Shown here piece by piece: positions 1 to 64,000 of a DNA stretch of 64,000 nt. Source of the stretch: Rhodohalobacter halophilus (GTDB lineage: Bacteria > Bacteroidota > Rhodothermia > Balneolales > Balneolaceae); contig NZ_MDWE01000034.1 in NCBI RefSeq assembly GCF_001715195.1, positions 1 to 64,000 of the forward strand, read 5' to 3'. The translations under genes and the position numbers were made by a program. The notes beneath the pieces were generated by a model. It made no database searches. It had not been told where the DNA came from and saw only the letters and a program-made list of their open reading frames with translations. Within the stretch, counting starts at the first letter, position 1, and each line of letters opens with the position of its first letter.

Positions 1-343
1 ATATTTTTGAAAACATGGGAAATGTCACACCATAGTTCATTTCACAAAATTGTGCAATTTCTTCATCACTGCCCGGCTCCTGCCCACCAAAATTGTTTGC
101 AGGGAATCCCAGAACATAAAACCCTTTACCCTCATACTCTTCGTACAACTCCTGAAGTTCTTTGTACTGAGGCGTATATCCGCATTCAGATGCTGTATTT
201 ACAATAAGTAACACGTTCCCCTCGTATTGAGATAGTGATATTTCATCACCCGACAGAGACTTCATTTCAAATTGATAAAGCGTACTTTCTATATGTAAAG
301 TCATAAAAATTAGTGAACCAATTAAAAGAGATATTGTTTTCAT
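1..343 (-). CDS. Glutathione peroxidase family protein (partial, 3' end outside window)
   Basis: Reduces hydroperoxides, in bacteria usually with thioredoxin. Reading the minus strand from the ATG at 343 gives 114 codons with no stop before the window edge. A hydrophobic N-terminus (residues 4-16) suggests a membrane anchor or export signal. The family signature NTASECGYTPQY places the peroxidatic Cys at residue 54. FPANNFGGQEPG supplies the conserved Gln (residue 88), and Cys100 in AQFCEMNYG fits the resolving Cys of thioredoxin-dependent members. The catalytic Trp and Asn lie beyond the window. The gene diverges from the plus-strand gene at 415. Confidence 0.9.
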   Translation of the reverse strand, partial: MKTISLLIGSLIFMTLHIESTLYQFEMKSLSGDEISLSQYEGNVLLIVNTASECGYTPQYKELQELYEEYEGKGFYVLGFPANNFGGQEPGSDEEIAQFCEMNYGVTFPMFSKI

Positions 344-414
344 AGATACATACATTTGATTTATTGTTGAACCATTTCCTTACTCAATATCATTCCCAGT
401 AAATATTTATAAAA

Positions 415-1149
415 ATGAAGAAATATACCGTTGGACTTTTACTTCTATTCCTGTTTGCTATCAGCCCTTTATCCGTCACTGCACAGATGTTCTCTGTAGA
501 AGATTCATCACCGAATCGAGTGCAACCATTAGGCCTATACACGACGATAAGTGCCGGGTGGGAAATTGGCGATTTCAATAACCGTCAATCCGGGATAAAC
601 CTTAATGATGACTACAGTTTTAATGACAATATTTACAGAATCAGACTCGAAAGTCCCGGAATAGATGTTGGTCTCGGTTTCGGTGGCAGATTATCAGGAA
701 TGGATAGCAACAGCTATGTGAATGTAGTCGGACGGTTACACAACAACCTCAACCTTTATATGAATGATGACCGTTCATTCATCCTTCGGGCTCCCATTCA
801 AATAACCACCGACCTGAAAAGAGTTCAGAGAAACAACATTGATTCCGAGTTTCAACAGAGTTCATTCATATTTGGTGCAGGATTGATGGCCGATGTTCGA
901 ATTGCAGAAAATATAGATTTCTCTGTGAAAGGAACTCCAAACTATGGATTCAGTTTTTCGCAAGGGAACCTGTTTGGCGGGAGTCTGTTCCGGACAGATG
1001 GCAGAACCCATCTCTTATTCCGAAACTTATTTGGGGATAAAGGGCTCTCTGTTGGTTATCATTTCGATTTCAGGCGATATGACATTGACGGTGATCAAAA
1101 TGATTACGATTATACATCCCACTCATTTTCAATCGGACTCATCTTCTAA
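415..1149 (+). CDS. Secreted protein, probable outer-membrane beta-barrel
   Basis: Function unknown. The 244-residue product starts with a clear signal peptide (residues 1-23, cleavage likely after SVTAQ). The rest alternates polar and hydrophobic residues with many Gly, Asn and Asp and ends in IGLIF, a terminal aromatic residue typical of outer-membrane beta-barrels. No enzyme motif is visible. Its stop codon overlaps the next start (TAATG), so it is probably co-transcribed and translationally coupled with the 97-residue gene that follows. Confidence 0.7.
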   Translation: MKKYTVGLLLLFLFAISPLSVTAQMFSVEDSSPNRVQPLGLYTTISAGWEIGDFNNRQSGINLNDDYSFNDNIYRIRLESPGIDVGLGFGGRLSGMDSNSYVNVVGRLHNNLNLYMNDDRSFILRAPIQITTDLKRVQRNNIDSEFQQSSFIFGAGLMADVRIAENIDFSVKGTPNYGFSFSQGNLFGGSLFRTDGRTHLLFRNLFGDKGLSVGYHFDFRRYDIDGDQNDYDYTSHSFSIGLIF

Positions 1150-1442
1150 TGAAAACAGAAACGTTGTTACTTGAGTTAGAATCGCTTTGCGAAAAAGGAG
1201 GGTATACCATCCGAAAAGAGAGAGGTGCATTTCGCGGGGATCAGTGTGTAATTGAAGGTGACAAATTGATCGTCATCAACAAGAATAAACCGCTTGAGTC
1301 GCAAACTGCTATTTTAGCACGGGTACTGAGAAACCTCAACACGGATGAAACCTACATTAAACCGGCTGTTCGGAAGGAACTGGAAAAAATCTGGGACAGA
1401 CTGCAGAGATTCAAAGAAGAGGATATAACTGAAGAGCTCTGA
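1149..1442 (+). CDS. Conserved hypothetical protein, 97 aa
   Basis: Small soluble protein with no recognised domain. It is charged and mostly alpha-helical by appearance, with a short beta-like centre (QCVIEGDKLIVINKNKP) followed by two helices rich in Arg, Lys and Glu. No Cys pair or metal motif is visible. It overlaps the preceding gene by one base and lies three bases before the PhnP-like gene, so it belongs to a tight three-gene unit. The close packing supports it being real; the function remains open. Confidence 0.65.
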   Translation: MKTETLLLELESLCEKGGYTIRKERGAFRGDQCVIEGDKLIVINKNKPLESQTAILARVLRNLNTDETYIKPAVRKELEKIWDRLQRFKEEDITEEL

Positions 1443-1445
1443 TTT

Positions 1446-2207
1446 ATGATGAAGTGTACATTTTTAGGTACCGGAACATCCATGGGCGTTCCGGTTGCAG
1501 GCGGTTTCGGTTCAGACCACATCAAAGGTGATCCGCGAAATGAACGAACCCGATGTTCGATGTGGATTAAAACCGATAAATCCTCAGTGATTATTGATAC
1601 CGGACCGGAATTTCGGATTCAAACAATCCGGTCCGGAGTAAAACAGATCGACCTGGTGTTGATTACCCATGAACACATGGATCACATTGCAGGATTGGAT
1701 GACCTGAGAGCCTTTAATTATACACAGAAAGGGGCCATACCACTCTTCACGTCCGAACAGACAAAAAACTCTATTCTGACTCGCTTCAACTACATGTTTG
1801 GCGAAAACAGGTATCCCGGCTCCACATCCGTGGATATTTCAGTAATCGATAGCAGGACAACCTTTCGGGATCTGACCATCACACCGCTCCCTTACAATCA
1901 CGGCCGTATTCAGGTTCAGGGTTATCGCATTAATGAGATCTCCTATTTGACGGATGTTAAATCTATTCCGGAATCTACCAAAGAGCTGGTAAAGGGTAGC
2001 AGAGTTATGGTTTTAAGCGGACTGCGCTGGCAACCGGAACACCCTACTCATCTTACCATTCCTGAAGCAGTTCAAATTGCAGATGAACTTGAAATCCCTC
2101 AAACCTATCTCATCCACATGAATGGCTTTGTTGATCATGAGGAGTCGAATAAACAACTCCCCGATCACGTACAACTGGCCTACGACCAGATGGAAATCAC
2201 GGTCTAA
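1446..2207 (+). CDS. MBL-fold metallohydrolase, PhnP-like
   Basis: Metallo-beta-lactamase-fold hydrolase of 253 aa. The metal-binding motif THEHMDHIAGLDD is near residues 74-86. The N-terminal FLGTGTSMGVP strand and the C-terminal HPTHLTIPEAVQIADEL...TYLIHMN block resemble PhnP, which opens cyclic ribose phosphates during phosphonate breakdown. Many Bacteroidota carry this protein without phn genes, and none are seen here, so the substrate is uncertain. ATG codons at 1446 and 1449 are both possible starts. Its stop codon directly abuts the stop codon of the convergent manC-like gene, with no bases between. Confidence 0.85.
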   Translation: MMKCTFLGTGTSMGVPVAGGFGSDHIKGDPRNERTRCSMWIKTDKSSVIIDTGPEFRIQTIRSGVKQIDLVLITHEHMDHIAGLDDLRAFNYTQKGAIPLFTSEQTKNSILTRFNYMFGENRYPGSTSVDISVIDSRTTFRDLTITPLPYNHGRIQVQGYRINEISYLTDVKSIPESTKELVKGSRVMVLSGLRWQPEHPTHLTIPEAVQIADELEIPQTYLIHMNGFVDHEESNKQLPDHVQLAYDQMEITV

Positions 2208-3284
2208 TCAGAGAAATTCTTTCAGATCGGGGTTTGACTTCAGCTCTTCAACCACCTGTTTAACTCCCTGCGCTTTTTTCAGGTTTACAACCAGAATTGC
2301 CTTTTTCGTTTCTACTACGGCTACATTATCAACCCCAACGAGGGAAACTAATTTTCCACTGTCGGTTTGAACTAAATTTTGAGATGAATCCACAAAGCAG
2401 ATCTTAGCACTTCCAATCGCGTTTCCGTTATCATCTTTTTCTGAAAGTTCATGAACAGCCGTCCAGCTCCCTACATCATTCCACCCAAATTCGCCGGGCA
2501 CTACGTGCACCTTCTCGGCCTTTTCCATAATTCCATAATCAATGGAAATGGACGGACACGCCTGGTAAAACTGGTTGATATCTTCTTGATTTAAATCAGA
2601 ATTTTGAAGCTTTTCCGTCAATTTAAAAACCTCAGGCAGATATTTCTTAAAAGCATTCAAAATGGTTTCTGTTTTCCAGATAAACATTCCGCTATTCCAG
2701 AGGTAGTTTCCATCAGAAAGAAACTTATCTGCCGTTTTTCGATCCGGTTTCTCAGTAAAATTTTTCACTGAATAGACAGGGTTCTCCCCCACACTGATTA
2801 TGCTCTTTTCATTGTAGCATATGTAACCGTATCCGGTTTCCGGTCGATTGGGCTGAATTCCAATTGTGACGAGAGAATCCTCCCGTTTTGCGGTATCAAT
2901 CGCAGTGTTCAGAATATTCAGAAACGCTTTCTCATTTTTGATCTGATGATCTGCCGGCAATACAACCATCACCGAATCCGGGTCCATCTTGTTCATAATG
3001 GCTGCAGCTGCGGCAACACAGGGTGCTGTATTCTTGGCTACCGGTTCACCTATAATGAATTTTTCCGGAACTTCGGGAAGCTGTCTTTTTACTATTGGAA
3101 CATAGTTATCGTTGGTTACCACCAGAACATTCTCCGTCTCAATGGCACCTTTCAGCCGTGCCACCGTCTCCTGAATCATCGTCTTTTCACCAAACAGGTT
3201 TAGAAATTGTTTGGGTAGTGCTTTGGTGCTTTTCGGCCAAAACCTTGTTCCGGATCCACCGGCCATAATTACAGCGTAGGTCAT
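2208..3284 (-). CDS. manC: Mannose-1-phosphate guanylyltransferase
   Basis: Makes GDP-mannose from mannose-1-phosphate and GTP for cell-surface polysaccharides. The 358-residue protein opens with the nucleotidyltransferase signature MAGGSGTRFWPKS (residues 8-20) and contains FTEKPDRKTADKFL, LWNSGMFIW and GEFGWNDVGSW, all typical of GDP-mannose pyrophosphorylases. It is the single-domain form and lacks the C-terminal mannose-6-phosphate isomerase cupin of bifunctional enzymes. No other nucleotide-sugar genes are adjacent. Confidence 0.92.
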   Translation of the reverse strand: MTYAVIMAGGSGTRFWPKSTKALPKQFLNLFGEKTMIQETVARLKGAIETENVLVVTNDNYVPIVKRQLPEVPEKFIIGEPVAKNTAPCVAAAAAIMNKMDPDSVMVVLPADHQIKNEKAFLNILNTAIDTAKREDSLVTIGIQPNRPETGYGYICYNEKSIISVGENPVYSVKNFTEKPDRKTADKFLSDGNYLWNSGMFIWKTETILNAFKKYLPEVFKLTEKLQNSDLNQEDINQFYQACPSISIDYGIMEKAEKVHVVPGEFGWNDVGSWTAVHELSEKDDNGNAIGSAKICFVDSSQNLVQTDSGKLVSLVGVDNVAVVETKKAILVVNLKKAQGVKQVVEELKSNPDLKEFL

Positions 3285-3383
3285 AAATAGTCTTGATTTT
3301 ACTTGTTAAGGCATTTCCATCAATTGCAGATTCCACCCCTAAGTTACCGGATGAATTGCCTCAGAAAGGTAGAAAAAAGAGGA

Positions 3384-4445
3384 TCAAACCGAAACGTGAG
3401 AAACGCGTGAGAGTGTAAAACGAAACGTAGAGCTTTTCTCAGGTTCGCTTTCAATGGTGAGTTTCTCGCCGTGTGCCTCAATGATGTGCTTTACAATAGA
3501 GAGACCGAGCCCTGTTCCGCCCTTCTCCCTGGATCTCGATTTATCCACCCTGTAAAAGCGTTCGGTTACCCGTTCAATATCTTTCGGGTCTATACCGATA
3601 CCTGTGTCTTTCACAAAAAGCTCAACTTTATCCCGATTGAGTACAGTTACTCCTATCTCAACTTTTCCATTCTCTTTGTTATACTTGATGGCGTTTTCAA
3701 TCAAATTCACCAGTACCTGTTTAATCTGGTTACGATCAGCCCGGATCTGAATATTTTTGTCAAAATCATGTAAAACAAGCTCAATATTCTCTTTTTGAGC
3801 TTTAAACTGCAGGCTTTCGACCACATCCATTATCAAATCCCGAAGAAATACCTCCTGGATATTGGTTTTTAACTCGCCTGTTTCAAGCCGGGAAATCTCC
3901 ATCAAATCTTTCGTCAAATAGGTAAGCCGGTTCACATTACGCATGGCTTTATGAAGAAATACCTCATTCACTTCATCATCATGAATGGCTCCGTTCAGCA
4001 GAGTTTCGATAAAACCCTGAATGGCAAATATCGGCGTTTTTAATTCGTGAGAAATATCACCGATAAACTCCTTCCGGTAATTTTCAATCTTATTAAGGCG
4101 GATCAGCTCTTTCTCCACCATCCGGCTTGCACGGATGGTCTGTTTAATCAAATCATCCAGCTCGTCATTTTTTTGTAGCTGAATATCATCATACACCTCA
4201 AACTGCTTATGCGATATGTTTTTGATGATTCGAGTAAGCTGATTGACTCTTGAATTGTGCAGATATGCCGAAACCAGATAAATAATGGCAAATACAATTG
4301 CGAAAAGTATCACAAACAGAAGAAGGGCATCAAATGAACTCAACCCAATGATGTACCAGATAAGCAGCGAAATCGTCGGCGCAATAACCATCGATGATAT
4401 TCCCGCGGTGCGGAGAGATATGGCAGAAAAAAAGTTTTTTTTCAA
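3384..4445 (-). CDS. Sensor histidine kinase, PhoR/WalK-like
   Basis: Membrane-bound sensor kinase of 353 aa. Two transmembrane helices lie near residues 15-36 and 39-62 with almost no extracellular loop, so it probably senses within the membrane or through a partner. The H-box GDISHELKTP has the phospho-accepting His133. The catalytic domain shows NLIENAIKYN (N box), DTGIGI (G1), ERFYRVDKSRSRE (F box) and GTGLGLSIVKHI (G2). It sits 11 bases downstream of the PhoB-like regulator on the same strand, its obvious partner. The signal is not evident; no phosphate transport genes are nearby. Confidence 0.92.
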   Translation of the reverse strand: MKKNFFSAISLRTAGISSMVIAPTISLLIWYIIGLSSFDALLLFVILFAIVFAIIYLVSAYLHNSRVNQLTRIIKNISHKQFEVYDDIQLQKNDELDDLIKQTIRASRMVEKELIRLNKIENYRKEFIGDISHELKTPIFAIQGFIETLLNGAIHDDEVNEVFLHKAMRNVNRLTYLTKDLMEISRLETGELKTNIQEVFLRDLIMDVVESLQFKAQKENIELVLHDFDKNIQIRADRNQIKQVLVNLIENAIKYNKENGKVEIGVTVLNRDKVELFVKDTGIGIDPKDIERVTERFYRVDKSRSREKGGTGLGLSIVKHIIEAHGEKLTIESEPEKSSTFRFTLSRVSHVSV

Positions 4446-4456
4446 CGATTCTCCCT

Positions 4457-5134
4457 TTAATCCTTAAATCGGTAACCGACCCCTTTTACCGTTTCAATAT
4501 AGTGATCGCCCAGTTTTTCACGGATTTTACGAACATGAACGTCCACGGTTCGATCAACAACATAGATGTTATCACCCCAAACTTTATTGAGCAAGGTTTG
4601 CCGGTCGCGAACTTTCCCTTTACGGCTCGCCAGATAGTAGAGCAGCTCAAACTCTTTTCGCGGAAGCTGAAACTCTTCTTCGCCCCGGGTAACGATGTAA
4701 CGGTCCTTATCGATTTCGAGATCGTGAACGACCAGTTTATTTACCTCTTCTTCGGTTTCATCGTATCTGCGAAGTACAGCTTTAATTCTTGAAAGCAGCT
4801 TTGTTGTGCTGATCGGCTTAGTAACATAATCATCCGCTCCGGTATCCAATCCCTCCACCTCTGTTTTTTCATCACTTCGGGCAGTCAGAAAAATCACCGG
4901 AATTCCCTTAAGGTCTGGACTCGACCTCATTTTTTCGCATACCTGTATGCCATCCATTTTCGGCATCATAATATCCAGAAGCACCAAGCTGGGTTTGTGC
5001 TCATTCGCCATTTCCAATCCCTGAACGCCATTTTCGGCCTTCAGTACATTGTATCCCTCTTTCTTCAGGTTATACTCGATCAGATCGAGTAAATCCTGTT
5101 CATCATCAACGACAAGAATGGTTTGTTTTGACAA
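4457..5134 (-). CDS. DNA-binding response regulator, PhoB/OmpR family
   Basis: Transcription factor of 225 aa. The receiver domain (residues 1-120) has the acidic pocket VVDDE (10-12), phospho-acceptor Asp54 in LLDIMMPKMDG, and Lys106 in DDYVTKPIS. The C-terminal winged helix (about 130-225) carries LPRKEFELLYYLASRKGKV and VDVHVRKIREKLGD...VKGVGYRF, typical of PhoB/OmpR. It precedes and is probably co-transcribed with the histidine kinase. The regulon cannot be read from this window. Confidence 0.93.
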   Translation of the reverse strand: MSKQTILVVDDEQDLLDLIEYNLKKEGYNVLKAENGVQGLEMANEHKPSLVLLDIMMPKMDGIQVCEKMRSSPDLKGIPVIFLTARSDEKTEVEGLDTGADDYVTKPISTTKLLSRIKAVLRRYDETEEEVNKLVVHDLEIDKDRYIVTRGEEEFQLPRKEFELLYYLASRKGKVRDRQTLLNKVWGDNIYVVDRTVDVHVRKIREKLGDHYIETVKGVGYRFKD

Positions 5135-5218
5135 ATCAAATAAACTTAGTTTGAATTATGGTTCTCACGTAACGGAGTAAGAACACTTACATGATAACCA
5201 TTTTGTGTTAAGTAAATA

Positions 5219-5812
5219 TTATCTGTTCATCGAGCTCAACGCACTCTTCACAATATCCGAAACTGAAATTTTTGGATTGGCAGCCGCAATTTTTTGTACT
5301 GCCTGTTCAGCATCCCGCTTTTTAAATCCAAGCGCCTCCAAAGCAGAAGTAGCCTCCTCGAATCTGCTTCTCTGCTCGGTTGAGCCGGTGGCCACTGATG
5401 GCTGATTTTCATCGAATAGCTTGTCTTTCAGCTCCAGACACATTCGTTCTGCCGTTTTTTTACCTATACCGGAAATTTTGGAAAGTGCCGCTGTATTTTG
5501 GGTTACAATCGCTTCCATCAGGTTTGCTGCCGGCATCCCCGACAAAATCGTTAAACCCAATTTTGGCCCGATTCCCTTTACGGTAATCAATCGTTCAAAC
5601 AAGTTTTTCTCTTTGGATGAGGCAAACCCAAACAGCCGCTGGTCGTTGTCGGTAATATGATGATAGATTAAAATTCGAATCTCCTTCCCGGTTTCGGGCA
5701 ATGTCTGCAACGTTTGGCTTGAAATCTCCACCCGATAGCCAACTCCCTGCACATCAATTATGCACTCCTCTTCCGATTTACTGTGAAGAATTCCGTTCAG
5801 AAAGGCAATCAT
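5219..5812 (-). CDS. ruvA: Holliday junction DNA helicase subunit RuvA
   Basis: Tetrameric protein that binds four-way DNA junctions and loads the RuvB motor. The 197-residue product has the OB-fold N-terminus (MIAFLNGIL...VQGVGYRVEIS), two helix-hairpin-helix motifs (LITVKGIGPKLGLTIL and LSKISGIGKKTAERMCLELKDKL) and a C-terminal three-helix domain (about 150-197) with ALEALGFKKRDAEQAV, which contacts RuvB. It lies 25 bases downstream of ruvC on the same strand. ruvB is not in the window. Confidence 0.96.
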   Translation of the reverse strand: MIAFLNGILHSKSEEECIIDVQGVGYRVEISSQTLQTLPETGKEIRILIYHHITDNDQRLFGFASSKEKNLFERLITVKGIGPKLGLTILSGMPAANLMEAIVTQNTAALSKISGIGKKTAERMCLELKDKLFDENQPSVATGSTEQRSRFEEATSALEALGFKKRDAEQAVQKIAAANPKISVSDIVKSALSSMNR

Positions 5813-5837
5813 AAAAAATGTCGTTTAATATTGAGGA

Positions 5838-6416
5838 TCAATGTTCTTTTACACGATCGGGATTTGCATCCACAAAAGCAGCCCAGCTCGATTTGCTATT
5901 ATTTTGATGCATCTTCTTTTTGAGCTGCTTAGCCGGTAAATGTCCGGTTTTGGTGTGATGACACCATGCTACCGCCAGGGCATCTGTGGCGTCGTCTTTT
6001 AATTTCTTATCAGGCAACGTCATCAGGCGCTCCAGCATAAAGGCAACCTGTTCTTTGCTTGCATTTCCATTCCCGGTTATCGCCTTTTTCACCGCTTTGG
6101 GGTAGTACTCAGAGACCGGAATTTTCTGATTGGTAATAGCCAGAATGGCCGCGGCTTGTGCCCGCCCCAGTTTCAGCATCGCCAGCGGATCCACTCCGTA
6201 AACCGGAGTTTCTATAGCACATTGAGTAGGTTTATGCTCTTTGATCAGCTTGGTAATTTCATCAAAGATAAACTGAAGGCGATCGTTGTGATCGTCCATT
6301 TTTGCCATTCGAATTACATCACAAATATCCGCCCAGTATTTTCCATTCTCCTCTTCCAGGATGGCAAACCCCGTGGTTCTTGAGCCGGGATCGATACCGA
6401 GGATTTTAATGGCCAT
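5838..6416 (-). CDS. ruvC: Crossover junction endodeoxyribonuclease RuvC
   Basis: Resolves Holliday junctions by paired nicks. The 192-residue product shows the RNase H-like catalytic acids expected of RuvC: Asp9 (ILGIDPGSRTTGFA), Glu69 (CAIETPVYG), and Asp142 and Asp145 (KDDATDALAVAWCH). The C-terminal 25 residues are a basic extension beyond the usual catalytic core. ruvA follows 25 bases downstream, so the two are probably one transcript. Confidence 0.96.
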   Translation of the reverse strand: MAIKILGIDPGSRTTGFAILEEENGKYWADICDVIRMAKMDDHNDRLQFIFDEITKLIKEHKPTQCAIETPVYGVDPLAMLKLGRAQAAAILAITNQKIPVSEYYPKAVKKAITGNGNASKEQVAFMLERLMTLPDKKLKDDATDALAVAWCHHTKTGHLPAKQLKKKMHQNNSKSSWAAFVDANPDRVKEH

Positions 6417-6541
6417 GGCCGAATAGATTGATTTTAGCTGCGTTTCGATTAATCAATTGATTTCACACAAAAAAGTGAGTAAAGGTATTTTTCAATTCAA
6501 ACCGTTGAAAGTTGAATCATTTCTTAAAACCTCCCCTCTAT

Positions 6542-6562
6542 CCCCTCCTTAGAAAGGAGGGG
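6542..6562. repeat. GC-rich hairpin inside a degenerate interspersed repeat
   Basis: A perfect 9-bp inverted repeat (CCCCTCCTT / AAGGAGGGG, 3-base loop) lies between ruvC and fabI, preceded by a further CTCCCCT. Related CTCCCC...GGGG elements occur at 31184-31245 and 63326-63370, suggesting a dispersed intergenic repeat family. It could also help end fabI transcripts, but the minus strand has no clear T-run after it. Confidence 0.5.
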
Positions 6563-6631
6563 AAAATCTAACGATCGATATTACATTTTAAATATCAGAT
6601 TCATGACAAATACCATGTCTCAAAATTGAAC

Positions 6632-7468
6632 TTACTCTTCGTCGGCGTAGAGTTTTACGAGTCCGTCAATCATCTCTTCAGAAATACCGCTGGTTACAAA
6701 TCCGCCATCGTGATAGAGATTTTGCATCGTTACCTTTCGGGTCAGATCGGAGAAAAGTGTTACACAGTAGTCGGCGCACTCATCGGCAGACGGATTCCCA
6801 AGAGGGGCGATTTTTTCAGCAAATGTATACATGCTGTCAAATCCTTTAATGCCAGATCCGGCCGATGTTTTGGTTGGTGCCTGAGAAACAGTATTCACCC
6901 GGATTCCGCGATCAGCCAAGCGGCTTCCATAGTTTCGGGCAATACTTTCGAGCAGCGCTTTAGCGTCATTCATGTCGGAGTACTTAGAGAAAATTCTCTG
7001 GGCACCAATGTAGGAAAGCGCCACCACGCTTGCTCCGTCATTAAGAACACCTGTCTTCTCCGCATGGTGAAGAACTCTGTGCAACGAAATGGCAGAAATA
7101 TCGAGTGTTTGCTTATACCAGTTATAATTCAACTCTTTATAATCTTTCTTCTTTCTAACATTGGGTGACATTCCCACAGCGTGAAGAATAAAATCGATGC
7201 TACCGAGCTCCTCTTTGGTTTTTTTCATCAACGCTTCAACATCCTCATCATCGGTCACATCGCACGGAATAATCGGGGCGTTCGTCTCTTCACCCAATGC
7301 ATCCAGTGTGCCAAGACGCAGTGCAACCGGAGCATTGGTCAATACAAAATCTGCACCTTCACGCTTGCAGGCCAGGGCAATTCTCCACGCGATACTACGC
7401 TCATCCAGCGCACCGAAAATAATCCCCTTTTTTCCTTTTAATAATCCATATCCTTTTTCCTGAGACAT
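6632..7468 (-). CDS. fabI: Enoyl-[acyl-carrier-protein] reductase (NADH), FabI
   Basis: Performs the last reduction in each fatty-acid elongation cycle. The 278-residue protein is a divergent short-chain dehydrogenase with the FabI features: a non-classical nucleotide loop (FGALDERSIAWRIA) and the catalytic pair Tyr163 and Lys170 in SKYSDMNDAK, with the second Tyr153 in LSYIGAQR. RVNTVSQAPTKTSAGSGI is the substrate-loop region. It is monocistronic here. Because the FabI active-site spacing is intact, assignment over other SDRs is firm. Confidence 0.93.
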   Translation of the reverse strand: MSQEKGYGLLKGKKGIIFGALDERSIAWRIALACKREGADFVLTNAPVALRLGTLDALGEETNAPIIPCDVTDDEDVEALMKKTKEELGSIDFILHAVGMSPNVRKKKDYKELNYNWYKQTLDISAISLHRVLHHAEKTGVLNDGASVVALSYIGAQRIFSKYSDMNDAKALLESIARNYGSRLADRGIRVNTVSQAPTKTSAGSGIKGFDSMYTFAEKIAPLGNPSADECADYCVTLFSDLTRKVTMQNLYHDGGFVTSGISEEMIDGLVKLYADEE

Positions 7469-7666
7469 ATCTGTAAACTGATTTAATAGGTTGATTGCTG
7501 TTCTGAGATGAAAATAACTACTTCACCCCTCACATCGAAATATAAAAAGAGAAGCCACATTCAATTCTCATGATTGTGGGTTGCTGCAGCTGAGTGATTA
7601 AGCAATATAAATGGCCGTACTTTTACCCGATGGTATGGCGGGCGAAACGTAAACAGTTGGTATAAG

Positions 7667-8542
7667 TTAGTTTTCTCTTACAGGAATAGATCCGGATTGA
7701 TCCGAAATAATAACTTCTACCCTGCGATTTTGCTGGCGTCCCGATTCTGTTTGATTGGTTGCTACCGGATAGCGAACACCATAACCAACAGTCTCAATCC
7801 TGTTTGATGAAATTCCCCGGTTAATTAATGCCCGTTGTACAGAATTTGCCCTTCTCAAGGAGAGGTTTTGATTATACTCTTCCGAGCCGATACTGTCGGT
7901 AAATCCCTCAATCATTACATTTCGTTCGGGATACTCATTAAGAAATTGGGCAAGCTCGGCAACAGCACGCTGGCCACCGGGCTTCAGTTCTGCACGGTCA
8001 AAATCAAAGAGTACATCACCCAATGTAAGTACCAGTCCGCGTTCTGTTTGCTGTGCTTCCAGTTCATTAACTCTTGCTGCGAGTTCTTCAGCCCTTTCCC
8101 TTGCTCGTTCAGCTTCTTGCCGTTCACGCCGAGCCTCTTCAAGAGCCTGTTCCGCACGCTGTTCAGCCCGCAACGCCTGATCTCTTCTTAGATCGATGAG
8201 AACGCGTTGTCGATCCGGTTCAGCTCTCTCAATCTCTACTTGTGCCTGATTCAAGTTTGCTGTCTCTTTGGCAATCGCCGCTTTTTGCTTGGCCAGATAG
8301 GCATGGTGATCAATCAATGTGCGGTCGGCCCTTGCCTCCCATAGTAACCGGCTGCGCTCCAGCTCCTCTTCTGCTTCAACCAGGGCAACCGGTGCATAAA
8401 CCAATACCGTAGAGTCTTGCGAAACCGTTTCAAATTCAGCTTCTGCTTCTTCAAGCATTGGAGTCATCACAAGCGGTCCGCTGCAAGCCGTTAGAAGAAG
8501 TAAAAGTCCTGGAATTGTAAATAATCGTAGCATTATCTTCAT
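7667..8542 (-). CDS. OmpA-domain lipoprotein with DUF4398-like N-terminus
   Basis: Probable peptidoglycan-binding outer-membrane lipoprotein, 291 aa. The signal peptide ends in the lipobox LLTAC (Cys20). Residues 30-100 resemble DUF4398, and about 100-170 form a highly charged coiled coil (repeated REAERARE-type segments). An OmpA C-terminal domain follows from about residue 175, with VLFDFDRAELKPGG, IEGFTDSIGSEEYNQNLSLRRA and the closing QQNRRVEVII. It lies 6 bases after the shorter DUF4398 lipoprotein gene, so the two are co-transcribed and likely act together at the cell wall. It resembles Pal/YiaD-type anchors; no Tol genes are nearby. Confidence 0.88.
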   Translation of the reverse strand: MKIMLRLFTIPGLLLLLTACSGPLVMTPMLEEAEAEFETVSQDSTVLVYAPVALVEAEEELERSRLLWEARADRTLIDHHAYLAKQKAAIAKETANLNQAQVEIERAEPDRQRVLIDLRRDQALRAEQRAEQALEEARRERQEAERARERAEELAARVNELEAQQTERGLVLTLGDVLFDFDRAELKPGGQRAVAELAQFLNEYPERNVMIEGFTDSIGSEEYNQNLSLRRANSVQRALINRGISSNRIETVGYGVRYPVATNQTESGRQQNRRVEVIISDQSGSIPVREN

Positions 8543-8548
8543 ATCATT

Positions 8549-8920
8549 TCACTCTTTATTTTCGCCATCACGTTTACTCAATTCCTCCTCAAGCAGCCTG
8601 ATACTCTCCCGAAGCTCCCGAACAGCCAGCTGGGCTTTCCCGGAAAGTGTTTTAATCTGTGCCAGTTCGGCGTCTACTTTGGCTTGCTCAGCAAGCCTTG
8701 CCGCCTCTTCATAATCTTCATTGTTATATGCGGCGTGAGCCTGTTCCAGCTTCTGCCTGGCTTGACGAATTTCGAGCGGAGCGTAATCCCCGGCACCTAT
8801 TTGGTCGGCCTGGCGAATCACCGTTTCAGTTTCTGTAAGTTGCCGGGTGGGTGGATTTGTAGAAGCACAAGCCCCGGTAAGGAAAATCAAAATGGGTAGT
8901 GCCGTTTTTAATACGTTCAT
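8549..8920 (-). CDS. DUF4398 lipoprotein
   Basis: Small lipoprotein of 123 aa with lipobox LTGAC (Cys18). The mature part is alpha-helical, with the DUF4398 pattern of paired helices (ADQIGAGDYAPLEIRQARQKLEQAHAA, quoted here in two overlapping parts: ADQIGAGDYAPLEIRQ and RQARQKLEQAHAA) and a tail rich in Arg and Glu. It is the first gene of the pair with the OmpA-domain lipoprotein and matches that protein's N-terminal half, so the pair may be a duplication in which one copy gained a peptidoglycan anchor. The molecular role is unknown. Confidence 0.8.
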   Translation of the reverse strand: MNVLKTALPILIFLTGACASTNPPTRQLTETETVIRQADQIGAGDYAPLEIRQARQKLEQAHAAYNNEDYEEAARLAEQAKVDAELAQIKTLSGKAQLAVRELRESIRLLEEELSKRDGENKE

Positions 8921-9117
8921 AAACCTGATCCATACTTGTGTCGAGTGGCTATTATGTGGAGTTGTAAGCCACTCTAAACAAAATGTTCCCTGATCTTAAA
9001 TAAGATGGTTCAGGTCTTTATCTTCCAAAAGGTATAGTTACGCCAAGCCAGGGAATACCTATATAATCACCTCCTCCATCTGTGGGGCGAAAGAGCCCAA
9101 AATCAACTGCAAACTGT

Positions 9118-9909
9118 TCACTTGTCCAGCGTGCACCTTACAGATAGTATACCTCCTGCTTCAGTTTCTGGAACAAAATAGTTCTCTGTAAGAAGATAGA
9201 GCCGGCGATTTACCCGAATCATTCCACTTATATTAATTAACGGTGTGCTTGATACTTCTTCACCCGCATATCCATACCCAATTCCCACAGTCAAATTTTT
9301 ATCCCGGTCGCCCAATGTACCCACGCCGTAAAAAAGGCCCAGGGATTCTGTTACCGTTCCGATCAGCCCGCCAATCATTGCACCGGCCCCAAGGTGAAGC
9401 TTTTCATTAGCAACCGGAAACGTGACCTTGGGCAGAATCCAAACAGGGGTTGACGAAACGCCAAATAGAAACAGCGGTACAATTCCACCGCCCAGAGAGA
9501 AATTGTCTGAAATACCATAGTTCACATTGTTGAAAAAGATCCAGGTATTTTGATAGTATCCTCTCCCTTTTGGAAGACCCAGGGCGTTAGGTGCAAAAAA
9601 GTAACGTGTGGCTTGTGGATTTTCGTAATAGTAAGATCCATTTATAATTCGTTCGGAATCAATTTGAGTCATACTTCGAATATTCTCCCTTAGAATAGTT
9701 ACTTCACCTACAGACTCAACATTGAGTACTACAGACTGATCATTTTCTGAAATCAGGTAGCCAAAAAAAACATTGCCTTCAATCGATTCAACTCTATACC
9801 ATTCTCTCTCTTCTGCCTGCCCATGTGCCGGCGTGCTCCACACAACAAGCAATAAACTAAAACGAAGAACTATCTGTACAACTGTTTTCATAATTGCAAT
9901 CTCATTCAT
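9118..9909 (-). CDS. Secreted outer-membrane-like protein, 3' end frameshifted
   Basis: Unknown function. ATGs at 9909 and 9891 are both possible; the second begins directly at a signal peptide ending near PAHGQA. The mature part begins with a beta-rich segment (YRVESIEGNVFFGYLISEN) and continues as a Gly- and aromatic-rich probable beta-barrel. The frame stops at 9118. However, the +1 frame from about 9137 down to 9018 continues with GARWTSEQFAVDFG, then ends IPWLGVTIPFGR and a stop, which looks like the natural barrel end. One extra base near 9138-9139 would explain the break. It is either a real mutation or a sequencing error; the intact gene would encode 296 aa. Confidence 0.7.
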   Translation of the reverse strand: MNEIAIMKTVVQIVLRFSLLLVVWSTPAHGQAEEREWYRVESIEGNVFFGYLISENDQSVVLNVESVGEVTILRENIRSMTQIDSERIINGSYYYENPQATRYFFAPNALGLPKGRGYYQNTWIFFNNVNYGISDNFSLGGGIVPLFLFGVSSTPVWILPKVTFPVANEKLHLGAGAMIGGLIGTVTESLGLFYGVGTLGDRDKNLTVGIGYGYAGEEVSSTPLINISGMIRVNRRLYLLTENYFVPETEAGGILSVRCTLDK

Positions 9910-10000
9910 TTAGGTTCTACGCATATTACACTATTTGCTGCCATTAATTTTAACTATTTAAAAACATATATTTATTCTTAAATATTGCATAACTAATAAA

Positions 10001-10804
10001 ATGATACAAAAACGTTTCATCCCCTTATTAACAGTAATTACCGGTGTTATACTTGTAACCTGCGGACTTTTACTTGTAGGGTTCTACATATATACTGCGA
10101 TTCATTCTATAGGGCAGGCTGATTCCTCTCTCATTTTCTGGAATATACCGATTGTATTCCTTGGTCTGATGCTGAGCGTTGCCGGAGTTTTCTTTATTGT
10201 TACAGGATATAACGCCCGTACCAAACCGTCTCTTTATAAGCTTTCAAAATATTTACTCATCGTTCTTCTAATCGTAACCATTTTCACCATTGCATATGTA
10301 TGGTTCGGAGAGTACAGGGCTGAACAGATAAGAAATGAACTTCGGGTGCAGCACGAAATCCTATCTGAACTTATGGAAATTGAAAGTGTTGAAATACGGA
10401 ATCTCTCCACGGAAGCATTCATCTTACACACAATTATAACCGGAGAACAAACCGGTGAATATGAGATGACTGTAAAGCTATTCGATTCACAAGATGAACT
10501 CTATCAAACTTCAGAGCTGCACAATCTGATTAATTTAGAAAATGAAATCATTACCGAGCTAACTTTTGATGATTTATTTAAAATATGCAGAGATAGCGGT
10601 TCAGAAAATCGCTCCTATTTTTGTGTAGATGGTGCCGGTACAAACAATACAAAATTAAACATTAAAATTACTTTAAAGCCCCGCAACCTGAACAATATTG
10701 AATTGAAACCGGATGATGTGGAAACATCGTGGACAACTTCATTGATTTTGGATACCATAACCCGGAATGGCCTGGTAAATGTGGAGAGTATAAAAGAGGG
10801 ATAA
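10001..10804 (+). CDS. Hypothetical membrane protein
   Basis: Unrecognised 267-residue protein. Three transmembrane helices are visible, near residues 8-32, 43-70 and 82-102, followed by a soluble domain of about 165 residues with beta-like strands (AFILHTIITGEQTGEYEMTV) and a Cys pair near the end of its middle part. No enzyme motif is seen. It diverges from the frameshifted gene on the other strand, with 91 AT-rich bases between the starts that must hold both promoters. It is followed by 203 bases before ffh. Confidence 0.65.
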   Translation: MIQKRFIPLLTVITGVILVTCGLLLVGFYIYTAIHSIGQADSSLIFWNIPIVFLGLMLSVAGVFFIVTGYNARTKPSLYKLSKYLLIVLLIVTIFTIAYVWFGEYRAEQIRNELRVQHEILSELMEIESVEIRNLSTEAFILHTIITGEQTGEYEMTVKLFDSQDELYQTSELHNLINLENEIITELTFDDLFKICRDSGSENRSYFCVDGAGTNNTKLNIKITLKPRNLNNIELKPDDVETSWTTSLILDTITRNGLVNVESIKEG

Positions 10805-11007
10805 AAAACAAAACACCTCTTACAAGCCATTTTAACCGGGTATTAGGCACATCTATATTCTTCTGTTCTGATTCTATTCGCCTTTTTTAAATAGAAACCG
10901 AAATATTCATAGATTCTGTGTTGATAATTCAGGGGAATGTCCGTATCATTTGAGACTCTGCATCAATCGATGCTTTTATTGATATTCTAATTAAACGTGC
11001 CTGTGTA

Positions 11008-12351
11008 ATGTTTGAAGATTTGTCTTCTAAAATAGAATCAGCCGTACAGTCCTTGAAGGGGCAGTCGAAGATCACCGATGTAAATATCGCTGAGACCGTA
11101 CGCGAGATTCGTCGTGCCCTGCTTGATGCAGATGTAAACCTGGAAGTTGCCCGAAAATTCACCGAAGATGTGAAAGAACGGGTTATGGGGTCTGATGTAT
11201 TAACCGCCGTGAACCCTGGCCAGCAGTTCACCAAAATTGTTTATGACGAGATGGTGAAGATGCTTGGCGAAGAGCGATCTGACCTGGCCGTTGCCAATAC
11301 CCCTCCCACCGTAATTTTGATCGCAGGTCTGCAAGGATCAGGAAAAACAACTTTTGTAGGGAAACTAGCCCGTTATCTCAAAAAAGAGAATAACCGAAAT
11401 CCAATTTTAGCCGCAGCCGACGTTTATCGTCCTGCTGCAATCGATCAGCTCAAAACCCTTGCATCCGAAATTGATGTGCCGGTTTATTCCATCAATCAAA
11501 AAGATCCGGTTCGTGTAGCAAAAGAAGCCGTATCGATGGCAAAAAGCCTGGCACTGGACACCGTTATTATTGATACCGCCGGCCGCCTGCACGTGGATGA
11601 GAAAATGATGGATGAGGTAGCCGAAATCAAGAAAGCGGTTAACCCTGATGAAATTCTGTTTGTTGTTGACGCCATGACTGGCCAGGATGCCGTAAACACA
11701 GCCAAGGCGTTTAACGACACAATCGATTTTGATGGAGTGGTATTGACAAAGATGGACGGAGATACCCGCGGCGGTGCTGCACTATCCATCCGTTCAGTTG
11801 TTGAGAAACCTATCAAGTTTATGAGCACCGGCGAAAAGCTGGATGCTCTTTCCCCATTCTACCCAGACCGGCTTGCTCAGCGGATTTTGGGTATGGGTGA
11901 TGTAGTTTCTCTGGTAGAGAAAGCTCAGAAGGAATACGACGAAGAGCAAGCTCAAAAACTACAGAAAAAGATCAAGTCAGATAAATTTGACCTGGTCGAC
12001 TTTTATGATCAGATCCAGAAGATCAAAAAGATGGGAAATCTGACCGACTTGGTTGGAATGATTCCCGGTGCTGACAAAGCAATGAAGGATCAGGATTTGG
12101 ATGAAGATTCATTCAAACCGATTGAAGCCATTATCAACTCCATGACGCCGGAAGAACGTCACGATCCTTCACTTTTAAATGGTGCTCGTCGTCGCAGAAT
12201 TGCGAAAGGATCCGGCACGTCTGTTCGTGAAATCAACGAGTTGATGAAGCAGTTTGAACAGATGAAGAAGATGATGAAGACGATGAGCAAAATGAATAAA
12301 GTAGGCCGCGCCATGGAAGGATTAAAAAACCTCCCCTTTGGACGCCGGTAA
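11008..12351 (+). CDS. ffh: Signal recognition particle protein Ffh
   Basis: GTPase that, with 4.5S RNA, delivers nascent membrane proteins to FtsY. The 447-residue protein has the NG domain with P-loop GLQGSGKTTFVGKLA (about residues 106-120), DTAGR (G3) and TKMDGD (G4), and a Met-rich M domain from about 300 with the RNA-binding GARRRRIAKGSGTSVREIN motif and a final run of Met-Lys pairs. It is the first gene of the conserved ffh-rpsP-rimM-trmD-rplS order. No 4.5S RNA gene was recognised nearby. Confidence 0.97.
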   Translation: MFEDLSSKIESAVQSLKGQSKITDVNIAETVREIRRALLDADVNLEVARKFTEDVKERVMGSDVLTAVNPGQQFTKIVYDEMVKMLGEERSDLAVANTPPTVILIAGLQGSGKTTFVGKLARYLKKENNRNPILAAADVYRPAAIDQLKTLASEIDVPVYSINQKDPVRVAKEAVSMAKSLALDTVIIDTAGRLHVDEKMMDEVAEIKKAVNPDEILFVVDAMTGQDAVNTAKAFNDTIDFDGVVLTKMDGDTRGGAALSIRSVVEKPIKFMSTGEKLDALSPFYPDRLAQRILGMGDVVSLVEKAQKEYDEEQAQKLQKKIKSDKFDLVDFYDQIQKIKKMGNLTDLVGMIPGADKAMKDQDLDEDSFKPIEAIINSMTPEERHDPSLLNGARRRRIAKGSGTSVREINELMKQFEQMKKMMKTMSKMNKVGRAMEGLKNLPFGRR

Positions 12352-12398
12352 ACATCAACAAGAATATATACCAAACAAAACCTTAAAGGAGTACATCA

Positions 12399-13289
12399 TT
12401 GATTAAAATACGCTTACAACGAAAAGGAAGAAAGAAACGCCCTTTTTACCACATCGTGGTAGCTGACAGCCGTTCTCCTCGTGATGGCCGAATTATTGAA
12501 AGACTTGGCCGTTTCGATAACGTGAGTGAAAGTAAAGAGCTCACATATGATGAAGAACGTGTAATCCATTGGCTAAAAATCGGTGCACAACCAAGCGACA
12601 CCGTTCGCAGCATTTTTAAGAAAGAGGGAATCCTCTACAAAATGCATCTGATGCGATGGGGTAAAAGTGATGAAGAGATTGAAGCTGCACTCGATGAGTG
12701 GAGACAGGCTCGCGAAGAGAAGAACAAAGAAGATGACGTAAGCCGAAAAGCTAAACAGCAAGAAATTCTGAAAGCTGAAGAGAAAGAGTACAAGAAACAG
12801 CTTGAAGAGAAAGCTGCCGCTGCTGCCAAAGAACTCGAACAGAAGAAAGCTAAAGAAGAGGCTGCAAAAGCTGAAGCTGAGGCAGAGGCCAAAGAGGAAA
12901 AAGCTGAAGCCGCTGAAGAGACTTCTGAAGAAGTAGAAGCGAAAGAAGAAGCTGCCGAAGAAAAAGCTGAGAAGAAGGAAGAGGCTAAAGCAGAAGAAAC
13001 GGAAGAAGCACCTGCTAAAGAGGAGGCCAAAGCTGACGATTCTGAAAAAGAGGAAAAAGCTGAAGCTAAGGAAGAAACTAAAGATGAGCCTGCTGAAGAG
13101 AAGGAAGAAGCCAAGGCAGAAGAGGAAGAGAAGAAAGAGCCCGTATCTCAGGTTTCAACCGATATGACCGCTGCAGAAGCGATTGACCATATTAAAAATA
13201 CCCCGCTTGATGATCTGAAAGGATTTGTTCCTGAGGATGAAGATCGTGTTACGGTTCAGCGTGCATGGGACAGCAAGCAGGAAGAATAA
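12399..13289 (+). CDS. rpsP: 30S ribosomal protein bS16 with a very long acidic/alanine-rich tail
   Basis: Residues 1-85 are a normal bS16 ([23 protein letters not shown]...[12 protein letters not shown]). Normal length is about 80-90 aa, but this protein has 296. Residues 100-250 are low-complexity Glu/Lys/Ala helix. The end (about 255-296) looks folded: [20 protein letters not shown] followed by [18 protein letters not shown]. Extended bS16 proteins are known in Bacteroidota, but this tail is among the longer forms I know. The start is TTG at 12399, supported by AAAGGAG at about 12385-12391 and by homology, since the KIRLQR block begins at residue 3. Confidence 0.95.
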
Positions 13290-13304
13290 ATATCTGTACC
13301 GGTT

Positions 13305-13850
13305 ATGAGTAATTTGACGGATAACCGGTTTACAGAAATTGGCCGTTTTGGCAGGCCCAGAGGATTGGATGGCAACATCCGTTTCCAGCCAAATGAAAAT
13401 TTTGTTGATGGACTTTTTGTTCAGTCCGACCTCTTCTATATAAAGAATGAACGGTCTGATCTGATACCTGCCAGAATGGAATCGTGCAGGATTGAAGAGA
13501 AAAGAAATCAACAGACGTTCTTTGTAAAATTTGATTTAATCGCTGACCGGAATGATGCGGAAAAGGCAATGAACAAAGCTCTCTATGTAGTTACAGAAGA
13601 GCTTCAAAGCCTTAGAGATGAACAACCGGCCGATACGGAAGATATGATCGGCTACAGAATCATCTCAAATAATCAGGAAATTGGAAATGTGCTGGATATA
13701 TTTGAAAATCCGGCTCATCCCATTCTTGAAATTAAGTATCAATCCGGTTCGCTCCTCATTCCAATGGTAGATGAGTATATTGATCGTGTTGATCACGAAT
13801 CTGATTCAATTTACTGCAAAAACCTCCATCAGTTAACAGAAGAGGCTTAA
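13305..13850 (+). CDS. rimM: Ribosome maturation factor RimM
   Basis: Helps assemble the 30S head by binding uS19 and 16S rRNA. The 181-residue product has the N-terminal beta-barrel (FTEIGRFGRPRGLDGNIRFQP, shown as two parts: FTEIGRFGRPRG and LDGNIRFQP) and the PRC-barrel C-terminal domain (MIGYRIISNNQEIGNVLDI...LLIPMVDEYIDRVD). It lies 15 bases after rpsP, and its stop overlaps the trmD start by one base. Position and motifs agree. Confidence 0.93.
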   Translation: MSNLTDNRFTEIGRFGRPRGLDGNIRFQPNENFVDGLFVQSDLFYIKNERSDLIPARMESCRIEEKRNQQTFFVKFDLIADRNDAEKAMNKALYVVTEELQSLRDEQPADTEDMIGYRIISNNQEIGNVLDIFENPAHPILEIKYQSGSLLIPMVDEYIDRVDHESDSIYCKNLHQLTEEA

Positions 13851-14545
13851 TGCTTAGAATTGATATCATATCAGGTGTACCGGAACTCTTACGAAGTCCG
13901 CTCGACCACAGTATTGTGGGACGAGCCAGAGAAAATAACCTGGTTGAAATACACACCCACGATTTGCGCGACTACTCAGAGGATAAACATCATAAAATTG
14001 ATGATTACCCCTATGGAGGAGGAGCCGGAATGGTGATGACAGCTCAGCCCATTTTTTCCTGCATACGAAAACTGCAAAGTGAACGGACTTATGATGATGT
14101 ACTCTTTACAGCCGCAGATGGGAAAAAGTTTGAGCAGAAAGATGCAAACAAGCTGTCGCTTAAAAAAAATATCATCATTCTATGTGGCCACTATAAAGGA
14201 GTTGATCAGCGTGTACGGGATGAACTGATTACCGGAGAATTTTCCATCGGTGATTTCGTTCTGTCCGGTGGAGAATTGCCGGCATTGGTTATGACCGATG
14301 CCATTGTTCGCCTGCTGCCCGGCGTGCTTGGAGATGCCGAAAGTGCTCTTACCGATTCCTTCCAGGATGACCTTCTGGAACCGCCTGTCTATACCAGGCC
14401 GGCAGAGTACGAAGGTTTGAAAGTTCCGGATGTTTTACGTTCCGGAGATCATAAAAAAATTGCTGAATGGCGCTCCGATATGGCGATTAAACGAACCAAA
14501 CAGAGAAGACCCGATTTGTACGAAAATTTTAAAAAGAAAAACTAA
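13850..14545 (+). CDS. trmD: tRNA (guanine-N1-)-methyltransferase TrmD
   Basis: Methylates G37 of tRNAs using S-adenosylmethionine, preventing +1 frameshifting. The 231-residue protein carries the SPOUT trefoil-knot blocks [15 protein letters not shown] and ISIGDF-type [17 protein letters not shown], and the [19 protein letters not shown] segment. [14 protein letters not shown] is the N-terminal start. Its ATG overlaps the rimM stop (TAATG), indicating coupled translation. Confidence 0.97.
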
Positions 14546-14568
14546 AGCCCAGTAACGAGGACAATATC

Positions 14569-14931
14569 ATGGATAAATTGAAACTTGTAGAACAGACCGT
14601 TGTACGCGACGATCTACCGGAATTTACAGCCGGAGATACCGTAAACGTTCACTATCGTGTTCGTGAAGGGGATAAAGAGCGAATTCAGCAGTACCAGGGC
14701 GTTGTAATTAACGAACGCGGAAGTGGTGCCAATAAAACGTTTACCGTACGTAAAATGTCGGGCAGCGTGGGCGTAGAAAGAATTTTCCCTCTTTACTCAC
14801 CATTTATCGCTAAAATTGAAGTGAAGAAAAAAGGACGTGTACGTCGTTCTAAACTCTTCTATCTGCGCGATCGAAGAGGTAAAGCTGCTCGAATCCGTGA
14901 AAAAGATTCGACCCCGAATAAAAAACAGTAG
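14569..14931 (+). CDS. rplS: 50S ribosomal protein bL19
   Basis: Ribosomal protein at the 30S-50S interface, 120 aa, normal length. Typical blocks are [21 protein letters not shown], read as [12 protein letters not shown] and [12 protein letters not shown], then [17 protein letters not shown] and [16 protein letters not shown]-like [20 protein letters not shown]. It is the last gene of the ffh operon and is followed by a strong hairpin terminator. Confidence 0.97.
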
Positions 14932-14942
14932 TTGCTATTTTT

Positions 14943-14976
14943 AAAGGCGATGTAGTCCAATACATCGCCTTTTTTA
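14943..14976 (+). terminator. Rho-independent terminator after rplS
   Basis: A perfect 12-bp stem (AAAGGCGATGTA / TACATCGCCTTT) with a 6-base loop GTCCAA, running into six T's. It lies 11 bases after the rplS stop and ends the ffh-to-rplS operon. Confidence 0.93.
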
Positions 14977-15059
14977 TGGCACAACTTTAGGTAAAACTAT
15001 CGGCTCATTCTGAACAGTTCAGAGAGATAATGGGCTAACTATAAACATTAAAGGGTATT

Positions 15060-15614
15060 ATGAATATTATAATTTTCGGACCTCCGGGAGCCGGGAAAGG
15101 TACTCAGGCTGAAAAAATGAAACATCATTTTGAGATCCCTCACCTCTCTACCGGAAATATTTTCAGAGAAAATATCAAAAACGAAACGCCTCTTGGAAAA
15201 AAGGTTAAATCCATTCTGGACGCGGGTGAACTTGTTCCAGACGAAACCGTCGTGGATCTGGTAAAAGATGAGCTGAGTAAATCAAAATATGATGACGGCG
15301 TAATTCTGGACGGTTTTCCACGAACCGTTGCTCAGGCTAAAGCCCTCGACTCTTTCTTTGATGAAAACGATAAGAAGATTGACGCATTTCTTACACTCAC
15401 AGTACCTGAAGAAGAGCTGATCAATCGAATTTTGAGTCGCGGTGAAGGACGCTCGGATGACACTCCGGAAATGGTCAAAAATCGATTGAGTGTTTATCAC
15501 AAAGAAACCGCTCCGGTTCTGAACTATTATAAAGAAAAGGGAGCCGTTAAAGAGATTAACGGAGTTGGAACAATTGATGAAATTTTTGATCGAATCAAAG
15601 AAGCCCTCTCCTGA
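15060..15614 (+). CDS. adk: Adenylate kinase (short-lid form)
   Basis: Interconverts ATP + AMP and 2 ADP. The 184-residue protein has the P-loop GPPGAGKGTQ (residues 7-16), the AMP-binding LSTGNIFRENIK and DGFPRTVAQAKALD. Between RILSRGEGRSDDTP and the C-terminus the long zinc-type LID insert is absent, which is the short form common in Bacteroidota. It stands alone, with a terminator on each side. Confidence 0.96.
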   Translation: MNIIIFGPPGAGKGTQAEKMKHHFEIPHLSTGNIFRENIKNETPLGKKVKSILDAGELVPDETVVDLVKDELSKSKYDDGVILDGFPRTVAQAKALDSFFDENDKKIDAFLTLTVPEEELINRILSRGEGRSDDTPEMVKNRLSVYHKETAPVLNYYKEKGAVKEINGVGTIDEIFDRIKEALS

Positions 15615-15639
15615 TTCCTCTCCTTCGAATTTTAGACAA

Positions 15640-15666
15640 AGCCCTCATCTGTTGAGGGCTCTTTTA
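15640..15666. terminator. Bidirectional terminator between adk and the convergent metalloenzyme gene
   Basis: An 8-bp stem (AGCCCTCA / TGAGGGCT, loop TCTGT) is followed on the plus strand by CTTTTATT. On the minus strand it is followed by TTTGTC. It lies between the stops of adk (15614) and the minus-strand gene (15664) and can serve both. Confidence 0.85.
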
Positions 15667-16566
15667 TTCCTTATCTTTTTTCAGCGAATCCAAAATTGCA
15701 GGAGTTATATCCAGTATGGATGATGCATTTTTAAATGGTTCCGCATCACCTTTTACAAAGAGAGGGACCGGGTTCCGTGTATGCGTTTTAATGGAAAGAT
15801 CTTCAATATTCCCATGATCGCTTGTGATGACCAAGGTATCTGATTTACTCATATTCTGAATCATGTGAAACAAAAATCGATCAAGTATGGTGAGAATGAT
15901 GTCCGTTTTCTTTCTATCCATCTGATGGCCCATCTTATCCGTCAGATAGTATTCATACAGTACCAGGTCAAACTCTTTTAACGAATTCAACGCACGCATG
16001 GAAGCATCTTCCGGGGTAATTTCCGGTACATCAAGGTTCAGACTTTCCCTCCATGCGTTTTGAATAATCTCTGCAGTCAATGCCTTCTCTTTTAATACAT
16101 CTTCCAGCCTGTTTAATTTGATCCCGGATGCCTTGGTCATCAGCGTGGTGCAGGTCCATCGATTTCTTTGTGCAGATTTTTTAAAGAAAATATCGGGATA
16201 GGCATTCAGAAAATGTGGGGAGAGTCCTTCCTGTTTAGCTTGATGAAACAGGCTAACCTCTTCAAGTAAAAATTTAGTTGTGGAATAAGGAAATGGACCA
16301 AAATGTTTACCGGCTATTTTGGAAGCATTTTGTCCGGAAAAAAGCGTAGCCTGACCCGTTCCACTTTGAGGTAATCCCTCCACATCCAGATTTGCATCAA
16401 TGGGCAAATAAAGTTTATCCTTTTGAATCACAGGCCGGATACCGTCATGTAATCCATCCGCTTCTGTAAAATAAGAGAACGATTTGAGGTTTTTTGTAGC
16501 CAGTGGATTCTCTTCACTCTTTTTACCGACCCCTACTCCATCTATAAATACAAAGAGTAAAGACAT
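15664..16566 (-). CDS. Alkaline-phosphatase/phosphoglycerate-mutase superfamily metalloenzyme
   Basis: Hydrolase or mutase of unknown substrate, 300 aa. The N-terminal LLFVFIDGVGVGKKSEENP has the first metal-binding Asp, and the C-terminal VITSDHGNIEDLSIKTHTRNPVPL (in two parts: VITSDHGNIEDLSIK and THTRNPVPL) carries the DHG and HTRNPVP motifs shared with cofactor-independent phosphoglycerate mutase and phosphopentomutase. SGTGQATLFSGQNA fits the nucleophile region. The protein is too short for a true iPGM (about 510 aa). Its start touches the end of dtd (no bases between), so the two form an operon. Confidence 0.8.
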   Translation of the reverse strand: MSLLFVFIDGVGVGKKSEENPLATKNLKSFSYFTEADGLHDGIRPVIQKDKLYLPIDANLDVEGLPQSGTGQATLFSGQNASKIAGKHFGPFPYSTTKFLLEEVSLFHQAKQEGLSPHFLNAYPDIFFKKSAQRNRWTCTTLMTKASGIKLNRLEDVLKEKALTAEIIQNAWRESLNLDVPEITPEDASMRALNSLKEFDLVLYEYYLTDKMGHQMDRKKTDIILTILDRFLFHMIQNMSKSDTLVITSDHGNIEDLSIKTHTRNPVPLFVKGDAEPFKNASSILDITPAILDSLKKDKE

Positions 16567-17007
16567 CTATTTCTCAACAATAATTGTGACAGGGCCGTCA
16601 TTTATCAGATCCACTTCCATCATGGCACCAAATTTCCCTTCCTCAATTAGTAGATTAGTTATCTGCTTAAACCGATCAATCATATAGTCATAAAGTGGTT
16701 CAGCTACTTTCGGTTTCGCTGCCTCTATAAAGCTGGGACGAGTTCCCTTGCGGGTATCTCCATAAAGTGTGAATTGCGAAACTACCAATATTCCGCCATT
16801 AATATCCTCAACAGACCTATTCATTTTACCCTCCTCATCCTCAAAAATTCTGAGTCGTGATATTTTTCTACAACACCAATCTATCTCCTTTTTTGTATCA
16901 GATTCGTGAATACCTACAAGCAGCATCAACCCCCGGTTAATTTTTCCGGTTACTTCGTTATTTACCTTTACCGATGCTCTTTTTACGCGCTGAACGACAA
17001 TCTTCAT
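16567..17007 (-). CDS. dtd: D-aminoacyl-tRNA deacylase
   Basis: Removes D-amino acids (and Gly from tRNA-Ala) mischarged on tRNA. The 146-residue protein begins MKIVVQRVKRASVKVN and shows the two family motifs: SQFTLYGDTRKGTRPSF (about residues 79-95) with the SQ-x-T core, and NDGPVT near the C-terminus carrying the cross-subunit Gly-Pro. Length is typical. The gene points away from the origin-like region, and the first DnaA box starts two bases upstream of its ATG. Confidence 0.95.
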   Translation of the reverse strand: MKIVVQRVKRASVKVNNEVTGKINRGLMLLVGIHESDTKKEIDWCCRKISRLRIFEDEEGKMNRSVEDINGGILVVSQFTLYGDTRKGTRPSFIEAAKPKVAEPLYDYMIDRFKQITNLLIEEGKFGAMMEVDLINDGPVTIIVEK

Positions 17008-17470
17008 ATGTGGATAAGAGTGTGAATAAGTTTGGTTAACAATGTGAACAACAGAAACCTTCCATTATTAAGCAAATCTTTCCACACCAATTCACAAAAA
17101 TCTCGAATTGTACACATAGAAAAAGAATAACTTTCGCTGTGGAAAGACTAGATGCATAAGATAGGTGTGAAACGTATAAAATGTTAATTACTTTTCTAAG
17201 TAGTAGTTAACTCTTTATTTTTATTGACCTATTTATCCACAATGTTATTCACATTTATAAAAGATTATCCAATCAAGAAGGGATAAAAAAGTTTTAAACA
17301 TATCCACACTGCCTACTACTAAAAAACAAATTTCCAATCTCATCTTACTCGTAAATTCCTGTGGATAACAAACAGAATAAATCAAAATGAGTTCTCTCTT
17401 TATTTCTATATTTAAACTGCTTTTAGATGAAGCCTATTAAATTTCGATACTAAAAATTTCCAAAAATACT
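17008..17470. other. Candidate chromosomal replication origin (oriC)
   Basis: This 463-base gene-free, AT-rich stretch lies between divergent dtd and purM. Perfect DnaA boxes (TTATCCACA) occur at 17009-17017 (minus), 17233-17241 (plus) and 17360-17368 (minus). One-mismatch boxes are at 17021-17029 (TGTGAATAA, minus), 17245-17253 (TTATTCACA) and 17300-17308 (ATATCCACA). Weaker ones are at 17043-17051 (TGTGAACAA), 17078-17086 (CTTTCCACA), 17138-17146 (TGTGGAAAG) and 17265-17273 (TTATCCAAT). After the 17300 box come CTGC and three CTA triplets (17313-17321), then an A-rich run. This matches the box, GC, DnaA-trio order of a bacterial unwinding element. dnaA is not in the window. Confidence 0.72.
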
Positions 17471-18475
17471 GTGAGTAAAAAATCATTCAGCTATAAAGAT
17501 TCAGGCGTAGATATTAAAGCAGGTGAACAGCTTGTGGATTCTATCAAAGATGTTGTAAAAGAGACACATAATGAGAATGTTCTGACCAACATCGGTGGAT
17601 TTGGAGCTCTGTTTAATGCAGATTTTTCAAAATATAAACAGCCTGTATTGGTCAGCAGTGTTGACGGAGTTGGTACAAAATTGATTGTAGCTTTTAAAGC
17701 TGAAAAATTTGATACAGTTGGCCAGGACCTGGTAAATCACTGTGTAAATGACATAGCTGTTTGCGGAGCAACCCCTCTCTTCTTTCTTGACTATTTTTCT
17801 ACAGGTAAACTGGAACAGCACGTTGGATTTAACGTCATAAAAGGTTTTTCGAAGGCTTGTAAAGAGAACGGTGTTGCATTGATAGGCGGTGAAACGGCTG
17901 AAATGCCTGACATCTATCAAAAAGGAGAATTTGACCTGGCCGGAACCATTGTTGGCGTGGTTGACAAGGAAGAGTTGATTGATGGATCAAAAATTGAAAA
18001 AGGAGATTTACTGATCGGCTTTAAAAGCAATGGTCTGCATACAAACGGATATTCACTCGCCAGAAAAGTACTGTTTAGCGAATATGAGATTAACGACATT
18101 CCGGGTAAACTGGATCGGTCGGTTGGAGAAGAGATGCTCAAGGTTCATAAATCATACCTGAAGTTGATAACTGAGCTGAAATCGGTAAAGGGTGTAAATG
18201 GATTTTCTCATATTACGGGGGGAGGAATCATTGGAAATACAAAACGTGTTCTTCCCAAGGGAACCGAGCTGGATATTAAATGGGATAGCTGGGAACGACC
18301 TGCTATTTTTGAACTGATCCGCGAAGTTGGAAATGTTGATGAAGAAGATATGCGTCAGACTTTTAATTTGGGAATTGGGTTAATTGCCATAATAAACCCT
18401 GAAGTACTGGATGAAGTTGAAAAGAGAGCGCAAAAGCTCGGTGAAGAGCTTTTTAAAATTGGAGTTGTAAAGTAA
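17471..18475 (+). CDS. purM: Phosphoribosylformylglycinamidine cyclo-ligase
   Basis: Closes the imidazole ring (FGAM to AIR) in purine synthesis. The 334-residue ATP-grasp-like PurM-fold protein contains VSSVDGVGTKLIVAF, NDIAVCGATPLFFLDYFSTG, GGETAEMPDIYQKGEFDLAG and FSHITGGGIIGNTKRVLP, all diagnostic. The start is GTG at 17471, immediately giving SKKSFSYKDSGVDIKAG, the usual N-terminus. Its promoter must lie inside the origin-like region. No other pur genes are adjacent. Confidence 0.96.
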   Translation: MSKKSFSYKDSGVDIKAGEQLVDSIKDVVKETHNENVLTNIGGFGALFNADFSKYKQPVLVSSVDGVGTKLIVAFKAEKFDTVGQDLVNHCVNDIAVCGATPLFFLDYFSTGKLEQHVGFNVIKGFSKACKENGVALIGGETAEMPDIYQKGEFDLAGTIVGVVDKEELIDGSKIEKGDLLIGFKSNGLHTNGYSLARKVLFSEYEINDIPGKLDRSVGEEMLKVHKSYLKLITELKSVKGVNGFSHITGGGIIGNTKRVLPKGTELDIKWDSWERPAIFELIREVGNVDEEDMRQTFNLGIGLIAIINPEVLDEVEKRAQKLGEELFKIGVVK

Positions 18476-18505
18476 AAAGCAACATGAACACTAAAAACGA
18501 TTGAG

Positions 18506-18850
18506 ATGGCTACTGTAAAATTATTGGAACTGGCACACGGCCGCAGCGGAGACAAAGGCAACGGAAGTAACGTGGGGATTATCGCCCGCCATCCGGATGT
18601 GTATGATTATCTAAAAAAAGAGCTAACTGCCGATAGGGTGAAAGAGCACATGAAACATATCTGCAAAGGTGAAGTAGAGCGTTTTGAAATGGATAATATC
18701 GGCGCTCTGAACTTTATTTTGAATGAAAGCCTCGGTGGCGGTGGCACAGTTTCTTTAAAATTGGATGCACAGGGAAAAACACATGCTTCTACTCTTCTAA
18801 GAATGGAAATGGATGTACCGGAAGAACTGATTGAAAAAGTTAAATCGTAA
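18506..18850 (+). CDS. AtuA-like ferredoxin-fold domain protein (stand-alone)
   Basis: This 114-residue protein matches the C-terminal domain of the AtuA family (formerly within DUF1446): ARSGDKGN-like HGRSGDKGNGSNVGIIAR (about 11-28), ALNFILNESLGGGGTVSLKLD and QGKTHASTLLRMEM. In larger AtuA proteins this domain accompanies an acyl-CoA-metabolising N-terminal part (acyclic terpene utilisation); here it is alone. No partner AtuA gene is next to it. It is 30 bases after purM and may share its transcript. The function is inferred only at domain level. Confidence 0.75.
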   Translation: MATVKLLELAHGRSGDKGNGSNVGIIARHPDVYDYLKKELTADRVKEHMKHICKGEVERFEMDNIGALNFILNESLGGGGTVSLKLDAQGKTHASTLLRMEMDVPEELIEKVKS

Positions 18851-18925
18851 AAGTTCTGTTTGAATTTCATAAATACCTGAAAACAGGGAGAGAAAACAAC
18901 GATACTTATCCGTTTTCTTGTCGGT

Positions 18926-19345
18926 GTGGTATTTATTGCTGAAGGAATTCAGAAATTTCTCTACCCAGTACTCCGAGGCCTCGGACGATTTGAATCTATA
19001 GGTATTCCATATCCTGAATTTTCAGCCAATATGGTGGGTGGATTTGAAGTAATTTGCGGGCTGCTGATTTTAATCGGTCTTTTCACCCGGTATGCTTCAA
19101 TCCCTCTGATTGTCATCATGATTTTTGCAATCATTACGACCAAAATTCCTATTCTGTTCGGTGTAGAGATGATGGGGTTCAGCCTTAGAGAACTGGAGTA
19201 CTACGGTTTGTTAAGTATGATTCATGAATCCAGAAACGATATGGCCATGCTAATCGGCTCAATTTTTCTGTTATTGAAAGGCGGCGGAATGTACTCTCTT
19301 GACCTGAAACTGTTTGGACCAGCCGGAAAGGAAACTTACAATTAG
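18926..19345 (+). CDS. DoxX-family membrane protein
   Basis: Four-helix membrane protein of the DoxX family, with GIQKFLYPVLRGLGRFESIGIP, read as EGIQKFLYPVLRG and FESIGIPYPEF, then AGGFEVICG-like MVGGFEVICGLLILIGLFTRYASIPL. Redox or detoxification roles are proposed for the family. From GTG at 18926 the product has 139 residues, but the first helix is cut short. The frame stays open upstream to 18881 and encodes ILIRFLVGVVFIAEG, the usual DoxX start, without any ATG, GTG or TTG. A GGGAGAG lies 9 bases before an ATA at 18902, so initiation at ATA is possible. The gene overlaps the convergent acidic protein gene by 4 bases. Confidence 0.82.
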   Translation: MVFIAEGIQKFLYPVLRGLGRFESIGIPYPEFSANMVGGFEVICGLLILIGLFTRYASIPLIVIMIFAIITTKIPILFGVEMMGFSLRELEYYGLLSMIHESRNDMAMLIGSIFLLLKGGGMYSLDLKLFGPAGKETYN

Positions 19346-20112
19346 TCCATTCCGGTATGAAATCGATCTCTTAATTCCTGAACATAAATTCCGATCTCGT
19401 TCCGGATCTCAAACAAGCGATTGTGAAATTCGAAATAGAGTTCACTGTCAAGTAGTTTTCCTTTCTTCAATTTCTGCAGATTAGCCAGTGCTTCATTAGC
19501 ACTATAGAGGGCTTTTTTTGTGTAAGCGATATTTCCGCCCAGTACATCAAGGTCAAACCCGAATGAGTAGCCGCCGGCCAGTTTTGCAGAAATGGTAAGT
19601 GTATTGCTTACGAATTCGTGAACGGCTTTAGACTGTTTGGTAGGATTGATCGTTTCGCCCCACTTCAAAACATCAACGGCATAGTTGAGTGCCTCTTTGT
19701 AGATTGCGAGATTTTCAATGGATCCAAACTCGTCCATCGCATAATCTTCACTTAACTCTTTCCAGCTTTCTCCGCTGTCAAAGTCATCATCGTCATCCTG
19801 GTCGAAGGGAAATTCATTATCCAGGAAGAAAAAGTCATCTTCATCCCACTCATCCTCTTCGTCTTCCCAGTCATCTTCATCTTCAGGGAAATAGGCGTCA
19901 TCCAAAAGAAGCTCTTCTTCGATAAATGTTTCAACCGCATCCAGCTCATCAATACTTTCTTGAAGCAGTATTAGCCAGCGAGGTGTATTTCCGTTAGGAT
20001 CGGAAGTGATGAATCGTCGAAGTTGTTCGCTTCTTTTCTCGATCTCGTTTAGGTGAGACTCCCACTGAAACTCATTCCAGATAGGGCCATCGTCAAAATC
20101 GTGAAAGCTCAT
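19342..20112 (-). CDS. Hypothetical acidic protein
   Basis: Unrecognised 256-residue soluble protein. Residues 1-75 and about 130-256 look alpha-helical. Between them is a stretch of extreme acidity (about residues 75-120) made almost only of Asp, Glu, Trp and Phe (for example DEDDWEDEEDEWDEDDFFF). The C-terminal half (AVHEFVSNTLTISAKLAGGY...LGGNIAYTKKALYSANEALA) looks like a helical bundle. A 26-base inverted repeat lies 62 bases upstream of its start. Other FCB bacteria carry similar acidic proteins; no function can be assigned. Confidence 0.7.
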   Translation of the reverse strand: MSFHDFDDGPIWNEFQWESHLNEIEKRSEQLRRFITSDPNGNTPRWLILLQESIDELDAVETFIEEELLLDDAYFPEDEDDWEDEEDEWDEDDFFFLDNEFPFDQDDDDDFDSGESWKELSEDYAMDEFGSIENLAIYKEALNYAVDVLKWGETINPTKQSKAVHEFVSNTLTISAKLAGGYSFGFDLDVLGGNIAYTKKALYSANEALANLQKLKKGKLLDSELYFEFHNRLFEIRNEIGIYVQELRDRFHTGMD

Positions 20113-20173
20113 GCAGTGATGTGCTATAGAATTATTGGTTATTGTATTTAATCAAAAAACCTGGTTAAATACA

Positions 20174-20199
20174 AGTACAAAAATACGACTTTTTGTACT
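20174..20199. promoter_or_regulatory. Perfect 10-bp inverted repeat upstream of the acidic-protein gene
   Basis: AGTACAAAAA / TTTTTGTACT with loop TACGAC. On the minus strand the second arm contains TATTTTTG, which fits the Bacteroidota -7 element TAnnTTTG, though no TTTG sits at the right -33 distance. It may be an operator overlapping the promoter of the gene starting at 20112, or a terminator for the upstream purine nucleoside phosphorylase gene. Confidence 0.45.
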
Positions 20200-20280
20200 A
20201 AAAGTAACTACAAGAACGCATCAAAAAGAAGATTGTTACGAGTTCTTTTAATTATAAATAAATCAAGTAATATCAGATTC

Positions 20281-21111
20281 TTATAGTTTTTCTAAAACAC
20301 CGATTATCACTTTTGTCATTTTTGGCTCGGCAATACCCGCCGCTTCAATAATATCTTCCATTACCACCGGCTTCAGATTATCGGGAAAACATTCATCCGT
20401 AATTGCGGAAATTCCAAGAACTTCCATCCCCATATGAACGGCTGAAATGACTTCCGGAACCGTGCTCATACCAATAACATCCGCACCAATGAGTCGTAAA
20501 AAACGATATTCAGATTTGGTCTCCAGCATGGGTCCGCTCATGGCAGCATACACTCCCTGGTGCATATGGATATTCTGTTCGAGGGCAACGGTCTGAGCAA
20601 TATCCATCAGCCGCTCTGTATAAGGTTCACTCATATCCGGAAATCGCGGCCCAAGTTCATCATCATTGGGTCCGATCAGGGGATTGTCTCCCAGTAGATT
20701 AATGTGATCGCGAATGAGCATGATGTCTCCACTGGTAAAATTTGGATTCATCCCCCCGCATGCATTGCTGACAAAAAGTGTGTTTGCTCCGTTTTCTTTG
20801 AGAACCCGTACCGGAAAAACAATCTGCTGCATCGAATAGCCCTCATAGTAGTGGAATCTCCCTTGCATGGCTACGATATCCTTACCGGCGAGGGTGCCGA
20901 ATAGAAGTTTCCCTTCATGAGTTTCTACCGTAGAGACCGGAAAATGTGGAATTTGATTATAAGGGATGGATATTTCCACATCCATCTCCTCGGCAATTTG
21001 TCCCAGACCGGTTCCAAGAATTAAGAGATATTCCGGACGCAGATCGGTTCGAGACTGAATGTATTCGAGGGCTTCATCACGGTTTTTTCGAAATGTTTCT
21101 ACAGTTTCCAT
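20281..21111 (-). CDS. punA: Purine nucleoside phosphorylase (PunA/XapA type)
   Basis: Splits purine nucleosides with phosphate in salvage. The 276-residue protein has the trimeric class-I signature: LGTGLGQIAEEM, AMQGRFHYYEGYSMQQ, NACGGMNPNFTSGDIMLIRDHINLLGDNPL (in parts: NACGGMNPNFTSGD and MLIRDHINLLGDNPL), and GPMLETKSEYRFLRLIGADV. ISAITD near the C-terminus carries the base-recognition region. It is the last gene of the minus-strand run that includes divIVA and yggS, 104 bases after divIVA, so co-transcription is possible but not certain. Confidence 0.92.
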   Translation of the reverse strand: METVETFRKNRDEALEYIQSRTDLRPEYLLILGTGLGQIAEEMDVEISIPYNQIPHFPVSTVETHEGKLLFGTLAGKDIVAMQGRFHYYEGYSMQQIVFPVRVLKENGANTLFVSNACGGMNPNFTSGDIMLIRDHINLLGDNPLIGPNDDELGPRFPDMSEPYTERLMDIAQTVALEQNIHMHQGVYAAMSGPMLETKSEYRFLRLIGADVIGMSTVPEVISAVHMGMEVLGISAITDECFPDNLKPVVMEDIIEAAGIAEPKMTKVIIGVLEKL

Positions 21112-21215
21112 AGTAAGGGGTAATCAAAATCTGATGTTGAAAAATTTTAACTGGTGTGTGAACTGAACTATAAAGCGTTTGATGATTTTATGAGATTGAA
21201 AATAGCGGCAGTTCG

Positions 21216-21845
21216 TCAGTCCAGTTCGTCCAGAATATCATCAAGTGATTGAGGAACAGATGATTTTTTACTCTCTTTGGATTCACTCTCATCATCAAAC
21301 GTAAAATTGTTGGATTTTTTGGATGACTTCTGCTCGTTAGTTTTTTGGTGAGATTGATCAATTTCCGGCTCTTTTGGAAGTTTAAACAGTGAAGCTTCGT
21401 CTTTGCTAAACTGATTTAAAGAATCCGATGCGATATCGAGATAAGATTTTATACCACTGATAATCTCTTCGCGGCGATCGAGCAGGCGCAGAATGCTTTG
21501 GCGAATTTGTTGCCGCTGCTGATGAGCTTCCCTGACGATAGAGTCAGCTTCCATTTCAGCTTTTTCGATGATATTTATGGACTCCTTTTTCGCTCCGCTC
21601 AATTTCTGTTCAGCGCTGTCTTTGGCAGTTTGAAGCGTTTCGTGGAGAGCTTCTTCCACACGTTCATAGTGTTTCAGTTTATCATCCATTTTATCAATCT
21701 GGGCCTCCAGTTCCCTCACTTTTCCAACCATATGCTCCCACTCGCTGGCAATCAGATTCAGGTATGCGTGAACCTCAGCAGTATCATAACCCCGCAGAGA
21801 TTTTTCAAATTGTTGCTGTTTAATTTCAAGAGCCGTGAGTTTCAT
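21216..21845 (-). CDS. DivIVA-domain protein
   Basis: Membrane-curvature-binding coiled-coil protein family that organises cell poles or division sites in Gram-positive bacteria. The product has the DivIVA N-terminus MKLTALEIKQQQFEKSLRGY followed by DTAEVHAYL, and long coiled coils to about residue 150. A polar low-complexity linker and a short C-terminal SLDDILDELD follow. I chose the ATG at 21845 because family members start MKLT; an ATG at 21860 would add five residues. Neighbours upstream are two PspB-like membrane proteins and yggS, an arrangement recalling the Gram-positive ylmE-divIVA cluster. Confidence 0.85.
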   Translation of the reverse strand: MKLTALEIKQQQFEKSLRGYDTAEVHAYLNLIASEWEHMVGKVRELEAQIDKMDDKLKHYERVEEALHETLQTAKDSAEQKLSGAKKESINIIEKAEMEADSIVREAHQQRQQIRQSILRLLDRREEIISGIKSYLDIASDSLNQFSKDEASLFKLPKEPEIDQSHQKTNEQKSSKKSNNFTFDDESESKESKKSSVPQSLDDILDELD

Positions 21846-21933
21846 TGGTTGTGATCCCATAAGTTATTGCAAAACTGTTTCTGTTACCTGTATAGATGAA
21901 AATGTAAAAAGCTGACTTCAGAGAACATAACGA

Positions 21934-22296
21934 TTACTGATTTAACATGTTTTTCAGTTTACCGCTGTTCGTCTGCCGGTTTTCCTCTTTTTTGGTTTGA
22001 TCTTCTATTTCTATCTCTATAGCACTTTTACGTTCCTCTTTTTTCTCATCTTTTTTGAAAGATTTTGAAGGAATCGGGTCATCACCGGAAACGATCGCCT
22101 CCAGGTTTTGAAGACGACGATCAGTATTCTCTTTGAACTCACGAAGTGCAGCCAAAAATTCTTTATTGTCTGTAATACTGCTGCTTGACTTCCTTTTAAT
22201 TGCCGCCTTAATAATACTCCCTACAGTTGCTATAAAAACGATAGAAATTACACTTCCGAATATAATAGCTAAAATTGCAACATCTTCACCATACAT
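21934..22296 (-). CDS. Small membrane protein with PspB-like layout (120 aa)
   Basis: One N-terminal transmembrane helix (about residues 8-32, AILAIIFGSVISIVFIATV) followed by a charged coiled coil with FKENTDRRLQNLEAIVSGDD. That block resembles the end of PspB-type phage-shock proteins (RIxxLEAI, then an acidic stretch). The tail is rich in Lys and Glu. It is a relative of the next gene upstream (22303-22617), separated by 6 bases. No pspA or pspC is seen. The PspB likeness is by eye only. Confidence 0.6.
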   Translation of the reverse strand: MYGEDVAILAIIFGSVISIVFIATVGSIIKAAIKRKSSSSITDNKEFLAALREFKENTDRRLQNLEAIVSGDDPIPSKSFKKDEKKEERKSAIEIEIEDQTKKEENRQTNSGKLKNMLNQ

Positions 22297-22302
22297 AGTT
22301 AA

Positions 22303-22617
22303 TCATCTCTGTTTTTTTGCCTTGTTTGAAACCGAACGCCGGTTTTCTTCTTTAATACTTTCTTCATCATCAATTTCTATCTGTTGAAGAGGGTCACGTT
22401 TTGATCCTGAACTAAACTCTTCAGGATCTGCAGCAGCGATTGCTTCCAGATTTTCAATTCGTTTCTTCATTTGATGAAGCAGTGTTCTCATCTCATCCAG
22501 ATCATCCTCAGTTCGGGAGGATTTTGTCTGCCACTTCATTTTATTCTTTTGGTAATCAATGATATACCCGCCAACTATTGCTGCTAACACAATCAAAGCC
22601 CACATAAAACTACCCAT
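22303..22617 (-). CDS. Small membrane protein with PspB-like layout (104 aa)
   Basis: N-terminal helix (residues 3-20, FMWALIVLAAIVGGYII) then a coiled coil with EMRTLLHQMKKRIENLEAIAAADPEEF, read as MRTLLHQMKKRIENLEAI and AAADPEEF. This is very close in layout to PspB (short anchor, coiled coil, RIxxLEAI, acidic DP). The C-terminal part repeats the acidic-then-basic pattern of its neighbour (IEIDDEESIKEENRRSVS versus IEIEIEDQTKKEENRQTN), so the two genes are probably a tandem duplication. It is 76 bases downstream of yggS. Confidence 0.6.
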   Translation of the reverse strand: MGSFMWALIVLAAIVGGYIIDYQKNKMKWQTKSSRTEDDLDEMRTLLHQMKKRIENLEAIAAADPEEFSSGSKRDPLQQIEIDDEESIKEENRRSVSNKAKKQR

Positions 22618-22693
22618 ATCTCTACATTTTAATAATGTTCTCTAATAAAATATCAAAATAATGCATTCGGTTGTGTTATAACGGAATGGTTTT

Positions 22694-23392
22694 TCAATAG
22701 TTGCGTTCTCCAAAGATAGCCGTTCCAACACGAACCATGGTTGAGCCTTCCTCTATGGCAACTTCCAGATCGTTGGTCATGCCCATGGAGAGATGTTTCA
22801 GATCTACAGAGCCTCTGTTTAAGTGCAGATGTTTATCCCTGAGATTATTCAAGAGTTTAAACTCAGGACGAACCGTTTCCGGATCATCGGCGAACGTGGC
22901 CATTCCCATTAACCCCTGCACTTTAGTGTATTTTAAATCCTGTGCATATTTCAGCATACCCTCAAGTTGTTCGGGGTCACATCCGCTTTTTTGATCCTCA
23001 TCGCTGATATTTACCTGGATGAGAACATTAATGACCCGGTTGATCTCAGAAGCTCTTTTTTCCACCTCTTTGAGAGCTTTCTTTTTGTGAATGGACTGAA
23101 TCCAGTTCACCCGTTCAACCATATACTTTATTTTATTGGTCTGAAGGTTACCGATAAAATGCCAGACCGCCGACGGATTTTTGACAGATTCCATTCTATC
23201 CTGCAGTGCTTTGGCGCGATTTTCACCAAAATGAAAATGCCCATGTTCCAGTAATTTCAAAACATCTTCATCGGGTTTGGTTTTACTAACGGCCACAAGC
23301 GTAATCTCACCAGGATTTCTGCCGGCTTTTTTGCAGGCTTGTTCAATTCTTTTTTTAACTGCTTCGTACCGTGAAATAATTTCACTGTTCAT
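22694..23392 (-). CDS. yggS: YggS-family pyridoxal-phosphate homeostasis protein
   Basis: PLP-binding protein that keeps B6 vitamers balanced. The 232-residue protein contains ITLVAVSKTKP, with Lys37 the expected PLP-linking residue, HFGENRAKALQDRM, WHFIGNLQTNKIKYM and the C-terminal LKHLSMGMTNDLEVAIEEGSTMVRVGTAIFG (in parts: LSMGMTNDLEVAIEEG and TMVRVGTAIFG). It heads the minus-strand run leading to divIVA. It diverges from the Nif3-like gene, with 258 bases between. Confidence 0.94.
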   Translation of the reverse strand: MNSEIISRYEAVKKRIEQACKKAGRNPGEITLVAVSKTKPDEDVLKLLEHGHFHFGENRAKALQDRMESVKNPSAVWHFIGNLQTNKIKYMVERVNWIQSIHKKKALKEVEKRASEINRVINVLIQVNISDEDQKSGCDPEQLEGMLKYAQDLKYTKVQGLMGMATFADDPETVRPEFKLLNNLRDKHLHLNRGSVDLKHLSMGMTNDLEVAIEEGSTMVRVGTAIFGERNY

Positions 23393-23540
23393 AAAATGAT
23401 TGGACTATTTTAAAAAGATCAAATTTTAAGTTTCTACTCTTGATAAAAAAGATAAGCAACAGATCATTTCAAAAAGTACATGAAAAGAGAAATAATCCCG
23501 AATTTAGTTTTTAAATGGTGAAAAAATAATCGTATTTTTC

Positions 23541-23654
23541 ATGTCTGTGAAAAAGATTATGACACATCAGCCAAAATCTTACATACAAGATTTAGCGGGT
23601 CCTCAGCCGGCAGAGATCAAAGCACATCAAAAAACCGGAGGCCCATCCACTTGA
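23541..23654 (+). CDS. Possible short upstream ORF (37 aa) overlapping the Nif3 gene start
   Basis: An ATG at 23541 (or 23559) opens a frame that ends with TGA at 23652, overlapping the TTG start of the Nif3-like gene by four bases (TTGA). The peptide would read MSVKKIMTHQPKSYIQDLA and then GPQPAEIKAHQKTGGPST. The overlap would allow coupled translation. No homologue is known to me; composition is polar. It may be a real small protein, a leader, or chance. Confidence 0.35.
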   Translation: MSVKKIMTHQPKSYIQDLAGPQPAEIKAHQKTGGPST

Positions 23655-24703
23655 ACACTCAGGTTCGCCATATAAAAGACTTTATGCATCAGTGGGCACC
23701 GCCCGGCATAAAGATGAGTTATGACAATGTAGGACTTTTGGTAGGCGATCCCTCCGCATCTGTTTCCAGAGTGTTAGTGTGCCTGGATGTAACCGAAGAA
23801 GTAGTAAACGAAGCCGTTGATAAGAAGTGTGAGCTGATTGTTTCTCACCACCCTCTCATTTTTAAAGATATTTCACGGATCAACCCTACAAACGAACAGG
23901 GACGAATTATCTACAAGCTGATTCGTAACAATATCGCTTTGATGACGGCACACACCAACCTGGACGCTGCACTGGATGGAGTTTCATTTGTGCTTGCCAA
24001 TAATGTTGGGCTCGACAACCTTCAGTTTCTGGATAAGAATTATAACATCAGCCGGAAAATTTCCCTGGTCACAAATACGGATGACACTCAGGCGGTGTTA
24101 AAGCTTCTCAACTACTTTTCGGCAGAAGAGGCGCACTACTACAGTGTAGACAACCGCAAAGAGGGTCAGTACTGCTTTGAAGCCACCATTGATGAACAGA
24201 ATGTGGGTCAGCTTCGCGCAGCACTTGAAAAAGAAGGCTTGTTGAAAAAGGGATCTTTTCAGGAGATGGAACTGACAACCCCATCAAATAATTTTGGAAT
24301 GGGTGTGATAGGCGACTACCCCGAGGAGGGAATCGCCATGGATGAATTTTTACACCTTGTTTGCCGCGCACTCGATGTTCCATCCGTTCGCTTTTCGGGT
24401 TCATCCCAAAGAATTAAAAAAGTTGCCGTATGCGGTGGAGCCGGCGTGTTTTTGAAAAACAAAGCTCTCAAGGCCGGAGCCGATGCATTTGTGACCGCTG
24501 ATATTAAATATCACGACTATTTTACCGAGAGGGATGATTTTCTTCTGGTAGATGCCGGCCACTATGAAAGTGAGTTTCCTGTAGTTGAGGCGATTCGTAA
24601 AGAACTGACCGAAGCTTTTGAACATTTGTTTGTAGATGCAACTGAAGTTGTCACAAATCCGATGAAGATCTACGTAACCGATTTTGAAAATAAAAACATC
24701 TAA
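23651..24703 (+). CDS. Nif3-like dinuclear metal-centre protein (GTP cyclohydrolase I type 2 family)
   Basis: Hexameric metal-binding protein of uncertain activity (YbgI/Nif3 family), 350 aa. Metal ligands fit VSHHPLIFKDI (about residues 63-73), TAHTNLDAA and the C-terminal DAGHYESE. The middle (about 130-235) is the PII-like insert found in longer members, with the second Nif3 half (KKVAVCGGAGVFLKNKALKAG) after it. The start is TTG at 23651; the first in-frame ATG is internal (MHQWAPP, residue 12), and homologues start near this TTG. It is followed 18 bases later by the coiled-coil gene, as in many genomes. Confidence 0.88.
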   Translation: MNTQVRHIKDFMHQWAPPGIKMSYDNVGLLVGDPSASVSRVLVCLDVTEEVVNEAVDKKCELIVSHHPLIFKDISRINPTNEQGRIIYKLIRNNIALMTAHTNLDAALDGVSFVLANNVGLDNLQFLDKNYNISRKISLVTNTDDTQAVLKLLNYFSAEEAHYYSVDNRKEGQYCFEATIDEQNVGQLRAALEKEGLLKKGSFQEMELTTPSNNFGMGVIGDYPEEGIAMDEFLHLVCRALDVPSVRFSGSSQRIKKVAVCGGAGVFLKNKALKAGADAFVTADIKYHDYFTERDDFLLVDAGHYESEFPVVEAIRKELTEAFEHLFVDATEVVTNPMKIYVTDFENKNI

Positions 24704-24721
24704 ACATCTCTAAATAACGCC

Positions 24722-25456
24722 ATGCAAGAGGTACTTCAACAATTAGCCAATTTACAATACATTGACAGCCGCATTGACGAAATCAAGCAGTTGCGCGGAG
24801 ATCTTCCCGAAGAAATTCTGGATATTGAAACGAATATCAATCGCTACACAGTTCGAATCAATCAGCTGGAAGAGGAAGCCGACAGCCTGAAAGCTGAGAA
24901 GAAGAAACTGGAAGTAGGTATTGAAGAGTCTCTTGACAAGACTAAAAAATATGAAGAGCAGCAGCTCTCTGTTCGCAATAATCGTGAGTATGATGCTCTT
25001 ACCAAAGAGATTGAAGCTCAAAAAACTTTTGTAGAGAACGCGGAATCGCGCCTCGAAGAGATTGCAAAACGCCAGGAAGAGCTTGAAACCGAGCTGGCTG
25101 AAAACAAAGAGAATCTGGAAGAGACGGAAGAACTTCACGCAGAAAAGAAAGAAAACCTTGATAAGGTGATTCAAAACACCAAAGAAGAGGAAGAGAAACT
25201 TCTGGATAAACGGGATGAGCTGGAGAAAGAGCTTGATAGCCGTTATGTGAGAAGTTACAACAGATTGCGAGAAGGACTTACAAACGGCATGGCTGTAGTG
25301 GCCATGGACAGAGGAGCCGCTCACGGAATGGCACTGCCTCCCCAGACTCAAGTTGAAGTCCGCAGAAAGAATAAGATCATCATTGATGAAAACAGTGGCC
25401 GTATTGTTGTAGATCCCTCCTTCTTTGAAGAAGCGAAAAAACAGCTTAAAGTTTAA
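24722..25456 (+). CDS. C4 zinc-ribbon/coiled-coil family protein that has lost its cysteines
   Basis: Member of the CT398/DUF164-like family that commonly follows nif3 genes. Residues 1-180 form a long antiparallel coiled coil (for example NNREYDALTKEIEAQK, a conserved loop). The C-terminal domain keeps the family pattern (LPPQTQVEVRR, then ENSGRIVVD), but the usual ligands are missing: the first Cys pair is replaced by DRGAAHGM, and CxxC before GRI reads DENSGRI. There is no Cys in the whole protein, so it cannot bind zinc in the standard way. The frame and the rest of the domain are intact, so this is not a decayed gene. Confidence 0.85.
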   Translation: MQEVLQQLANLQYIDSRIDEIKQLRGDLPEEILDIETNINRYTVRINQLEEEADSLKAEKKKLEVGIEESLDKTKKYEEQQLSVRNNREYDALTKEIEAQKTFVENAESRLEEIAKRQEELETELAENKENLEETEELHAEKKENLDKVIQNTKEEEEKLLDKRDELEKELDSRYVRSYNRLREGLTNGMAVVAMDRGAAHGMALPPQTQVEVRRKNKIIIDENSGRIVVDPSFFEEAKKQLKV

Positions 25457-25480
25457 AAGACTCTCCCTTTACTATTAATC

Positions 25481-25518
25481 AAGCTATACGTTTCTGGTAA
25501 TTCAAAACGTTATAGCTT
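25481..25518. repeat. Near-perfect inverted repeat ahead of rnpB
   Basis: AAGCTATACGTTT pairs with AAACGTTATAGCTT (one bulged base) around a 10-base loop. It lies 24 bases after the stop of the coiled-coil gene and about 13 bases before rnpB. No T-run follows on the plus strand, so a classical terminator is unlikely; a stem-loop at the 3' end or a regulatory site remains possible. Confidence 0.45.
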
Positions 25519-25530
25519 CATCGCATTAAG

Positions 25531-25889
25531 TGAAGATTTCCGGACAATCGCCGCCTGACGTTTCAGGAGGAGGAAAGTCCGAACACCAACGAGAACCGTG
25601 CTTCCTAACAGGAAGGTCTCTTTAACGGAGGACAGCTAGTGCCACAGAAAACAGACAGCCACGCCTTTGGCGTGGTGATGGTGAAAAGGTGAGGTAAGAG
25701 CTCACCGCTCCGGCAGTGATGCACGGGGGCAAGGTAAACCTCACGGGGTGCAAGTTCACGCAGGCTGTGCGCCTCTCGTCGCCATACAGCCGGGTAGAAC
25801 GCTTGAGCTTCGGAGTGATCCGGAGACTAGATAAATGATTGTCGTCTCGATTTTTCGGGATACAGAATTCGGCTTACAGGAAATCTTTA
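25531..25889 (+). ncRNA. rnpB: RNase P RNA (bacterial class A)
   Basis: Catalytic RNA that trims tRNA 5' leaders. The ends pair as helix P1 (AAGATTTCC at 25533-25541 with GGAAATCTT at 25879-25887). Conserved landmarks appear in order: GAGGAAAGTCCG (about 25567), ACAGAAAACAGACAGCC (about 25635), GGTAAGAGCTCACCG, CGGGGCAAGG-like GGGGGCAAGGTAAACC, GCCGGGTAGAACGCTTGAG-like block, AGACTAGATAAATGATTG and ACAGAATTCGGCTTACAGG. The length, about 358 bases, is typical. Exact ends are set from P1 only. Confidence 0.96.
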
Positions 25890-25897
25890 CGAACTTT

Positions 25898-25932
25898 AAA
25901 GGCTATTAGAGTTATATCTGGTAGCCTTTTTT
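25898..25932 (+). terminator. Terminator after rnpB
   Basis: Stem AAAGGCTA / TAGCCTTT with a 16-base loop, followed by six T's. It lies about 10 bases after the rnpB 3' end and before the DUF4168 gene. Confidence 0.85.
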
Positions 25933-25996
25933 GTTATTGGAACAAAAAAAGATGATTTTAACTACACAAAAATAGTTGGTAATAAAAACCAAAGAT

Positions 25997-26013
25997 TTAG
26001 GTTATAAACCTAA
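25997..26013. promoter_or_regulatory. Short palindrome upstream of the DUF4168 gene
   Basis: TTAGGTT-ATA-AACCTAA, a perfect 7-bp inverted repeat with a 3-base spacer, ends 31 bases before the ATG at 26045. It could be a repressor-type operator or a small leader hairpin. No cognate regulator is evident. Confidence 0.3.
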
Positions 26014-26044
26014 GCGAATTAATACTAAACAACACAGGTACTAC

Positions 26045-26545
26045 ATGACACTTATTCGAAGCATTAGCATTGCACTTATTGCATTATTAATTGGAGCAGG
26101 AGCTGTATCCGCTCAGGTTCAGCAGCAACAGCCACAAATGCCCGATCTTCCATCCAATGAAGATGTTAGCGATGAAGAAATTGAAATGGTTGCAAGTGCA
26201 ATTAATGAACTCGGCCCGATTCAGGTTGAAGCACAGGAAAAAATGGCTGAGGCTGTAGAAGAAGAAGACATCACTTTTGAACGTTTTCAGCAGATGATGA
26301 TGGCCATGCAAAATCCTCAAATGGCTGACCAGGTTAATATTACCGACGAGGAGATGTCCAAATTGCAAACACTTCAGCCTGCTCTGATGGAAATTCAGTC
26401 AGAAACTGACGAGAAGATGATTGCAAAAATTGAAGAGAACGGTCTTACAATTGAGCGATATCAAGGAATTGTAATGGCGGCTCAGCAAGATGAACAGCTT
26501 AGAAACAGAGTTGAAGCTCTTCTTGATGATGAAGAGGAAGGATAA
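26045..26545 (+). CDS. DUF4168-domain secreted protein
   Basis: Secreted helical protein of unknown role, 166 aa. The ATG at 26045 is chosen because it begins directly at a signal peptide (MTLIRSISIALIALLIGAGA, cleavage near VSAQ); an upstream in-frame start at 25976 would add 23 basic residues and hide it. The mature part has two DUF4168 repeats (about EEIEMVASAINELGPIQVEA and TFERFQQMMMAMQ; then EEMSKLQTLQPALMEIQ and TIERYQGIVMAAQ). A strong terminator follows, so it is a single-gene unit. Confidence 0.85.
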   Translation: MTLIRSISIALIALLIGAGAVSAQVQQQQPQMPDLPSNEDVSDEEIEMVASAINELGPIQVEAQEKMAEAVEEEDITFERFQQMMMAMQNPQMADQVNITDEEMSKLQTLQPALMEIQSETDEKMIAKIEENGLTIERYQGIVMAAQQDEQLRNRVEALLDDEEEG

Positions 26546-26571
26546 TCTGAAACGAACGTTTTAGAAAAAGT

Positions 26572-26602
26572 AAGGCTGTCGGTAATCACTGACAGCCTTT
26601 TT
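26572..26602 (+). terminator. Terminator after the DUF4168 gene
   Basis: Perfect 9-bp stem AAGGCTGTC / GACAGCCTT around a 10-base loop, followed by TTTTTAT. It lies between the convergent DUF4168 and smpB genes and ends 23 bases before the smpB stop. Confidence 0.9.
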
Positions 26603-26624
26603 ATATGAATGTATATAAAGCCGT

Positions 26625-27110
26625 TTAAAGGTTCACGTTATAGGAACCTTTAATTTTTCGATCCAGTTCTCGGCGAACATCCTTCTCTTTAATATCTTCC
26701 CGCTTGTCGTACTGTTTCTTACCGCGGGCCAGACCAAGCAAAATCTTTGCATATCCTCCCTTAAAGTAGAGTTTAAGCGGCACCAGGGTAAACCCTTTTT
26801 GGTTGATGCTCTTGTCAATTTCGCGAATTTCCCTCCGTTTAAGAAGAAGCTTACGGTCGCGCCGTTCGTCGTGGTTATTGTACGAACCAAACTTATACGG
26901 TTTGATGTACATGTTTTTTAGCCAGATCTCCCCATTTCTGAAATAGGCAAACGCCTCATTCAAACTCGCTTTTCCTTCACGAATTGATTTTACCTCCGTT
27001 CCCTTGAGTACCACACCTGCTTCATACGTCTCATCGATGTGAAAATCGTGACGTGCTTTTCGGTTCTCAATTTTTGGCGGAGGGTTTTTTTTAGGTTCGT
27101 TCTTAGCCAC
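26625..27110 (-). CDS. smpB: SsrA-binding protein SmpB
   Basis: Binds tmRNA and delivers it to stalled ribosomes in trans-translation. The 161-residue protein has the OB-fold core: NRKARHDFHIDETYEAGVVL, GTEVKSIREGKASLNEAFAY, RDRKLLLKRREIREI and the C-terminal GLARGKKQYDKREDIKEKD basic tail. The N-terminus has a Pro/Lys-rich extension of about 14 residues. tmRNA (ssrA) was not recognised in the window. Confidence 0.96.
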   Translation of the reverse strand: MAKNEPKKNPPPKIENRKARHDFHIDETYEAGVVLKGTEVKSIREGKASLNEAFAYFRNGEIWLKNMYIKPYKFGSYNNHDERRDRKLLLKRREIREIDKSINQKGFTLVPLKLYFKGGYAKILLGLARGKKQYDKREDIKEKDVRRELDRKIKGSYNVNL

Positions 27111-27220
27111 AGCTAACAGTTAAATGTAAAATTCAGTACGAATAAGATTTAAGTATGCAAAACAAACTACTCGTTCTGCTGATTTGAAAGTTATCAGCTT
27201 TAGGGATGGTTACCAAAGAA

Positions 27221-27664
27221 TCAATAATCAAACCCTACTTCACGCAGAGCTTCAAGTACTTCGGGTTCCGGTTCCCGGTTTGGTATGGTGGAGTAGATAT
27301 CCATTATCTGCTGAATCTGTTCTGAAGCAATTTGGTTGTCCGGATTAAGCTTCAGCACTTCAACAAACTGCATTAATGCATTATTCATCCGGGTGCGCAT
27401 TTCGGTTTGATCAAACGTGTTCATGCTGTACAAACCGTAGTTGAGATGGGTCTTCTCAAGCAAAAATCGAGTATCGGGATTCTGGGGATCTTCTTCCCGA
27501 AGTAGATCGAGCGCTGCTTCATACCGGTTCTGATCTATCATTCGATCAATCTGCTCAGAAAGTGTCAGATTTGGATCAATTTCTATATCTCCTTCATCAG
27601 AAGAGCAAGAGATTAATGTAATGAGAAGTAAAACAGAGAGAATTTTTTTAATCATGGGGTTCAA
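27221..27664 (-). CDS. Lipoprotein with TPR-like helices
   Basis: 147-residue lipoprotein with lipobox LISC (Cys20), then an acidic linker. The mature part is alpha-helical and resembles one or two tetratricopeptide motifs (IDQNRYEAALDLLREEDPQN and FVEVLKLNPDNQIASEQIQQ). It starts 10 bases after the M50 protease gene, so the two are probably co-transcribed. Function unknown; envelope scaffolding is a guess. Confidence 0.7.
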   Translation of the reverse strand: MNPMIKKILSVLLLITLISCSSDEGDIEIDPNLTLSEQIDRMIDQNRYEAALDLLREEDPQNPDTRFLLEKTHLNYGLYSMNTFDQTEMRTRMNNALMQFVEVLKLNPDNQIASEQIQQIMDIYSTIPNREPEPEVLEALREVGFDY

Positions 27665-27674
27665 ATATTAGTCT

Positions 27675-28880
27675 TTAGTTTAAAAAATAGATGGGCGTTG
27701 GGCTTATGCACAAAATAAAAACTGCCATACTGATCCATCCGAGTCGTTTTCGTCCGGGTGAGAGTTCTTGTTCATAAATTACCGGCGGATGTTCCAGTTT
27801 AACAAAATAGACGAGAAAGAAACTCCATACCACCCAGATCAGCGAGCCGGATTGTGTAAAACTACCGACCCAGAAATAGAGATAGCCGATTGAGACGATC
27901 AGTGAGAGCGCCCAAACCGGGGCAATCCAGGTGTGGTCGCGGTAAAACCCTTTACGCATTAAAAAGAGAAGAGCCAACGCCCAGATAAGCAGTGCCGAAT
28001 GGCCGTATCCCGGCAGCCACTCCTCTATGGATAGATAGAGAAACGGAATGGCTTCAATACCGCCAAGTGCAGTAATAAATCCAAAACTGATACGAGCAAC
28101 CGTTTGATGTTTTTTGTAGCCGATGAGCGAGTAGAGTATGTGGCCGCCATCAAGCTGCCCGACGGGTGTTAAGTTTAATGCGGTAAAAAAGAGGCCCAGC
28201 CATCCGGCAAAAAGAAACGGATAGTGATACATCTCATACATGGGCGGAACATTGTCGAAAAAAGAAGCCAGAAATGAGTAGAGAAGTGTATTTCCCATTA
28301 AAATTGTGGCTGCTTCCTCAGATTGAGGTTCGGGTGCCACATCAGGAAAAGTACCCGTCTCCTGCACGTGTGCAATGACCTCTTCATGACCGGCAAAATT
28401 CTCGACAAAAGAGGGATCCGGCAGTGTGGAGAACCCGTAGAGTAAAATGATGATTGATACGACAAAGCCGGCTACAGGCCCGGCTACACCAATATCGAAC
28501 AACTTTTTGGTATCATGTATTTTCTCCTCAATCTTGATGACTGCGCCCATCGTGCCAATGCCCAGCGGAACAGGTATAAAGTAGGGTAAAGTAACTTTTA
28601 CATTGTGATAGACGGCTGCAAAATAGTGGCCAAACTCATGAGTACCGAGAAATGCCAAAAGCAGTGCAGCAAAAATTGCTCCTTGCGGCCACATCTGCCA
28701 ATAACTTTCTGCATTGGCCGTATGGCCTACCCAAAAAATACCCACAAACGTTACGCAAATAAACGTAGCAACAAAGAGAAGAAAGTGTTTGGTGATCGTC
28801 CAGGCCGAAGGATTGTTTTTCTTTGGTCTCTCAAACTCGGGGTTCTCTTCCTGAGGAATATTGTATTGTGGAAATGACAA
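27675..28880 (-). CDS. Site-2-protease-type membrane metallopeptidase (M50)
   Basis: Intramembrane zinc protease, 401 aa with about eight hydrophobic segments. The active site is HEFGH (His81, Glu82, His85) within a helix, followed by YHNVKVTLPYFIPVPLGIGTMG (in parts: YHNVKVTLPYFIPVP and LGIGTMGAVI). The third ligand motif is PVGQLDGGH near residues 245-253. The layout matches the EGY1-like soluble-N-terminus group of M50 rather than RseP, and no PDZ domain is seen. Substrate unknown. The TPR-like lipoprotein follows 10 bases downstream. Confidence 0.9.
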   Translation of the reverse strand: MSFPQYNIPQEENPEFERPKKNNPSAWTITKHFLLFVATFICVTFVGIFWVGHTANAESYWQMWPQGAIFAALLLAFLGTHEFGHYFAAVYHNVKVTLPYFIPVPLGIGTMGAVIKIEEKIHDTKKLFDIGVAGPVAGFVVSIIILLYGFSTLPDPSFVENFAGHEEVIAHVQETGTFPDVAPEPQSEEAATILMGNTLLYSFLASFFDNVPPMYEMYHYPFLFAGWLGLFFTALNLTPVGQLDGGHILYSLIGYKKHQTVARISFGFITALGGIEAIPFLYLSIEEWLPGYGHSALLIWALALLFLMRKGFYRDHTWIAPVWALSLIVSIGYLYFWVGSFTQSGSLIWVVWSFFLVYFVKLEHPPVIYEQELSPGRKRLGWISMAVFILCISPTPIYFLN

Positions 28881-28915
28881 ATTAACGCTCGTTTAAATTT
28901 AAATTCTGCAGATGA

Positions 28916-30145
28916 TCAAAGTGAACCGCGAAGTACCGGCATAGTCATACATCGTGCGCCACCTCGCCCACGGCACAGTTCATGACCCTGGAAACTGATC
29001 GCGATTTTCCCCTCTTTTTTATAGTCAAACGGCTTGTTACTGAACTCATCAATGAAATCGAATTGATCCATCAGCTTGTAACCGTGTTTTTCCATTTCTG
29101 AAAACGTTTTGGTGTTTCGGCCATACCCTACAATTACACCCGGAGCGAGGGCAAACACGTTGGCGCCATCGGTCCACTGCTCGCGATATTGATTTATGCG
29201 CTCCTCTCCACCGCACTGTATAAAATTAAATTCTTGCTCTGTGAGCTCTTCAAGCGCACCTTTCAGTGATTCGCAGCGGCGGGTTTGAATATTACCGTTT
29301 ACGGCATAAAGATCTACCACATTGTCGGTCTGCTCCTCAATTGCAGGCGGGAATGCAACACACTCATATTGGTCGGCAAAGGTAAAAATGGTATCCAGGT
29401 GCATGGAAGATCTCTGTTTGGGAATATCCACGGCCAGGACATGCTCCACACCCGTATCGATCAATTTTTCGGCAACATTCATCAGGCCGCTGAACGATGT
29501 GCGTTCACTCATCCCAATCAGAACAATATTATCTGTAGCAACCAATACATCTCCCCCTTCAATTGATTGATGGCCGCTGATGTTGATGGTATTGCTCTTC
29601 ACCTCATCAAATAGCGGATGATGCTTCACAATCATGTTCATCAGTAAAAATTCGCGTGCACGGGCTTTTTTGGCGGCACGTGAGAGTATGATATGATCTC
29701 CCACCACGGCTGAAAGATCGCGAGTAAACAGAAGGTTTGGCGCGGGGTTTAAATTAAACGCTCTGTTTGGGGGAATGGAGCCCTCCACAACAAATTGAAG
29801 AAGTTTTTCAGGTGAGAGCTTTTTGAGATCTGCCTGAACGGTGTGGATATTTTCAAATGGAAGCTCTTTGATCATCAGTTCGATGAACTCTTCCCGGTTC
29901 TCCACTTTTTGAAAACAGTGCAGGGCAAGATCCAGAATTTCTATCACCTCGCCATCTTCCGGCATGGCAGCTTTAAATATTTTCAGCATGTCGAGATGCT
30001 CCTGGCGGGCATCATTCTCAAAGATAATATCATCAAAAAGAAGTTCATCTTTAATCACCGGATTGACCAGGGAAACTTCGTGCCCCGGCGTGTGAACGAT
30101 TACTTTTTTGAGCGGATTAATTTCTGATGGTATACCGACGTTCAT
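28916..30145 (-). CDS. arcA: Arginine deiminase
   Basis: Hydrolyses arginine to citrulline and ammonia. The 409-residue protein starts MNVGIPSEINPLKKVIVHTPG and contains LLFTRDLSAVVGDHIILSRA, IEGGDVLVATDNIVLIGMSERT (in parts: SIEGGDVLVATDN and VLIGMSERTS), MHLDTIFTF and the C-terminal GRGGARCMTMPVLR with the catalytic Cys. I chose the ATG at 30145 over the one at 30151 because it begins the conserved N-terminus. Neither arcB nor arcC is adjacent, so a full deiminase energy pathway is not shown here. Confidence 0.93.
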   Translation of the reverse strand: MNVGIPSEINPLKKVIVHTPGHEVSLVNPVIKDELLFDDIIFENDARQEHLDMLKIFKAAMPEDGEVIEILDLALHCFQKVENREEFIELMIKELPFENIHTVQADLKKLSPEKLLQFVVEGSIPPNRAFNLNPAPNLLFTRDLSAVVGDHIILSRAAKKARAREFLLMNMIVKHHPLFDEVKSNTINISGHQSIEGGDVLVATDNIVLIGMSERTSFSGLMNVAEKLIDTGVEHVLAVDIPKQRSSMHLDTIFTFADQYECVAFPPAIEEQTDNVVDLYAVNGNIQTRRCESLKGALEELTEQEFNFIQCGGEERINQYREQWTDGANVFALAPGVIVGYGRNTKTFSEMEKHGYKLMDQFDFIDEFSNKPFDYKKEGKIAISFQGHELCRGRGGARCMTMPVLRGSL

Positions 30146-30324
30146 GATCATTATTTAAGTCTGAATTAGAAGCGTGTAAGATATGAAAAATCATGGAGAG
30201 ATCGGTCAGCACCCATTTAATTTTGCAGACTAACCATTCTACAGAAAGAACTGTATCTTTTGATGAATCATAACGGCGATTAAACTGTTTGATGGAGTGT
30301 TAAAAGTAGTAATCGAGGTAGTTA

Positions 30325-31176
30325 ATGACAACAAAATCAGAAATAGAATCACTTATTTATCTACTGGACGATCCTGATCCGGAAGTTCAGAGCGGAGTTC
30401 ACAGCCGGCTGAGAGAACTGGGTGAGGATGCTGTTCCCCTGCTCGACGAGCATAAAAATGAAACACGTGGTGAGCAGGAGAAGGAGTTTATCAACAACAT
30501 CATCTACAACATTACCATAGGATCTCTGATTGAAGAGTATGCGGAACTTATGGAAGAGGGTGTGCACGACGCCCGGAATCTGGAGCGGGCTGTTTTAATG
30601 CTGGCCAAGTTTGGTTCTCCAACCCTCCGTATTGAGGAGTATTCACGTAAACTGGATATCCTCAGCCGGGAGATCAGTGCAGATATTGCTTACACGCCAT
30701 CACTGAGAGAAAAGATGCAAATTATACTCCAGTATGTATTCCGGGAACTCCGTTTTCGGGGGGATTCAGCAAATTATCATCATCCTGATAATGCACTCCT
30801 CAACAGGGTGATCGACCGCCGAAAGGGGTTGCCGATCATGCTCGGGCTTGTTGTTATGTTCCTTGGGCGAAGATTAAATCTTCCGTTTTACGGTGTAAAT
30901 ATGCCAATTCACTTTCTGCTGCTCTATAAAACACCAAGTGAAGGCGTGTTAATCGATCCGTTTGATGGCGGCACTATCGTCACGTATGATCAGTGCTACT
31001 ATTTTCTCAAAAAAAATGGTGTGGAGCCCCGACCCGATCACCTGAAACAGGCGGATGAGTCTGAAATACTGGCACGGTGTATTCGCAACTTAATTAACAG
31101 CTACAGCAAACAGAATCAGGAGCGAAAAGTGAAAGATCTTCGGCAGTTGCTTCATCTGACCGAATTAAAGGGGTAG
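30325..31176 (+). CDS. SirB1-family protein (transglutaminase-like fold)
   Basis: 283-residue protein. The N-terminus (1-45) resembles a HEAT-like repeat (LIYLLDDPDPEVQSGVHSRLRELG). The core (about 130-240) is the SirB1/transglutaminase-like domain: FRGDSANYHHPDNALLNRVIDRRKGLPIMLG (in parts: FRGDSANYHHPDNALLN and RKGLPIMLGLVVMFLGRRL), LPFYGVNMPIHFLL and LIDPFDGG. The usual family has no catalytic Cys at the transglutaminase position, and neither has this one. No function is established. It diverges from arcA. Confidence 0.82.
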   Translation: MTTKSEIESLIYLLDDPDPEVQSGVHSRLRELGEDAVPLLDEHKNETRGEQEKEFINNIIYNITIGSLIEEYAELMEEGVHDARNLERAVLMLAKFGSPTLRIEEYSRKLDILSREISADIAYTPSLREKMQIILQYVFRELRFRGDSANYHHPDNALLNRVIDRRKGLPIMLGLVVMFLGRRLNLPFYGVNMPIHFLLLYKTPSEGVLIDPFDGGTIVTYDQCYYFLKKNGVEPRPDHLKQADESEILARCIRNLINSYSKQNQERKVKDLRQLLHLTELKG

Positions 31177-31183
31177 TAAAAAA

Positions 31184-31245
31184 GTCTCCCCTAAAAAGGG
31201 GCTCCGAGTGTTAGCGACACGTGAAACGAAATTTAGAGGGGTGTT
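31184..31245. repeat. Degenerate interspersed repeat (copy 2)
   Basis: Contains TCTCCCC, a CCCC/GGGG hairpin with TAAAAA loop, a GTGTTAGCGACAC inverted repeat (GTGT/ACAC) and AGAGGGGTGT. It shares the order TCTCCCC, GGGG, an AGCG core, then AGGGGTGT with the copy at 63326-63370. Such CTCCCC-GGGGTGT elements are common between genes in Bacteroidota-group genomes. Confidence 0.5.
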
Positions 31246-31295
31246 CAATAATGTGTCGTCCTGAAATAGGTTGACGGATTAAACATTAAACCCAC

Positions 31296-33563
31296 CTACA
31301 GCGTAAACTCTACGGTATTCTCTTCAGATGAGAAACGGTATGGATCCATTTGGGCAGCCATACTTCGGAAAGATTCGGCCTCTTTTTGATCTCCGGTCTG
31401 GCTGTAGATCTCTGCAGCGAGATTAAACAGATCGGGGCTGGCCGGGTAGCGCTCCATCAGCTTTGTTAAAAGCGGCGCTGCATCTTCAGTCTCTTTATCA
31501 GCTACATGAATTTTCAGTCGGAAAAGATCAAAAACGGGGTGAGATTTTCCGGCTTTATCCAAATAGTGACGGCAGCGTGAGTAGATGTTTTTTCCAAAGT
31601 AGTAGTGTACAAACAGAATCAGAAGTGCGGGCGGAATGTCAATTTCATCCAGCCTGTCTTCGAGTGTGCGCAAGATTTCCCGTTCGTCGGCAATCAACAA
31701 GGCCGATACAATTGTCATCAGTTCCCGTGGGTTCCAGTCGGTTCGCAGAATTTCTGTTTTGATTTCGTCCGTTAAATAATCCTGCACGGCGTGAACCCAA
31801 TCCGGTTCCGGCTGGAGTGGATTTTCGGGCATACCCAACAGTTCAAACCGGTCGGGGTGTTTTCCCTGATTCGGCATACTGTATTCCGGATCACCGTCCC
31901 ACTTTTCTGAATATCGTTTTCGGTTCTCCCACTTCAGATGGGGAACCATGGAGATTCCCATCATATCAACGGTTTTCCCCTTGATGTGCTGAACCGCAGC
32001 TCTGTTTGCCACCATCACTTTTTTGCCTGCATTCAGGATCTGAAAGCAGAAATCTTCCATATCGAAGTGGCACAGTTTGTACTCCTCATCAAACCGGAAG
32101 CCGGAACGGTTTTGAACCATAAAACAGCAGCTATCTACAATATCCGTTTCGGAAAACTCCTCATCAGAAGCGGCTGTTTCTTTGCCTTCATTCAGAACTT
32201 TAGGAGCAACAAGTTCTACTTTATTTTGGTTTTTGAACGTACTTCTCAGTACCGGAATGGTGTTTTCATTTAAGAGCACATCGTTGTGCATGACCAGAAC
32301 ATAATCTCCGTTTGAAGCTTCAAAGCCCTGATTAACTGATGCACCAAATCCGCGATTGGAAGGGTTGGTAATAACGCGAATATTTAAAAACCGGTCCTCA
32401 TCAAGCTGTTGCAAATATTCAAAAGTATCGTCAATACTGGCATTGTCAATTACAATTAACTCCGTAGTATTGTGATCCACAACATCAGAAAGCTGAATCA
32501 GGGAGTTTTCGAGCAGTGATTTTCCGCGCCCGGCAGTAGGGATCACAATACTCAGTTCAATCTGATCAGGATCGGTTTTCTGCTTTTTCTTCTCCTCTGC
32601 TGCTTCGTGAAACAGTTCGGCTTGAGATTTTGAACGGTTTTCAAGCTTGTGGAGAGAGTGTTTCAATTCGGAGGCTTCAACGTGTCTCCTCAATTTCTCC
32701 AGCGATTGAATTTTGATCCGGTACGCTTCGTAATGATCAGGCTCTTTCTTGAGTAGTTTGTTAACCAGATCGAGAGATTTATTTGCATCGCCCTGGCTTA
32801 GTAACTGCCGAGCTTTAACAAGCAGATCGTCATTGGACTGAACCACACTTTCGTCCGACTTTAAATCTGCCAGCAGGTTCATCAAGGTTTTTTGTTCCTC
32901 TGCACGTTCTGATATTCTGATAGATGAAAAAATAAATTCCCGCACATCCGAAGCGGAAGCGTGTATCGGAGAGTTCTCAGAGACTACAAAAAATGGATCC
33001 GTACGGTGCCATGCATTATGGCGGCTCAGCCGGAGCGCGAGTTCAGCTCCGTGCAGGTTTTCCAGGTGAGCGTTAAAAAAGAGTTCATTCTGGCGAATTA
33101 CATTCCGATTCCAGATCAGGCTGCTGTCATCCGGCAGGTCACCCTCAATAGCGGCGTTAATCCACTCCTCTGCGGTTGATGGCAGGTTGTGGTCGAGCAC
33201 CCAGACGGCCGTCGGATCAGATTTGTACCGCTTGATCGATTCGGAAAGCAACGACTCATTCAGTCGTTCGGCCTGAAGGGGAGCCCAGATTAAAGGAGCA
33301 GTAGATTGCAGAATACCCTCATTTAAGGAATTTCCACGGCCCGAAGGCGAATCATGTTCAAATAGGTAGATTCGTTCACCCGATGCCGTGTTCAGCGTTT
33401 GGTGAATAAACTGAGATGTCTCGATATCAGCCGCATCATTGATGATGATGATCTCAAGACCGGGAATTCTGAACTCCGTCGTTTTGGTCAGAAGCTCCCG
33501 AAAATGAGGCTTCTGGGCGTGTGTGGTAAGTAGAACCGAAAGCTGAACCTTATCCTGCATCAT
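31296..33563 (-). CDS. Two-domain GT2 glycosyltransferase with TPR segments
   Basis: 755-residue protein with two glycosyltransferase-2 regions. The first (about 7-200, SVLLTTHAQKPHFREL and LEIIIINDAAD) looks degenerate, as it lacks a clear DxD. A TPR-like stretch follows (about 255-305, LLSQGDANKSLDLVNKLLKK). The second GT2 domain (about 334-570) is complete-looking: LSIVIPTAGRGKSLL, ELIVIDNASIDDT, NPSNRGFGASVNQGFEASNG and the MHNDV metal motif. The C-terminal 150 residues carry more TPR-like helices (PASPDLFNLAAEIYSQTGDQ). It probably glycosylates a surface polymer or protein; acceptor unknown, and no polysaccharide genes adjoin. Confidence 0.82.
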   Translation of the reverse strand: MMQDKVQLSVLLTTHAQKPHFRELLTKTTEFRIPGLEIIIINDAADIETSQFIHQTLNTASGERIYLFEHDSPSGRGNSLNEGILQSTAPLIWAPLQAERLNESLLSESIKRYKSDPTAVWVLDHNLPSTAEEWINAAIEGDLPDDSSLIWNRNVIRQNELFFNAHLENLHGAELALRLSRHNAWHRTDPFFVVSENSPIHASASDVREFIFSSIRISERAEEQKTLMNLLADLKSDESVVQSNDDLLVKARQLLSQGDANKSLDLVNKLLKKEPDHYEAYRIKIQSLEKLRRHVEASELKHSLHKLENRSKSQAELFHEAAEEKKKQKTDPDQIELSIVIPTAGRGKSLLENSLIQLSDVVDHNTTELIVIDNASIDDTFEYLQQLDEDRFLNIRVITNPSNRGFGASVNQGFEASNGDYVLVMHNDVLLNENTIPVLRSTFKNQNKVELVAPKVLNEGKETAASDEEFSETDIVDSCCFMVQNRSGFRFDEEYKLCHFDMEDFCFQILNAGKKVMVANRAAVQHIKGKTVDMMGISMVPHLKWENRKRYSEKWDGDPEYSMPNQGKHPDRFELLGMPENPLQPEPDWVHAVQDYLTDEIKTEILRTDWNPRELMTIVSALLIADEREILRTLEDRLDEIDIPPALLILFVHYYFGKNIYSRCRHYLDKAGKSHPVFDLFRLKIHVADKETEDAAPLLTKLMERYPASPDLFNLAAEIYSQTGDQKEAESFRSMAAQMDPYRFSSEENTVEFTL

Positions 33564-33723
33564 GATTTTGTTTTAAACAAATATACAAGATGATAAGGGC
33601 GGATAAAAAATCAGATTAGGTTGTTTTAACTCCGAAACTTTTTGGGCTCAAAGAGGCTCATAAATATTGGCATTTGATGCTCTTTTTGTTAACCTGATGG
33701 CAAATTAATTTATGGTGATGGTT

Positions 33724-34881
33724 ATGAAAAAATTTGCAACACTCTTATTACTATCACTCTTTTTGATCTCCTGCACGTCATCGCAAAAGATGCTGGACAG
33801 AGGACAATACGATCGTGCTATTGACAAAGCTGCCGAAAAGCTCAGGAAAAAGCCCAATAATGAAAAAGAGCTGAATGTGTTAAAAGAGGCCTATGAACTC
33901 GCCAATATGTTCGACAGGGAGCGAATAGAGTTTTTGGAACTGGAAGGGCGCGAAGAGAGCTGGGTTGAGATTTATCGAACGTACGAAGAGATGAACCGCC
34001 GGCAGAATGTAATTCGAACGCTCCCCTCCCGTGTGCGGAACGAGTTCACCTTTTACAACTACGATAATGAAATTATAGAGTCGAAACGGGCTGCAGCTGA
34101 GGTGTCATATAAACGAGGATTGGATTTCCTGGAACGTGGAGATAAAATAAGCGCAAGACAGGCTTGGAATGAGTTTGACCGGGCCGCCGAGATCTATCCC
34201 GGATATGAAGATGTGGATATTAAACTGGCCGAAAGCCATCGGCTGGGTATGAATAATGCTCTCTATTTTATTGAGAACAATTCAGGAATGGTTCTCCCCG
34301 ACTTTTTTGATGCAGAGATGAAAAAGGTCACCTTAAGAGAACTGAATACCCACTGGCTCAATTTCGATACCTATGAGAATGACAATATCGATTACGACTA
34401 TTTTCTGGTTCTCAATATCACGGAAATTGCCTTTTCACCTGAGTCGGTAGAGCGCCGAATTTATAAAGAGTCTCGTGAAATTCAGGACGGAATGCGTTAC
34501 GAGTACGACAGTAACGGAAATGTAAAAAAAGATTCAACCGGCACTGATATTCGCGTTCCAAATATGGTTATCGTTGAAGCTGAAATAACAGAAACCGAGC
34601 AATCGAAGTCGGCATTTGTAGCCGGGTCGCTGGACTTTTATGATCTGAGAAGTGATCAGCTAATAAAAACGGAATCGGCGTCTATTGAAGCTGTTTTTCG
34701 TCATCGCTATGCCCGGTTTAGCGGGAACCGAGAAGCACTGAGTGAAGAGACGGAGAAGATAATTGGTGGTCGAGAAGCTCCTTTTCCCGGAAATGAACAG
34801 ATGATGATGGATGCCACCGAACTGTTAAAGAACCGGTCCAAATCGATTATCTCCAGAAACCGGCGCCTGCTGGAAAATTAA
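33724..34881 (+). CDS. Lipoprotein with TPR-like N-terminal half
   Basis: 385-residue lipoprotein. The ATG at 33724 (MKKFATLLLLSLFLISC) is preferred over 33712 because it gives a compact signal peptide with lipobox LISC. Residues 30-190 form TPR-like helices (ERGDKISARQAWNEFDRAAE). The C-terminal half is beta-rich (VEAEITETEQSKSAFVAGSL). Its layout is seen in other Bacteroidota-group lipoproteins of unknown function. It is followed by a weak hairpin terminator. Confidence 0.75.
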   Translation: MKKFATLLLLSLFLISCTSSQKMLDRGQYDRAIDKAAEKLRKKPNNEKELNVLKEAYELANMFDRERIEFLELEGREESWVEIYRTYEEMNRRQNVIRTLPSRVRNEFTFYNYDNEIIESKRAAAEVSYKRGLDFLERGDKISARQAWNEFDRAAEIYPGYEDVDIKLAESHRLGMNNALYFIENNSGMVLPDFFDAEMKKVTLRELNTHWLNFDTYENDNIDYDYFLVLNITEIAFSPESVERRIYKESREIQDGMRYEYDSNGNVKKDSTGTDIRVPNMVIVEAEITETEQSKSAFVAGSLDFYDLRSDQLIKTESASIEAVFRHRYARFSGNREALSEETEKIIGGREAPFPGNEQMMMDATELLKNRSKSIISRNRRLLEN

Positions 34882-34891
34882 CAGAGGGCAA

Positions 34892-34923
34892 ACGGGGATT
34901 CTATTTATGAGCCCGTCTTTTTC
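34892..34923 (+). terminator. Probable terminator after the TPR lipoprotein gene
   Basis: Stem ACGGG / CCCGT with a 15-base loop, followed by CTTTTTCG. The stem is short, so confidence is moderate. Confidence 0.5.
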
Positions 34924-35043
34924 GCAGTTCTGAAAGACTGGATTGATGAAGAGTCTCAACATCCTTTTGGGTCTTAGGAAGATCTTTACAAAAAGAGTCG
35001 GCACAGTTTGGGCTTCAAAAATCTACGTTGAATGATTTTAAGG

Positions 35044-35081
35044 CTGTATTTGTAGTTATAGTAAATCACAAACAAATACAG
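35044..35081. promoter_or_regulatory. Perfect 10-bp inverted repeat just before the reductase start
   Basis: CTGTATTTGT / ACAAATACAG with an 18-base spacer, ending 4 bases before the ATG at 35086. The right arm would cover the ribosome-binding region, so it could be an operator or a translation-controlling stem. No regulator gene is adjacent. Confidence 0.4.
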
Positions 35082-35085
35082 TTTT

Positions 35086-35757
35086 ATGGCAAAGTCATTA
35101 GAGATTAAAGAAGTTGAAAATGTAACACACGACGTGATTCAATTAAGGCTGGAAAAGCCGGATGGATATTCATTTACACCGGGACAGGCAACGGAAGTAT
35201 CCATCGATAAAGATGGATGGAGAGATGAAAAACGTCCTTTCACGTTTACTTCCCTGAACGAAGATCCGTATCTGGAATTTGTGATTAAAGTTTACCTCGA
35301 TCATGATGGTGTGACAGAGCAGATCGGAAAACTCAAAGCCGGTGATTCACTTCTGGTTGATGAACCCTGGGGAACAATCGAGTATAAAGGTGAAGGGGTA
35401 TTTATAGCCGGCGGCGCTGGTGTTACGCCGTTTATCGCCATTTTCCGAGATCTCCATAAGAGAGGTGAACTGGGGAATAACAAACTGATTTTTTCCAATA
35501 AGTCCGAGAAAGATATTATTCTGAAGGATGAGTTTGAGAAGATGCTTGGGGATCATTTTATCAATGTGATTACCGATGAGCCAACGGATAATCATATTTA
35601 TCTGGACGGATTTATCGATAAAGATTTCTTGAAAGATCAGATTCAGGATTTTAGTCAGTCGTTCTATGTATGCGGTCCCGGCCCGTTTAATAAAGCCATG
35701 ATGAGTTATCTTAAAGACCTGGGAGCCAGTCCGGATGCACTGGTTTTTGAAGAGTAA
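35086..35757 (+). CDS. Flavodoxin/ferredoxin-NAD(P)H reductase-like protein
   Basis: FAD-dependent reductase of 223 aa. The FAD domain (1-100) has KRPFTFTSLNEDPYLEFVIK with the RxxT-type FAD motif. The NAD(P) domain has GVFIAGGAGVTPFIAIFRDL (about 104-123) and the C-terminal YVCGPGPFNKAMMSYLKDLG. No [2Fe-2S] domain is attached, so it probably passes electrons to a separate flavodoxin, ferredoxin or haem protein. Its partner is not evident from neighbours. Confidence 0.85.
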   Translation: MAKSLEIKEVENVTHDVIQLRLEKPDGYSFTPGQATEVSIDKDGWRDEKRPFTFTSLNEDPYLEFVIKVYLDHDGVTEQIGKLKAGDSLLVDEPWGTIEYKGEGVFIAGGAGVTPFIAIFRDLHKRGELGNNKLIFSNKSEKDIILKDEFEKMLGDHFINVITDEPTDNHIYLDGFIDKDFLKDQIQDFSQSFYVCGPGPFNKAMMSYLKDLGASPDALVFEE

Positions 35758-35772
35758 TTGAACGGTTTGGAA

Positions 35773-36768
35773 TTAACTTTCACCAAATTCGTTGATCCAT
35801 TTTTGTAGCGTATCGGTTGTGTCGGTTTCTACCCCGTCATCTTCTTTGAGTGAGTCGGGAAGGTTCAGTTGACGAAGTGAATCATTCGGTTCTGTTATGC
35901 CGGAAGAGCCTCTGTTTGAGGTGTCTGTCTGGTCTGATACACGAAACTGACTAATATTAAATTCGGCTCGCATCAGATAAGGATCCACATCATCGAAATC
36001 GTGCGTTTTTTCAGGTTCCGTTTCTTCCGGCTGAACGTAAGCAATGCCGCTCAACTGCGTCATCTGTCGCAAGATCCACAAACTTCTCTCTTCTGCAAAA
36101 GGTGATGGAGGATTCACCCGCATTCGTTTCGGACTGGGTAGAACTGCGGCAAGTTGTGCAGACATCTCCGGGGTGATTTCCGTTGCCGGGATGCCCCAGT
36201 ACTGATCGGCAGCGTACCCGATGCCAAAAATTCCGGGCCCAAACTCTGCGATATTCAGATAGACTTCAATGATTCGTTCCTTGGACCAGAAAAGTTCAAT
36301 CAGAACAGTAATCCCGGCTTCAATACCCTTTCGAAAGAATGATTGTGCGGGAGAGAGATAGAGATTTTTTGCAACCTGCTGAGTGATTGTACTTGCACCT
36401 CGTGTTCTCTCACCCGCTTGCCGCTCCTCCCACGCCTCCCGGATCGACTCGATATCAAACCCTGAATGCTCCCAGAACAGTTGATCTTCGGATGCAACCA
36501 CAGCCCATTTCATATGATCGGGAATCTCCTCATACGACACCCAAAACTGCTTCAGGCTATAAGGCTCTGTATTAAATTGTGACCAGTCCTCCCGTGCAAA
36601 GAACCTTGTGGAGTCGGGATTGTACCAACGATATGAAATCACTGATATCAATAGAATTGAAAGCAGCAGTGTGATGATCCCAACTATTGAGATCAGATAG
36701 AAAGAAACTTTCTTGTAATATGGTGTGGGTTTTGAGTCCGGGTTAGCGGGTTTCATGGTGGGTATCAA
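35773..36768 (-). CDS. mtgA: Monofunctional peptidoglycan glycosyltransferase (GT51)
   Basis: Polymerises lipid II into glycan strands. The 331-residue protein has a signal anchor (about residues 22-45) and the GT51 motifs: VASEDQLFWEHSGFD (catalytic Glu in ED-x-x-F), RGASTITQQVAKNLYLSP, KERIIEVYLNIAEFGPGIFG and AQLAAVLPSPKRMRVNPPSP. No transpeptidase domain follows. The C-terminal 90 residues are a polar, acidic, Ser/Asp-rich extension beyond normal MtgA (about 240 aa). Confidence 0.93.
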   Translation of the reverse strand: MIPTMKPANPDSKPTPYYKKVSFYLISIVGIITLLLSILLISVISYRWYNPDSTRFFAREDWSQFNTEPYSLKQFWVSYEEIPDHMKWAVVASEDQLFWEHSGFDIESIREAWEERQAGERTRGASTITQQVAKNLYLSPAQSFFRKGIEAGITVLIELFWSKERIIEVYLNIAEFGPGIFGIGYAADQYWGIPATEITPEMSAQLAAVLPSPKRMRVNPPSPFAEERSLWILRQMTQLSGIAYVQPEETEPEKTHDFDDVDPYLMRAEFNISQFRVSDQTDTSNRGSSGITEPNDSLRQLNLPDSLKEDDGVETDTTDTLQKWINEFGES

Positions 36769-36826
36769 AGGTTGGTGGGTTCAGGCGTTTGTAAACAAGT
36801 AACGCAATGACAGTGAATTTATGAGC

Positions 36827-38236
36827 TTAATCACTAAAATAAACCGTAAACTTTGTACCCTGTTCCGGTACACTTTCCACTTCGATGGACCCTCCAAGAC
36901 TTTCAATCTGATTTTTTATCAGATAGAGACCTATTCCCTTTGCGTTGGAGTTGCCGTGAAACGTCTTGTACATCCCAAATATATCATCCCCATGCTTGTG
37001 CAGGTTGATTCCCTTTCCATTATCCGAAACCTGAATTCCCGGCCCATCCGACCCATTAAACGAAGTGATTGTGATTTCAGGAACTCGGTTCGGGTGGCGA
37101 TATTTGATAGCATTGGAAACTAAATTCAAGAGTATGCTCTCCAGGTATGAAGAGTTATACTTTATAATAAAATCCTCAGGGACACTCTCCTCAAACTGTA
37201 CATTGTGAATAAAGATGTCGGTTATTAAAATGTCTTTTACCTTATCCAAGATATCCCGAACGGAAACCTGCTTAAGCTCAATGTCGGTTTTTGCGTCAAC
37301 ATCTACGATTTCATTCAGGTCAGCAATGGTATCATTCAATCGATCCGAAGCAGTCGCCAAATTTTCAAGCAGTTCATTTTTCTCTTTCTCAGAATCGATG
37401 ACTTCCATCAGAGACAAAATCATGGAGATGTTGCCTGCATGATTTCGAAGATTATGAGAAACAACATGAGCAAAATTCTGAAAACGGTTTTTCTGCTGGC
37501 TGATGATCTCAATGGTTTCATTCAGTTCATCCCGCTGCTTTTTACCGGCTGTGATATCTCTTGTAATTCCAAACGTGCCGATCGTATTTCCGGATGAATC
37601 CAGCATGGGAATTTTGGTAGTGGATGCCCACCGAATACGATTTTCATCCCCCGAAAAAACCTCCTTTTCCACTTTATCGATAATCGGTTTACCCGTTTTC
37701 ATAACCCATTTCTCATCTTTAAGGGCTTGCTCAGCGTGCTCATCTTCAAAGAAATCAAAATCTGTTTTACCAATTGCCCGGGCAGGATCGTCAAGGCCGA
37801 ATTTTTCTGCACAGGTTTGATTGATTCGGATAAATCGGCTCTCCTCATCTTTAAAAAAGATACTCTGCGGAAGGTGTTTCATAAGCAGATTCAGAAGATA
37901 ACCGTCACGTGTGGAAAGATTCTGCTCGATAAATTCAATCTGACCGGCAACAGACTCCGGGCCGGTTTGTTCAGCCGAAATTTTTATTGGTATCCGGCTT
38001 CCATCAATACATACCGAGCTAAAAGCAGTAATCGAATCGCAGTCGTTGTTCTGTAGAATCGCTTCTATTTTTTGATCAAAAGCGGACTGGTCATCCGGGT
38101 GGATCAGACAGTTCCAAAATGTTGATGGGGATGAATCCGGCAGATCAATTCCGATTTCATTCAATTTGTTTGAGTTGACAGAAACCTCTTGATTTTCGAC
38201 ATCCCAAACCCAAAACGTACGTGTAATATTCTTCAC
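36827..38236 (-). CDS. Soluble PAS-domain histidine kinase
   Basis: Cytoplasmic sensor kinase of 469 aa with no transmembrane segment. PAS-like region 1 (about 5-105) precedes a canonical PAS (about 115-230, LPQSIFFKDEESRFIRINQT ... ENRIRWASTTKIPMLDSSGN ... TFGITRDIT). The H-box is FAHVVSHNLRNHAGNI (His about 262), a variant common in Bacteroidota. The catalytic domain has NLVSNAIKYRHP, DNGKGINLHKHG, and GIGLYLIKNQIESLGG. No response regulator is adjacent, so the partner is unknown. A second soluble kinase lies 1.0 kb away on the same strand. Confidence 0.9.
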   Translation of the reverse strand: MKNITRTFWVWDVENQEVSVNSNKLNEIGIDLPDSSPSTFWNCLIHPDDQSAFDQKIEAILQNNDCDSITAFSSVCIDGSRIPIKISAEQTGPESVAGQIEFIEQNLSTRDGYLLNLLMKHLPQSIFFKDEESRFIRINQTCAEKFGLDDPARAIGKTDFDFFEDEHAEQALKDEKWVMKTGKPIIDKVEKEVFSGDENRIRWASTTKIPMLDSSGNTIGTFGITRDITAGKKQRDELNETIEIISQQKNRFQNFAHVVSHNLRNHAGNISMILSLMEVIDSEKEKNELLENLATASDRLNDTIADLNEIVDVDAKTDIELKQVSVRDILDKVKDILITDIFIHNVQFEESVPEDFIIKYNSSYLESILLNLVSNAIKYRHPNRVPEITITSFNGSDGPGIQVSDNGKGINLHKHGDDIFGMYKTFHGNSNAKGIGLYLIKNQIESLGGSIEVESVPEQGTKFTVYFSD

Positions 38237-38326
38237 TGACAGAGTTACTTATCTTTCTCTGATTTAAACCCTTAAGTTAAAAAAATCTAATTAAAGAGTA
38301 CGTTAGATTCGATCTGTCAAAAAGCC

Positions 38327-38887
38327 TCAGGAGGCTTCAGTTTCAGGACCGGGTGAGTTTTGGACAAATCGAAAGAGCATTCCGCCAACAATAAAGAGGG
38401 TGATAAAAAAGCCGTTAACTGCGAGAATTTCGTAAACAGAACTGTGAGGGAGATGCTGGGCACCGGTAAGAAGTGCTGAAATGGCAATAACAAAGGTAAC
38501 TGTTGCTGCTGAAAACATGGTATTTGCCAATCCTCTTGGTTTAAACCGAGAGATAAATGCCCCGGCAATTCCGGTAAAAATAACCAGAAAGTAGAGCAGG
38601 TTGATTGGGTTGTTTTCAGAACCGATCAAGCCAACAGCCATATTGGACCAGATGAGGAACAGGCCGGACAACAGGGAGAAACCGACTGCAATTCGAAATG
38701 TTGAACTTTTAAACAGATTGGTGATGAGGATGTATGACAGTCCGGTACCGAAAATCAGAATGCCGGCAATGATAAAGTCGGAAAGAGACCAGACCACGTC
38801 TTTTGAAAATTGCATGGCCGTGAAGGGAATCAGTAACAGAGCGGTTGTAAACAAAAAGAGTATAGCGATCGATTTTTTTCTGTTCAT
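38327..38887 (-). CDS. Hypothetical multi-pass membrane protein
   Basis: 186-residue protein, nearly all hydrophobic, with about five or six transmembrane helices (first: SIAILFLFTTALLLIPFTAM). The ATG at 38887 (MNRKKSIAIL) is preferred over 39004: the upstream 39 codons are polar and overlap the next gene. No motif is recognised. It sits between the two histidine kinase genes with a 66-residue membrane protein, and the group may be one transcription unit. Confidence 0.65.
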   Translation of the reverse strand: MNRKKSIAILFLFTTALLLIPFTAMQFSKDVVWSLSDFIIAGILIFGTGLSYILITNLFKSSTFRIAVGFSLLSGLFLIWSNMAVGLIGSENNPINLLYFLVIFTGIAGAFISRFKPRGLANTMFSAATVTFVIAISALLTGAQHLPHSSVYEILAVNGFFITLFIVGGMLFRFVQNSPGPETEAS

Positions 38888-38951
38888 AGGAGGGCGATGT
38901 TTATAAAGTGAAAGAGAAGGTGCCGAAAAATAAAGTGTAGCAATATTTTCA

Positions 38952-39152
38952 TTAAGAGGTAAGCTTTTTTCTTGTAAAAAGATACCAGCCTGCACCCGCA
39001 ACAATCAGTAATAGCGGCAATGCTCCGGGTTCATCTTCAACAGAAATCATATAAGCCGTTAGCAGAAAGCCCACGATCACGATGATCAAAGAAAAAATTT
39101 TTTGCAAGGGAAGTGTGTTCAATGTTGTCAGATTTGGGTTTTTAAATAACAA
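38952..39152 (-). CDS. Small two-helix membrane protein (66 aa)
   Basis: Two transmembrane helices (about 19-37, FSLIIVIVGFLLTAYMI, and 45-60, LPLLLIVAGAGWYLF), joined by an acidic loop and ended by a basic RKK. The start may be any of the ATGs at or after 39152. It lies 37 bases after the sensorless kinase gene and 64 bases before the larger membrane protein, which supports its reality. Function unknown. Confidence 0.5.
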   Translation of the reverse strand: MLFKNPNLTTLNTLPLQKIFSLIIVIVGFLLTAYMISVEDEPGALPLLLIVAGAGWYLFTRKKLTS

Positions 39153-39189
39153 CTCACAATTAGGTAATTTGTTGCAAGCCAGACGTTTT

Positions 39190-39921
39190 TCACTTCTGTT
39201 TTAATGACAAAAGGATGTGAAACCTACTCCCCTCATCCGGCTCACTTTCAGCCCAGATCTTACCATTGTACTTCTTGATAAAATCAATGCATAAATCTAA
39301 ACCAAGTCCGGACCCTTTCTCGCCATGGGTTCCTTTTGTGGTAAAGTTTGTGGTCTTATCAAATATCTTATCCAATGTTTTGCGATCCATACCAACCCCG
39401 CTGTCTTGCACGGATAGCTGGACCTCCTGACCGAGCTTATTACCTTCTATGATTACATCACCGCCCGGGTGTGAGAATTTTATAGCGTTTGAAAGTAGAT
39501 TACGAAGCACAGTATTAATCATGCTTTCATCTGCCTCAATTACACAGGCCCCATGCAGATTATTAACGATCGAAACACCTTCATCTGAAGCTATTTGCTG
39601 CTGCTGTTTTATGATCTCTTCAGAGTTGCGCTGTAGCTCAACATCGGCGAAAAATGGCTCTGCTTCCTGAAATTGATTTTTTGCCCATGAAAGCAGATCA
39701 AAAAGCAGTTTCATTGCATTTTCGGTACTGCTGTTCATCACTTTTAAATATTCGAAAACTTTATCTTTGCTCAAGTCTTCAAAATCTTCGATAATGAGCT
39801 CCAGCAGACCCGAGGGACCGGCCATTGCATTTTTTAAATCGTGGCTTATTACAGAAAAGAGCTTGTTTTTCTGAACGTTGAGCTGCTGAAGCGGTTGATT
39901 GGATTTTTTAAGACTGAGCAA
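39190..39921 (-). CDS. Histidine kinase core without sensor domain
   Basis: Kinase of 243 aa beginning only about 20 residues before its H-box FSVISHDLKNAMAGP. Catalytic motifs are present: NLLSNAIKFSHPGG, DSGVGMDRKTLDKIF, GSGLGLDLCIDFIKKY. There is no input domain or membrane helix. The start given is TTG (39919-39921). The frame is open for 14 further codons to a TGA, with no ATG there. The 230 bases upstream show no remnant of a sensor region in any frame. It is either a real sensorless kinase or a truncated one; no response regulator is adjacent. Confidence 0.75.
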   Translation of the reverse strand: MLSLKKSNQPLQQLNVQKNKLFSVISHDLKNAMAGPSGLLELIIEDFEDLSKDKVFEYLKVMNSSTENAMKLLFDLLSWAKNQFQEAEPFFADVELQRNSEEIIKQQQQIASDEGVSIVNNLHGACVIEADESMINTVLRNLLSNAIKFSHPGGDVIIEGNKLGQEVQLSVQDSGVGMDRKTLDKIFDKTTNFTTKGTHGEKGSGLGLDLCIDFIKKYNGKIWAESEPDEGSRFHILLSLKQK

Positions 39922-40152
39922 AAGATTGGTACTGATCAGCAGCGGATACTTAAAGTTGATATTTAAAGATCACACGGTCATTAAATGAAAATTGATAAAT
40001 ATTGGAATGTATTTCAAACTTTGGTTCTATAAACTATTGTGTATTAATGAGATATAATTACATGTAAGTCTTGATATGGAGTGTGTGCCGATTATTATTC
40101 AATTTTTACAACTTCGATTGTTAGATTCTAAAAACAGTTATAAATCAAACAG

Positions 40153-42915
40153 ATGATGATGAACAAACCTCTACAAAAATTATTCGGAATCACCCTACTT
40201 GCAATTCTGACTCAATCTATTTTTATCGCTCCTCTCGCCGCTCAGGGGCAGTTTACCTTTGAGGATGTGATGCAGTTTGAAGACATCAAAACGCCGGTTA
40301 TTTCTGCTGATGGCCGGTGGGTAGGATATTCGGTTTGGCCCGAAGTTGGAGATGGTGAAGCAGTTATTAAAAGTGTGGATGGCCGATCAGAATATAGCGT
40401 TGAGAGAGGAGAACGACCTCAGATTGCATCGAACAGCCGATGGGCCGGTTTGATAGTTCAGCCGCCTTACATCGAGAAGCAGAACGCCGGAAGAGACGCA
40501 CCGCGTCAGGGTGCAACGTTTATCAATACAGCTGACGGTGAAACAGTGGACCTTGAAGAGGTGAGGAATTTCTCCTTTTCCAACAGTGGTGAATGGGCGA
40601 TTATTCGGCACTATCAGGGGGATGACATATCCACAAATGGTAATTCGAAAATTGGATCTCCGGTTACAGTCAGAAACCTGGCTAACGGTGAATCTAACCG
40701 GCTGGATTTCGTGCATGAATCGGCCGTTGACAGCACATCCCGATATTTCGCTTATTCTGTAGTGGATACATTGGGAATAGGGAACGGCCTCTATTTGATT
40801 GATTTAGAGGACGACTTGATGAAATCTCAAAAAATAGCAGGGTCAGAAAATTCCCTCTATTCCAACCTGACCTGGGATCATGATAACAGCCGCCTGGCAT
40901 ATACTGAATCAAAAATGGATACTGACCATGAGTATCTGCCGGGTGATGCCACAATTTATTCTATGCAAATAGGAAATGAACCCATTGCACTCGTCACTCC
41001 GGGCGATGTTGAATCCGGGTATCGTCTGAGAGATCACAATAATCTGGTATGGACACACGACAATAAGAGACTTTTCTACGGTGTGATGGATGCTGAAATG
41101 GTAGCACTGGATGAAATGAAAGAGGATACGGACTCGGTAACGGCCGATAATCTATACGACCTTGACCGGATATTGAATGATATTGAAGGTAAAGTCTGGC
41201 ACTGGGATGATCCCCAGATCAAAACGCATGAGAAGCAGACCTGGAACAGCCGGAAAAATCATCTTTTCACGTCCGTTCACCATGTTGATTCAGGCAGATC
41301 TGTACAATTGGCAACGAAAGTTATTCCGGATGTACGCCCCGCACACAACAGCGGTAAAATATTGGGCTCATCCGACCTGCCCTATCAAAAACTTCGAACC
41401 TGGGACGGTACCTACCGGGATTACTATCTGATCGATTTAGAAACCGGAAACAGTGAGCAGTTTTTGGAGAAGCAGCGTTTTGGAGCTTCTCTCTCCCCTA
41501 ACGGAAATTTTGTAAGCTGGTTTGATGGAGCTGACTGGCACATCATGCATACCGATAACGGCACATCACGCAATTTGACGGCTGAAATAGATATTCCTTT
41601 TTATGATGAAGACAACGATCGCCCGCAACCATCAAGTTCATACCGAATAGCAGGCTGGACTGATGGAGATCGACATGTTCTGATCTACGACAAATTTGAT
41701 ATCTGGCAATTTGATACCCGAAACGGAGAGTATGTAAGAATCACAGAGGGGCGTGAAGATCAGCGAATTTATAGGATCAGAGATCTGAATCCGGACCAGG
41801 AAACCATTGCACGAAATGAGCGCCTCTTTTTAACGATGTTCCACGACCGGGAGAAGAATTACGGCTTTTATGAAGCGAGGGTTGGACGAACGGGAACAAC
41901 CAGAATCATAGAGGAAAACAAACGATTTAATATCGTAGACTTGGCAGAAGAAAGTGATCATATTCTCTTTACTCAAGAAACCTACCAGGAGTATCCAAAT
42001 CTTTGGGTAGCATCAGATCGCAGATTCCGTAACCCGGTTCAGGTAACAAATCTTCATGAAGATCTTTTAGATCGATTTGCGTGGGGTGAAGCGGAGCTCA
42101 TTGACTGGCTGAATATGGATGGAAAAACCGTTCAGGGAATATTGATCTATCCGGGCGATTACGATCCAAATAAGCGCTACCCGGTGTTTATTTACTATTA
42201 TGAGCGCTATTCCCAACGGTTGTACGACTTTAATAAACCGGTAACCAATCATCGGCCAAACCTGGCGCAGTATGCCAGTGACGGATACGCCGTGTTCCTC
42301 CCGGATATCTGGTTTGACGTACCGATTCCGGGTTACTCTGCAACGAAAAACCTGGTGCCGGGCGTACAAAAACTGGTAGAGATGGGTGTGGCTGATCCCG
42401 ACGCCATCGGGCTGCACGGACATTCCTGGAGCGGTTACCTGACCGCACAAGTTGTTACCCAAACCGACATTTTTGCAGCCGCCGTTGCCGGCGCCCCGGT
42501 AGGGAATATGACCAGTGCATACAGCGGAATCCGGTGGGGCTCAGGGCTTGCACGGCAGTTTCAGTATGAGCAGACGCAGAGCCGGCTTGGTGTGAGCATG
42601 TGGGAGAATCTTGCCCCATACATTGAAAATTCGCCGGTGTTTTTTGCAGACAGAATCAATACACCGATTATGATTCAGCATGGAGATGCAGATGAGGCGG
42701 TGCCGTGGTATCAATCGATAGAGCTCTACCTCGCACTTCGCAGGCTGGACAAGGAGTCGGTATTTCTCCACTACTATGATGAGCCTCACCACCTGCGCAA
42801 AATGGCCAATCGACTGGATTATGCCATAAAAATGAAAGAGTATATGGATCACTATTTGAAAGGAGAACCGGCTCCGGCATGGATTACGGACGGGGTACCG
42901 TATTTGGGGGAGTAG
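40153..42915 (+). CDS. S9-family prolyl oligopeptidase-like peptidase
   Basis: Large secreted serine peptidase, 920 aa, with a signal peptide (residues 1-30, ending near PLAAQ). Residues 40-650 form a divergent beta-propeller with WD-like blades. The C-terminal alpha/beta-hydrolase has the Ser motif GHSWSGY (Ser758), HGDADEAVP (Asp847) and DEPHHL (His879 or 880), giving a complete triad. It probably cleaves oligopeptides in the periplasm. It forms a single-gene unit with a terminator hairpin after it. Confidence 0.9.
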   Translation: MMMNKPLQKLFGITLLAILTQSIFIAPLAAQGQFTFEDVMQFEDIKTPVISADGRWVGYSVWPEVGDGEAVIKSVDGRSEYSVERGERPQIASNSRWAGLIVQPPYIEKQNAGRDAPRQGATFINTADGETVDLEEVRNFSFSNSGEWAIIRHYQGDDISTNGNSKIGSPVTVRNLANGESNRLDFVHESAVDSTSRYFAYSVVDTLGIGNGLYLIDLEDDLMKSQKIAGSENSLYSNLTWDHDNSRLAYTESKMDTDHEYLPGDATIYSMQIGNEPIALVTPGDVESGYRLRDHNNLVWTHDNKRLFYGVMDAEMVALDEMKEDTDSVTADNLYDLDRILNDIEGKVWHWDDPQIKTHEKQTWNSRKNHLFTSVHHVDSGRSVQLATKVIPDVRPAHNSGKILGSSDLPYQKLRTWDGTYRDYYLIDLETGNSEQFLEKQRFGASLSPNGNFVSWFDGADWHIMHTDNGTSRNLTAEIDIPFYDEDNDRPQPSSSYRIAGWTDGDRHVLIYDKFDIWQFDTRNGEYVRITEGREDQRIYRIRDLNPDQETIARNERLFLTMFHDREKNYGFYEARVGRTGTTRIIEENKRFNIVDLAEESDHILFTQETYQEYPNLWVASDRRFRNPVQVTNLHEDLLDRFAWGEAELIDWLNMDGKTVQGILIYPGDYDPNKRYPVFIYYYERYSQRLYDFNKPVTNHRPNLAQYASDGYAVFLPDIWFDVPIPGYSATKNLVPGVQKLVEMGVADPDAIGLHGHSWSGYLTAQVVTQTDIFAAAVAGAPVGNMTSAYSGIRWGSGLARQFQYEQTQSRLGVSMWENLAPYIENSPVFFADRINTPIMIQHGDADEAVPWYQSIELYLALRRLDKESVFLHYYDEPHHLRKMANRLDYAIKMKEYMDHYLKGEPAPAWITDGVPYLGE

Positions 42916-42933
42916 AAAATCTTCAATTTTATA

Positions 42934-42960
42934 CCGGGGATAAATCCCCGGATTGTATTT
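42934..42960 (+). terminator. Terminator after the S9 peptidase gene
   Basis: Perfect 7-bp GC-rich stem CCGGGGA / TCCCCGG with loop TAAA, followed by ATTGTATTTTA. It lies 19 bases after the stop codon. Confidence 0.8.
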
Positions 42961-43014
42961 TAAACCTATGAATGGGTTTTTGGATCCATTTGCGGAATTT
43001 TGGTTTGAAATAGA

Positions 43015-43038
43015 AATGCCCCAGGAACATGGGGCATT
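43015..43038. terminator. Hairpin between convergent S9 peptidase and metalloprotease genes
   Basis: Perfect 9-bp stem AATGCCCCA / TGGGGCATT with a 6-base loop; on the minus strand TTTCTATTTC follows. A weaker second hairpin (CCGG.C / G.CCGG) lies at 43044-43065. Together they most likely end the metalloprotease transcript. Confidence 0.6.
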
Positions 43039-43068
43039 ATATACGAGCCGGTCATTTATGGCCGGTTC

Positions 43069-43833
43069 CTATTTCCCGCCGGCAGCTTGCAGGTCGGCCA
43101 CACAATTTTCATCTAATTCCGGAATGGAACCGCCGAAGATACTTCCAAACAGATCCGCATTGCGAAAAGCGTAATACATCAGGCATTGGTCATTATCGCA
43201 GTGGCGCCCATTTGCAGTGTCCTGATGATTTTCCTGCATGTCCACACCGTTATTTACCAATCCCAAAATGTGACCAAATTCGTGACGCATCACAATCGTT
43301 TCAACATCCTCTTTTGAGGGGCTGCCAAGTCCGGAGCTTACTTCATTAAATTTTGGACCAAACAGTGCCATGGACGTATTAAAGTGTGCAATTCCCAATA
43401 CATCGCTATCGCTGTATTCACCATCCACAATGATAAAATATGCAGCGATCTGATTTTCTGAAGAGAATTGGGTCCGATGCTCCCGTTCAAGTTCGCGGAT
43501 TTCGTTTGCGGTATATGAACTCTGACCGGCGGCAGGTATCTCTTCAGGCTCCATGATGGTGATGGATGATTTGTTGAGACGATCTCGAAGGAATGTTTCC
43601 AAATTATTAAGACCTTCCTGAGTTGGTTCATACCCCTGCATGTACTGAACCTGAACGATCAATCGTTCAAAATTATCATCCGTCAAAAAATCAACGGCAG
43701 ATTGTCCCGGGTTTATCTCGTGATTGAACGAAAATTCGTTTTCACCGGGTTCTGTTACGGAATCTGAATCGCATGAAACGATAAATAGTGTTACAGAAAA
43801 TAAAATTGTAAAAATGGTACGAATGGTTCTCAT
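43069..43833 (-). CDS. Lipoprotein zinc metalloprotease
   Basis: 254-residue lipoprotein (lipobox FIVSC, Cys21) with a zincin motif HEFGHILGLVNNG (His184, Glu185, His188). The place of the third metzincin ligand holds Asn194. Candidate ligands follow in ENHQDTANGRHCDNDQCLMYY (in parts: ENHQDTANGRH and CDNDQCLMYY), which includes a Met-turn-like CLMYY; archaemetzincins have a comparable Cys-rich end. Flavobacterial 'membrane metalloproteases' have this same arrangement. Substrate unknown; probably an outer-membrane-anchored protease. Confidence 0.78.
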   Translation of the reverse strand: MRTIRTIFTILFSVTLFIVSCDSDSVTEPGENEFSFNHEINPGQSAVDFLTDDNFERLIVQVQYMQGYEPTQEGLNNLETFLRDRLNKSSITIMEPEEIPAAGQSSYTANEIRELEREHRTQFSSENQIAAYFIIVDGEYSDSDVLGIAHFNTSMALFGPKFNEVSSGLGSPSKEDVETIVMRHEFGHILGLVNNGVDMQENHQDTANGRHCDNDQCLMYYAFRNADLFGSIFGGSIPELDENCVADLQAAGGK

Positions 43834-43930
43834 AGCTTAGATTTTGGTTCAATTTCACCTATTTTTATGGAATAATGGCTTAAATGTTTCCTGCAGATAA
43901 GGTTAACGAATAGAGTAAATACAGAAACGG

Positions 43931-44398
43931 ATGAAAAAATTAGAGATCGTCGAAACAAATCTCAATGATCCAAAGCACGCGGAGGCTGTAGTTTTTTGTA
44001 CCGATCAATATGCCCGAGATGCAATGGGTATGAAGCGACCTCTGGATGATCACGTAAAATCTGTACTGATTGATAACTTAAAAGCCTTTCCATCCTACAT
44101 TGGATTTCTTGCATTTATAGATGGGCAGCCTGCCGGAATTGCAAACTGTGTGTACAGCTTTTCATCCTTTAAAGCCCGGAAGGTGATCAATATTCATGAC
44201 TTAGCAGTGAACCCACAGTTTCGCGGGAATGGAATCGGGGAGGCTCTTTTGGCCGAAGTTGAGCGAAAAGCGAAAGAAGAGAACTGCTGTAAAGTCACGC
44301 TCGAGGTTCGGGAAGATAACCGTGCACGTCATCTCTATGAACGAGCCGGTTTCTCGTACGGTGAACCGAGAATGTTCTTTATGGAGAAGGAAGTGTAA
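43931..44398 (+). CDS. GNAT-family N-acetyltransferase
   Basis: 155-residue acetyl-CoA-dependent acyltransferase. The core has IHDLAVNPQFRGNGIGEALL (about residues 89-108), with the RGNGIG acetyl-CoA loop, and KVTLEVREDNRARHLYERAGF, the typical GNAT motif A/B. The N-terminal YARDAMGMKRPLDDHV region is specific to this subfamily. The acceptor cannot be told. It lies alone between the metalloprotease and GH97 genes. Confidence 0.9.
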   Translation: MKKLEIVETNLNDPKHAEAVVFCTDQYARDAMGMKRPLDDHVKSVLIDNLKAFPSYIGFLAFIDGQPAGIANCVYSFSSFKARKVINIHDLAVNPQFRGNGIGEALLAEVERKAKEENCCKVTLEVREDNRARHLYERAGFSYGEPRMFFMEKEV

Positions 44399-44431
44399 GA
44401 ATCTTTATTTTTCTCAGGATTGATTTTGATG

Positions 44432-44481
44432 TTGCCACGGAAGCACAGAATATTCAGTGTCATTCCGTGCTTCCGTGGCAA
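44432..44481. repeat. 15-bp perfect inverted repeat (CCACGGAAGCAC type)
   Basis: TTGCCACGGAAGCAC pairs exactly with GTGCTTCCGTGGCAA around a 20-base loop. It lies between the convergent GNAT and GH97 stops. Similar GCCACGGA...elements are scattered between genes in many Bacteroidota-group genomes, so this is probably a dispersed repeat that also works as a bidirectional terminator-like stem. T-runs are absent. Confidence 0.6.
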
Positions 44482-44493
44482 AGTAGTAGTGTT

Positions 44494-46551
44494 CTACTCT
44501 TCAACATGCATAAACCGAACAGCTTGTCCGCCACCCGGCGCAAGGGTTACGGCAAACTCTGTTTCTGACGTTACCTCCATCTCCTCAACCACAAAACCGT
44601 ATGGGTTCGACTCCCAATCGGCATCATCGCTGTCTCGATAAATTTGGGCGATATATACATCTCCTTCATTCAAGAAATCAAGGGTAAATGAGAATTCGCG
44701 AGGCTCCTCGTCGGTAATGCTGCCCAGAAACCAGTCTTCACTGTTTCGGTCTTTCCGAACCGTGGTAATGTACTTGCCAATCTCTCCGTTCAGCACTTTG
44801 GTGTCGTGCCAGTCGGCAGGTACATCTTTGATGAATTGAAGGGCGTCGGGTCTTTCCTCATAATTCTCAGGCAAATCGGCCGCCATTTGCAGCGGACTGT
44901 AAATGACTACATAGAGAGCGAGCTCTTTTGCTAACGTGTGGTTGATGCGATTATCCGGCTTGTACTCATCAAAATGCAGATCTACAATTCCGGGTGTGTA
45001 ATCGAACGGGCCGGCCAGGTTTCGATGGAAAGGTAAAATGGTTACATAGTTTGGCGGATTGCCGGGACCGTCCCAAACATTTTCTCCGCTTCCCCAGGCA
45101 TTATACTCCTGTCCGCGGGCAACTTCCCGGGTCATCAGGTTTGGCCAGGTTCTGCGAAGCCCGGTGGCCTTCACTCCTTCATGTACATTGAGGGAGATTT
45201 TGTGTTTAGCAGCCAGCTCCACCACTTTTTGGTGATGGCGAACCATGTGCTGACCGTGGTGCCATTCGTAATTTCGATCACCATTTTCGTCCGTCCAGAA
45301 AATCTCCTGGCCGTGGCCAACATATCCGGTTTTTACAGCTCGTACACCCAAATTTTCATAGAGCTGGAACGCCTCTTCCATCTGGCTTTCGTAGTGCTCC
45401 ACCGAGGCGGAGGTTTCGTGGTGCCCCATGAGTCGTACTCCATTTTCAAGAGCGTATTCGGCAACACGTTCCAGGTCAAAATCATCCATCGGGCGGGTGA
45501 AGTCGAACACAACTCCGTCGGCAAACCAGTCTCCGTCCCAGCCTGGATTCCAGCCTTCAACCAGCACGTGATCAAACCCATGCTCTGCTGCAAAATCGAT
45601 GTATTTCATAGCATTTTCCGTGGTTGCGCCGTGAATCGGCCCCGATCCCCAGGTGGATTTATCGAGATGCATTTCCCACCAGATGCCCACATATTTAGCG
45701 GGCTCAATCCATGAGGTGTCGTCAATTTTGTTGGGCTCATTCAGGTTCAGAATCAGGTACGATTCTGCCAGGTCACCGGCCGTCTCACCAATTTGCAGAG
45801 TTCGCCACGGTGTTTTGAAAGGCGTGGATGCCCGAACCAAAACTCCGTCGTGCCACGGAATCAGGTTCGCTTTTAGCCGATTCTCTCCTGTATGCTCAAT
45901 ATTCATGGTAGAGTAATCCATCAGTGCAGCCTCATGCAGAGCCAGGTGAAGTCCGTCATCCGATTTCATCGTGAACGGTGTAATGACTGTATCCACTTCA
46001 GCGAGCCGGGTATGTTCAGGAAGATATTCGTATCGGTTCCACTGAAGAGCACCAATCCACCAGCTTTTGTGATCATCGGTCATATTGAATTCGGTGAGTT
46101 CATCCATAATGTTGAACTCCTGTAGATTGGGTTGCTCGGGGAATTCATACCGGAACCCGATGCCGTCATCATACGCACGAAAAACCAGTGTAAGCTCCCG
46201 GTTAGGCTCTTCAGTTTCACGCAAATCTATTTTCAGCTCGTTATAATGATTTCGGATCTCCTCTTTTTCACCCCATACCTGTGTCCACGTCTCATCGAAG
46301 GACGATCTTTCTACGGAGGTGATCTCAAATCCACCGTTAAGAGCGGGAAGATCCTGAAGCTCAAACCCCAGCCTTGACTCTGTAATGACCGGAGTGCCGC
46401 TATGTTGAACCGTGTAGTATGGAGTTCCCTCGTTCAGGTAAAACTCAACGGTGTTGTTGCCGCCGGGCGAATCAACACGTGTTTGTTGACTTGTGCAGGA
46501 TGTAAACAGTATCAGGAAAGTTAGAGAAAGTAGAATGATGGAGATTCTCAT
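44494..46551 (-). CDS. GH97 alpha-glucosidase-like lipoprotein (SusB type)
   Basis: Glycoside hydrolase family 97 enzyme of 685 aa, exported as a lipoprotein (lipobox LFTSC, Cys19). The N-terminal super-sandwich (25-290) precedes a (beta/alpha)8 barrel (WWEMHLDKSTWGSG, VEGWNPGWDGDW, GHHETSASVEHYESQ). The block AVKTGYVGHG lacks the Asp nucleophile of retaining members, while NVHEGVKATGLRRTWPN and EVARGQEYNAWG match the inverting SusB-type bases. This suggests inverting alpha-glucosidase activity. There are no susC/susD genes nearby, so it is not part of a polysaccharide-utilisation locus. Confidence 0.9.
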   Translation of the reverse strand: MRISIILLSLTFLILFTSCTSQQTRVDSPGGNNTVEFYLNEGTPYYTVQHSGTPVITESRLGFELQDLPALNGGFEITSVERSSFDETWTQVWGEKEEIRNHYNELKIDLRETEEPNRELTLVFRAYDDGIGFRYEFPEQPNLQEFNIMDELTEFNMTDDHKSWWIGALQWNRYEYLPEHTRLAEVDTVITPFTMKSDDGLHLALHEAALMDYSTMNIEHTGENRLKANLIPWHDGVLVRASTPFKTPWRTLQIGETAGDLAESYLILNLNEPNKIDDTSWIEPAKYVGIWWEMHLDKSTWGSGPIHGATTENAMKYIDFAAEHGFDHVLVEGWNPGWDGDWFADGVVFDFTRPMDDFDLERVAEYALENGVRLMGHHETSASVEHYESQMEEAFQLYENLGVRAVKTGYVGHGQEIFWTDENGDRNYEWHHGQHMVRHHQKVVELAAKHKISLNVHEGVKATGLRRTWPNLMTREVARGQEYNAWGSGENVWDGPGNPPNYVTILPFHRNLAGPFDYTPGIVDLHFDEYKPDNRINHTLAKELALYVVIYSPLQMAADLPENYEERPDALQFIKDVPADWHDTKVLNGEIGKYITTVRKDRNSEDWFLGSITDEEPREFSFTLDFLNEGDVYIAQIYRDSDDADWESNPYGFVVEEMEVTSETEFAVTLAPGGGQAVRFMHVEE

Positions 46552-46803
46552 AGAACGTGTTATTAAAATTGAGCTGAAAGTGAACAGGTAAAATAGCCCA
46601 AATTATGCTATCAAATAAAGTGCATTTCAAAACAGCGGCTGTGGGCAAATTGGCCGAATGATTCATTTAATTATCTGAATTAGATTCCGTAACTTAATGA
46701 GCTGTTTAAATAGGTATTCAAGCAGCGGGGCCTAACTTTAGCTAAATAAATAAAACAGCCCGGCCCTGCAATAACTTTTGAAATCAATAAGATCTTAAAC
46801 GAC

Positions 46804-48228
46804 ATGGCAAAAGAATTTGACGTTTGTGTAATCGGCAGTGGCCCCGGGGGATATGTAGCTGCCATTCGCGCATCTCAACTGGGTTTTAAAACTGCAATTG
46901 TAGAGAAGAGATTTTTGGGTGGCGTTTGCCTGAACATCGGTTGTATTCCAACCAAAGCGCTCCTTCGGTCTGCTGAAGTGATCGAAACGGTATCTCATGC
47001 ATCCGACTACGGAGTAGATGTGAAAGAGTTCTCTCCAAACTTTGAGAATATCATTAAGCGCAGCCGAGGCGTTGCCGACAAAATGAGCAAGGGTGTTCAG
47101 TTTTTGATGAAAGCCAATAAAATTGAAGTTCTGAACGGAACCGGTGTCTTTAAATCCGGCAAGGAGCTGGCTATTCAGGATGAGAAAGGAAAAGAGCAGG
47201 AAACTGTAAAGGCGAAACATTTTATTATCGCGACAGGAGCTCGTCCGCGTCAGCTTCCTAACCTGGAAATTGACGGCAAGATGATCATCGACTCCGAAAA
47301 AGCGATGCAGCTCGACAAGCAGCCCAAAAAAATGGTTATTGTCGGTGCCGGAGCCATCGGTGTTGAGTTCGCTTACTTCTATAACTCCATCGGTACGGAA
47401 GTGACCCTGGTAGAACTGCAGAAAACACTCGTTCCTGTTGAAGACAAAGATGTTGGAAAAGAGCTGGGCAAACTGTACAAGAAGAAAGGAATAAACGTGC
47501 TTACTGAAAGCTCCGTTGAGAAAGTGGAGAAGAAAGGCAAGGGCGTAAAAGTTACAATTAAAACCAAGAAAGGAACCGAAGAGGTAGAAGCCGATGTGGT
47601 TCTTTCCGCGGTGGGTGTAACCGGTAATGTAGAAAACATCGGGCTGGAAAAAGCAGGTGTAAAAACGGAGAAGGGCGCCATCAAAGTGGACAAGAGCACG
47701 TATCAAACCGACGCTGAAGGAATTTATGCTATCGGTGATGTGATTGGAGCTCCATGGCTGGCTCATAAAGCTTCACACGAAGCAACGGTTTGTGTGGAGC
47801 AGCTGGCCGGAGAAAAACCACATCCAATCAACTACAACAATATTCCGGGCTGTACTTATTGCGAGCCGCAAATTGCATCTGTCGGTTTGACCGAGGAGCA
47901 GGCGAAAGAGGAAGGTTACGACGTAATGGTCGGAAAATTCCCATTCTCGGCCAGCGGCAAGGCTACAGGACTCGGCCACGAAGAAGGTTTTGTGAAGGTC
48001 GTTTTTGATGCTAAATACGGCGAATGGCTCGGCTGTCACATGATCGGTTCGCACGTAACAGAACTGATTGCTGAAGCCGTTGTAGCTCGCGATCTCGAAA
48101 CTACGGGTCACGAAATTATCAGCGCGGTTCACCCACACCCAACCATGAGTGAAGCGGTGATGGAAGCTGTGGCTGAGGCATACGGCGAAGGGGTTCACCT
48201 GGGATCAAAGCCAAAGAAGAAAAAATAG
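46804..48228 (+). CDS. lpdA: Dihydrolipoyl dehydrogenase
   Basis: FAD enzyme (E3) that reoxidises lipoyl groups in 2-oxoacid dehydrogenases and the glycine cleavage system. The 474-residue protein has FAD GSGPGGYVAA, redox disulfide GGVCLNIGCIPTKAL (Cys42, Cys47), NAD-binding VGAGAIGVEFAYFYNSIG and the His-Glu dyad in HPHPTMSEAVMEAV. The sequence has normal length. It precedes a TonB gene, lipB and lipA, which make and attach its partner cofactor. A strong terminator follows, so it is its own unit. Confidence 0.96.
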   Translation: MAKEFDVCVIGSGPGGYVAAIRASQLGFKTAIVEKRFLGGVCLNIGCIPTKALLRSAEVIETVSHASDYGVDVKEFSPNFENIIKRSRGVADKMSKGVQFLMKANKIEVLNGTGVFKSGKELAIQDEKGKEQETVKAKHFIIATGARPRQLPNLEIDGKMIIDSEKAMQLDKQPKKMVIVGAGAIGVEFAYFYNSIGTEVTLVELQKTLVPVEDKDVGKELGKLYKKKGINVLTESSVEKVEKKGKGVKVTIKTKKGTEEVEADVVLSAVGVTGNVENIGLEKAGVKTEKGAIKVDKSTYQTDAEGIYAIGDVIGAPWLAHKASHEATVCVEQLAGEKPHPINYNNIPGCTYCEPQIASVGLTEEQAKEEGYDVMVGKFPFSASGKATGLGHEEGFVKVVFDAKYGEWLGCHMIGSHVTELIAEAVVARDLETTGHEIISAVHPHPTMSEAVMEAVAEAYGEGVHLGSKPKKKK

Positions 48229-48264
48229 GACGCTGAATAAGCGGCTTAACGTTTATCTATTTTG

Positions 48265-48294
48265 AAAAGGCAGGTTTAACGACCTGCCTTTTTT
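48265..48294 (+). terminator. Terminator after lpdA
   Basis: Perfect 11-bp stem AAAAGGCAGGT / ACCTGCCTTTT with loop TTAACG, followed by more T's. It lies 36 bases after the lpdA stop. Confidence 0.92.
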
Positions 48295-48435
48295 GTTTTT
48301 AATTCTATTTAGGATAAAAAGGTAGTTTTTTATGAAAACTACACATCTTCTTAATAATTGGACGCTAAGTTAAATATAGAGAGGTATAAAAGGATCATAT
48401 AAAAGAGTTATGAGCACATTAATGAGAGGTTTAAC

Positions 48436-49143
48436 ATGGAAACAAAGAAAAGAAGACCCGGCCCAAGAAGAATAAAAAAAGAGGGTTCAGACCTGCGAGA
48501 CTATTACACCATCCTGTGGGAAACAGGGCTTGTTCTAACACTTTTGATTTTCATCATCCTGTTTAGAATTGATTTTATGCCGCAGCAGGAAGATGATCAC
48601 TACGTAGTTGAAACTCAGGAAGAGGTGGTGATGGAGGAGATCGTGCAAACCAGGCAGCAGGAGACCGTACCCCCACCACCCCGCCCGCCGGTACCCGTTG
48701 AAGTTCCAAATGATGAGATTATTGAGGATATAGAAATAGATATCGATGCAGAGCTGGATCTGTTTACGGAATCCAGGCTGCCGCCCCCACCGCCCCCATC
48801 AGCGGATGATGCTGCCGAAGATGAGGAGGAAGAGGATTTCTTTGTATTTGTAGAGGAGATGCCCCAATTGAAAGGAGATCTGGCAAAACTTCAGGCAGAA
48901 ATTGAATACCCGGAATTGGCCCGAAGAGCTCAAATCGAAGGCAGAGTTCATATACAATTTGTGGTAAATGAACAGGGGCAGGTTGAGGATCCCCAAGTGA
49001 TTCGCGGTATAGGAGGCGGATGCGATGAAGAAGCACTGCGCGTTGTGAAACTTGCAGAATTTACGCCGGGACTCCAGCGGGGCAAACCGGTTCGGGTTCA
49101 ATATTCATTGCCAATTTATTTTAAACTCAGAGAAAAAAACTGA
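48436..49143 (+). CDS. TonB-family energy transducer
   Basis: Couples the inner-membrane proton gradient to outer-membrane receptors. The 235-residue protein has a basic cytoplasmic N-terminus (about 1-30) and one membrane anchor (about 32-50, GLVLTLLIFIILFRI). A periplasmic spacer rich in Pro and Glu (ETVPPPPRPPVPVEVP, LPPPPPPSADD) and a TonB C-terminal domain (about 145-235, YPELARRAQIEGRVHIQFVV ... RVQYSLPIYF) follow. The acidic stretches around 85-130 are unusual in length. No exbB/exbD is adjacent. Confidence 0.92.
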   Translation: METKKRRPGPRRIKKEGSDLRDYYTILWETGLVLTLLIFIILFRIDFMPQQEDDHYVVETQEEVVMEEIVQTRQQETVPPPPRPPVPVEVPNDEIIEDIEIDIDAELDLFTESRLPPPPPPSADDAAEDEEEEDFFVFVEEMPQLKGDLAKLQAEIEYPELARRAQIEGRVHIQFVVNEQGQVEDPQVIRGIGGGCDEEALRVVKLAEFTPGLQRGKPVRVQYSLPIYFKLREKN

Positions 49144-49209
49144 TCGTTTGGTGTGTGAATCATTAGCCGGAGAGATTAATTAAGCAGATTTTTAATTATC
49201 TTTCCGGCT

Positions 49210-49962
49210 ATGATGAAGTACATCGATGTTTACGATTTAGGATATCAATCATACCGTCCCGTCTGGGATTTGCAAAAGCAACTTCAGCACGGATTAATCA
49301 CACAAAAACGGAAGATTCGTGACGGATTTCTGAATGAGTATCAAACCAACGACATGCTCCTTTTTGTGGAGCATCCTCACGTCTATACGCTGGGAAAAAG
49401 CGGCGACTCCTCTCACCTTCTCAAGGCTATCGAAGAACTTTCACAAATTGAAGCGGAGTATATCGAAATTGACCGGGGCGGCGATATCACCTATCACGGA
49501 CCGGGACAGATTGTTGGTTATCCGATTCTTGACCTTGACCGCCATTTTACCGACATCCACAAATATTTGCGACTCCTGGAGGAGGTGATCATCCGAACCT
49601 GCTCAGATTTTGGTGTTGAAGCAGGCAGAATTGACGGGTTGACCGGTGTTTGGGTTGATCAGAAAAAGATCTGCGCAATGGGTATTCGCTGCTCGCGCTG
49701 GGTTACCATGCACGGTTTTGCCTTCAACATAAATTCAGATCTTTCCTATTTCGATCACATTGTACCGTGCGGAATTAATGATAAATCAGTAACCAGTTTA
49801 TCTGAATTAAAAGGTAGTGATCTGGAGCTCAGCGATGTAAAAGAGTGTTTGCTCAAACACTTCGCAGAGATCTTTGAAGTTATACCCAAAGTGAAAGATC
49901 AAAAACCTGAACCCGAACAACAATTTTCTTACCTTACGTCTCTTAAATCGAAAGCCGAATAG
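49210..49962 (+). CDS. lipB: Octanoyltransferase LipB
   Basis: Moves octanoyl from acyl carrier protein to lipoyl domains, the first step of lipoate attachment. The 250-residue protein contains the LipB signature DRGGDITYHGPGQIVGYPIL (about residues 91-110), VEHPHVYTLGKSG, and KICAMGIRCSRWVTMHGFAFNI, read as KICAMGIRCSRW and TMHGFAFNIN. The catalytic Cys is in the C-terminal HIVPCGI and the Lys in KKICAMG. ATGs at 49210 and 49213 both fit. It is 18 bases before lipA and co-transcribed with it. Confidence 0.95.
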   Translation: MMKYIDVYDLGYQSYRPVWDLQKQLQHGLITQKRKIRDGFLNEYQTNDMLLFVEHPHVYTLGKSGDSSHLLKAIEELSQIEAEYIEIDRGGDITYHGPGQIVGYPILDLDRHFTDIHKYLRLLEEVIIRTCSDFGVEAGRIDGLTGVWVDQKKICAMGIRCSRWVTMHGFAFNINSDLSYFDHIVPCGINDKSVTSLSELKGSDLELSDVKECLLKHFAEIFEVIPKVKDQKPEPEQQFSYLTSLKSKAE

Positions 49963-49980
49963 CGGCAGAATGAATGTGTT

Positions 49981-50859
49981 ATGATTAAAGAACTTGAAAT
50001 TATTGACAAAGAAGGACCCTCCAAGCGCAGACCCGATTGGCTGCGTGTAAAACTTCCGTCCGGGGAGAAATTTAAGGAGGTGTCTCAAACCATTCGCGAC
50101 AACAATCTGAATACGGTTTGCTCTGAAGCAAGATGCCCCAATATGGGTGAGTGCTGGGGAGCCGGTACCGCTACATTTATGATTTTAGGCGATGTTTGTA
50201 CGCGCTCCTGTTCATTCTGCGCAGTAAAAACCGGACGCCCGGTTCAAGGGCTTGACTGGGATGAGCCGCGACGGGTTGCCGATGCAGCCGCAAAGATGAA
50301 ATTGAAGCACGTGGTACTCACATCCGTAAACCGTGATGAGCGAAAAGATGGCGGTGCGCCTATTTTTGCTGAGTGTCATAAAGTTCTTCGGGATACCATT
50401 GAAGGAGTAACCATCGAATCGCTGATTCCGGACTTTCGCGGAGTGTGGGATGCCCTTCAGATTGTGATTGATACCCCGCCGGACGTGTTGAGCCACAACC
50501 TGGAAACAGTTCCTCGTTTATACAGAACGGTTCGTCCGCAGGCTAAATATGAGCGCTCCCTGGAGCTGTTGAAACGGGTAAGAGCGCAAGGTGTTCGCTC
50601 CAAAACCGGTATTATGGTTGGACTGGGCGAAACACGTGAAGAGGTAATCGAATTGATGCAAGACTGCGTGGACCACGATGTAGATGTACTTACCATCGGG
50701 CAGTATATGCAGCCAACCAAGATGCACCATCCGGTTGTGGAGTGGGTTCACCCCGATCAGTTTGCTGAATACAAAGAGATCGGTGAGGAGCTGGGACTTG
50801 AGCATGTAGAGAGCGGTCCGCTTGTGAGGTCATCTTATCACGCTGAGCGGCACGTGTAA
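49981..50859 (+). CDS. lipA: Lipoyl synthase LipA
   Basis: Radical-SAM enzyme that inserts two sulfurs into the octanoyl chain. The 292-residue protein has the auxiliary cluster Cys47-x4-Cys52-x5-Cys58 ([17 protein letters not shown]) and the radical-SAM motif Cys73-x3-Cys77-x2-Cys80 ([11 protein letters not shown]). [25 protein letters not shown]-like [14 protein letters not shown] and the C-terminal RSSYHAE, whose Ser completes the auxiliary cluster, are present. Order lipB-lipA-plsY-gpsA suggests one operon for lipoate and membrane lipid steps. Confidence 0.97.
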
Positions 50860-50926
50860 CTGCTACCTGGCTCGGCTTAGACTGTTACTGCTACATTCAA
50901 CCTCTGAAAAATAGGAACCGCTTCCG

Positions 50927-51622
50927 ATGCTATCTATCATAATTGTACTGATTCTCTGCTACTTGATTGGGTCTATCCCGAGCTCTCTCTGGATGGGTAA
51001 GATCTTCTATAAGGTTGATATCAGGGAGCATGGAAGCGGAAACGCCGGTGCTACCAATACTTTTCGAATTTTAGGCTGGAAAGCCGGGACCATCGTTCTT
51101 CTTTTTGATTTTGGCAAGGGGCTGCTTGCAACGGCGGTCATCAGTCAGCTTGCCTATAGTATTGGCGATGGCCCGATTACGTTTTATGAAAAGTGGGATG
51201 TCAACTCAATGCTGCTGATCCTCTCCGGACTTGCGGCGGTAGTGGGTCACATGTTCCCGCTCTATGCGAATTTTAAAGGAGGTAAAGGAGCGGCCACCGC
51301 TTGCGGAATGCTTTATGGAATTGAACCGGTTTCCATCAGTATATCGCTTGCAATATTTTTGATCTTGATGTTCTCAACCCGGTATGTTTCTGTTGGGTCT
51401 ATCTTTGCCTCACTCCTCTATCCGTTTTCGCAGTTAACTCTTCGGTATGGATTTGATTTTGATATTGATGGGAGCATTATCCTGTTCAGCAGCGCATTGG
51501 CGCTTGGCATTATCATCAAGCACAAAGGAAATATTAAACGCCTGTTAAACGGTACAGAAAATAGAATTAAATCATTTAAACCATCGGGCGGAAGATTGAA
51601 TAAAGAGGAGTCGTCAGCGTGA
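50927..51622 (+). CDS. plsY: Glycerol-3-phosphate acyltransferase PlsY
   Basis: Acylates glycerol-3-phosphate from acyl-phosphate, opening phospholipid synthesis. The 231-residue membrane protein has about five helices and the family blocks YLIGSIPSSLWMGK, HGSGNAGATNTFRILG and FKGGKGAATACGML (glycine-rich loops). Its stop overlaps the gpsA start by four bases, and gpsA supplies its substrate, so the pair is functionally linked. Confidence 0.95.
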   Translation: MLSIIIVLILCYLIGSIPSSLWMGKIFYKVDIREHGSGNAGATNTFRILGWKAGTIVLLFDFGKGLLATAVISQLAYSIGDGPITFYEKWDVNSMLLILSGLAAVVGHMFPLYANFKGGKGAATACGMLYGIEPVSISISLAIFLILMFSTRYVSVGSIFASLLYPFSQLTLRYGFDFDIDGSIILFSSALALGIIIKHKGNIKRLLNGTENRIKSFKPSGGRLNKEESSA

Positions 51623-52629
51623 AAAAGATTAGCATAATAGGTGCGGGTAGTTTTGGTACGGCATTGGCCGTTGTTTTAAAGGATAAGGATGTTGATGTAT
51701 CTATCTGGGCCAGAGAGAAAGAGGTTGTGGATGGTATAAACGAGAGTGGATACAATCCATCGTACCTGACCGATATTGAGCTGCCCAAGAATTTACGTGC
51801 CACACATTCACTAAAGGAGGCTGTAGATCATGCTGAAATGATCGTTTTTGCAACACCTTCACACGCTTTGAGGGAGGTGGCAGGAAAAATTAAGCCGTTA
51901 CTTGGCGGAAAAGAGATTATCGTAAGTATTGCCAAGGGGATCGAAAAAAATACCCTGATGACCCCCTCACAGATTTTAGTTGATGTTCTGGACGAAGCGG
52001 TGTTGGAAGATCAGATTGGCGTGCTCACCGGCCCGAGTCACGCAGAAGAGGTGGCACTGCTAAAGCCGACAACCGTTGTGTCTGCCGCCTACTCAAAACG
52101 AGTGGCCCGCATTATTCAGGAGACCTTTATGACCTCACGATTTCGGGTCTATTTAAATAATGACATCATAGGTGTGGAAATTGGCGGTGCGCTTAAAAAT
52201 ATCATGGCCATTGCAGCCGGTATTGTAGATGGTGCTGAGCTGGGTGATAACGCCAAAGCTGCATTAATGACCCGCGGGCTCCATGAAATGAAGCGAATGG
52301 GAGCAGTACTTGGAGCATCGATGGATACATTTTCCGGATTGACCGGAATGGGTGATCTTATTGTTACCTGCACAAGTAAGCACAGCCGTAACCGATTTGT
52401 AGGTTATAGCATCGGGCAGGGTAAAAAACTCGATGAAATTAAAGCCGGTATGAATATGGTTGCAGAGGGTGTGAAAACTGCGGAGTCTGTATGCCAGTGG
52501 TCTCAGGAAAACGGCGTGGAGATGCCAATTACCGAAGCGGTTTATAAAGTACTGTTTAAAAATATACCTCCGGCGCAGATGGTGGAAGAGTTGATGACAC
52601 GAAATCCGAAAGAGGAAAAAATGATTTAA
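51619..52629 (+). CDS. gpsA: NAD(P)-dependent glycerol-3-phosphate dehydrogenase GpsA
   Basis: Reduces dihydroxyacetone phosphate to glycerol-3-phosphate for PlsY. The 336-residue protein starts at GTG (51619) with IGAGSFGTALAVVLKDK (the NAD-binding Rossmann). It contains VSIAKGIEKNTLMTPSQILVD, GPSHAEEVALLKPTTVV and GGALKNIMAIAAGIVDGAELGDNAKAALMTRGL (in parts: GGALKNIMAIAAGI and ELGDNAKAALMTRGL) including the active-site Lys. It overlaps plsY by four bases. Confidence 0.96.
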   Translation: MKKISIIGAGSFGTALAVVLKDKDVDVSIWAREKEVVDGINESGYNPSYLTDIELPKNLRATHSLKEAVDHAEMIVFATPSHALREVAGKIKPLLGGKEIIVSIAKGIEKNTLMTPSQILVDVLDEAVLEDQIGVLTGPSHAEEVALLKPTTVVSAAYSKRVARIIQETFMTSRFRVYLNNDIIGVEIGGALKNIMAIAAGIVDGAELGDNAKAALMTRGLHEMKRMGAVLGASMDTFSGLTGMGDLIVTCTSKHSRNRFVGYSIGQGKKLDEIKAGMNMVAEGVKTAESVCQWSQENGVEMPITEAVYKVLFKNIPPAQMVEELMTRNPKEEKMI

Positions 52630-52685
52630 ACATTCTGCCGTTCTGTTCGTTGAAAAACTGTTATACCCCAAAAGTGCATAGTATT

Positions 52686-53363
52686 ATGAAATTGCCAAAC
52701 GGTGAGATTGTCATATCTGACATGAACCCTTCCGATCTTCGAAACCTGATTCAGACCGGCGAGGGAACCTATCTCGAATTCAAAAAAACGGTACCCACTC
52801 CGGCAAAAATTGCGCGCGAAATAGCTGCATTCGCAAATACATCGGGCGGAACTATTTTAATTGGAGTGCAGGATGATAAACAGATAACGGGAATTCGCTC
52901 CTTTTTTGAAGAGGAGTTCCTACTGCAGGAAGCGGCCCAAAAACTTTGTGTTCCGGCTGTTGAGCTGCAAATTGAACTCGTACATCTGTCCGACGCCGAT
53001 GTAATAGTGGTGCGGGTCCCGGAGTCGAAGAAAAAACCTGTATATCTGAAGGGAAAGAAGAAACGCCGGGTTTTTGTTCGCTTTCAGGATGAAAGCACAC
53101 TGGCAAGTGACGAACAGACTGAGATTTTGAAACAGCAGTATTCAGAATCAGGTGTTACGTTTGAGTATGGAAAACATGAACAGATGCTGTTCCGTTATTT
53201 GAATGAATACGGTGAGATCAGTGTTCAGAAGTTTTCAGAATTGATTAATGTAACAAGCTATCGTGCGTCCAAAATTCTTGTTAATTTGGTGAGTGCCGGA
53301 ATTCTGAAACTGTTCAGGAAATCGGAAAAGGATTATTTTACGTTTTCAAATCCTGTGAAGTAA
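52686..53363 (+). CDS. AlbA_2 (Schlafen-like) ATP-binding-domain protein
   Basis: Putative DNA- or RNA-binding regulator, 225 aa. The ATG at 52686 (MKLPNGEIV) is preferred over 52650. The AlbA_2 domain (about 10-130) contains YLEFKKTVPTPAKIAREIAAFANTSGGTILIGV (in parts: TYLEFKKTVPTP and AAFANTSGGTILIGV), the family core. A winged helix (about 160-225, EYGEISVQKFSELINVTSYRAS) follows. It is positioned between gpsA and a HesB/IscA gene, 20 bases before the latter. The role is unknown. Confidence 0.8.
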   Translation: MKLPNGEIVISDMNPSDLRNLIQTGEGTYLEFKKTVPTPAKIAREIAAFANTSGGTILIGVQDDKQITGIRSFFEEEFLLQEAAQKLCVPAVELQIELVHLSDADVIVVRVPESKKKPVYLKGKKKRRVFVRFQDESTLASDEQTEILKQQYSESGVTFEYGKHEQMLFRYLNEYGEISVQKFSELINVTSYRASKILVNLVSAGILKLFRKSEKDYFTFSNPVK

Positions 53364-53382
53364 CTGAAAAATTATTCTATCT

Positions 53383-53829
53383 ATGGCTATCGAAGATGAA
53401 AATTTAGACGACGTTATTGCATCTCTGATTGATGAAGAGCCTGAAGAAGAGCTCAGCGCTGAAGAGAAGTTTCGCCGGGAATTTGAAAAGCAGGCGAGCG
53501 GCAATGATCTTCAGCTTACAGAACGGGCAGCAAAGCAGGTTCGTAAAATCAAGCAGGATGAAAATCTGGATGAAGAGCTCTATCTGCGCGTAGCGGTAGA
53601 AGGAGGCGGATGCTCCGGGTTAAGCTATAAGCTGGGATTTGATATTCGGACGGATGAAGATGTAATTGTAAACACTCAAGGCCTGGAAGTTGTTGTGAAG
53701 TCCGATCACATGTTATATCTGGATGGTGTTATCATCGACTACCCTGATGGGCTGGATGCGCGAGGCTTTACATTCGATAACCCTAATGCCAGCGAAGCGT
53801 GCGGCTGTGGGTCATCTTTTGCAGTTTAG
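53383..53829 (+). CDS. HesB/IscA-type iron-sulfur assembly protein
   Basis: A-type carrier that delivers Fe-S clusters, 148 aa. The three ligand Cys of the family are present: Cys77 (GGGCSGLSYKLGFD) and Cys140/Cys142 (CGCGSSFAV). The N-terminal 42 residues are an acidic extension (DVIASLIDEEPEEELSAEEK) not part of the ordinary 105-115-residue domain. lipA upstream is an Fe-S client, which fits, but specific partnership is inference. Confidence 0.9.
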   Translation: MAIEDENLDDVIASLIDEEPEEELSAEEKFRREFEKQASGNDLQLTERAAKQVRKIKQDENLDEELYLRVAVEGGGCSGLSYKLGFDIRTDEDVIVNTQGLEVVVKSDHMLYLDGVIIDYPDGLDARGFTFDNPNASEACGCGSSFAV

Positions 53830-53896
53830 TAAGATTTTATACGTTATATGGATCAACGACGGTATGAATGACCTCTGTTAGCTTCATTCATGTTGA

Positions 53897-53930
53897 AAGC
53901 CGGCAACGGATTAAACCGGCTTCAGGATTT
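53897..53930. terminator. Hairpin between convergent HesB/IscA and hslO genes
   Basis: Stem AAGCCGG / CCGGCTT with a 12-base loop, followed on the plus strand by CAGGATTTTATT. It lies 67 bases after the HesB-type stop; the T-run is imperfect. Confidence 0.5.
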
Positions 53931-53976
53931 TATTGATTCCCCTCACATTGCCATCGGCGAGAACTACAGAGGAAGC

Positions 53977-54882
53977 TCAATTCATTTTCGCTTTTGCATT
54001 CTCCGCCAGCTCGGCAATTTCCTCTTTGCTGATTTCAACTTTAGACCCGCAGTAGTTACAAACCACTTCCTGGCTCTCATCCTTCATCTCTTTAAGCTCT
54101 TCATAACCAAGCATAGAGAGAGCGTTTTTGAAACGCTTGGGTGAACAACGGCAGAAAAAGTGAACAGGCTGCCGATCCAACTCTTTAACGGCATACGGTT
54201 TTGTTGCCACCTTCATGATATCGTCTATATAATAGTCGTTCTCAAGCAGTTCACTCAAAGGTGGAAGGTCGGTGAGTGTTTTCTGAAGTTTCTCAACCGT
54301 TGTTTCATCCGCTTCGGGCAGACGCTGCAAAAGTACCCCACCGGCATGTTTTACGGTGCCGTCGTCGAACAGGCTCACATCAAGCAGAAAGGCGGAAAGG
54401 ACCTGCTCGGATTGCGCCATGTAATGGGCAATGTCTGAATTGATATCGCCGTTAACCAAAGCGATGGAGCTCCGGCGCGGCTCTGCCTCATTATAGAGGG
54501 TTTTTGTGACGGTGAGAACTCCATTTCCTAAACCATCAGAAATGGTTGTTTCCGGGTTGGTATAATCCAGTTCGGCGGAAGGATTTGCAGAGTAGCCGCG
54601 CACCTCTCCCACTCTATTCGCTTCGGCTGTCAACATCCCGACCGGTCCATCCCCGTCAACTCTGATCTGAATACGCTCTTCACCTTTCAATTCTGATGCA
54701 AGCAGCATGGCGGATGTCAATGTTTTGCCAAGCAGTACCGTATTGAGCAGAGACAAATTGTGGTTTTTCTGTGCTGTGCGAACAACATCCGTCGTTTTAA
54801 CCACGCTTATTTTAAATTGCCCGTCCGGGTCGATTCCCTTAATTAAACGATCCTTGAACTTAAACTTCTTTTTCAGTGACAT
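53977..54882 (-). CDS. hslO: Redox-regulated chaperone Hsp33
   Basis: Oxidation-activated holdase. The 301-residue protein has the N-terminal fold (LLNTVLLGKTLTSAMLLASEL, RIQVRVDGDGP-like RIQIRVDGDGPVGMLTAEAN) and the C-terminal redox switch CRCSPKRF ... CNYCGSKVEIS, the Hsp33 CxC-x(27-32)-CxxC zinc centre. It is 72 bases downstream of the DUF6159-like gene on the same strand. Confidence 0.95.
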   Translation of the reverse strand: MSLKKKFKFKDRLIKGIDPDGQFKISVVKTTDVVRTAQKNHNLSLLNTVLLGKTLTSAMLLASELKGEERIQIRVDGDGPVGMLTAEANRVGEVRGYSANPSAELDYTNPETTISDGLGNGVLTVTKTLYNEAEPRRSSIALVNGDINSDIAHYMAQSEQVLSAFLLDVSLFDDGTVKHAGGVLLQRLPEADETTVEKLQKTLTDLPPLSELLENDYYIDDIMKVATKPYAVKELDRQPVHFFCRCSPKRFKNALSMLGYEELKEMKDESQEVVCNYCGSKVEISKEEIAELAENAKAKMN

Positions 54883-54954
54883 ATAGATAATACTTCAATA
54901 TTGGATTGGGATGATTCTAATGCAGAACAGTAAACGATTCGCCTGACGCGGATA

Positions 54955-55779
54955 TTATCTCACCGCCCGATCGATCTGGCTCTGTGTGAAGGAGCCGGGC
55001 AGGCGCTGTTCACGCACATAAAGATACAGAGTTGCCATGAAAATAGATTGAAGAATCCACTGTAAAATTCCCAGTGTGAGTCCAAAGAGGATTAATATGG
55101 TGAGGGCAATCAGAATGAAGATATCACCCAGCAAAAAAAGCGGTATGGTAACAATGGCGGCACCCATGAGCAGTGCAGTAAAGATGAGGCCGAAACTGAA
55201 GTGACCAATGAGCTGCTCTCCCCACGATTTTTTCAACATGCCTGCAGACTCTTTCAGCGCTTCAATCGGCCCTTTTTGTTCCACGATGAGAACCGGAATG
55301 ACCATAAAGCTGGTTACGGTCCAGCTAAGCCCAATGAGGCCGGCTACAATTTTACCAACCCAATCCGATTGATTTTCAATGGTGTTGATGATCAACCCAA
55401 CGGTTGCCGCGATGGCTGTCCATCCAAGAATGTGGCCAATACGGTCCCGCAACTGTTGAAAAACGTCACCAAATGTGGGCTGTTCACCTTTTATATGTTT
55501 GATGGCATACAGCACAGCACCTGAATTGAAAAAGATCATCACAAAGTAGGTGAGCAGGTAGAACATGAAAATGGTGATAAACATCATCGCCTCGGGAAGA
55601 GCGTCCAAAAAGCCAAAAATATTCAAGCCCTGCTGAAATACGATCGGTACAATAAAAGTGAGTCCGATGGCCAAAGTGCAGATTCCTGAGAAAATTGGAA
55701 AGAGGAGCATTTTTTTGTCTTCCAACAGAATGAGAAGAGAGCTCTTCATCAAAGACCAGGTTGCGGAAAATCGATTCAT
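54955..55779 (-). CDS. DUF6159-like multi-pass membrane protein
   Basis: 274-residue protein with five or six transmembrane helices. It starts MNRFSATWSLMKSSLLILLEDKK, read as MNRFSATWSLMKSSL and LLEDKKMLLFPIFSG, which is the DUF6159 N-terminus. The middle carries FMVIPVLIVEQKGPIEALKESAG, seen in this family, and the C-terminus reads LYLYVREQRLPGSFTQSQID. Function unknown; such proteins often sit near stress genes, and hslO follows here. Confidence 0.8.
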   Translation of the reverse strand: MNRFSATWSLMKSSLLILLEDKKMLLFPIFSGICTLAIGLTFIVPIVFQQGLNIFGFLDALPEAMMFITIFMFYLLTYFVMIFFNSGAVLYAIKHIKGEQPTFGDVFQQLRDRIGHILGWTAIAATVGLIINTIENQSDWVGKIVAGLIGLSWTVTSFMVIPVLIVEQKGPIEALKESAGMLKKSWGEQLIGHFSFGLIFTALLMGAAIVTIPLFLLGDIFILIALTILILFGLTLGILQWILQSIFMATLYLYVREQRLPGSFTQSQIDRAVR

Positions 55780-55825
55780 AAGGATGGAATAGATTTTAAG
55801 TTCAGAATAATCTGACTCTTTCCCA

Positions 55826-55858
55826 TAAAAAAAGCAACCCGATTTTCACCGGGCTGCT
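55826..55858 (-). terminator. Terminator after the leucine-type dehydrogenase gene
   Basis: Read on the minus strand: stem AGCAGCCCG / CGGGTTGCT (one G-T pair) with an 8-base loop, then seven T's. It lies 29 bases after the stop codon at 55888. Confidence 0.9.
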
Positions 55859-55887
55859 CAGTTGAATAGTCAGGGTTGTGTACAATG

Positions 55888-57060
55888 TTATGATCGCTCT
55901 CTCAGGTACTGCTCACCCTTCCGGTTGGAAAAATGGCTTTTTGAGGAGTAGATCGTTCCAACTTTACCTACGTCTTCAATTCTCTTTTTGGCAAGAGCGT
56001 TTGATGCGGCAATGGTTGGGATACTGTTCTCTTCCGCGTAATCAAAGATATCGAGGACGGTATCATAAATGCGTGAAGCTTTGTTCATAGCCAGGTTTTC
56101 GTTGTAACCTTCCAGCTCACTGGCCACATTAATCAATCCGCCCGCGTTGATAACATAATCGGGTGCGTAGAGAATTCCTTTTTTAATCAATTCATTCCCG
56201 TGTTTGTCTTCATCATCCAGGATGTTGTTGGCCCCGCCGGCCACAATGTCGCACTTCAGGTAGTTGATGGTATCGTCGTTCACCACACCGCCCAGTGCAC
56301 AGGGACTTAAAATATCCACGTCGAGAGTGTAAATGTCGTCCGGTTTTACCATGGTGGCCCCGGTAGCCTCGGCCAGCTGCCTGGCTTTATCTTCAAATAT
56401 ATCGGTTACAAAAAGTTCTGCATTCTCTTTACTGATGTGATGGGCAAGGTGAGACGCCACAGAACCTGCACCCTGTATGGCTATTCGCTTTCCCTCGAGC
56501 GAGTCGCTGCCATAGGCTCGTTTTGCGGATGCCTTGATTCCCATATATACCCCGTAAGCCGTAACAGGAGAAGGGTTACCGCTTCCGCCCATCTCTTTGG
56601 GTATACCGGTTACAAATTTAGTTTCAGAGAAGATCCACTCCATCTCCTTCTCGGTCATTCCCACATCCTCAGCCGTGATGTAGCGGCCGCCGAGACCATC
56701 CACAAAACGCCCAAATGCGCGGAACATCGGTTCGGTTTTCTGGGTTTGTGCATCCCCGATAATCACTGCCTTCCCTCCACCGAGGTTCAACCCGGAAATG
56801 GCCGATTTGTAGGTCATTCCCCGCGAGAGGCGCAGTACGTCGCGAATGGCCTCCGCTTCGGATTTATAATCCCACATACGGGTTCCGCCTAAAGCCGGGC
56901 CTAGAGTAGTATCGTGGATTGCAATAATTGCTTTAAGGCCGGCCTCGGGTCGCGAGCAGAAAACAATCTGCTCATGTTCGAGGTTGTTCAACTCACCAAA
57001 AAGTTCAAAATCGTTGTGTGTGTCGCTCTCTTTATCAAGCATATTCTTCAAATCATTCAT
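55888..57060 (-). CDS. Leucine/valine/phenylalanine dehydrogenase (Glu/Leu/Phe/Val family)
   Basis: NAD-dependent amino-acid dehydrogenase, 390 aa. The substrate domain has GPALGGTRMWDYKSEAEAIRD and the catalytic-Lys region GMTYKSAISGLNLGGGKAVII (in parts: GMTYKSAISGLNLG and LGGGKAVIIG). The NAD domain has GAGSVASHLAHHI, and DILSPCALGGVVND and AGGANNIL are family markers. It most resembles leucine dehydrogenase, though the precise amino acid cannot be read from the sequence. A LacI-type palindrome lies about 40 bases upstream of its start. Confidence 0.88.
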   Translation of the reverse strand: MNDLKNMLDKESDTHNDFELFGELNNLEHEQIVFCSRPEAGLKAIIAIHDTTLGPALGGTRMWDYKSEAEAIRDVLRLSRGMTYKSAISGLNLGGGKAVIIGDAQTQKTEPMFRAFGRFVDGLGGRYITAEDVGMTEKEMEWIFSETKFVTGIPKEMGGSGNPSPVTAYGVYMGIKASAKRAYGSDSLEGKRIAIQGAGSVASHLAHHISKENAELFVTDIFEDKARQLAEATGATMVKPDDIYTLDVDILSPCALGGVVNDDTINYLKCDIVAGGANNILDDEDKHGNELIKKGILYAPDYVINAGGLINVASELEGYNENLAMNKASRIYDTVLDIFDYAEENSIPTIAASNALAKKRIEDVGKVGTIYSSKSHFSNRKGEQYLRERS

Positions 57061-57399
57061 AACTACAGTTTTTTAAAATTCGAGTCGGATACCATCCGAT
57101 TGGAAACGCTTCCAATTTAATATTTTTCGGGCAGAATTGACAGTTTCGGTACCTGCAAAATTGAGTTGCGCTTTTTTCATGCCGCTGTAAATTTAAGATT
57201 ATTTACGAACAGGTTATGAAGAAAACGGATAAACTTTTCCACTCAGATGCTTTGATTGGTACACAATTTCTGCTCTGCATTTCTTATAATAGAATATTAA
57301 GCTTTTGTTAAAGTTATTACTGTGTGATAAAACACAGTTTGGCACTGACGGGGTGACACTCCTTTGCCTCTTAAATGAGAATAAAACAGGAAACAAATC
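57061..57399. promoter_or_regulatory. Divergent regulatory region with palindromes (leucine-type dehydrogenase / recJ)
   Basis: This 339-base gene-free stretch separates two divergent genes. It holds three perfect short palindromes: TCGGAT-ACC-ATCCGA (57085-57099), ATTGGAA-ACGC-TTCCAAT (57099-57116), and ACTGTGT-GATAAA-ACACAGT (57319-57338). The second has the central CG and symmetric arms of LacI-family operators (close to the cre pattern) and sits 39-56 bases upstream of the dehydrogenase start on the minus strand. No clear promoter consensus was found for recJ, and no regulator gene is adjacent. Confidence 0.45.
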
Positions 57400-59112
57400 A
57401 TGGCATACCGATGGGTCTATTCGGAACCCGAAAGGGAGGAGTCTGTCCGCCTATTACAGCAGCAGCTAAACGTACCTGAAGAGATTGCCCGGCTTCTGGC
57501 AATTCGGGGTATTGAGAGTTTTGATGATGCAAAATCGTTCTTCAGGCCGGAGAGTCAAAAGCTTCACGATCCTTTTTTGATGAAGGATATGGAGCCGGGA
57601 GCGAGCCGCCTGGCTGAAGCGATCTGTAATCACCAAAAAGTGCTAATCTATGGGGATTACGACGTAGACGGAACAACTGCAGTTAGCATTCTATACACCT
57701 TTCTCAGGAGTTTTGGCATTGATGTCCACTACTATATCCCGCACAGGTTTAAAGAGGGGTACGGTATCAACCCGGATGGAATAAAACACGCCATTGATAT
57801 TAATGCCGACCTGATTGTGTCGGTTGACTGTGGTATCACTGCGGTAAAAGAGGCAAAAGTTGCCAAAGAGAACGGCATCGACCTTATTATCTGCGACCAC
57901 CACACCGTAGGGGATGAAATACCCGATGCGGTAGCCGTACTCGATCCAAAACGCCCCGACTGCAACTATCCGTTTGACGGACTGTCCGGCGCGGGAGTTG
58001 GCTTTAAGCTGGTTCAGGGAACGGTATCTAAACTCGGCTTACCCAAAACACTGCCCAACCAGTTCCTGGATCTTGTGGCCATCTCCATTGCATCAGACAT
58101 TGTTCCCATTGTTGAGGAGAACCGCTACCTGATGCGCCGTGGACTTAAGATGATTAATTCGGAGCCGCGCCTCGGCATCAAAGCACTATTAAACAGAATT
58201 AAGATACCTCCGGGATCCGTCAGTACATCCAGCATTGTCTTTTCAATTGGTCCGCGAATTAACGCTGCCGGGCGTATGGGAGATGCCACAGCAGCCGTGG
58301 AACTGATGATTTCGGAAGATGAAACAAAAGCTGACAAATACGCAGCTGAGCTGGAAAAGATAAACATCCGGCGACGAACCACCGATAGTGAAACGATGGA
58401 GCAGGCGGTAGATATGCTCGAGAATAACTACAATGTGGAGAATTTATCCACCATGGTTTTGCACCATCCGGAGTGGCACCTCGGTGTAATTGGGATTGTG
58501 GCATCGCGCCTTGTAGACGCCTACTACCGCCCTACAATTATGCTCAGTACGGTTGAGGGGAAAATCAAAGGCTCAGCACGATCTATTAAAGGGTTTAATA
58601 TTTACAACGCATTGAAAAAGTGTGAGGATCTGCTTGAGCAGTTTGGCGGCCACGAATTTGCCGCCGGCCTGACAATGGATGCGGACAATCTGGATGAATT
58701 CAGAAAGCGGATGAACTCGATCGGGTTTCAGAAATTGTCGGACAACGACTTTCTGCCGGAGCTGCAGATCGATGCAAATCTTAATCTGGAGCACGTTGGG
58801 CCTAAGTTTTGGAAGCTGCTCTCACAATTTGAACCGTTCGGGCCCGGAAATATGCGGCCGGTATTTGTTTCAAAAGATGTTTGTATAGAGGGTGTTCCAA
58901 GCATTGTGGGGAACGGCCATTTGAAATTCAAAGTGCGTCAGAACGGTTCTGCGATTTTAGATGCCATCGGGTTCAACATGCACGAATACCTGCCGATGCT
59001 CCGTAAATGCGATTCCGGACAGATGGACGTGGCTTATGTGCTTGAAGAGAATTACTGGAATGGAAAGCGATCCATACAGATGCGCCTGAAAGACATCAAA
59101 GTGCACAATTAA
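57400..59112 (+). CDS. recJ: Single-stranded-DNA-specific exonuclease RecJ
   Basis: 5'-3' exonuclease in repair and recombination, 570 aa. The DHH domain has YGDYDVDGTTAVSIL (about 85-100), VDCGITAVKEAK and ICDHHTVGDEIPDAVAVLDP, read as ICDHHTVGDEIPD and AVAVLDPKRPDC. The DHHA1 domain has GGHEFAAGLTM (about 415-425), and the OB-fold C-terminus ends RSIQMRLKDIK. Length fits RecJ. Confidence 0.96.
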   Translation: MAYRWVYSEPEREESVRLLQQQLNVPEEIARLLAIRGIESFDDAKSFFRPESQKLHDPFLMKDMEPGASRLAEAICNHQKVLIYGDYDVDGTTAVSILYTFLRSFGIDVHYYIPHRFKEGYGINPDGIKHAIDINADLIVSVDCGITAVKEAKVAKENGIDLIICDHHTVGDEIPDAVAVLDPKRPDCNYPFDGLSGAGVGFKLVQGTVSKLGLPKTLPNQFLDLVAISIASDIVPIVEENRYLMRRGLKMINSEPRLGIKALLNRIKIPPGSVSTSSIVFSIGPRINAAGRMGDATAAVELMISEDETKADKYAAELEKINIRRRTTDSETMEQAVDMLENNYNVENLSTMVLHHPEWHLGVIGIVASRLVDAYYRPTIMLSTVEGKIKGSARSIKGFNIYNALKKCEDLLEQFGGHEFAAGLTMDADNLDEFRKRMNSIGFQKLSDNDFLPELQIDANLNLEHVGPKFWKLLSQFEPFGPGNMRPVFVSKDVCIEGVPSIVGNGHLKFKVRQNGSAILDAIGFNMHEYLPMLRKCDSGQMDVAYVLEENYWNGKRSIQMRLKDIKVHN

Positions 59113-59149
59113 TCACTTTAAAAATATTTGACGAAAATAGAGAATCGGT

Positions 59150-59181
59150 TTTGAGGATAGGTTTAAAAGCTCTTATATTTG
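59150..59181 (+). promoter_or_regulatory. Bacteroidota-type promoter for tRNA-Phe
   Basis: TTTG at 59150-59153, a 20-base spacer, then TATATTTG at 59174-59181. This fits the -33/-7 consensus TTTG-N19/20-TAnnTTTG of the Bacteroidota primary sigma factor. The predicted transcript start (about 59188) is a few bases before the tRNA at 59195. Confidence 0.75.
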
Positions 59182-59194
59182 GAGTCTTCCGAGA

Positions 59195-59267
<73 letters not shown>

Positions 59268-59277
59268 CTCTCAAGTA

Positions 59278-59320
59278 AAGCCTTGCAGCGCATAGTGATA
59301 TGATGCTGTGAGGCTTTTTT
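59278..59320 (+). terminator. Terminator after tRNA-Phe
   Basis: Stem AAGCCT...CAGC / GCTG...AGGCTT with small internal mismatch and a roughly 13-base loop, followed by six T's. It begins 11 bases after the tRNA. Confidence 0.85.
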
Positions 59321-59574
59321 GTTTTGATGGATTCTTGTCTTGCCCTACATCCGGCTCAACAACAAATCGGATTTTTATTTTCCACCCGTCTCATAAAAAG
59401 GGTTCAATGACTAATTTTCTTGTGTGCTCGAAACGAATCCATTTTCAAATGAGCCGACAGAAATTCTAACAGTCGGGATAAGTATGGCCCAAACAAATGT
59501 TAAAACTTTTTAATATTAAAAGAAGTTAATATATTATGGCTGTATCAATTCACCACTCTTATGCTTAGGTGCTC

Positions 59575-59988
59575 ATGAAGACAAAGAAATCGAAAGGTTC
59601 AGTACTGGTTGTTGAGGATGACATGCTTCTCTCTCTAGTTGAGACAAGAATCATCGAAAAACTTGGTTACACCGTGATAGGAAAGGCTACGTCGGGAGAA
59701 GCTGCAGTGAAAAAGGTGAAATCACTGAATCCTGATGTAATTGTGATGGATATAGGCCTGAATGGTGAGATGAACGGAATTGATGCCAGTCGTAAAATCC
59801 GGGCATTTGCTGACACTCCCATTATTTTTCTTTCCGGAGATTCGAATCGAGAGTCGATCAAAGACGCCAAAAAGGCCGGAAACAGCGAGTATCTGATTAA
59901 GCCGATCAAGGCAGACGACATCATGAATCCACTGAAGCGCGCCGTAAAGGTTAGAAAAGAGTCCAGAAGAATTAGTCAGGCAAGCTAA
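59575..59988 (+). CDS. Stand-alone response-regulator receiver protein (CheY-like)
   Basis: 137-residue receiver domain only. It has the acidic pair VVEDDM (about 14-16), phospho-acceptor Asp in VIVMDIGLNGEMNG, Ser/Thr in FLSGDS, and Lys in YLIKPIKADDI. The ATG at 59575 is preferred to GTG at 59569. There is no output domain. It could pair with either sensor kinase near 36.8-39.9 kb, but that is speculation. Its last 17 bases overlap the convergent YhdH-type gene. The 248 bases upstream hold a TTTTAATATTAAAA palindrome (59508-59521) and no gene. Confidence 0.9.
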   Translation: MKTKKSKGSVLVVEDDMLLSLVETRIIEKLGYTVIGKATSGEAAVKKVKSLNPDVIVMDIGLNGEMNGIDASRKIRAFADTPIIFLSGDSNRESIKDAKKAGNSEYLIKPIKADDIMNPLKRAVKVRKESRRISQAS

Positions 59989-60979
59989 CCAACACGGTAC
60001 CTACCTGTTTGCCATTATCTATTTTTTCAATCTCTCCGGGCAGGTTGGTCAACTTAACTTCTCTGCAGATCAGCTCCAGAAAACGGGGTTTCCAGTCTGT
60101 AGCCAGAAGGTTCCAGATTCGAAGTCGGTCACTCATAAGGGCGATTCCGGAATCGATACCCATCAGAGATACACCGCGCAAAATAAATGGAAAGACATTG
60201 GTATGGAACTCGTGGCCAAGCACATTTCCGCAGCAGGTTACCACGCCGTTGTGTTCGGTCTGACGAATGACGGCATCAAGCATTTCACCCCCAACGGTTT
60301 CAACAGATGCAGACCATTTGGCGCTTAACATCGGTCGATTGGGTACATCGGTAATTTGATTGCGATGGATGACCTTTCCGGCACCGAGAGTTTTCAGAAA
60401 GTCGGTCTGATCCAACTTTCCGGTAGCCGCAACAACACGGTATCCAAGCTGACTCAATAACCCTACGGCAAATGAGCCGACTCCGCCGGTGGCTCCGGTC
60501 ACAAGCAGTTCACCGCTATAAGGAGGTACACCTTGTTTGACAATTTTTTCCACACCGATGGCAGCGGTTAAACCCGATGTTCCGATAATCATGCTCTCTT
60601 TGAGGGTCAGGCCGTTCGGCAGCGGTACAATCCAGTTGCCCGGAACAGAGATAAATTGGCCAAAACCGCCGGGTGTATTCATGCCAAGATCATAACTTGT
60701 GACAATCACTTTATCACCTGCTCGGTATCGCTCATCCCTGCTTTTCACAACAATTCCGGCGGCATCAATTCCGGGAGTAAATGGGTAGGATTTGGTTACG
60801 TCCTTGTTTCCATTTGCGGATAGTGCATCCTTATAGTTCAAGGAGGAGTATTTTACGTTGATCATCACGTCATGATCCGGCAGATCGGAAGTGGCAATTT
60901 GTTCCACAGATTGAACAAAACGCCCATCTTTCTCATGAGCAACTAACGCGGTATATCTCTCCGGAATATCCATGCTCAT
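59972..60979 (-). CDS. YhdH/YhfP-family quinone oxidoreductase (acrylyl-CoA reductase type)
   Basis: NADPH-dependent medium-chain reductase, 335 aa, without the structural zinc loop. Markers are SSLNYKDALSANGNKDV, FTPGIDAAGIVV, GTSGLTAAIGVEKIVKQG, VTGATGGVGSFAVGLLSQLGY and FILRGVSLMGIDS. The closest known member with a defined role is AcuI, which reduces acrylyl-CoA in DMSP breakdown; other members have unknown substrates. It ends 4 bases inside the aldehyde dehydrogenase gene's reading frame, in the order SDR - ALDH - YhdH. Confidence 0.9.
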   Translation of the reverse strand: MSMDIPERYTALVAHEKDGRFVQSVEQIATSDLPDHDVMINVKYSSLNYKDALSANGNKDVTKSYPFTPGIDAAGIVVKSRDERYRAGDKVIVTSYDLGMNTPGGFGQFISVPGNWIVPLPNGLTLKESMIIGTSGLTAAIGVEKIVKQGVPPYSGELLVTGATGGVGSFAVGLLSQLGYRVVAATGKLDQTDFLKTLGAGKVIHRNQITDVPNRPMLSAKWSASVETVGGEMLDAVIRQTEHNGVVTCCGNVLGHEFHTNVFPFILRGVSLMGIDSGIALMSDRLRIWNLLATDWKPRFLELICREVKLTNLPGEIEKIDNGKQVGTVLVSLPD

Positions 60980-62346
60980 CGGATAAACAATTTTTTAATC
61001 CATTTCAGTTTATTACTGTCCAGGGGCGGATAGCGAAAATCGGGATCGGGCCAGGTCGGTTTTTTGAGAATGGACTTCTCTCTTGAAAAAGCGTCAAAAC
61101 TTCTTTTTCCGTGATAGGATCCCATGCCGCTCAAGCCAACACCTCCAAATGGCAGACCGGGATTGCCCAGGTGACTGATGGTTTCGTTAATGCATCCCCC
61201 TCCGAACGATACATTCTGAATGATCATCTCTTCCACCTCCCGGCTTTCGGTAAAAAGATAGAGTGCGAGGGGCGATGGCCGAGAGTTCAGCCTGTGTTGA
61301 ACCTCATCCATAGAGTTATACGTGACGATGGGAAGCAGCGGACCGAAAATCTCCTCCTGCATGATATCGGAGTCCCAATCGGCATCAATCAGTGTGGGCT
61401 CAATAAAGCGATTGTCTCTGTTTGAGGTACCGCCAAACAGTACGTCACTATGGTCCAGTAAGCGAATTAATCGGTCAAAGTGGTCGAGATTAATAATCTG
61501 TGTGTAATTTTGTCCGGTGAGGTAGTCATTACGGTAAAATTCAGAGAGAACGATTTTTCCCTGTTCTATAAACGACTCTTTTACTGACTCATGAATCAAA
61601 ACAAAATCGGGTGCCACACAGATCTGGCCGGCATTCATTGTTTTGCCCCACCAGATGCGTTTCGCGGAGACCTCCATGTTGGCGTCCGAATGGACAATGG
61701 CGGGACTTTTTCCACCCAGCTCGAGCGTTACAGGGATAAGCTGTTCCGCGGCTGCTTTCATGACAATTTTGCCGACACGTGTACTGCCGGTGAAGAAGAT
61801 TTTATCAAATGGCAGCGAGAGCAGTTGTTGAGTCTCTTCAACAGCTCCTTCTACAACCGCAAGTAAGTTTTTAGAAAAATATTTCTCAATCAGATCGTTG
61901 ACTAGTGCTGAGGTATTTTTGGCAAGTTCTGAGGGTTTAAGCACAGCATTGTTGCCGGCGGATAAGGCACCGATCAGAGGCATGAACAGAAGGTGAACTG
62001 GATAGTTCCAAGCCCCGATGATAAGTACTGTGCCAAAAGGTTCTCTGTAAACAGAACCGGAGGATGGAAACGTAAAGATGGAATTCCTTACCTGTTCAGG
62101 CTTAGCCCATCGACTTAAATTCTTCAGGTGAAAATCGATTTCATGAACAACGGTGGCAATTTCCGTCAGATATGCTTCAATATAAGGTTTGCCGAAATCT
62201 TCGGCGATGGATCCGCAAATCTTCTCTTCATTATCGGTGAGAAGATTACGCAGATTTTTTAGAGCCGCTTTACGTTTTTCAACCGGGCGGTTAATTTGGT
62301 CTTGAGATGCCTTTATTTGGTACTGAACCAGTTCCTCTATAGTCAT
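60976..62346 (-). CDS. Aldehyde dehydrogenase (ALDH3-like)
   Basis: NAD(P)-dependent oxidation of aldehydes to acids, 456 aa. I chose the ATG at 62346 (MTIEELVQYQIKA) because the upstream SDR gene ends at 62348. Markers are GAWNYPVHLLFMPLIGALSAGN, VLKPSELAKNTSALV, FTGSTRVGKIVM, LELGGKSPAIV (catalytic Glu) and MNAGQICVAPDFVL with the active-site Cys. The C-terminus ends in a hydrophobic PLDSNKLKWIKKLF-type tail; ALDH3 proteins often use such tails for membrane binding. It overlaps YhdH-type gene by four bases. Confidence 0.92.
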   Translation of the reverse strand: MTIEELVQYQIKASQDQINRPVEKRKAALKNLRNLLTDNEEKICGSIAEDFGKPYIEAYLTEIATVVHEIDFHLKNLSRWAKPEQVRNSIFTFPSSGSVYREPFGTVLIIGAWNYPVHLLFMPLIGALSAGNNAVLKPSELAKNTSALVNDLIEKYFSKNLLAVVEGAVEETQQLLSLPFDKIFFTGSTRVGKIVMKAAAEQLIPVTLELGGKSPAIVHSDANMEVSAKRIWWGKTMNAGQICVAPDFVLIHESVKESFIEQGKIVLSEFYRNDYLTGQNYTQIINLDHFDRLIRLLDHSDVLFGGTSNRDNRFIEPTLIDADWDSDIMQEEIFGPLLPIVTYNSMDEVQHRLNSRPSPLALYLFTESREVEEMIIQNVSFGGGCINETISHLGNPGLPFGGVGLSGMGSYHGKRSFDAFSREKSILKKPTWPDPDFRYPPLDSNKLKWIKKLFIR

Positions 62347-62347
62347 G

Positions 62348-63184
62348 CTAATTTTTGGATTTTGCCTTTCGTCCCTTGAATGAATCCATCGATTTATAGA
62401 CACCAAGCAGATTACCTGCTACCCAGTCAAATAATTTATATGGAAGAAGAGCCTTGAGCAGCGGCACGAATTTAACCAAAAACGGTGCCCGGATGGTTCG
62501 TTTTTGTTTGGCTATCCCCTGCAGCATTAAATCTACAATCTGATCTGTTTCAAGCAGCGGGACCAGAAAGGGCGCTTTTACACCGTCGAACATACCGGTT
62601 TTGATGTAGCTTGGAATCACCGTTGTTACCCCCACTCCGGTTTTTAGTTTTTCCATCTCGAGTCGCAGCGATTCACTCCACCCGATCACCGCCCACTTGC
62701 TGGCGGCATAAACACTCATTCGCGGGTTACCGATATAGCCGGAGGCTGATGCGAGATTCACAATTTGCCCGGTTCCGCGATCAATCATCTCATGTAAAAA
62801 TGCCCGAGCCACCCACATGCTGCCGATGGTGTTAATCTGAACACTTTTTTCAATTTCACTGAACGAGTGCTCATGAAACATTTTGCCCACCACAATCCCG
62901 GCACAGTTCACGATGATGTTTGGAACGAGCTGCTCTTTGATGTAGTGGTCGGCTTCGAACTGGATCGCCTCGCGGTCGGTTACGTCCACACCCGAGATGT
63001 GAACCTCGGCAAGGCTCTGTAATTGATCCCGGATTTCCCTCAGATCTTCAGGGTTTCGATCCCAGAGAATCAGTTTTACATCGGCAATTGCGGCCACTTT
63101 TTCGGCAAATCGTTTCCCGATTCCACTGGCTGCTCCGGTAATTAAGATGGTTTTATGGTCGTAGAAATTTATCATATCACTCAA
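62348..63184 (-). CDS. Short-chain dehydrogenase/reductase
   Basis: NAD(P)-dependent oxidoreductase of 278 aa. Cofactor motif TGAASGIGKRFAEKV (about 15-29), NCAGIVVG (about 92), Ser in LASASGYIG and catalytic Tyr-Lys in YAASKWAVIG. The C-terminal 60 residues are hydrophobic and basic, as in membrane-associated human-like DHRS and fungal SDRs. It is the first gene of a minus-strand unit with the aldehyde dehydrogenase and YhdH genes, consistent with sequential redox work on a lipid or alcohol substrate; that link is inference. Confidence 0.9.
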   Translation of the reverse strand: MSDMINFYDHKTILITGAASGIGKRFAEKVAAIADVKLILWDRNPEDLREIRDQLQSLAEVHISGVDVTDREAIQFEADHYIKEQLVPNIIVNCAGIVVGKMFHEHSFSEIEKSVQINTIGSMWVARAFLHEMIDRGTGQIVNLASASGYIGNPRMSVYAASKWAVIGWSESLRLEMEKLKTGVGVTTVIPSYIKTGMFDGVKAPFLVPLLETDQIVDLMLQGIAKQKRTIRAPFLVKFVPLLKALLPYKLFDWVAGNLLGVYKSMDSFKGRKAKSKN

Positions 63185-63325
63185 ATCATACGAAAAAAGG
63201 GTACGGCAGAAAAATTCATTTCACCGAATTGTAAAATCACGCTTTAAAATCCTACATTTAGCAACAATTGAAAGCAACGGATAGGTAAAATTTTTTACAG
63301 AAATGAGATTGATGTGTTGAGTAAA

Positions 63326-63370
63326 TCTCCCCTTGAGGGGAGTGTCTGCGTCAGCGGGCGAGGGGTGTCA
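63326..63370. repeat. Degenerate interspersed repeat (copy 3)
   Basis: TCTCCCCTTGAGGGGAG hairpin, then a GTCTGCGTCAGCG core, then AGGGGTGTCA. It shares its plan with the copy at 31184-31245 and, more distantly, the hairpin at 6542-6562. It lies in the 229-base gap between the SDR and M28 genes, which otherwise shows nothing but AT-rich DNA and probable promoters. Confidence 0.5.
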
Positions 63371-63413
63371 AATTCCTATCCCATGAAATTTCCACAATAC
63401 TCTAAATAAACTA

Positions 63414-64000
63414 ATGAACATTATGAACCGGTATCTACTCTATTTCGCACCTATTATTACACTATTTGCAATTTCCTGCGGTGAATCTTCAGTGGATCAA
63501 GCTGCTCAATCAATCACAGCAGAATCGCTGATGAGTCATATTGAGGTGATCTCTTCGGATGAGTTTGAAGGACGAGCACCTGCAACCCGGGGTGAAGATC
63601 TGACCGTGGATTATCTGATTGAAACGATGGAAGGGATGGGGATTGCACCCGGAATGGATGATGGTTCATTCACACAGAAGGTGCCGCTCCTTGGCCAACA
63701 GGTGGATGGAAGCAGCGCCGTAATGAACATCCGAAGAAACGGGCAGGTTGCACAGCAGTTGGATTATAGAACTGAATTTATGGCGTGGCCGAGCAATGAG
63801 GCCGAACGCGTGCAGCTCCGTAATGCCGAGTTGCTCTATGTTGGCTACGGTATTCAGGCTCCGGAATTTGAGTGGGACGATTACAAAGGCGCTGATGTGG
63901 AAGGGAAGGTGCTGGTGTTTAAAAACAGTGATCCTTCAAATGATCCTGAAATTTTTGAGGGAGATTCCCGCCTCTACTACGGACGCTGGAGCTATAAATT
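63414..64000 (+). CDS. M28-family peptidase lipoprotein (partial, runs off the window)
   Basis: The first 195 codons of a secreted zinc peptidase. From ATG 63414 (or 63423), a signal peptide with lipobox FAISC leads to SLMSHIEVISSDEFEGRAPATRGEDLTVDYL (in parts: HIEVISSDEFEGRAP and TRGEDLTVDYL), a typical M28 N-terminus. Further on, the PA-domain pattern VGYGIQAPEFEWDDYKGAD-VEGKVLVF appears. The metal-binding catalytic part lies beyond position 64000. Family assignment rests on this N-terminal pattern. Confidence 0.85.
   Translation, partial: MNIMNRYLLYFAPIITLFAISCGESSVDQAAQSITAESLMSHIEVISSDEFEGRAPATRGEDLTVDYLIETMEGMGIAPGMDDGSFTQKVPLLGQQVDGSSAVMNIRRNGQVAQQLDYRTEFMAWPSNEAERVQLRNAELLYVGYGIQAPEFEWDDYKGADVEGKVLVFKNSDPSNDPEIFEGDSRLYYGRWSYK

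Follow-up and report, generated by a model that had tools for sequence, protein, structure and literature searches.

The 463-base gap between dtd and purM (17008–17470) is very probably the chromosomal replication origin (oriC) of this Balneolaceae-type bacterium. The assignment follows from the density of its DnaA boxes, a box layout found throughout the order, a DnaA-trio module, a switch in GC skew and the proximity of parS, each computed directly from the genomes. A chromosomal origin between these two genes had been proposed in a preliminary description, which our in silico results on skew, fixed box spacing, trio module and nearby parS support. The best account of the data is an ordinary DnaA-dependent, bidirectional origin, which would have a trio-type unwinding module and an unusual, lineage-specific address.

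The DnaA box array and its conservation

The gap has a GC content of 28%, compared with 44% for the window (the whole 64 kb stretch of DNA analysed), in line with the AT-richness originally ascribed to it. The flanking genes diverge, as had also been described: dtd, encoding a D-aminoacyl-tRNA deacylase (Pfam PF02580), occupies 16567–17007 on the minus strand, and purM, encoding AIR synthase (PF00586/PF02769), occupies 17471–18475 on the plus strand. By PurM, the closest named record (86% identical) is a genome from a brine metagenome that carries the label Chitinophagaceae, and another, at 75%, carries the label Balneolaceae; we treat our genome as Balneolaceae-like. Three exact DnaA boxes (TTATCCACA) are located in the gap at 17009–17017 (−), 17233–17241 (+) and 17360–17368 (−), and these are the only exact boxes in the window. 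Three more boxes carry one mismatch, namely TTATTCACA at 17021–17029 (−) and 17245–17253 (+), and ATATCCACA at 17300–17308 (+). All six were recovered where the preliminary description had placed them, and the "several weaker" boxes mentioned there amount to six additional boxes with two mismatches. Counted per 463 bases, boxes within one mismatch number six in the gap and two in the next densest stretch of the window.

As a null model, 3000 sequences were simulated with the dinucleotide make-up of the gap. They contained on average 0.005 exact boxes and 0.16 boxes within one mismatch, with maxima of 1 and 3, respectively, against 3 and 6 in the real sequence. The gap thus holds an intergenic cluster of DnaA boxes above chance and, adjoining the boxes, AT-rich DNA, both of which are expected of an oriC. 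Its least stable 50-mer (17175–17224) ranks among the least stable of the window. No RNA family was found in the gap at gathering score; a riboswitch or other RNA was rejected, the only match being to a miRNA model (19.4 against a gathering score of 70).

The spacing of the array is fixed across the genus. Counted from the start of dtd, boxes occur genus-wide at positions 2−, 14−, 36−, 71+, 101+, 131−, 175−, 226+, 238+, 285+, 293+ and 353/354−, giving a dtd-anchored core of about 12 boxes at 17008–17370. Over approximately 355 bp, 21–22 genus genomes could be aligned nearly without indels, with a mean pairwise identity of only 55%. Column conservation was 79% in boxes and 60% outside them. Single genomes can lose the consensus at individual boxes, and the box positions are still kept. 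Beyond position 354, the sequence is unconstrained among relatives.

Starting from dtd, the exact box at position 2 has a mean match of 7.4 of 9 in the genus and is followed at position 14 by the box with the highest conservation in the array (8.6 of 9). TTGTTCACA at position 36 (17043–17051, −) and CTTTCCACA at position 71 (17078–17086, +; genus mean 7.4 of 9) each have two mismatches in our sequence. TTGTACACA lies at position 101 (17108–17116, +; genus mean 7.3 of 9), and a second CTTTCCACA at position 131 (17138–17146, −) was identified by box scan and genus alignment. A weak box, TAATTAACA, occupies position 175 (17182–17190, −), for which other genera of the family have TTATCAACA or TTCTCCACA at position 177. 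The plus-strand copies of the exact and the one-mismatch box described above stand at positions 226 and 238. The genus alignment also revealed two conserved elements that are not boxes: AAAGAATAACTTT at 17122–17134, with nine columns conserved to at least 90%, and a segment around ATAGGTGTGA...TATA at 17163–17180.

Most of this layout is kept, with small shifts between families, in the other genera of the family and the other families of the Balneolales (taken here as the genomes listed in the same order as our own), so the architecture is shared by relatives, as expected of an oriC. The gene kept beside the array is dtd, and the right-hand neighbour purM is not fixed: about 0.9 kb is inserted between array and purM in G012 and G005, and in G017 and G031 purM is located elsewhere with the array still next to dtd. 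Two assemblies of the same genus, G011 and G018, have neither a close dtd nor a true purM, so that they apparently lack the origin region, perhaps as an effect of binning.

Towards purM, an overlapping pair of boxes, a spacer of 4 bp and CTACTACTA form a putative unwinding module that matches the DnaA-trio type. The first box, TTTTAAACA at position 285 (17292–17300, +), has three mismatches in our sequence, and many relatives have TTATCCACA or TTATNCACA in its place. The second, ATATCCACA at position 293 (17300–17308, +), follows 8 bp after the first and overlaps it by one base; boxes 6 and 7 of Bacillus subtilis are likewise 8 bp apart. Four bases (CTGC) then separate the pair from CTACTACTA at 17313–17321 (+), which reads as three 3'-GAT-5' trios on the opposite strand. 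According to the rule for the DnaA-trio basal unwinding system (BUS), a DnaA box lies at most 16 bp from at least three 3'-NAN-5' trios, GAT being the commonest box-adjacent trio and the spacer being GC-rich and about 4 bp long (PMC8287927). With its 4-bp spacer and CTACTACTA, our sequence conforms to this rule. Among the 47 relatives in which the final box could be found, CTA(C/T)TA occurs at the trio place in 38, compared with 2% at random positions, and about a fifth are without it; 33 of the 47 have at least three trios in one frame and so pass the BUS rule, compared with 21% at random positions. The AT-rich stretch from the trio to the closing box (17313–17359) is the likely DNA unwinding element, judging by its sequence and its place beside the trio, although the least stable 50-mer of the gap (17175–17224) lies elsewhere. 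The closing box, the exact TTATCCACA at position 353/354 (17360–17368, −), faces the module.

GC skew on either side of the gap

Our genome comprises 3.12 Mb in 92 contigs, with the window situated in contig C28, and skew was read per contig. In the contig of the window and in three relatives, negative skew gives way to positive skew either at the gap itself or no more than about 7 kb away. The raw minima of the four genomes lie about 7, 6.4, 6 and 2 kb from it, a switch of the kind expected at an oriC, with the strand-corrected fit of one genome (G027, below) being off. G027 is a complete genome of the same order with dnaA at base 691. Sampled skew in this genome keeps a negative sign from about 2.3 Mb across 0 as far as about 265 kb, and between 275 kb and 2.2 Mb it is mostly positive. 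A contiguous 557 kb reaches its cumulative minimum at 267.8 kb, and the gap lies at 269.7 kb. G012 shows the flip in sign between its samples at 880–900 and 900–920 kb, with the gap at 893.9–895.2 kb. In G035, the minimum of a contiguous 391 kb is at 299.0 kb, 6.4 kb away from the gap at 305.2–305.7 kb, and dnaA (152 kb) falls within a mostly negative stretch.

A skew minimum elsewhere had been named in the preliminary description as a finding that would refute the origin; the search placed the sign change at the gap and not at dnaA. The dnaA gene sits inside a one-signed stretch in our genome, G035 and G027. In our genome, the contigs carrying dnaA (131 kb) and nrdJ (120 kb read) were positive in each 20-kb bin, and the contig of the window goes from negative to positive.

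In the window itself, the raw cumulative minimum falls at 10.3 kb, a position probably explained by the ffh–rplS operon, and the skew was therefore recalculated by gene strand. Third-position skew was −0.065 (plus-strand genes) and −0.176 (minus-strand genes) to the left of the gap and +0.065 and +0.023, respectively, to its right, switching sign at the gap on genes of both strands. Log-likelihood ratios for a strand-corrected split at the gap and for the best split were 50.7 and 51.3 for our contig, 301.7 and 303.7 for G035, and 9.2 and 9.9 for G012, placing the gap within 2 units of the best in all three. For G027, the strand-corrected fit favours a split at 398 kb, at odds with the raw minimum.

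That ffh–rplS would be head-on to a leftward fork had been raised as a point against an origin at this site. The orientation is real, but the gene-strand-corrected skew still switches sign at the gap. In G035 and G012, ffh–rplS also adjoins the gap and points at it, and head-on placement is therefore a stable feature in those genomes. Also in the window, 12399–13289 encodes a ribosomal protein S16 of 296 residues, in which the S16 domain (residues 8–66) is followed by a long Ala/Glu/Lys-rich C-terminal extension.

Other box clusters, parS and the dnaA locus

The preliminary description had noticed no similar box density elsewhere in the window, and this holds. Genome-wide, two clusters equal or exceed the number of exact boxes in the gap. 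One, with three exact boxes on the same strand upstream of dnaA (C67:30902–31170; L004), probably reflects autoregulation or a former origin. The other contains four exact boxes in 204 bases (C8:92909–93112; L003:8910–9113) before an nrdJ-like gene for a class II ribonucleotide reductase (L003:9292–12867), which suggests that DnaA may control dNTP supply. As these promoters score as high as the gap, box count cannot settle the origin and was rejected as its sole proof. A box pair at 180-kb in G027 was considered as another nrdJ-upstream cluster, an idea that found no support.

The three and four exact boxes that stand before dnaA and nrdJ, where regulation is likely, raise the question of whether the gap could instead be a promoter region through which DnaA controls dtd and/or purM, or a site that titrates DnaA. 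We consider this very unlikely. The skew changes sign at the gap and does so at neither the dnaA nor the nrdJ cluster; parS lies near the gap in relatives; displacement of purM leaves the layout of the array intact; and the trio stands at a fixed distance after the last box pair, which a promoter would not need.

Sites for parS were searched as the palindrome TGTTNCACGTGNAACA, for which reversed controls gave no matches. In 7 of 7 relatives where both could be placed, parS lies 8–68 kb from the gap (8 kb in G003, 13–14 kb in G027, 19 kb in G035, 26 kb in G056, 61 kb in G096, 67 kb in G016 and 68 kb in G012), a proximity that is typical of oriC, though not defining. No parS with this pattern was found in G005 and G093. 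Our genome has two sites, both on contig C17 and not on that of the gap.

The array does not adjoin dnaA, as oriC does where it is dnaA-linked. The gene is on a separate contig (C67) in our genome and approximately 153–361 kb from the gap in G035 (~153 kb), G027 (~269 kb), G056 and G012, which agrees with the location away from dnaA originally proposed. An active origin at dnaA, with the dtd gap a secondary or relic origin, would fit the three exact boxes upstream of our dnaA and the boxes and parS nearer dnaA in sister orders. It is nevertheless extremely improbable, given that skew is positive on both sides of dnaA in our genome, that in G035 and G027 the skew around dnaA, which is about 153 kb and 269 kb from the gap, respectively, keeps one sign, and that parS is nearer dtd in Balneolales. 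Chance matches in an AT-rich intergenic region, where low GC yields more box-like words, can be dismissed as having a negligible probability, since the dinucleotide-matched simulation never neared the real counts and box positions are conserved over the order.

Outside the Balneolales, 20 genomes representing other families of the class were examined and none had DnaA boxes upstream of dtd (one of the stretches, L236, being just 854 bp), and a dtd-linked origin in the sister orders was rejected on this ground. There, parS is at least about 175 kb from dtd in 8 of 8 genomes and 17–62 kb from a dnaA gene in 7 of the 8, the distance being taken from a second dnaA-like gene in G098 and G109; in four of the eight, an exact box or box pair stands just upstream of dnaA. 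Two dnaA-like genes each were observed in G098, G109 and G065; in the first two of these, the weaker-scoring copy is about 28 kb away from parS. The absence of boxes at dtd and the parS sites nearer dnaA suggest that the sister orders have their origin at or close to dnaA and the Balneolales theirs at dtd, and hence that the origin moved. The origin and its parS neighbourhood may have been transferred between the dnaA and dtd loci at the split of Balneolales and sister orders, leaving the boxes at dnaA to regulation, while the box spacing of the new origin was then preserved across the order with nearly single-base precision. We regard this scenario as evenly balanced between right and wrong.

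Proposed initiation mechanism and comparison with known origins

From the arrangement of the array, we infer the following order of events. DnaA would occupy the high-affinity boxes and then fill the weaker ones over about 360 bp. From the overlapping pair at 17292–17308, it would pass onto one of the two strands at the CTACTACTA trios (17313–17321) and melt the AT-rich DNA that precedes the closing box at 17360. Loading of two helicases would follow, and the origin would fire, with forks departing leftward through dtd, rplS and ffh and rightward through purM.

The BUS of B. subtilis oriC consists of DnaA boxes 6 and 7 and DnaA-trios (PMC8287927, PMC6669920). The gap resembles it in having tandem DnaA boxes, a spacer of about 4 bp and repeated 3'-GAT-5' trios, followed by AT-rich DNA. 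Unlike B. subtilis oriC, the Balneolaceae array has three putative trios and lies between dtd and purM and not beside dnaA. The trio of Clostridioides difficile oriC2 has been reported as 5'-CACCTACTACTATTACTACTATGA-3' (PMC7561715) and resembles CACTGCCTACTACTA of the gap. However, the origin of C. difficile is bipartite: it surrounds dnaA, and unwinding takes place downstream of that gene, whereas the gap holds one array far from dnaA.

The oriC of Escherichia coli, like the gap, has its strong and weak DnaA boxes in one compact intergenic array. It is also separated from dnaA (PMC8287927), as is the array in the gap. The two differ in their flanking genes and box order, and the BUS score, reported to be weak in E. 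coli, is clear in the gap. Within the Bacteroidetes/Chlorobi group, DnaA boxes and GC skew have likewise been used to predict the origin of Melioribacter roseus, which was placed between dnaA and dnaN (PMC3534657); that predicted origin stands beside dnaA, the one of Balneolales beside dtd.

A literature search found no described origin in Balneolales, although predictions for complete members of the order may already be on record in public origin databases. The kind of origin is well known; what is noteworthy is its address, its rigid layout across the order and the non-box elements at 17122–17134 and 17163–17180. Fixed spacing over many genomes marks the constrained parts of this oriC, including these two elements. 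Balneolales genomes that have been rotated to start at dnaA, such as G027, would not have their origin at base 1. For this order of marine and halophilic bacteria, our analysis supplies an origin that is precisely located and open to testing. If the proposed relocation is true, it would be a case in which both ends of an origin move are visible, and the contrast with the sister orders makes it testable by ordinary comparative genomics.
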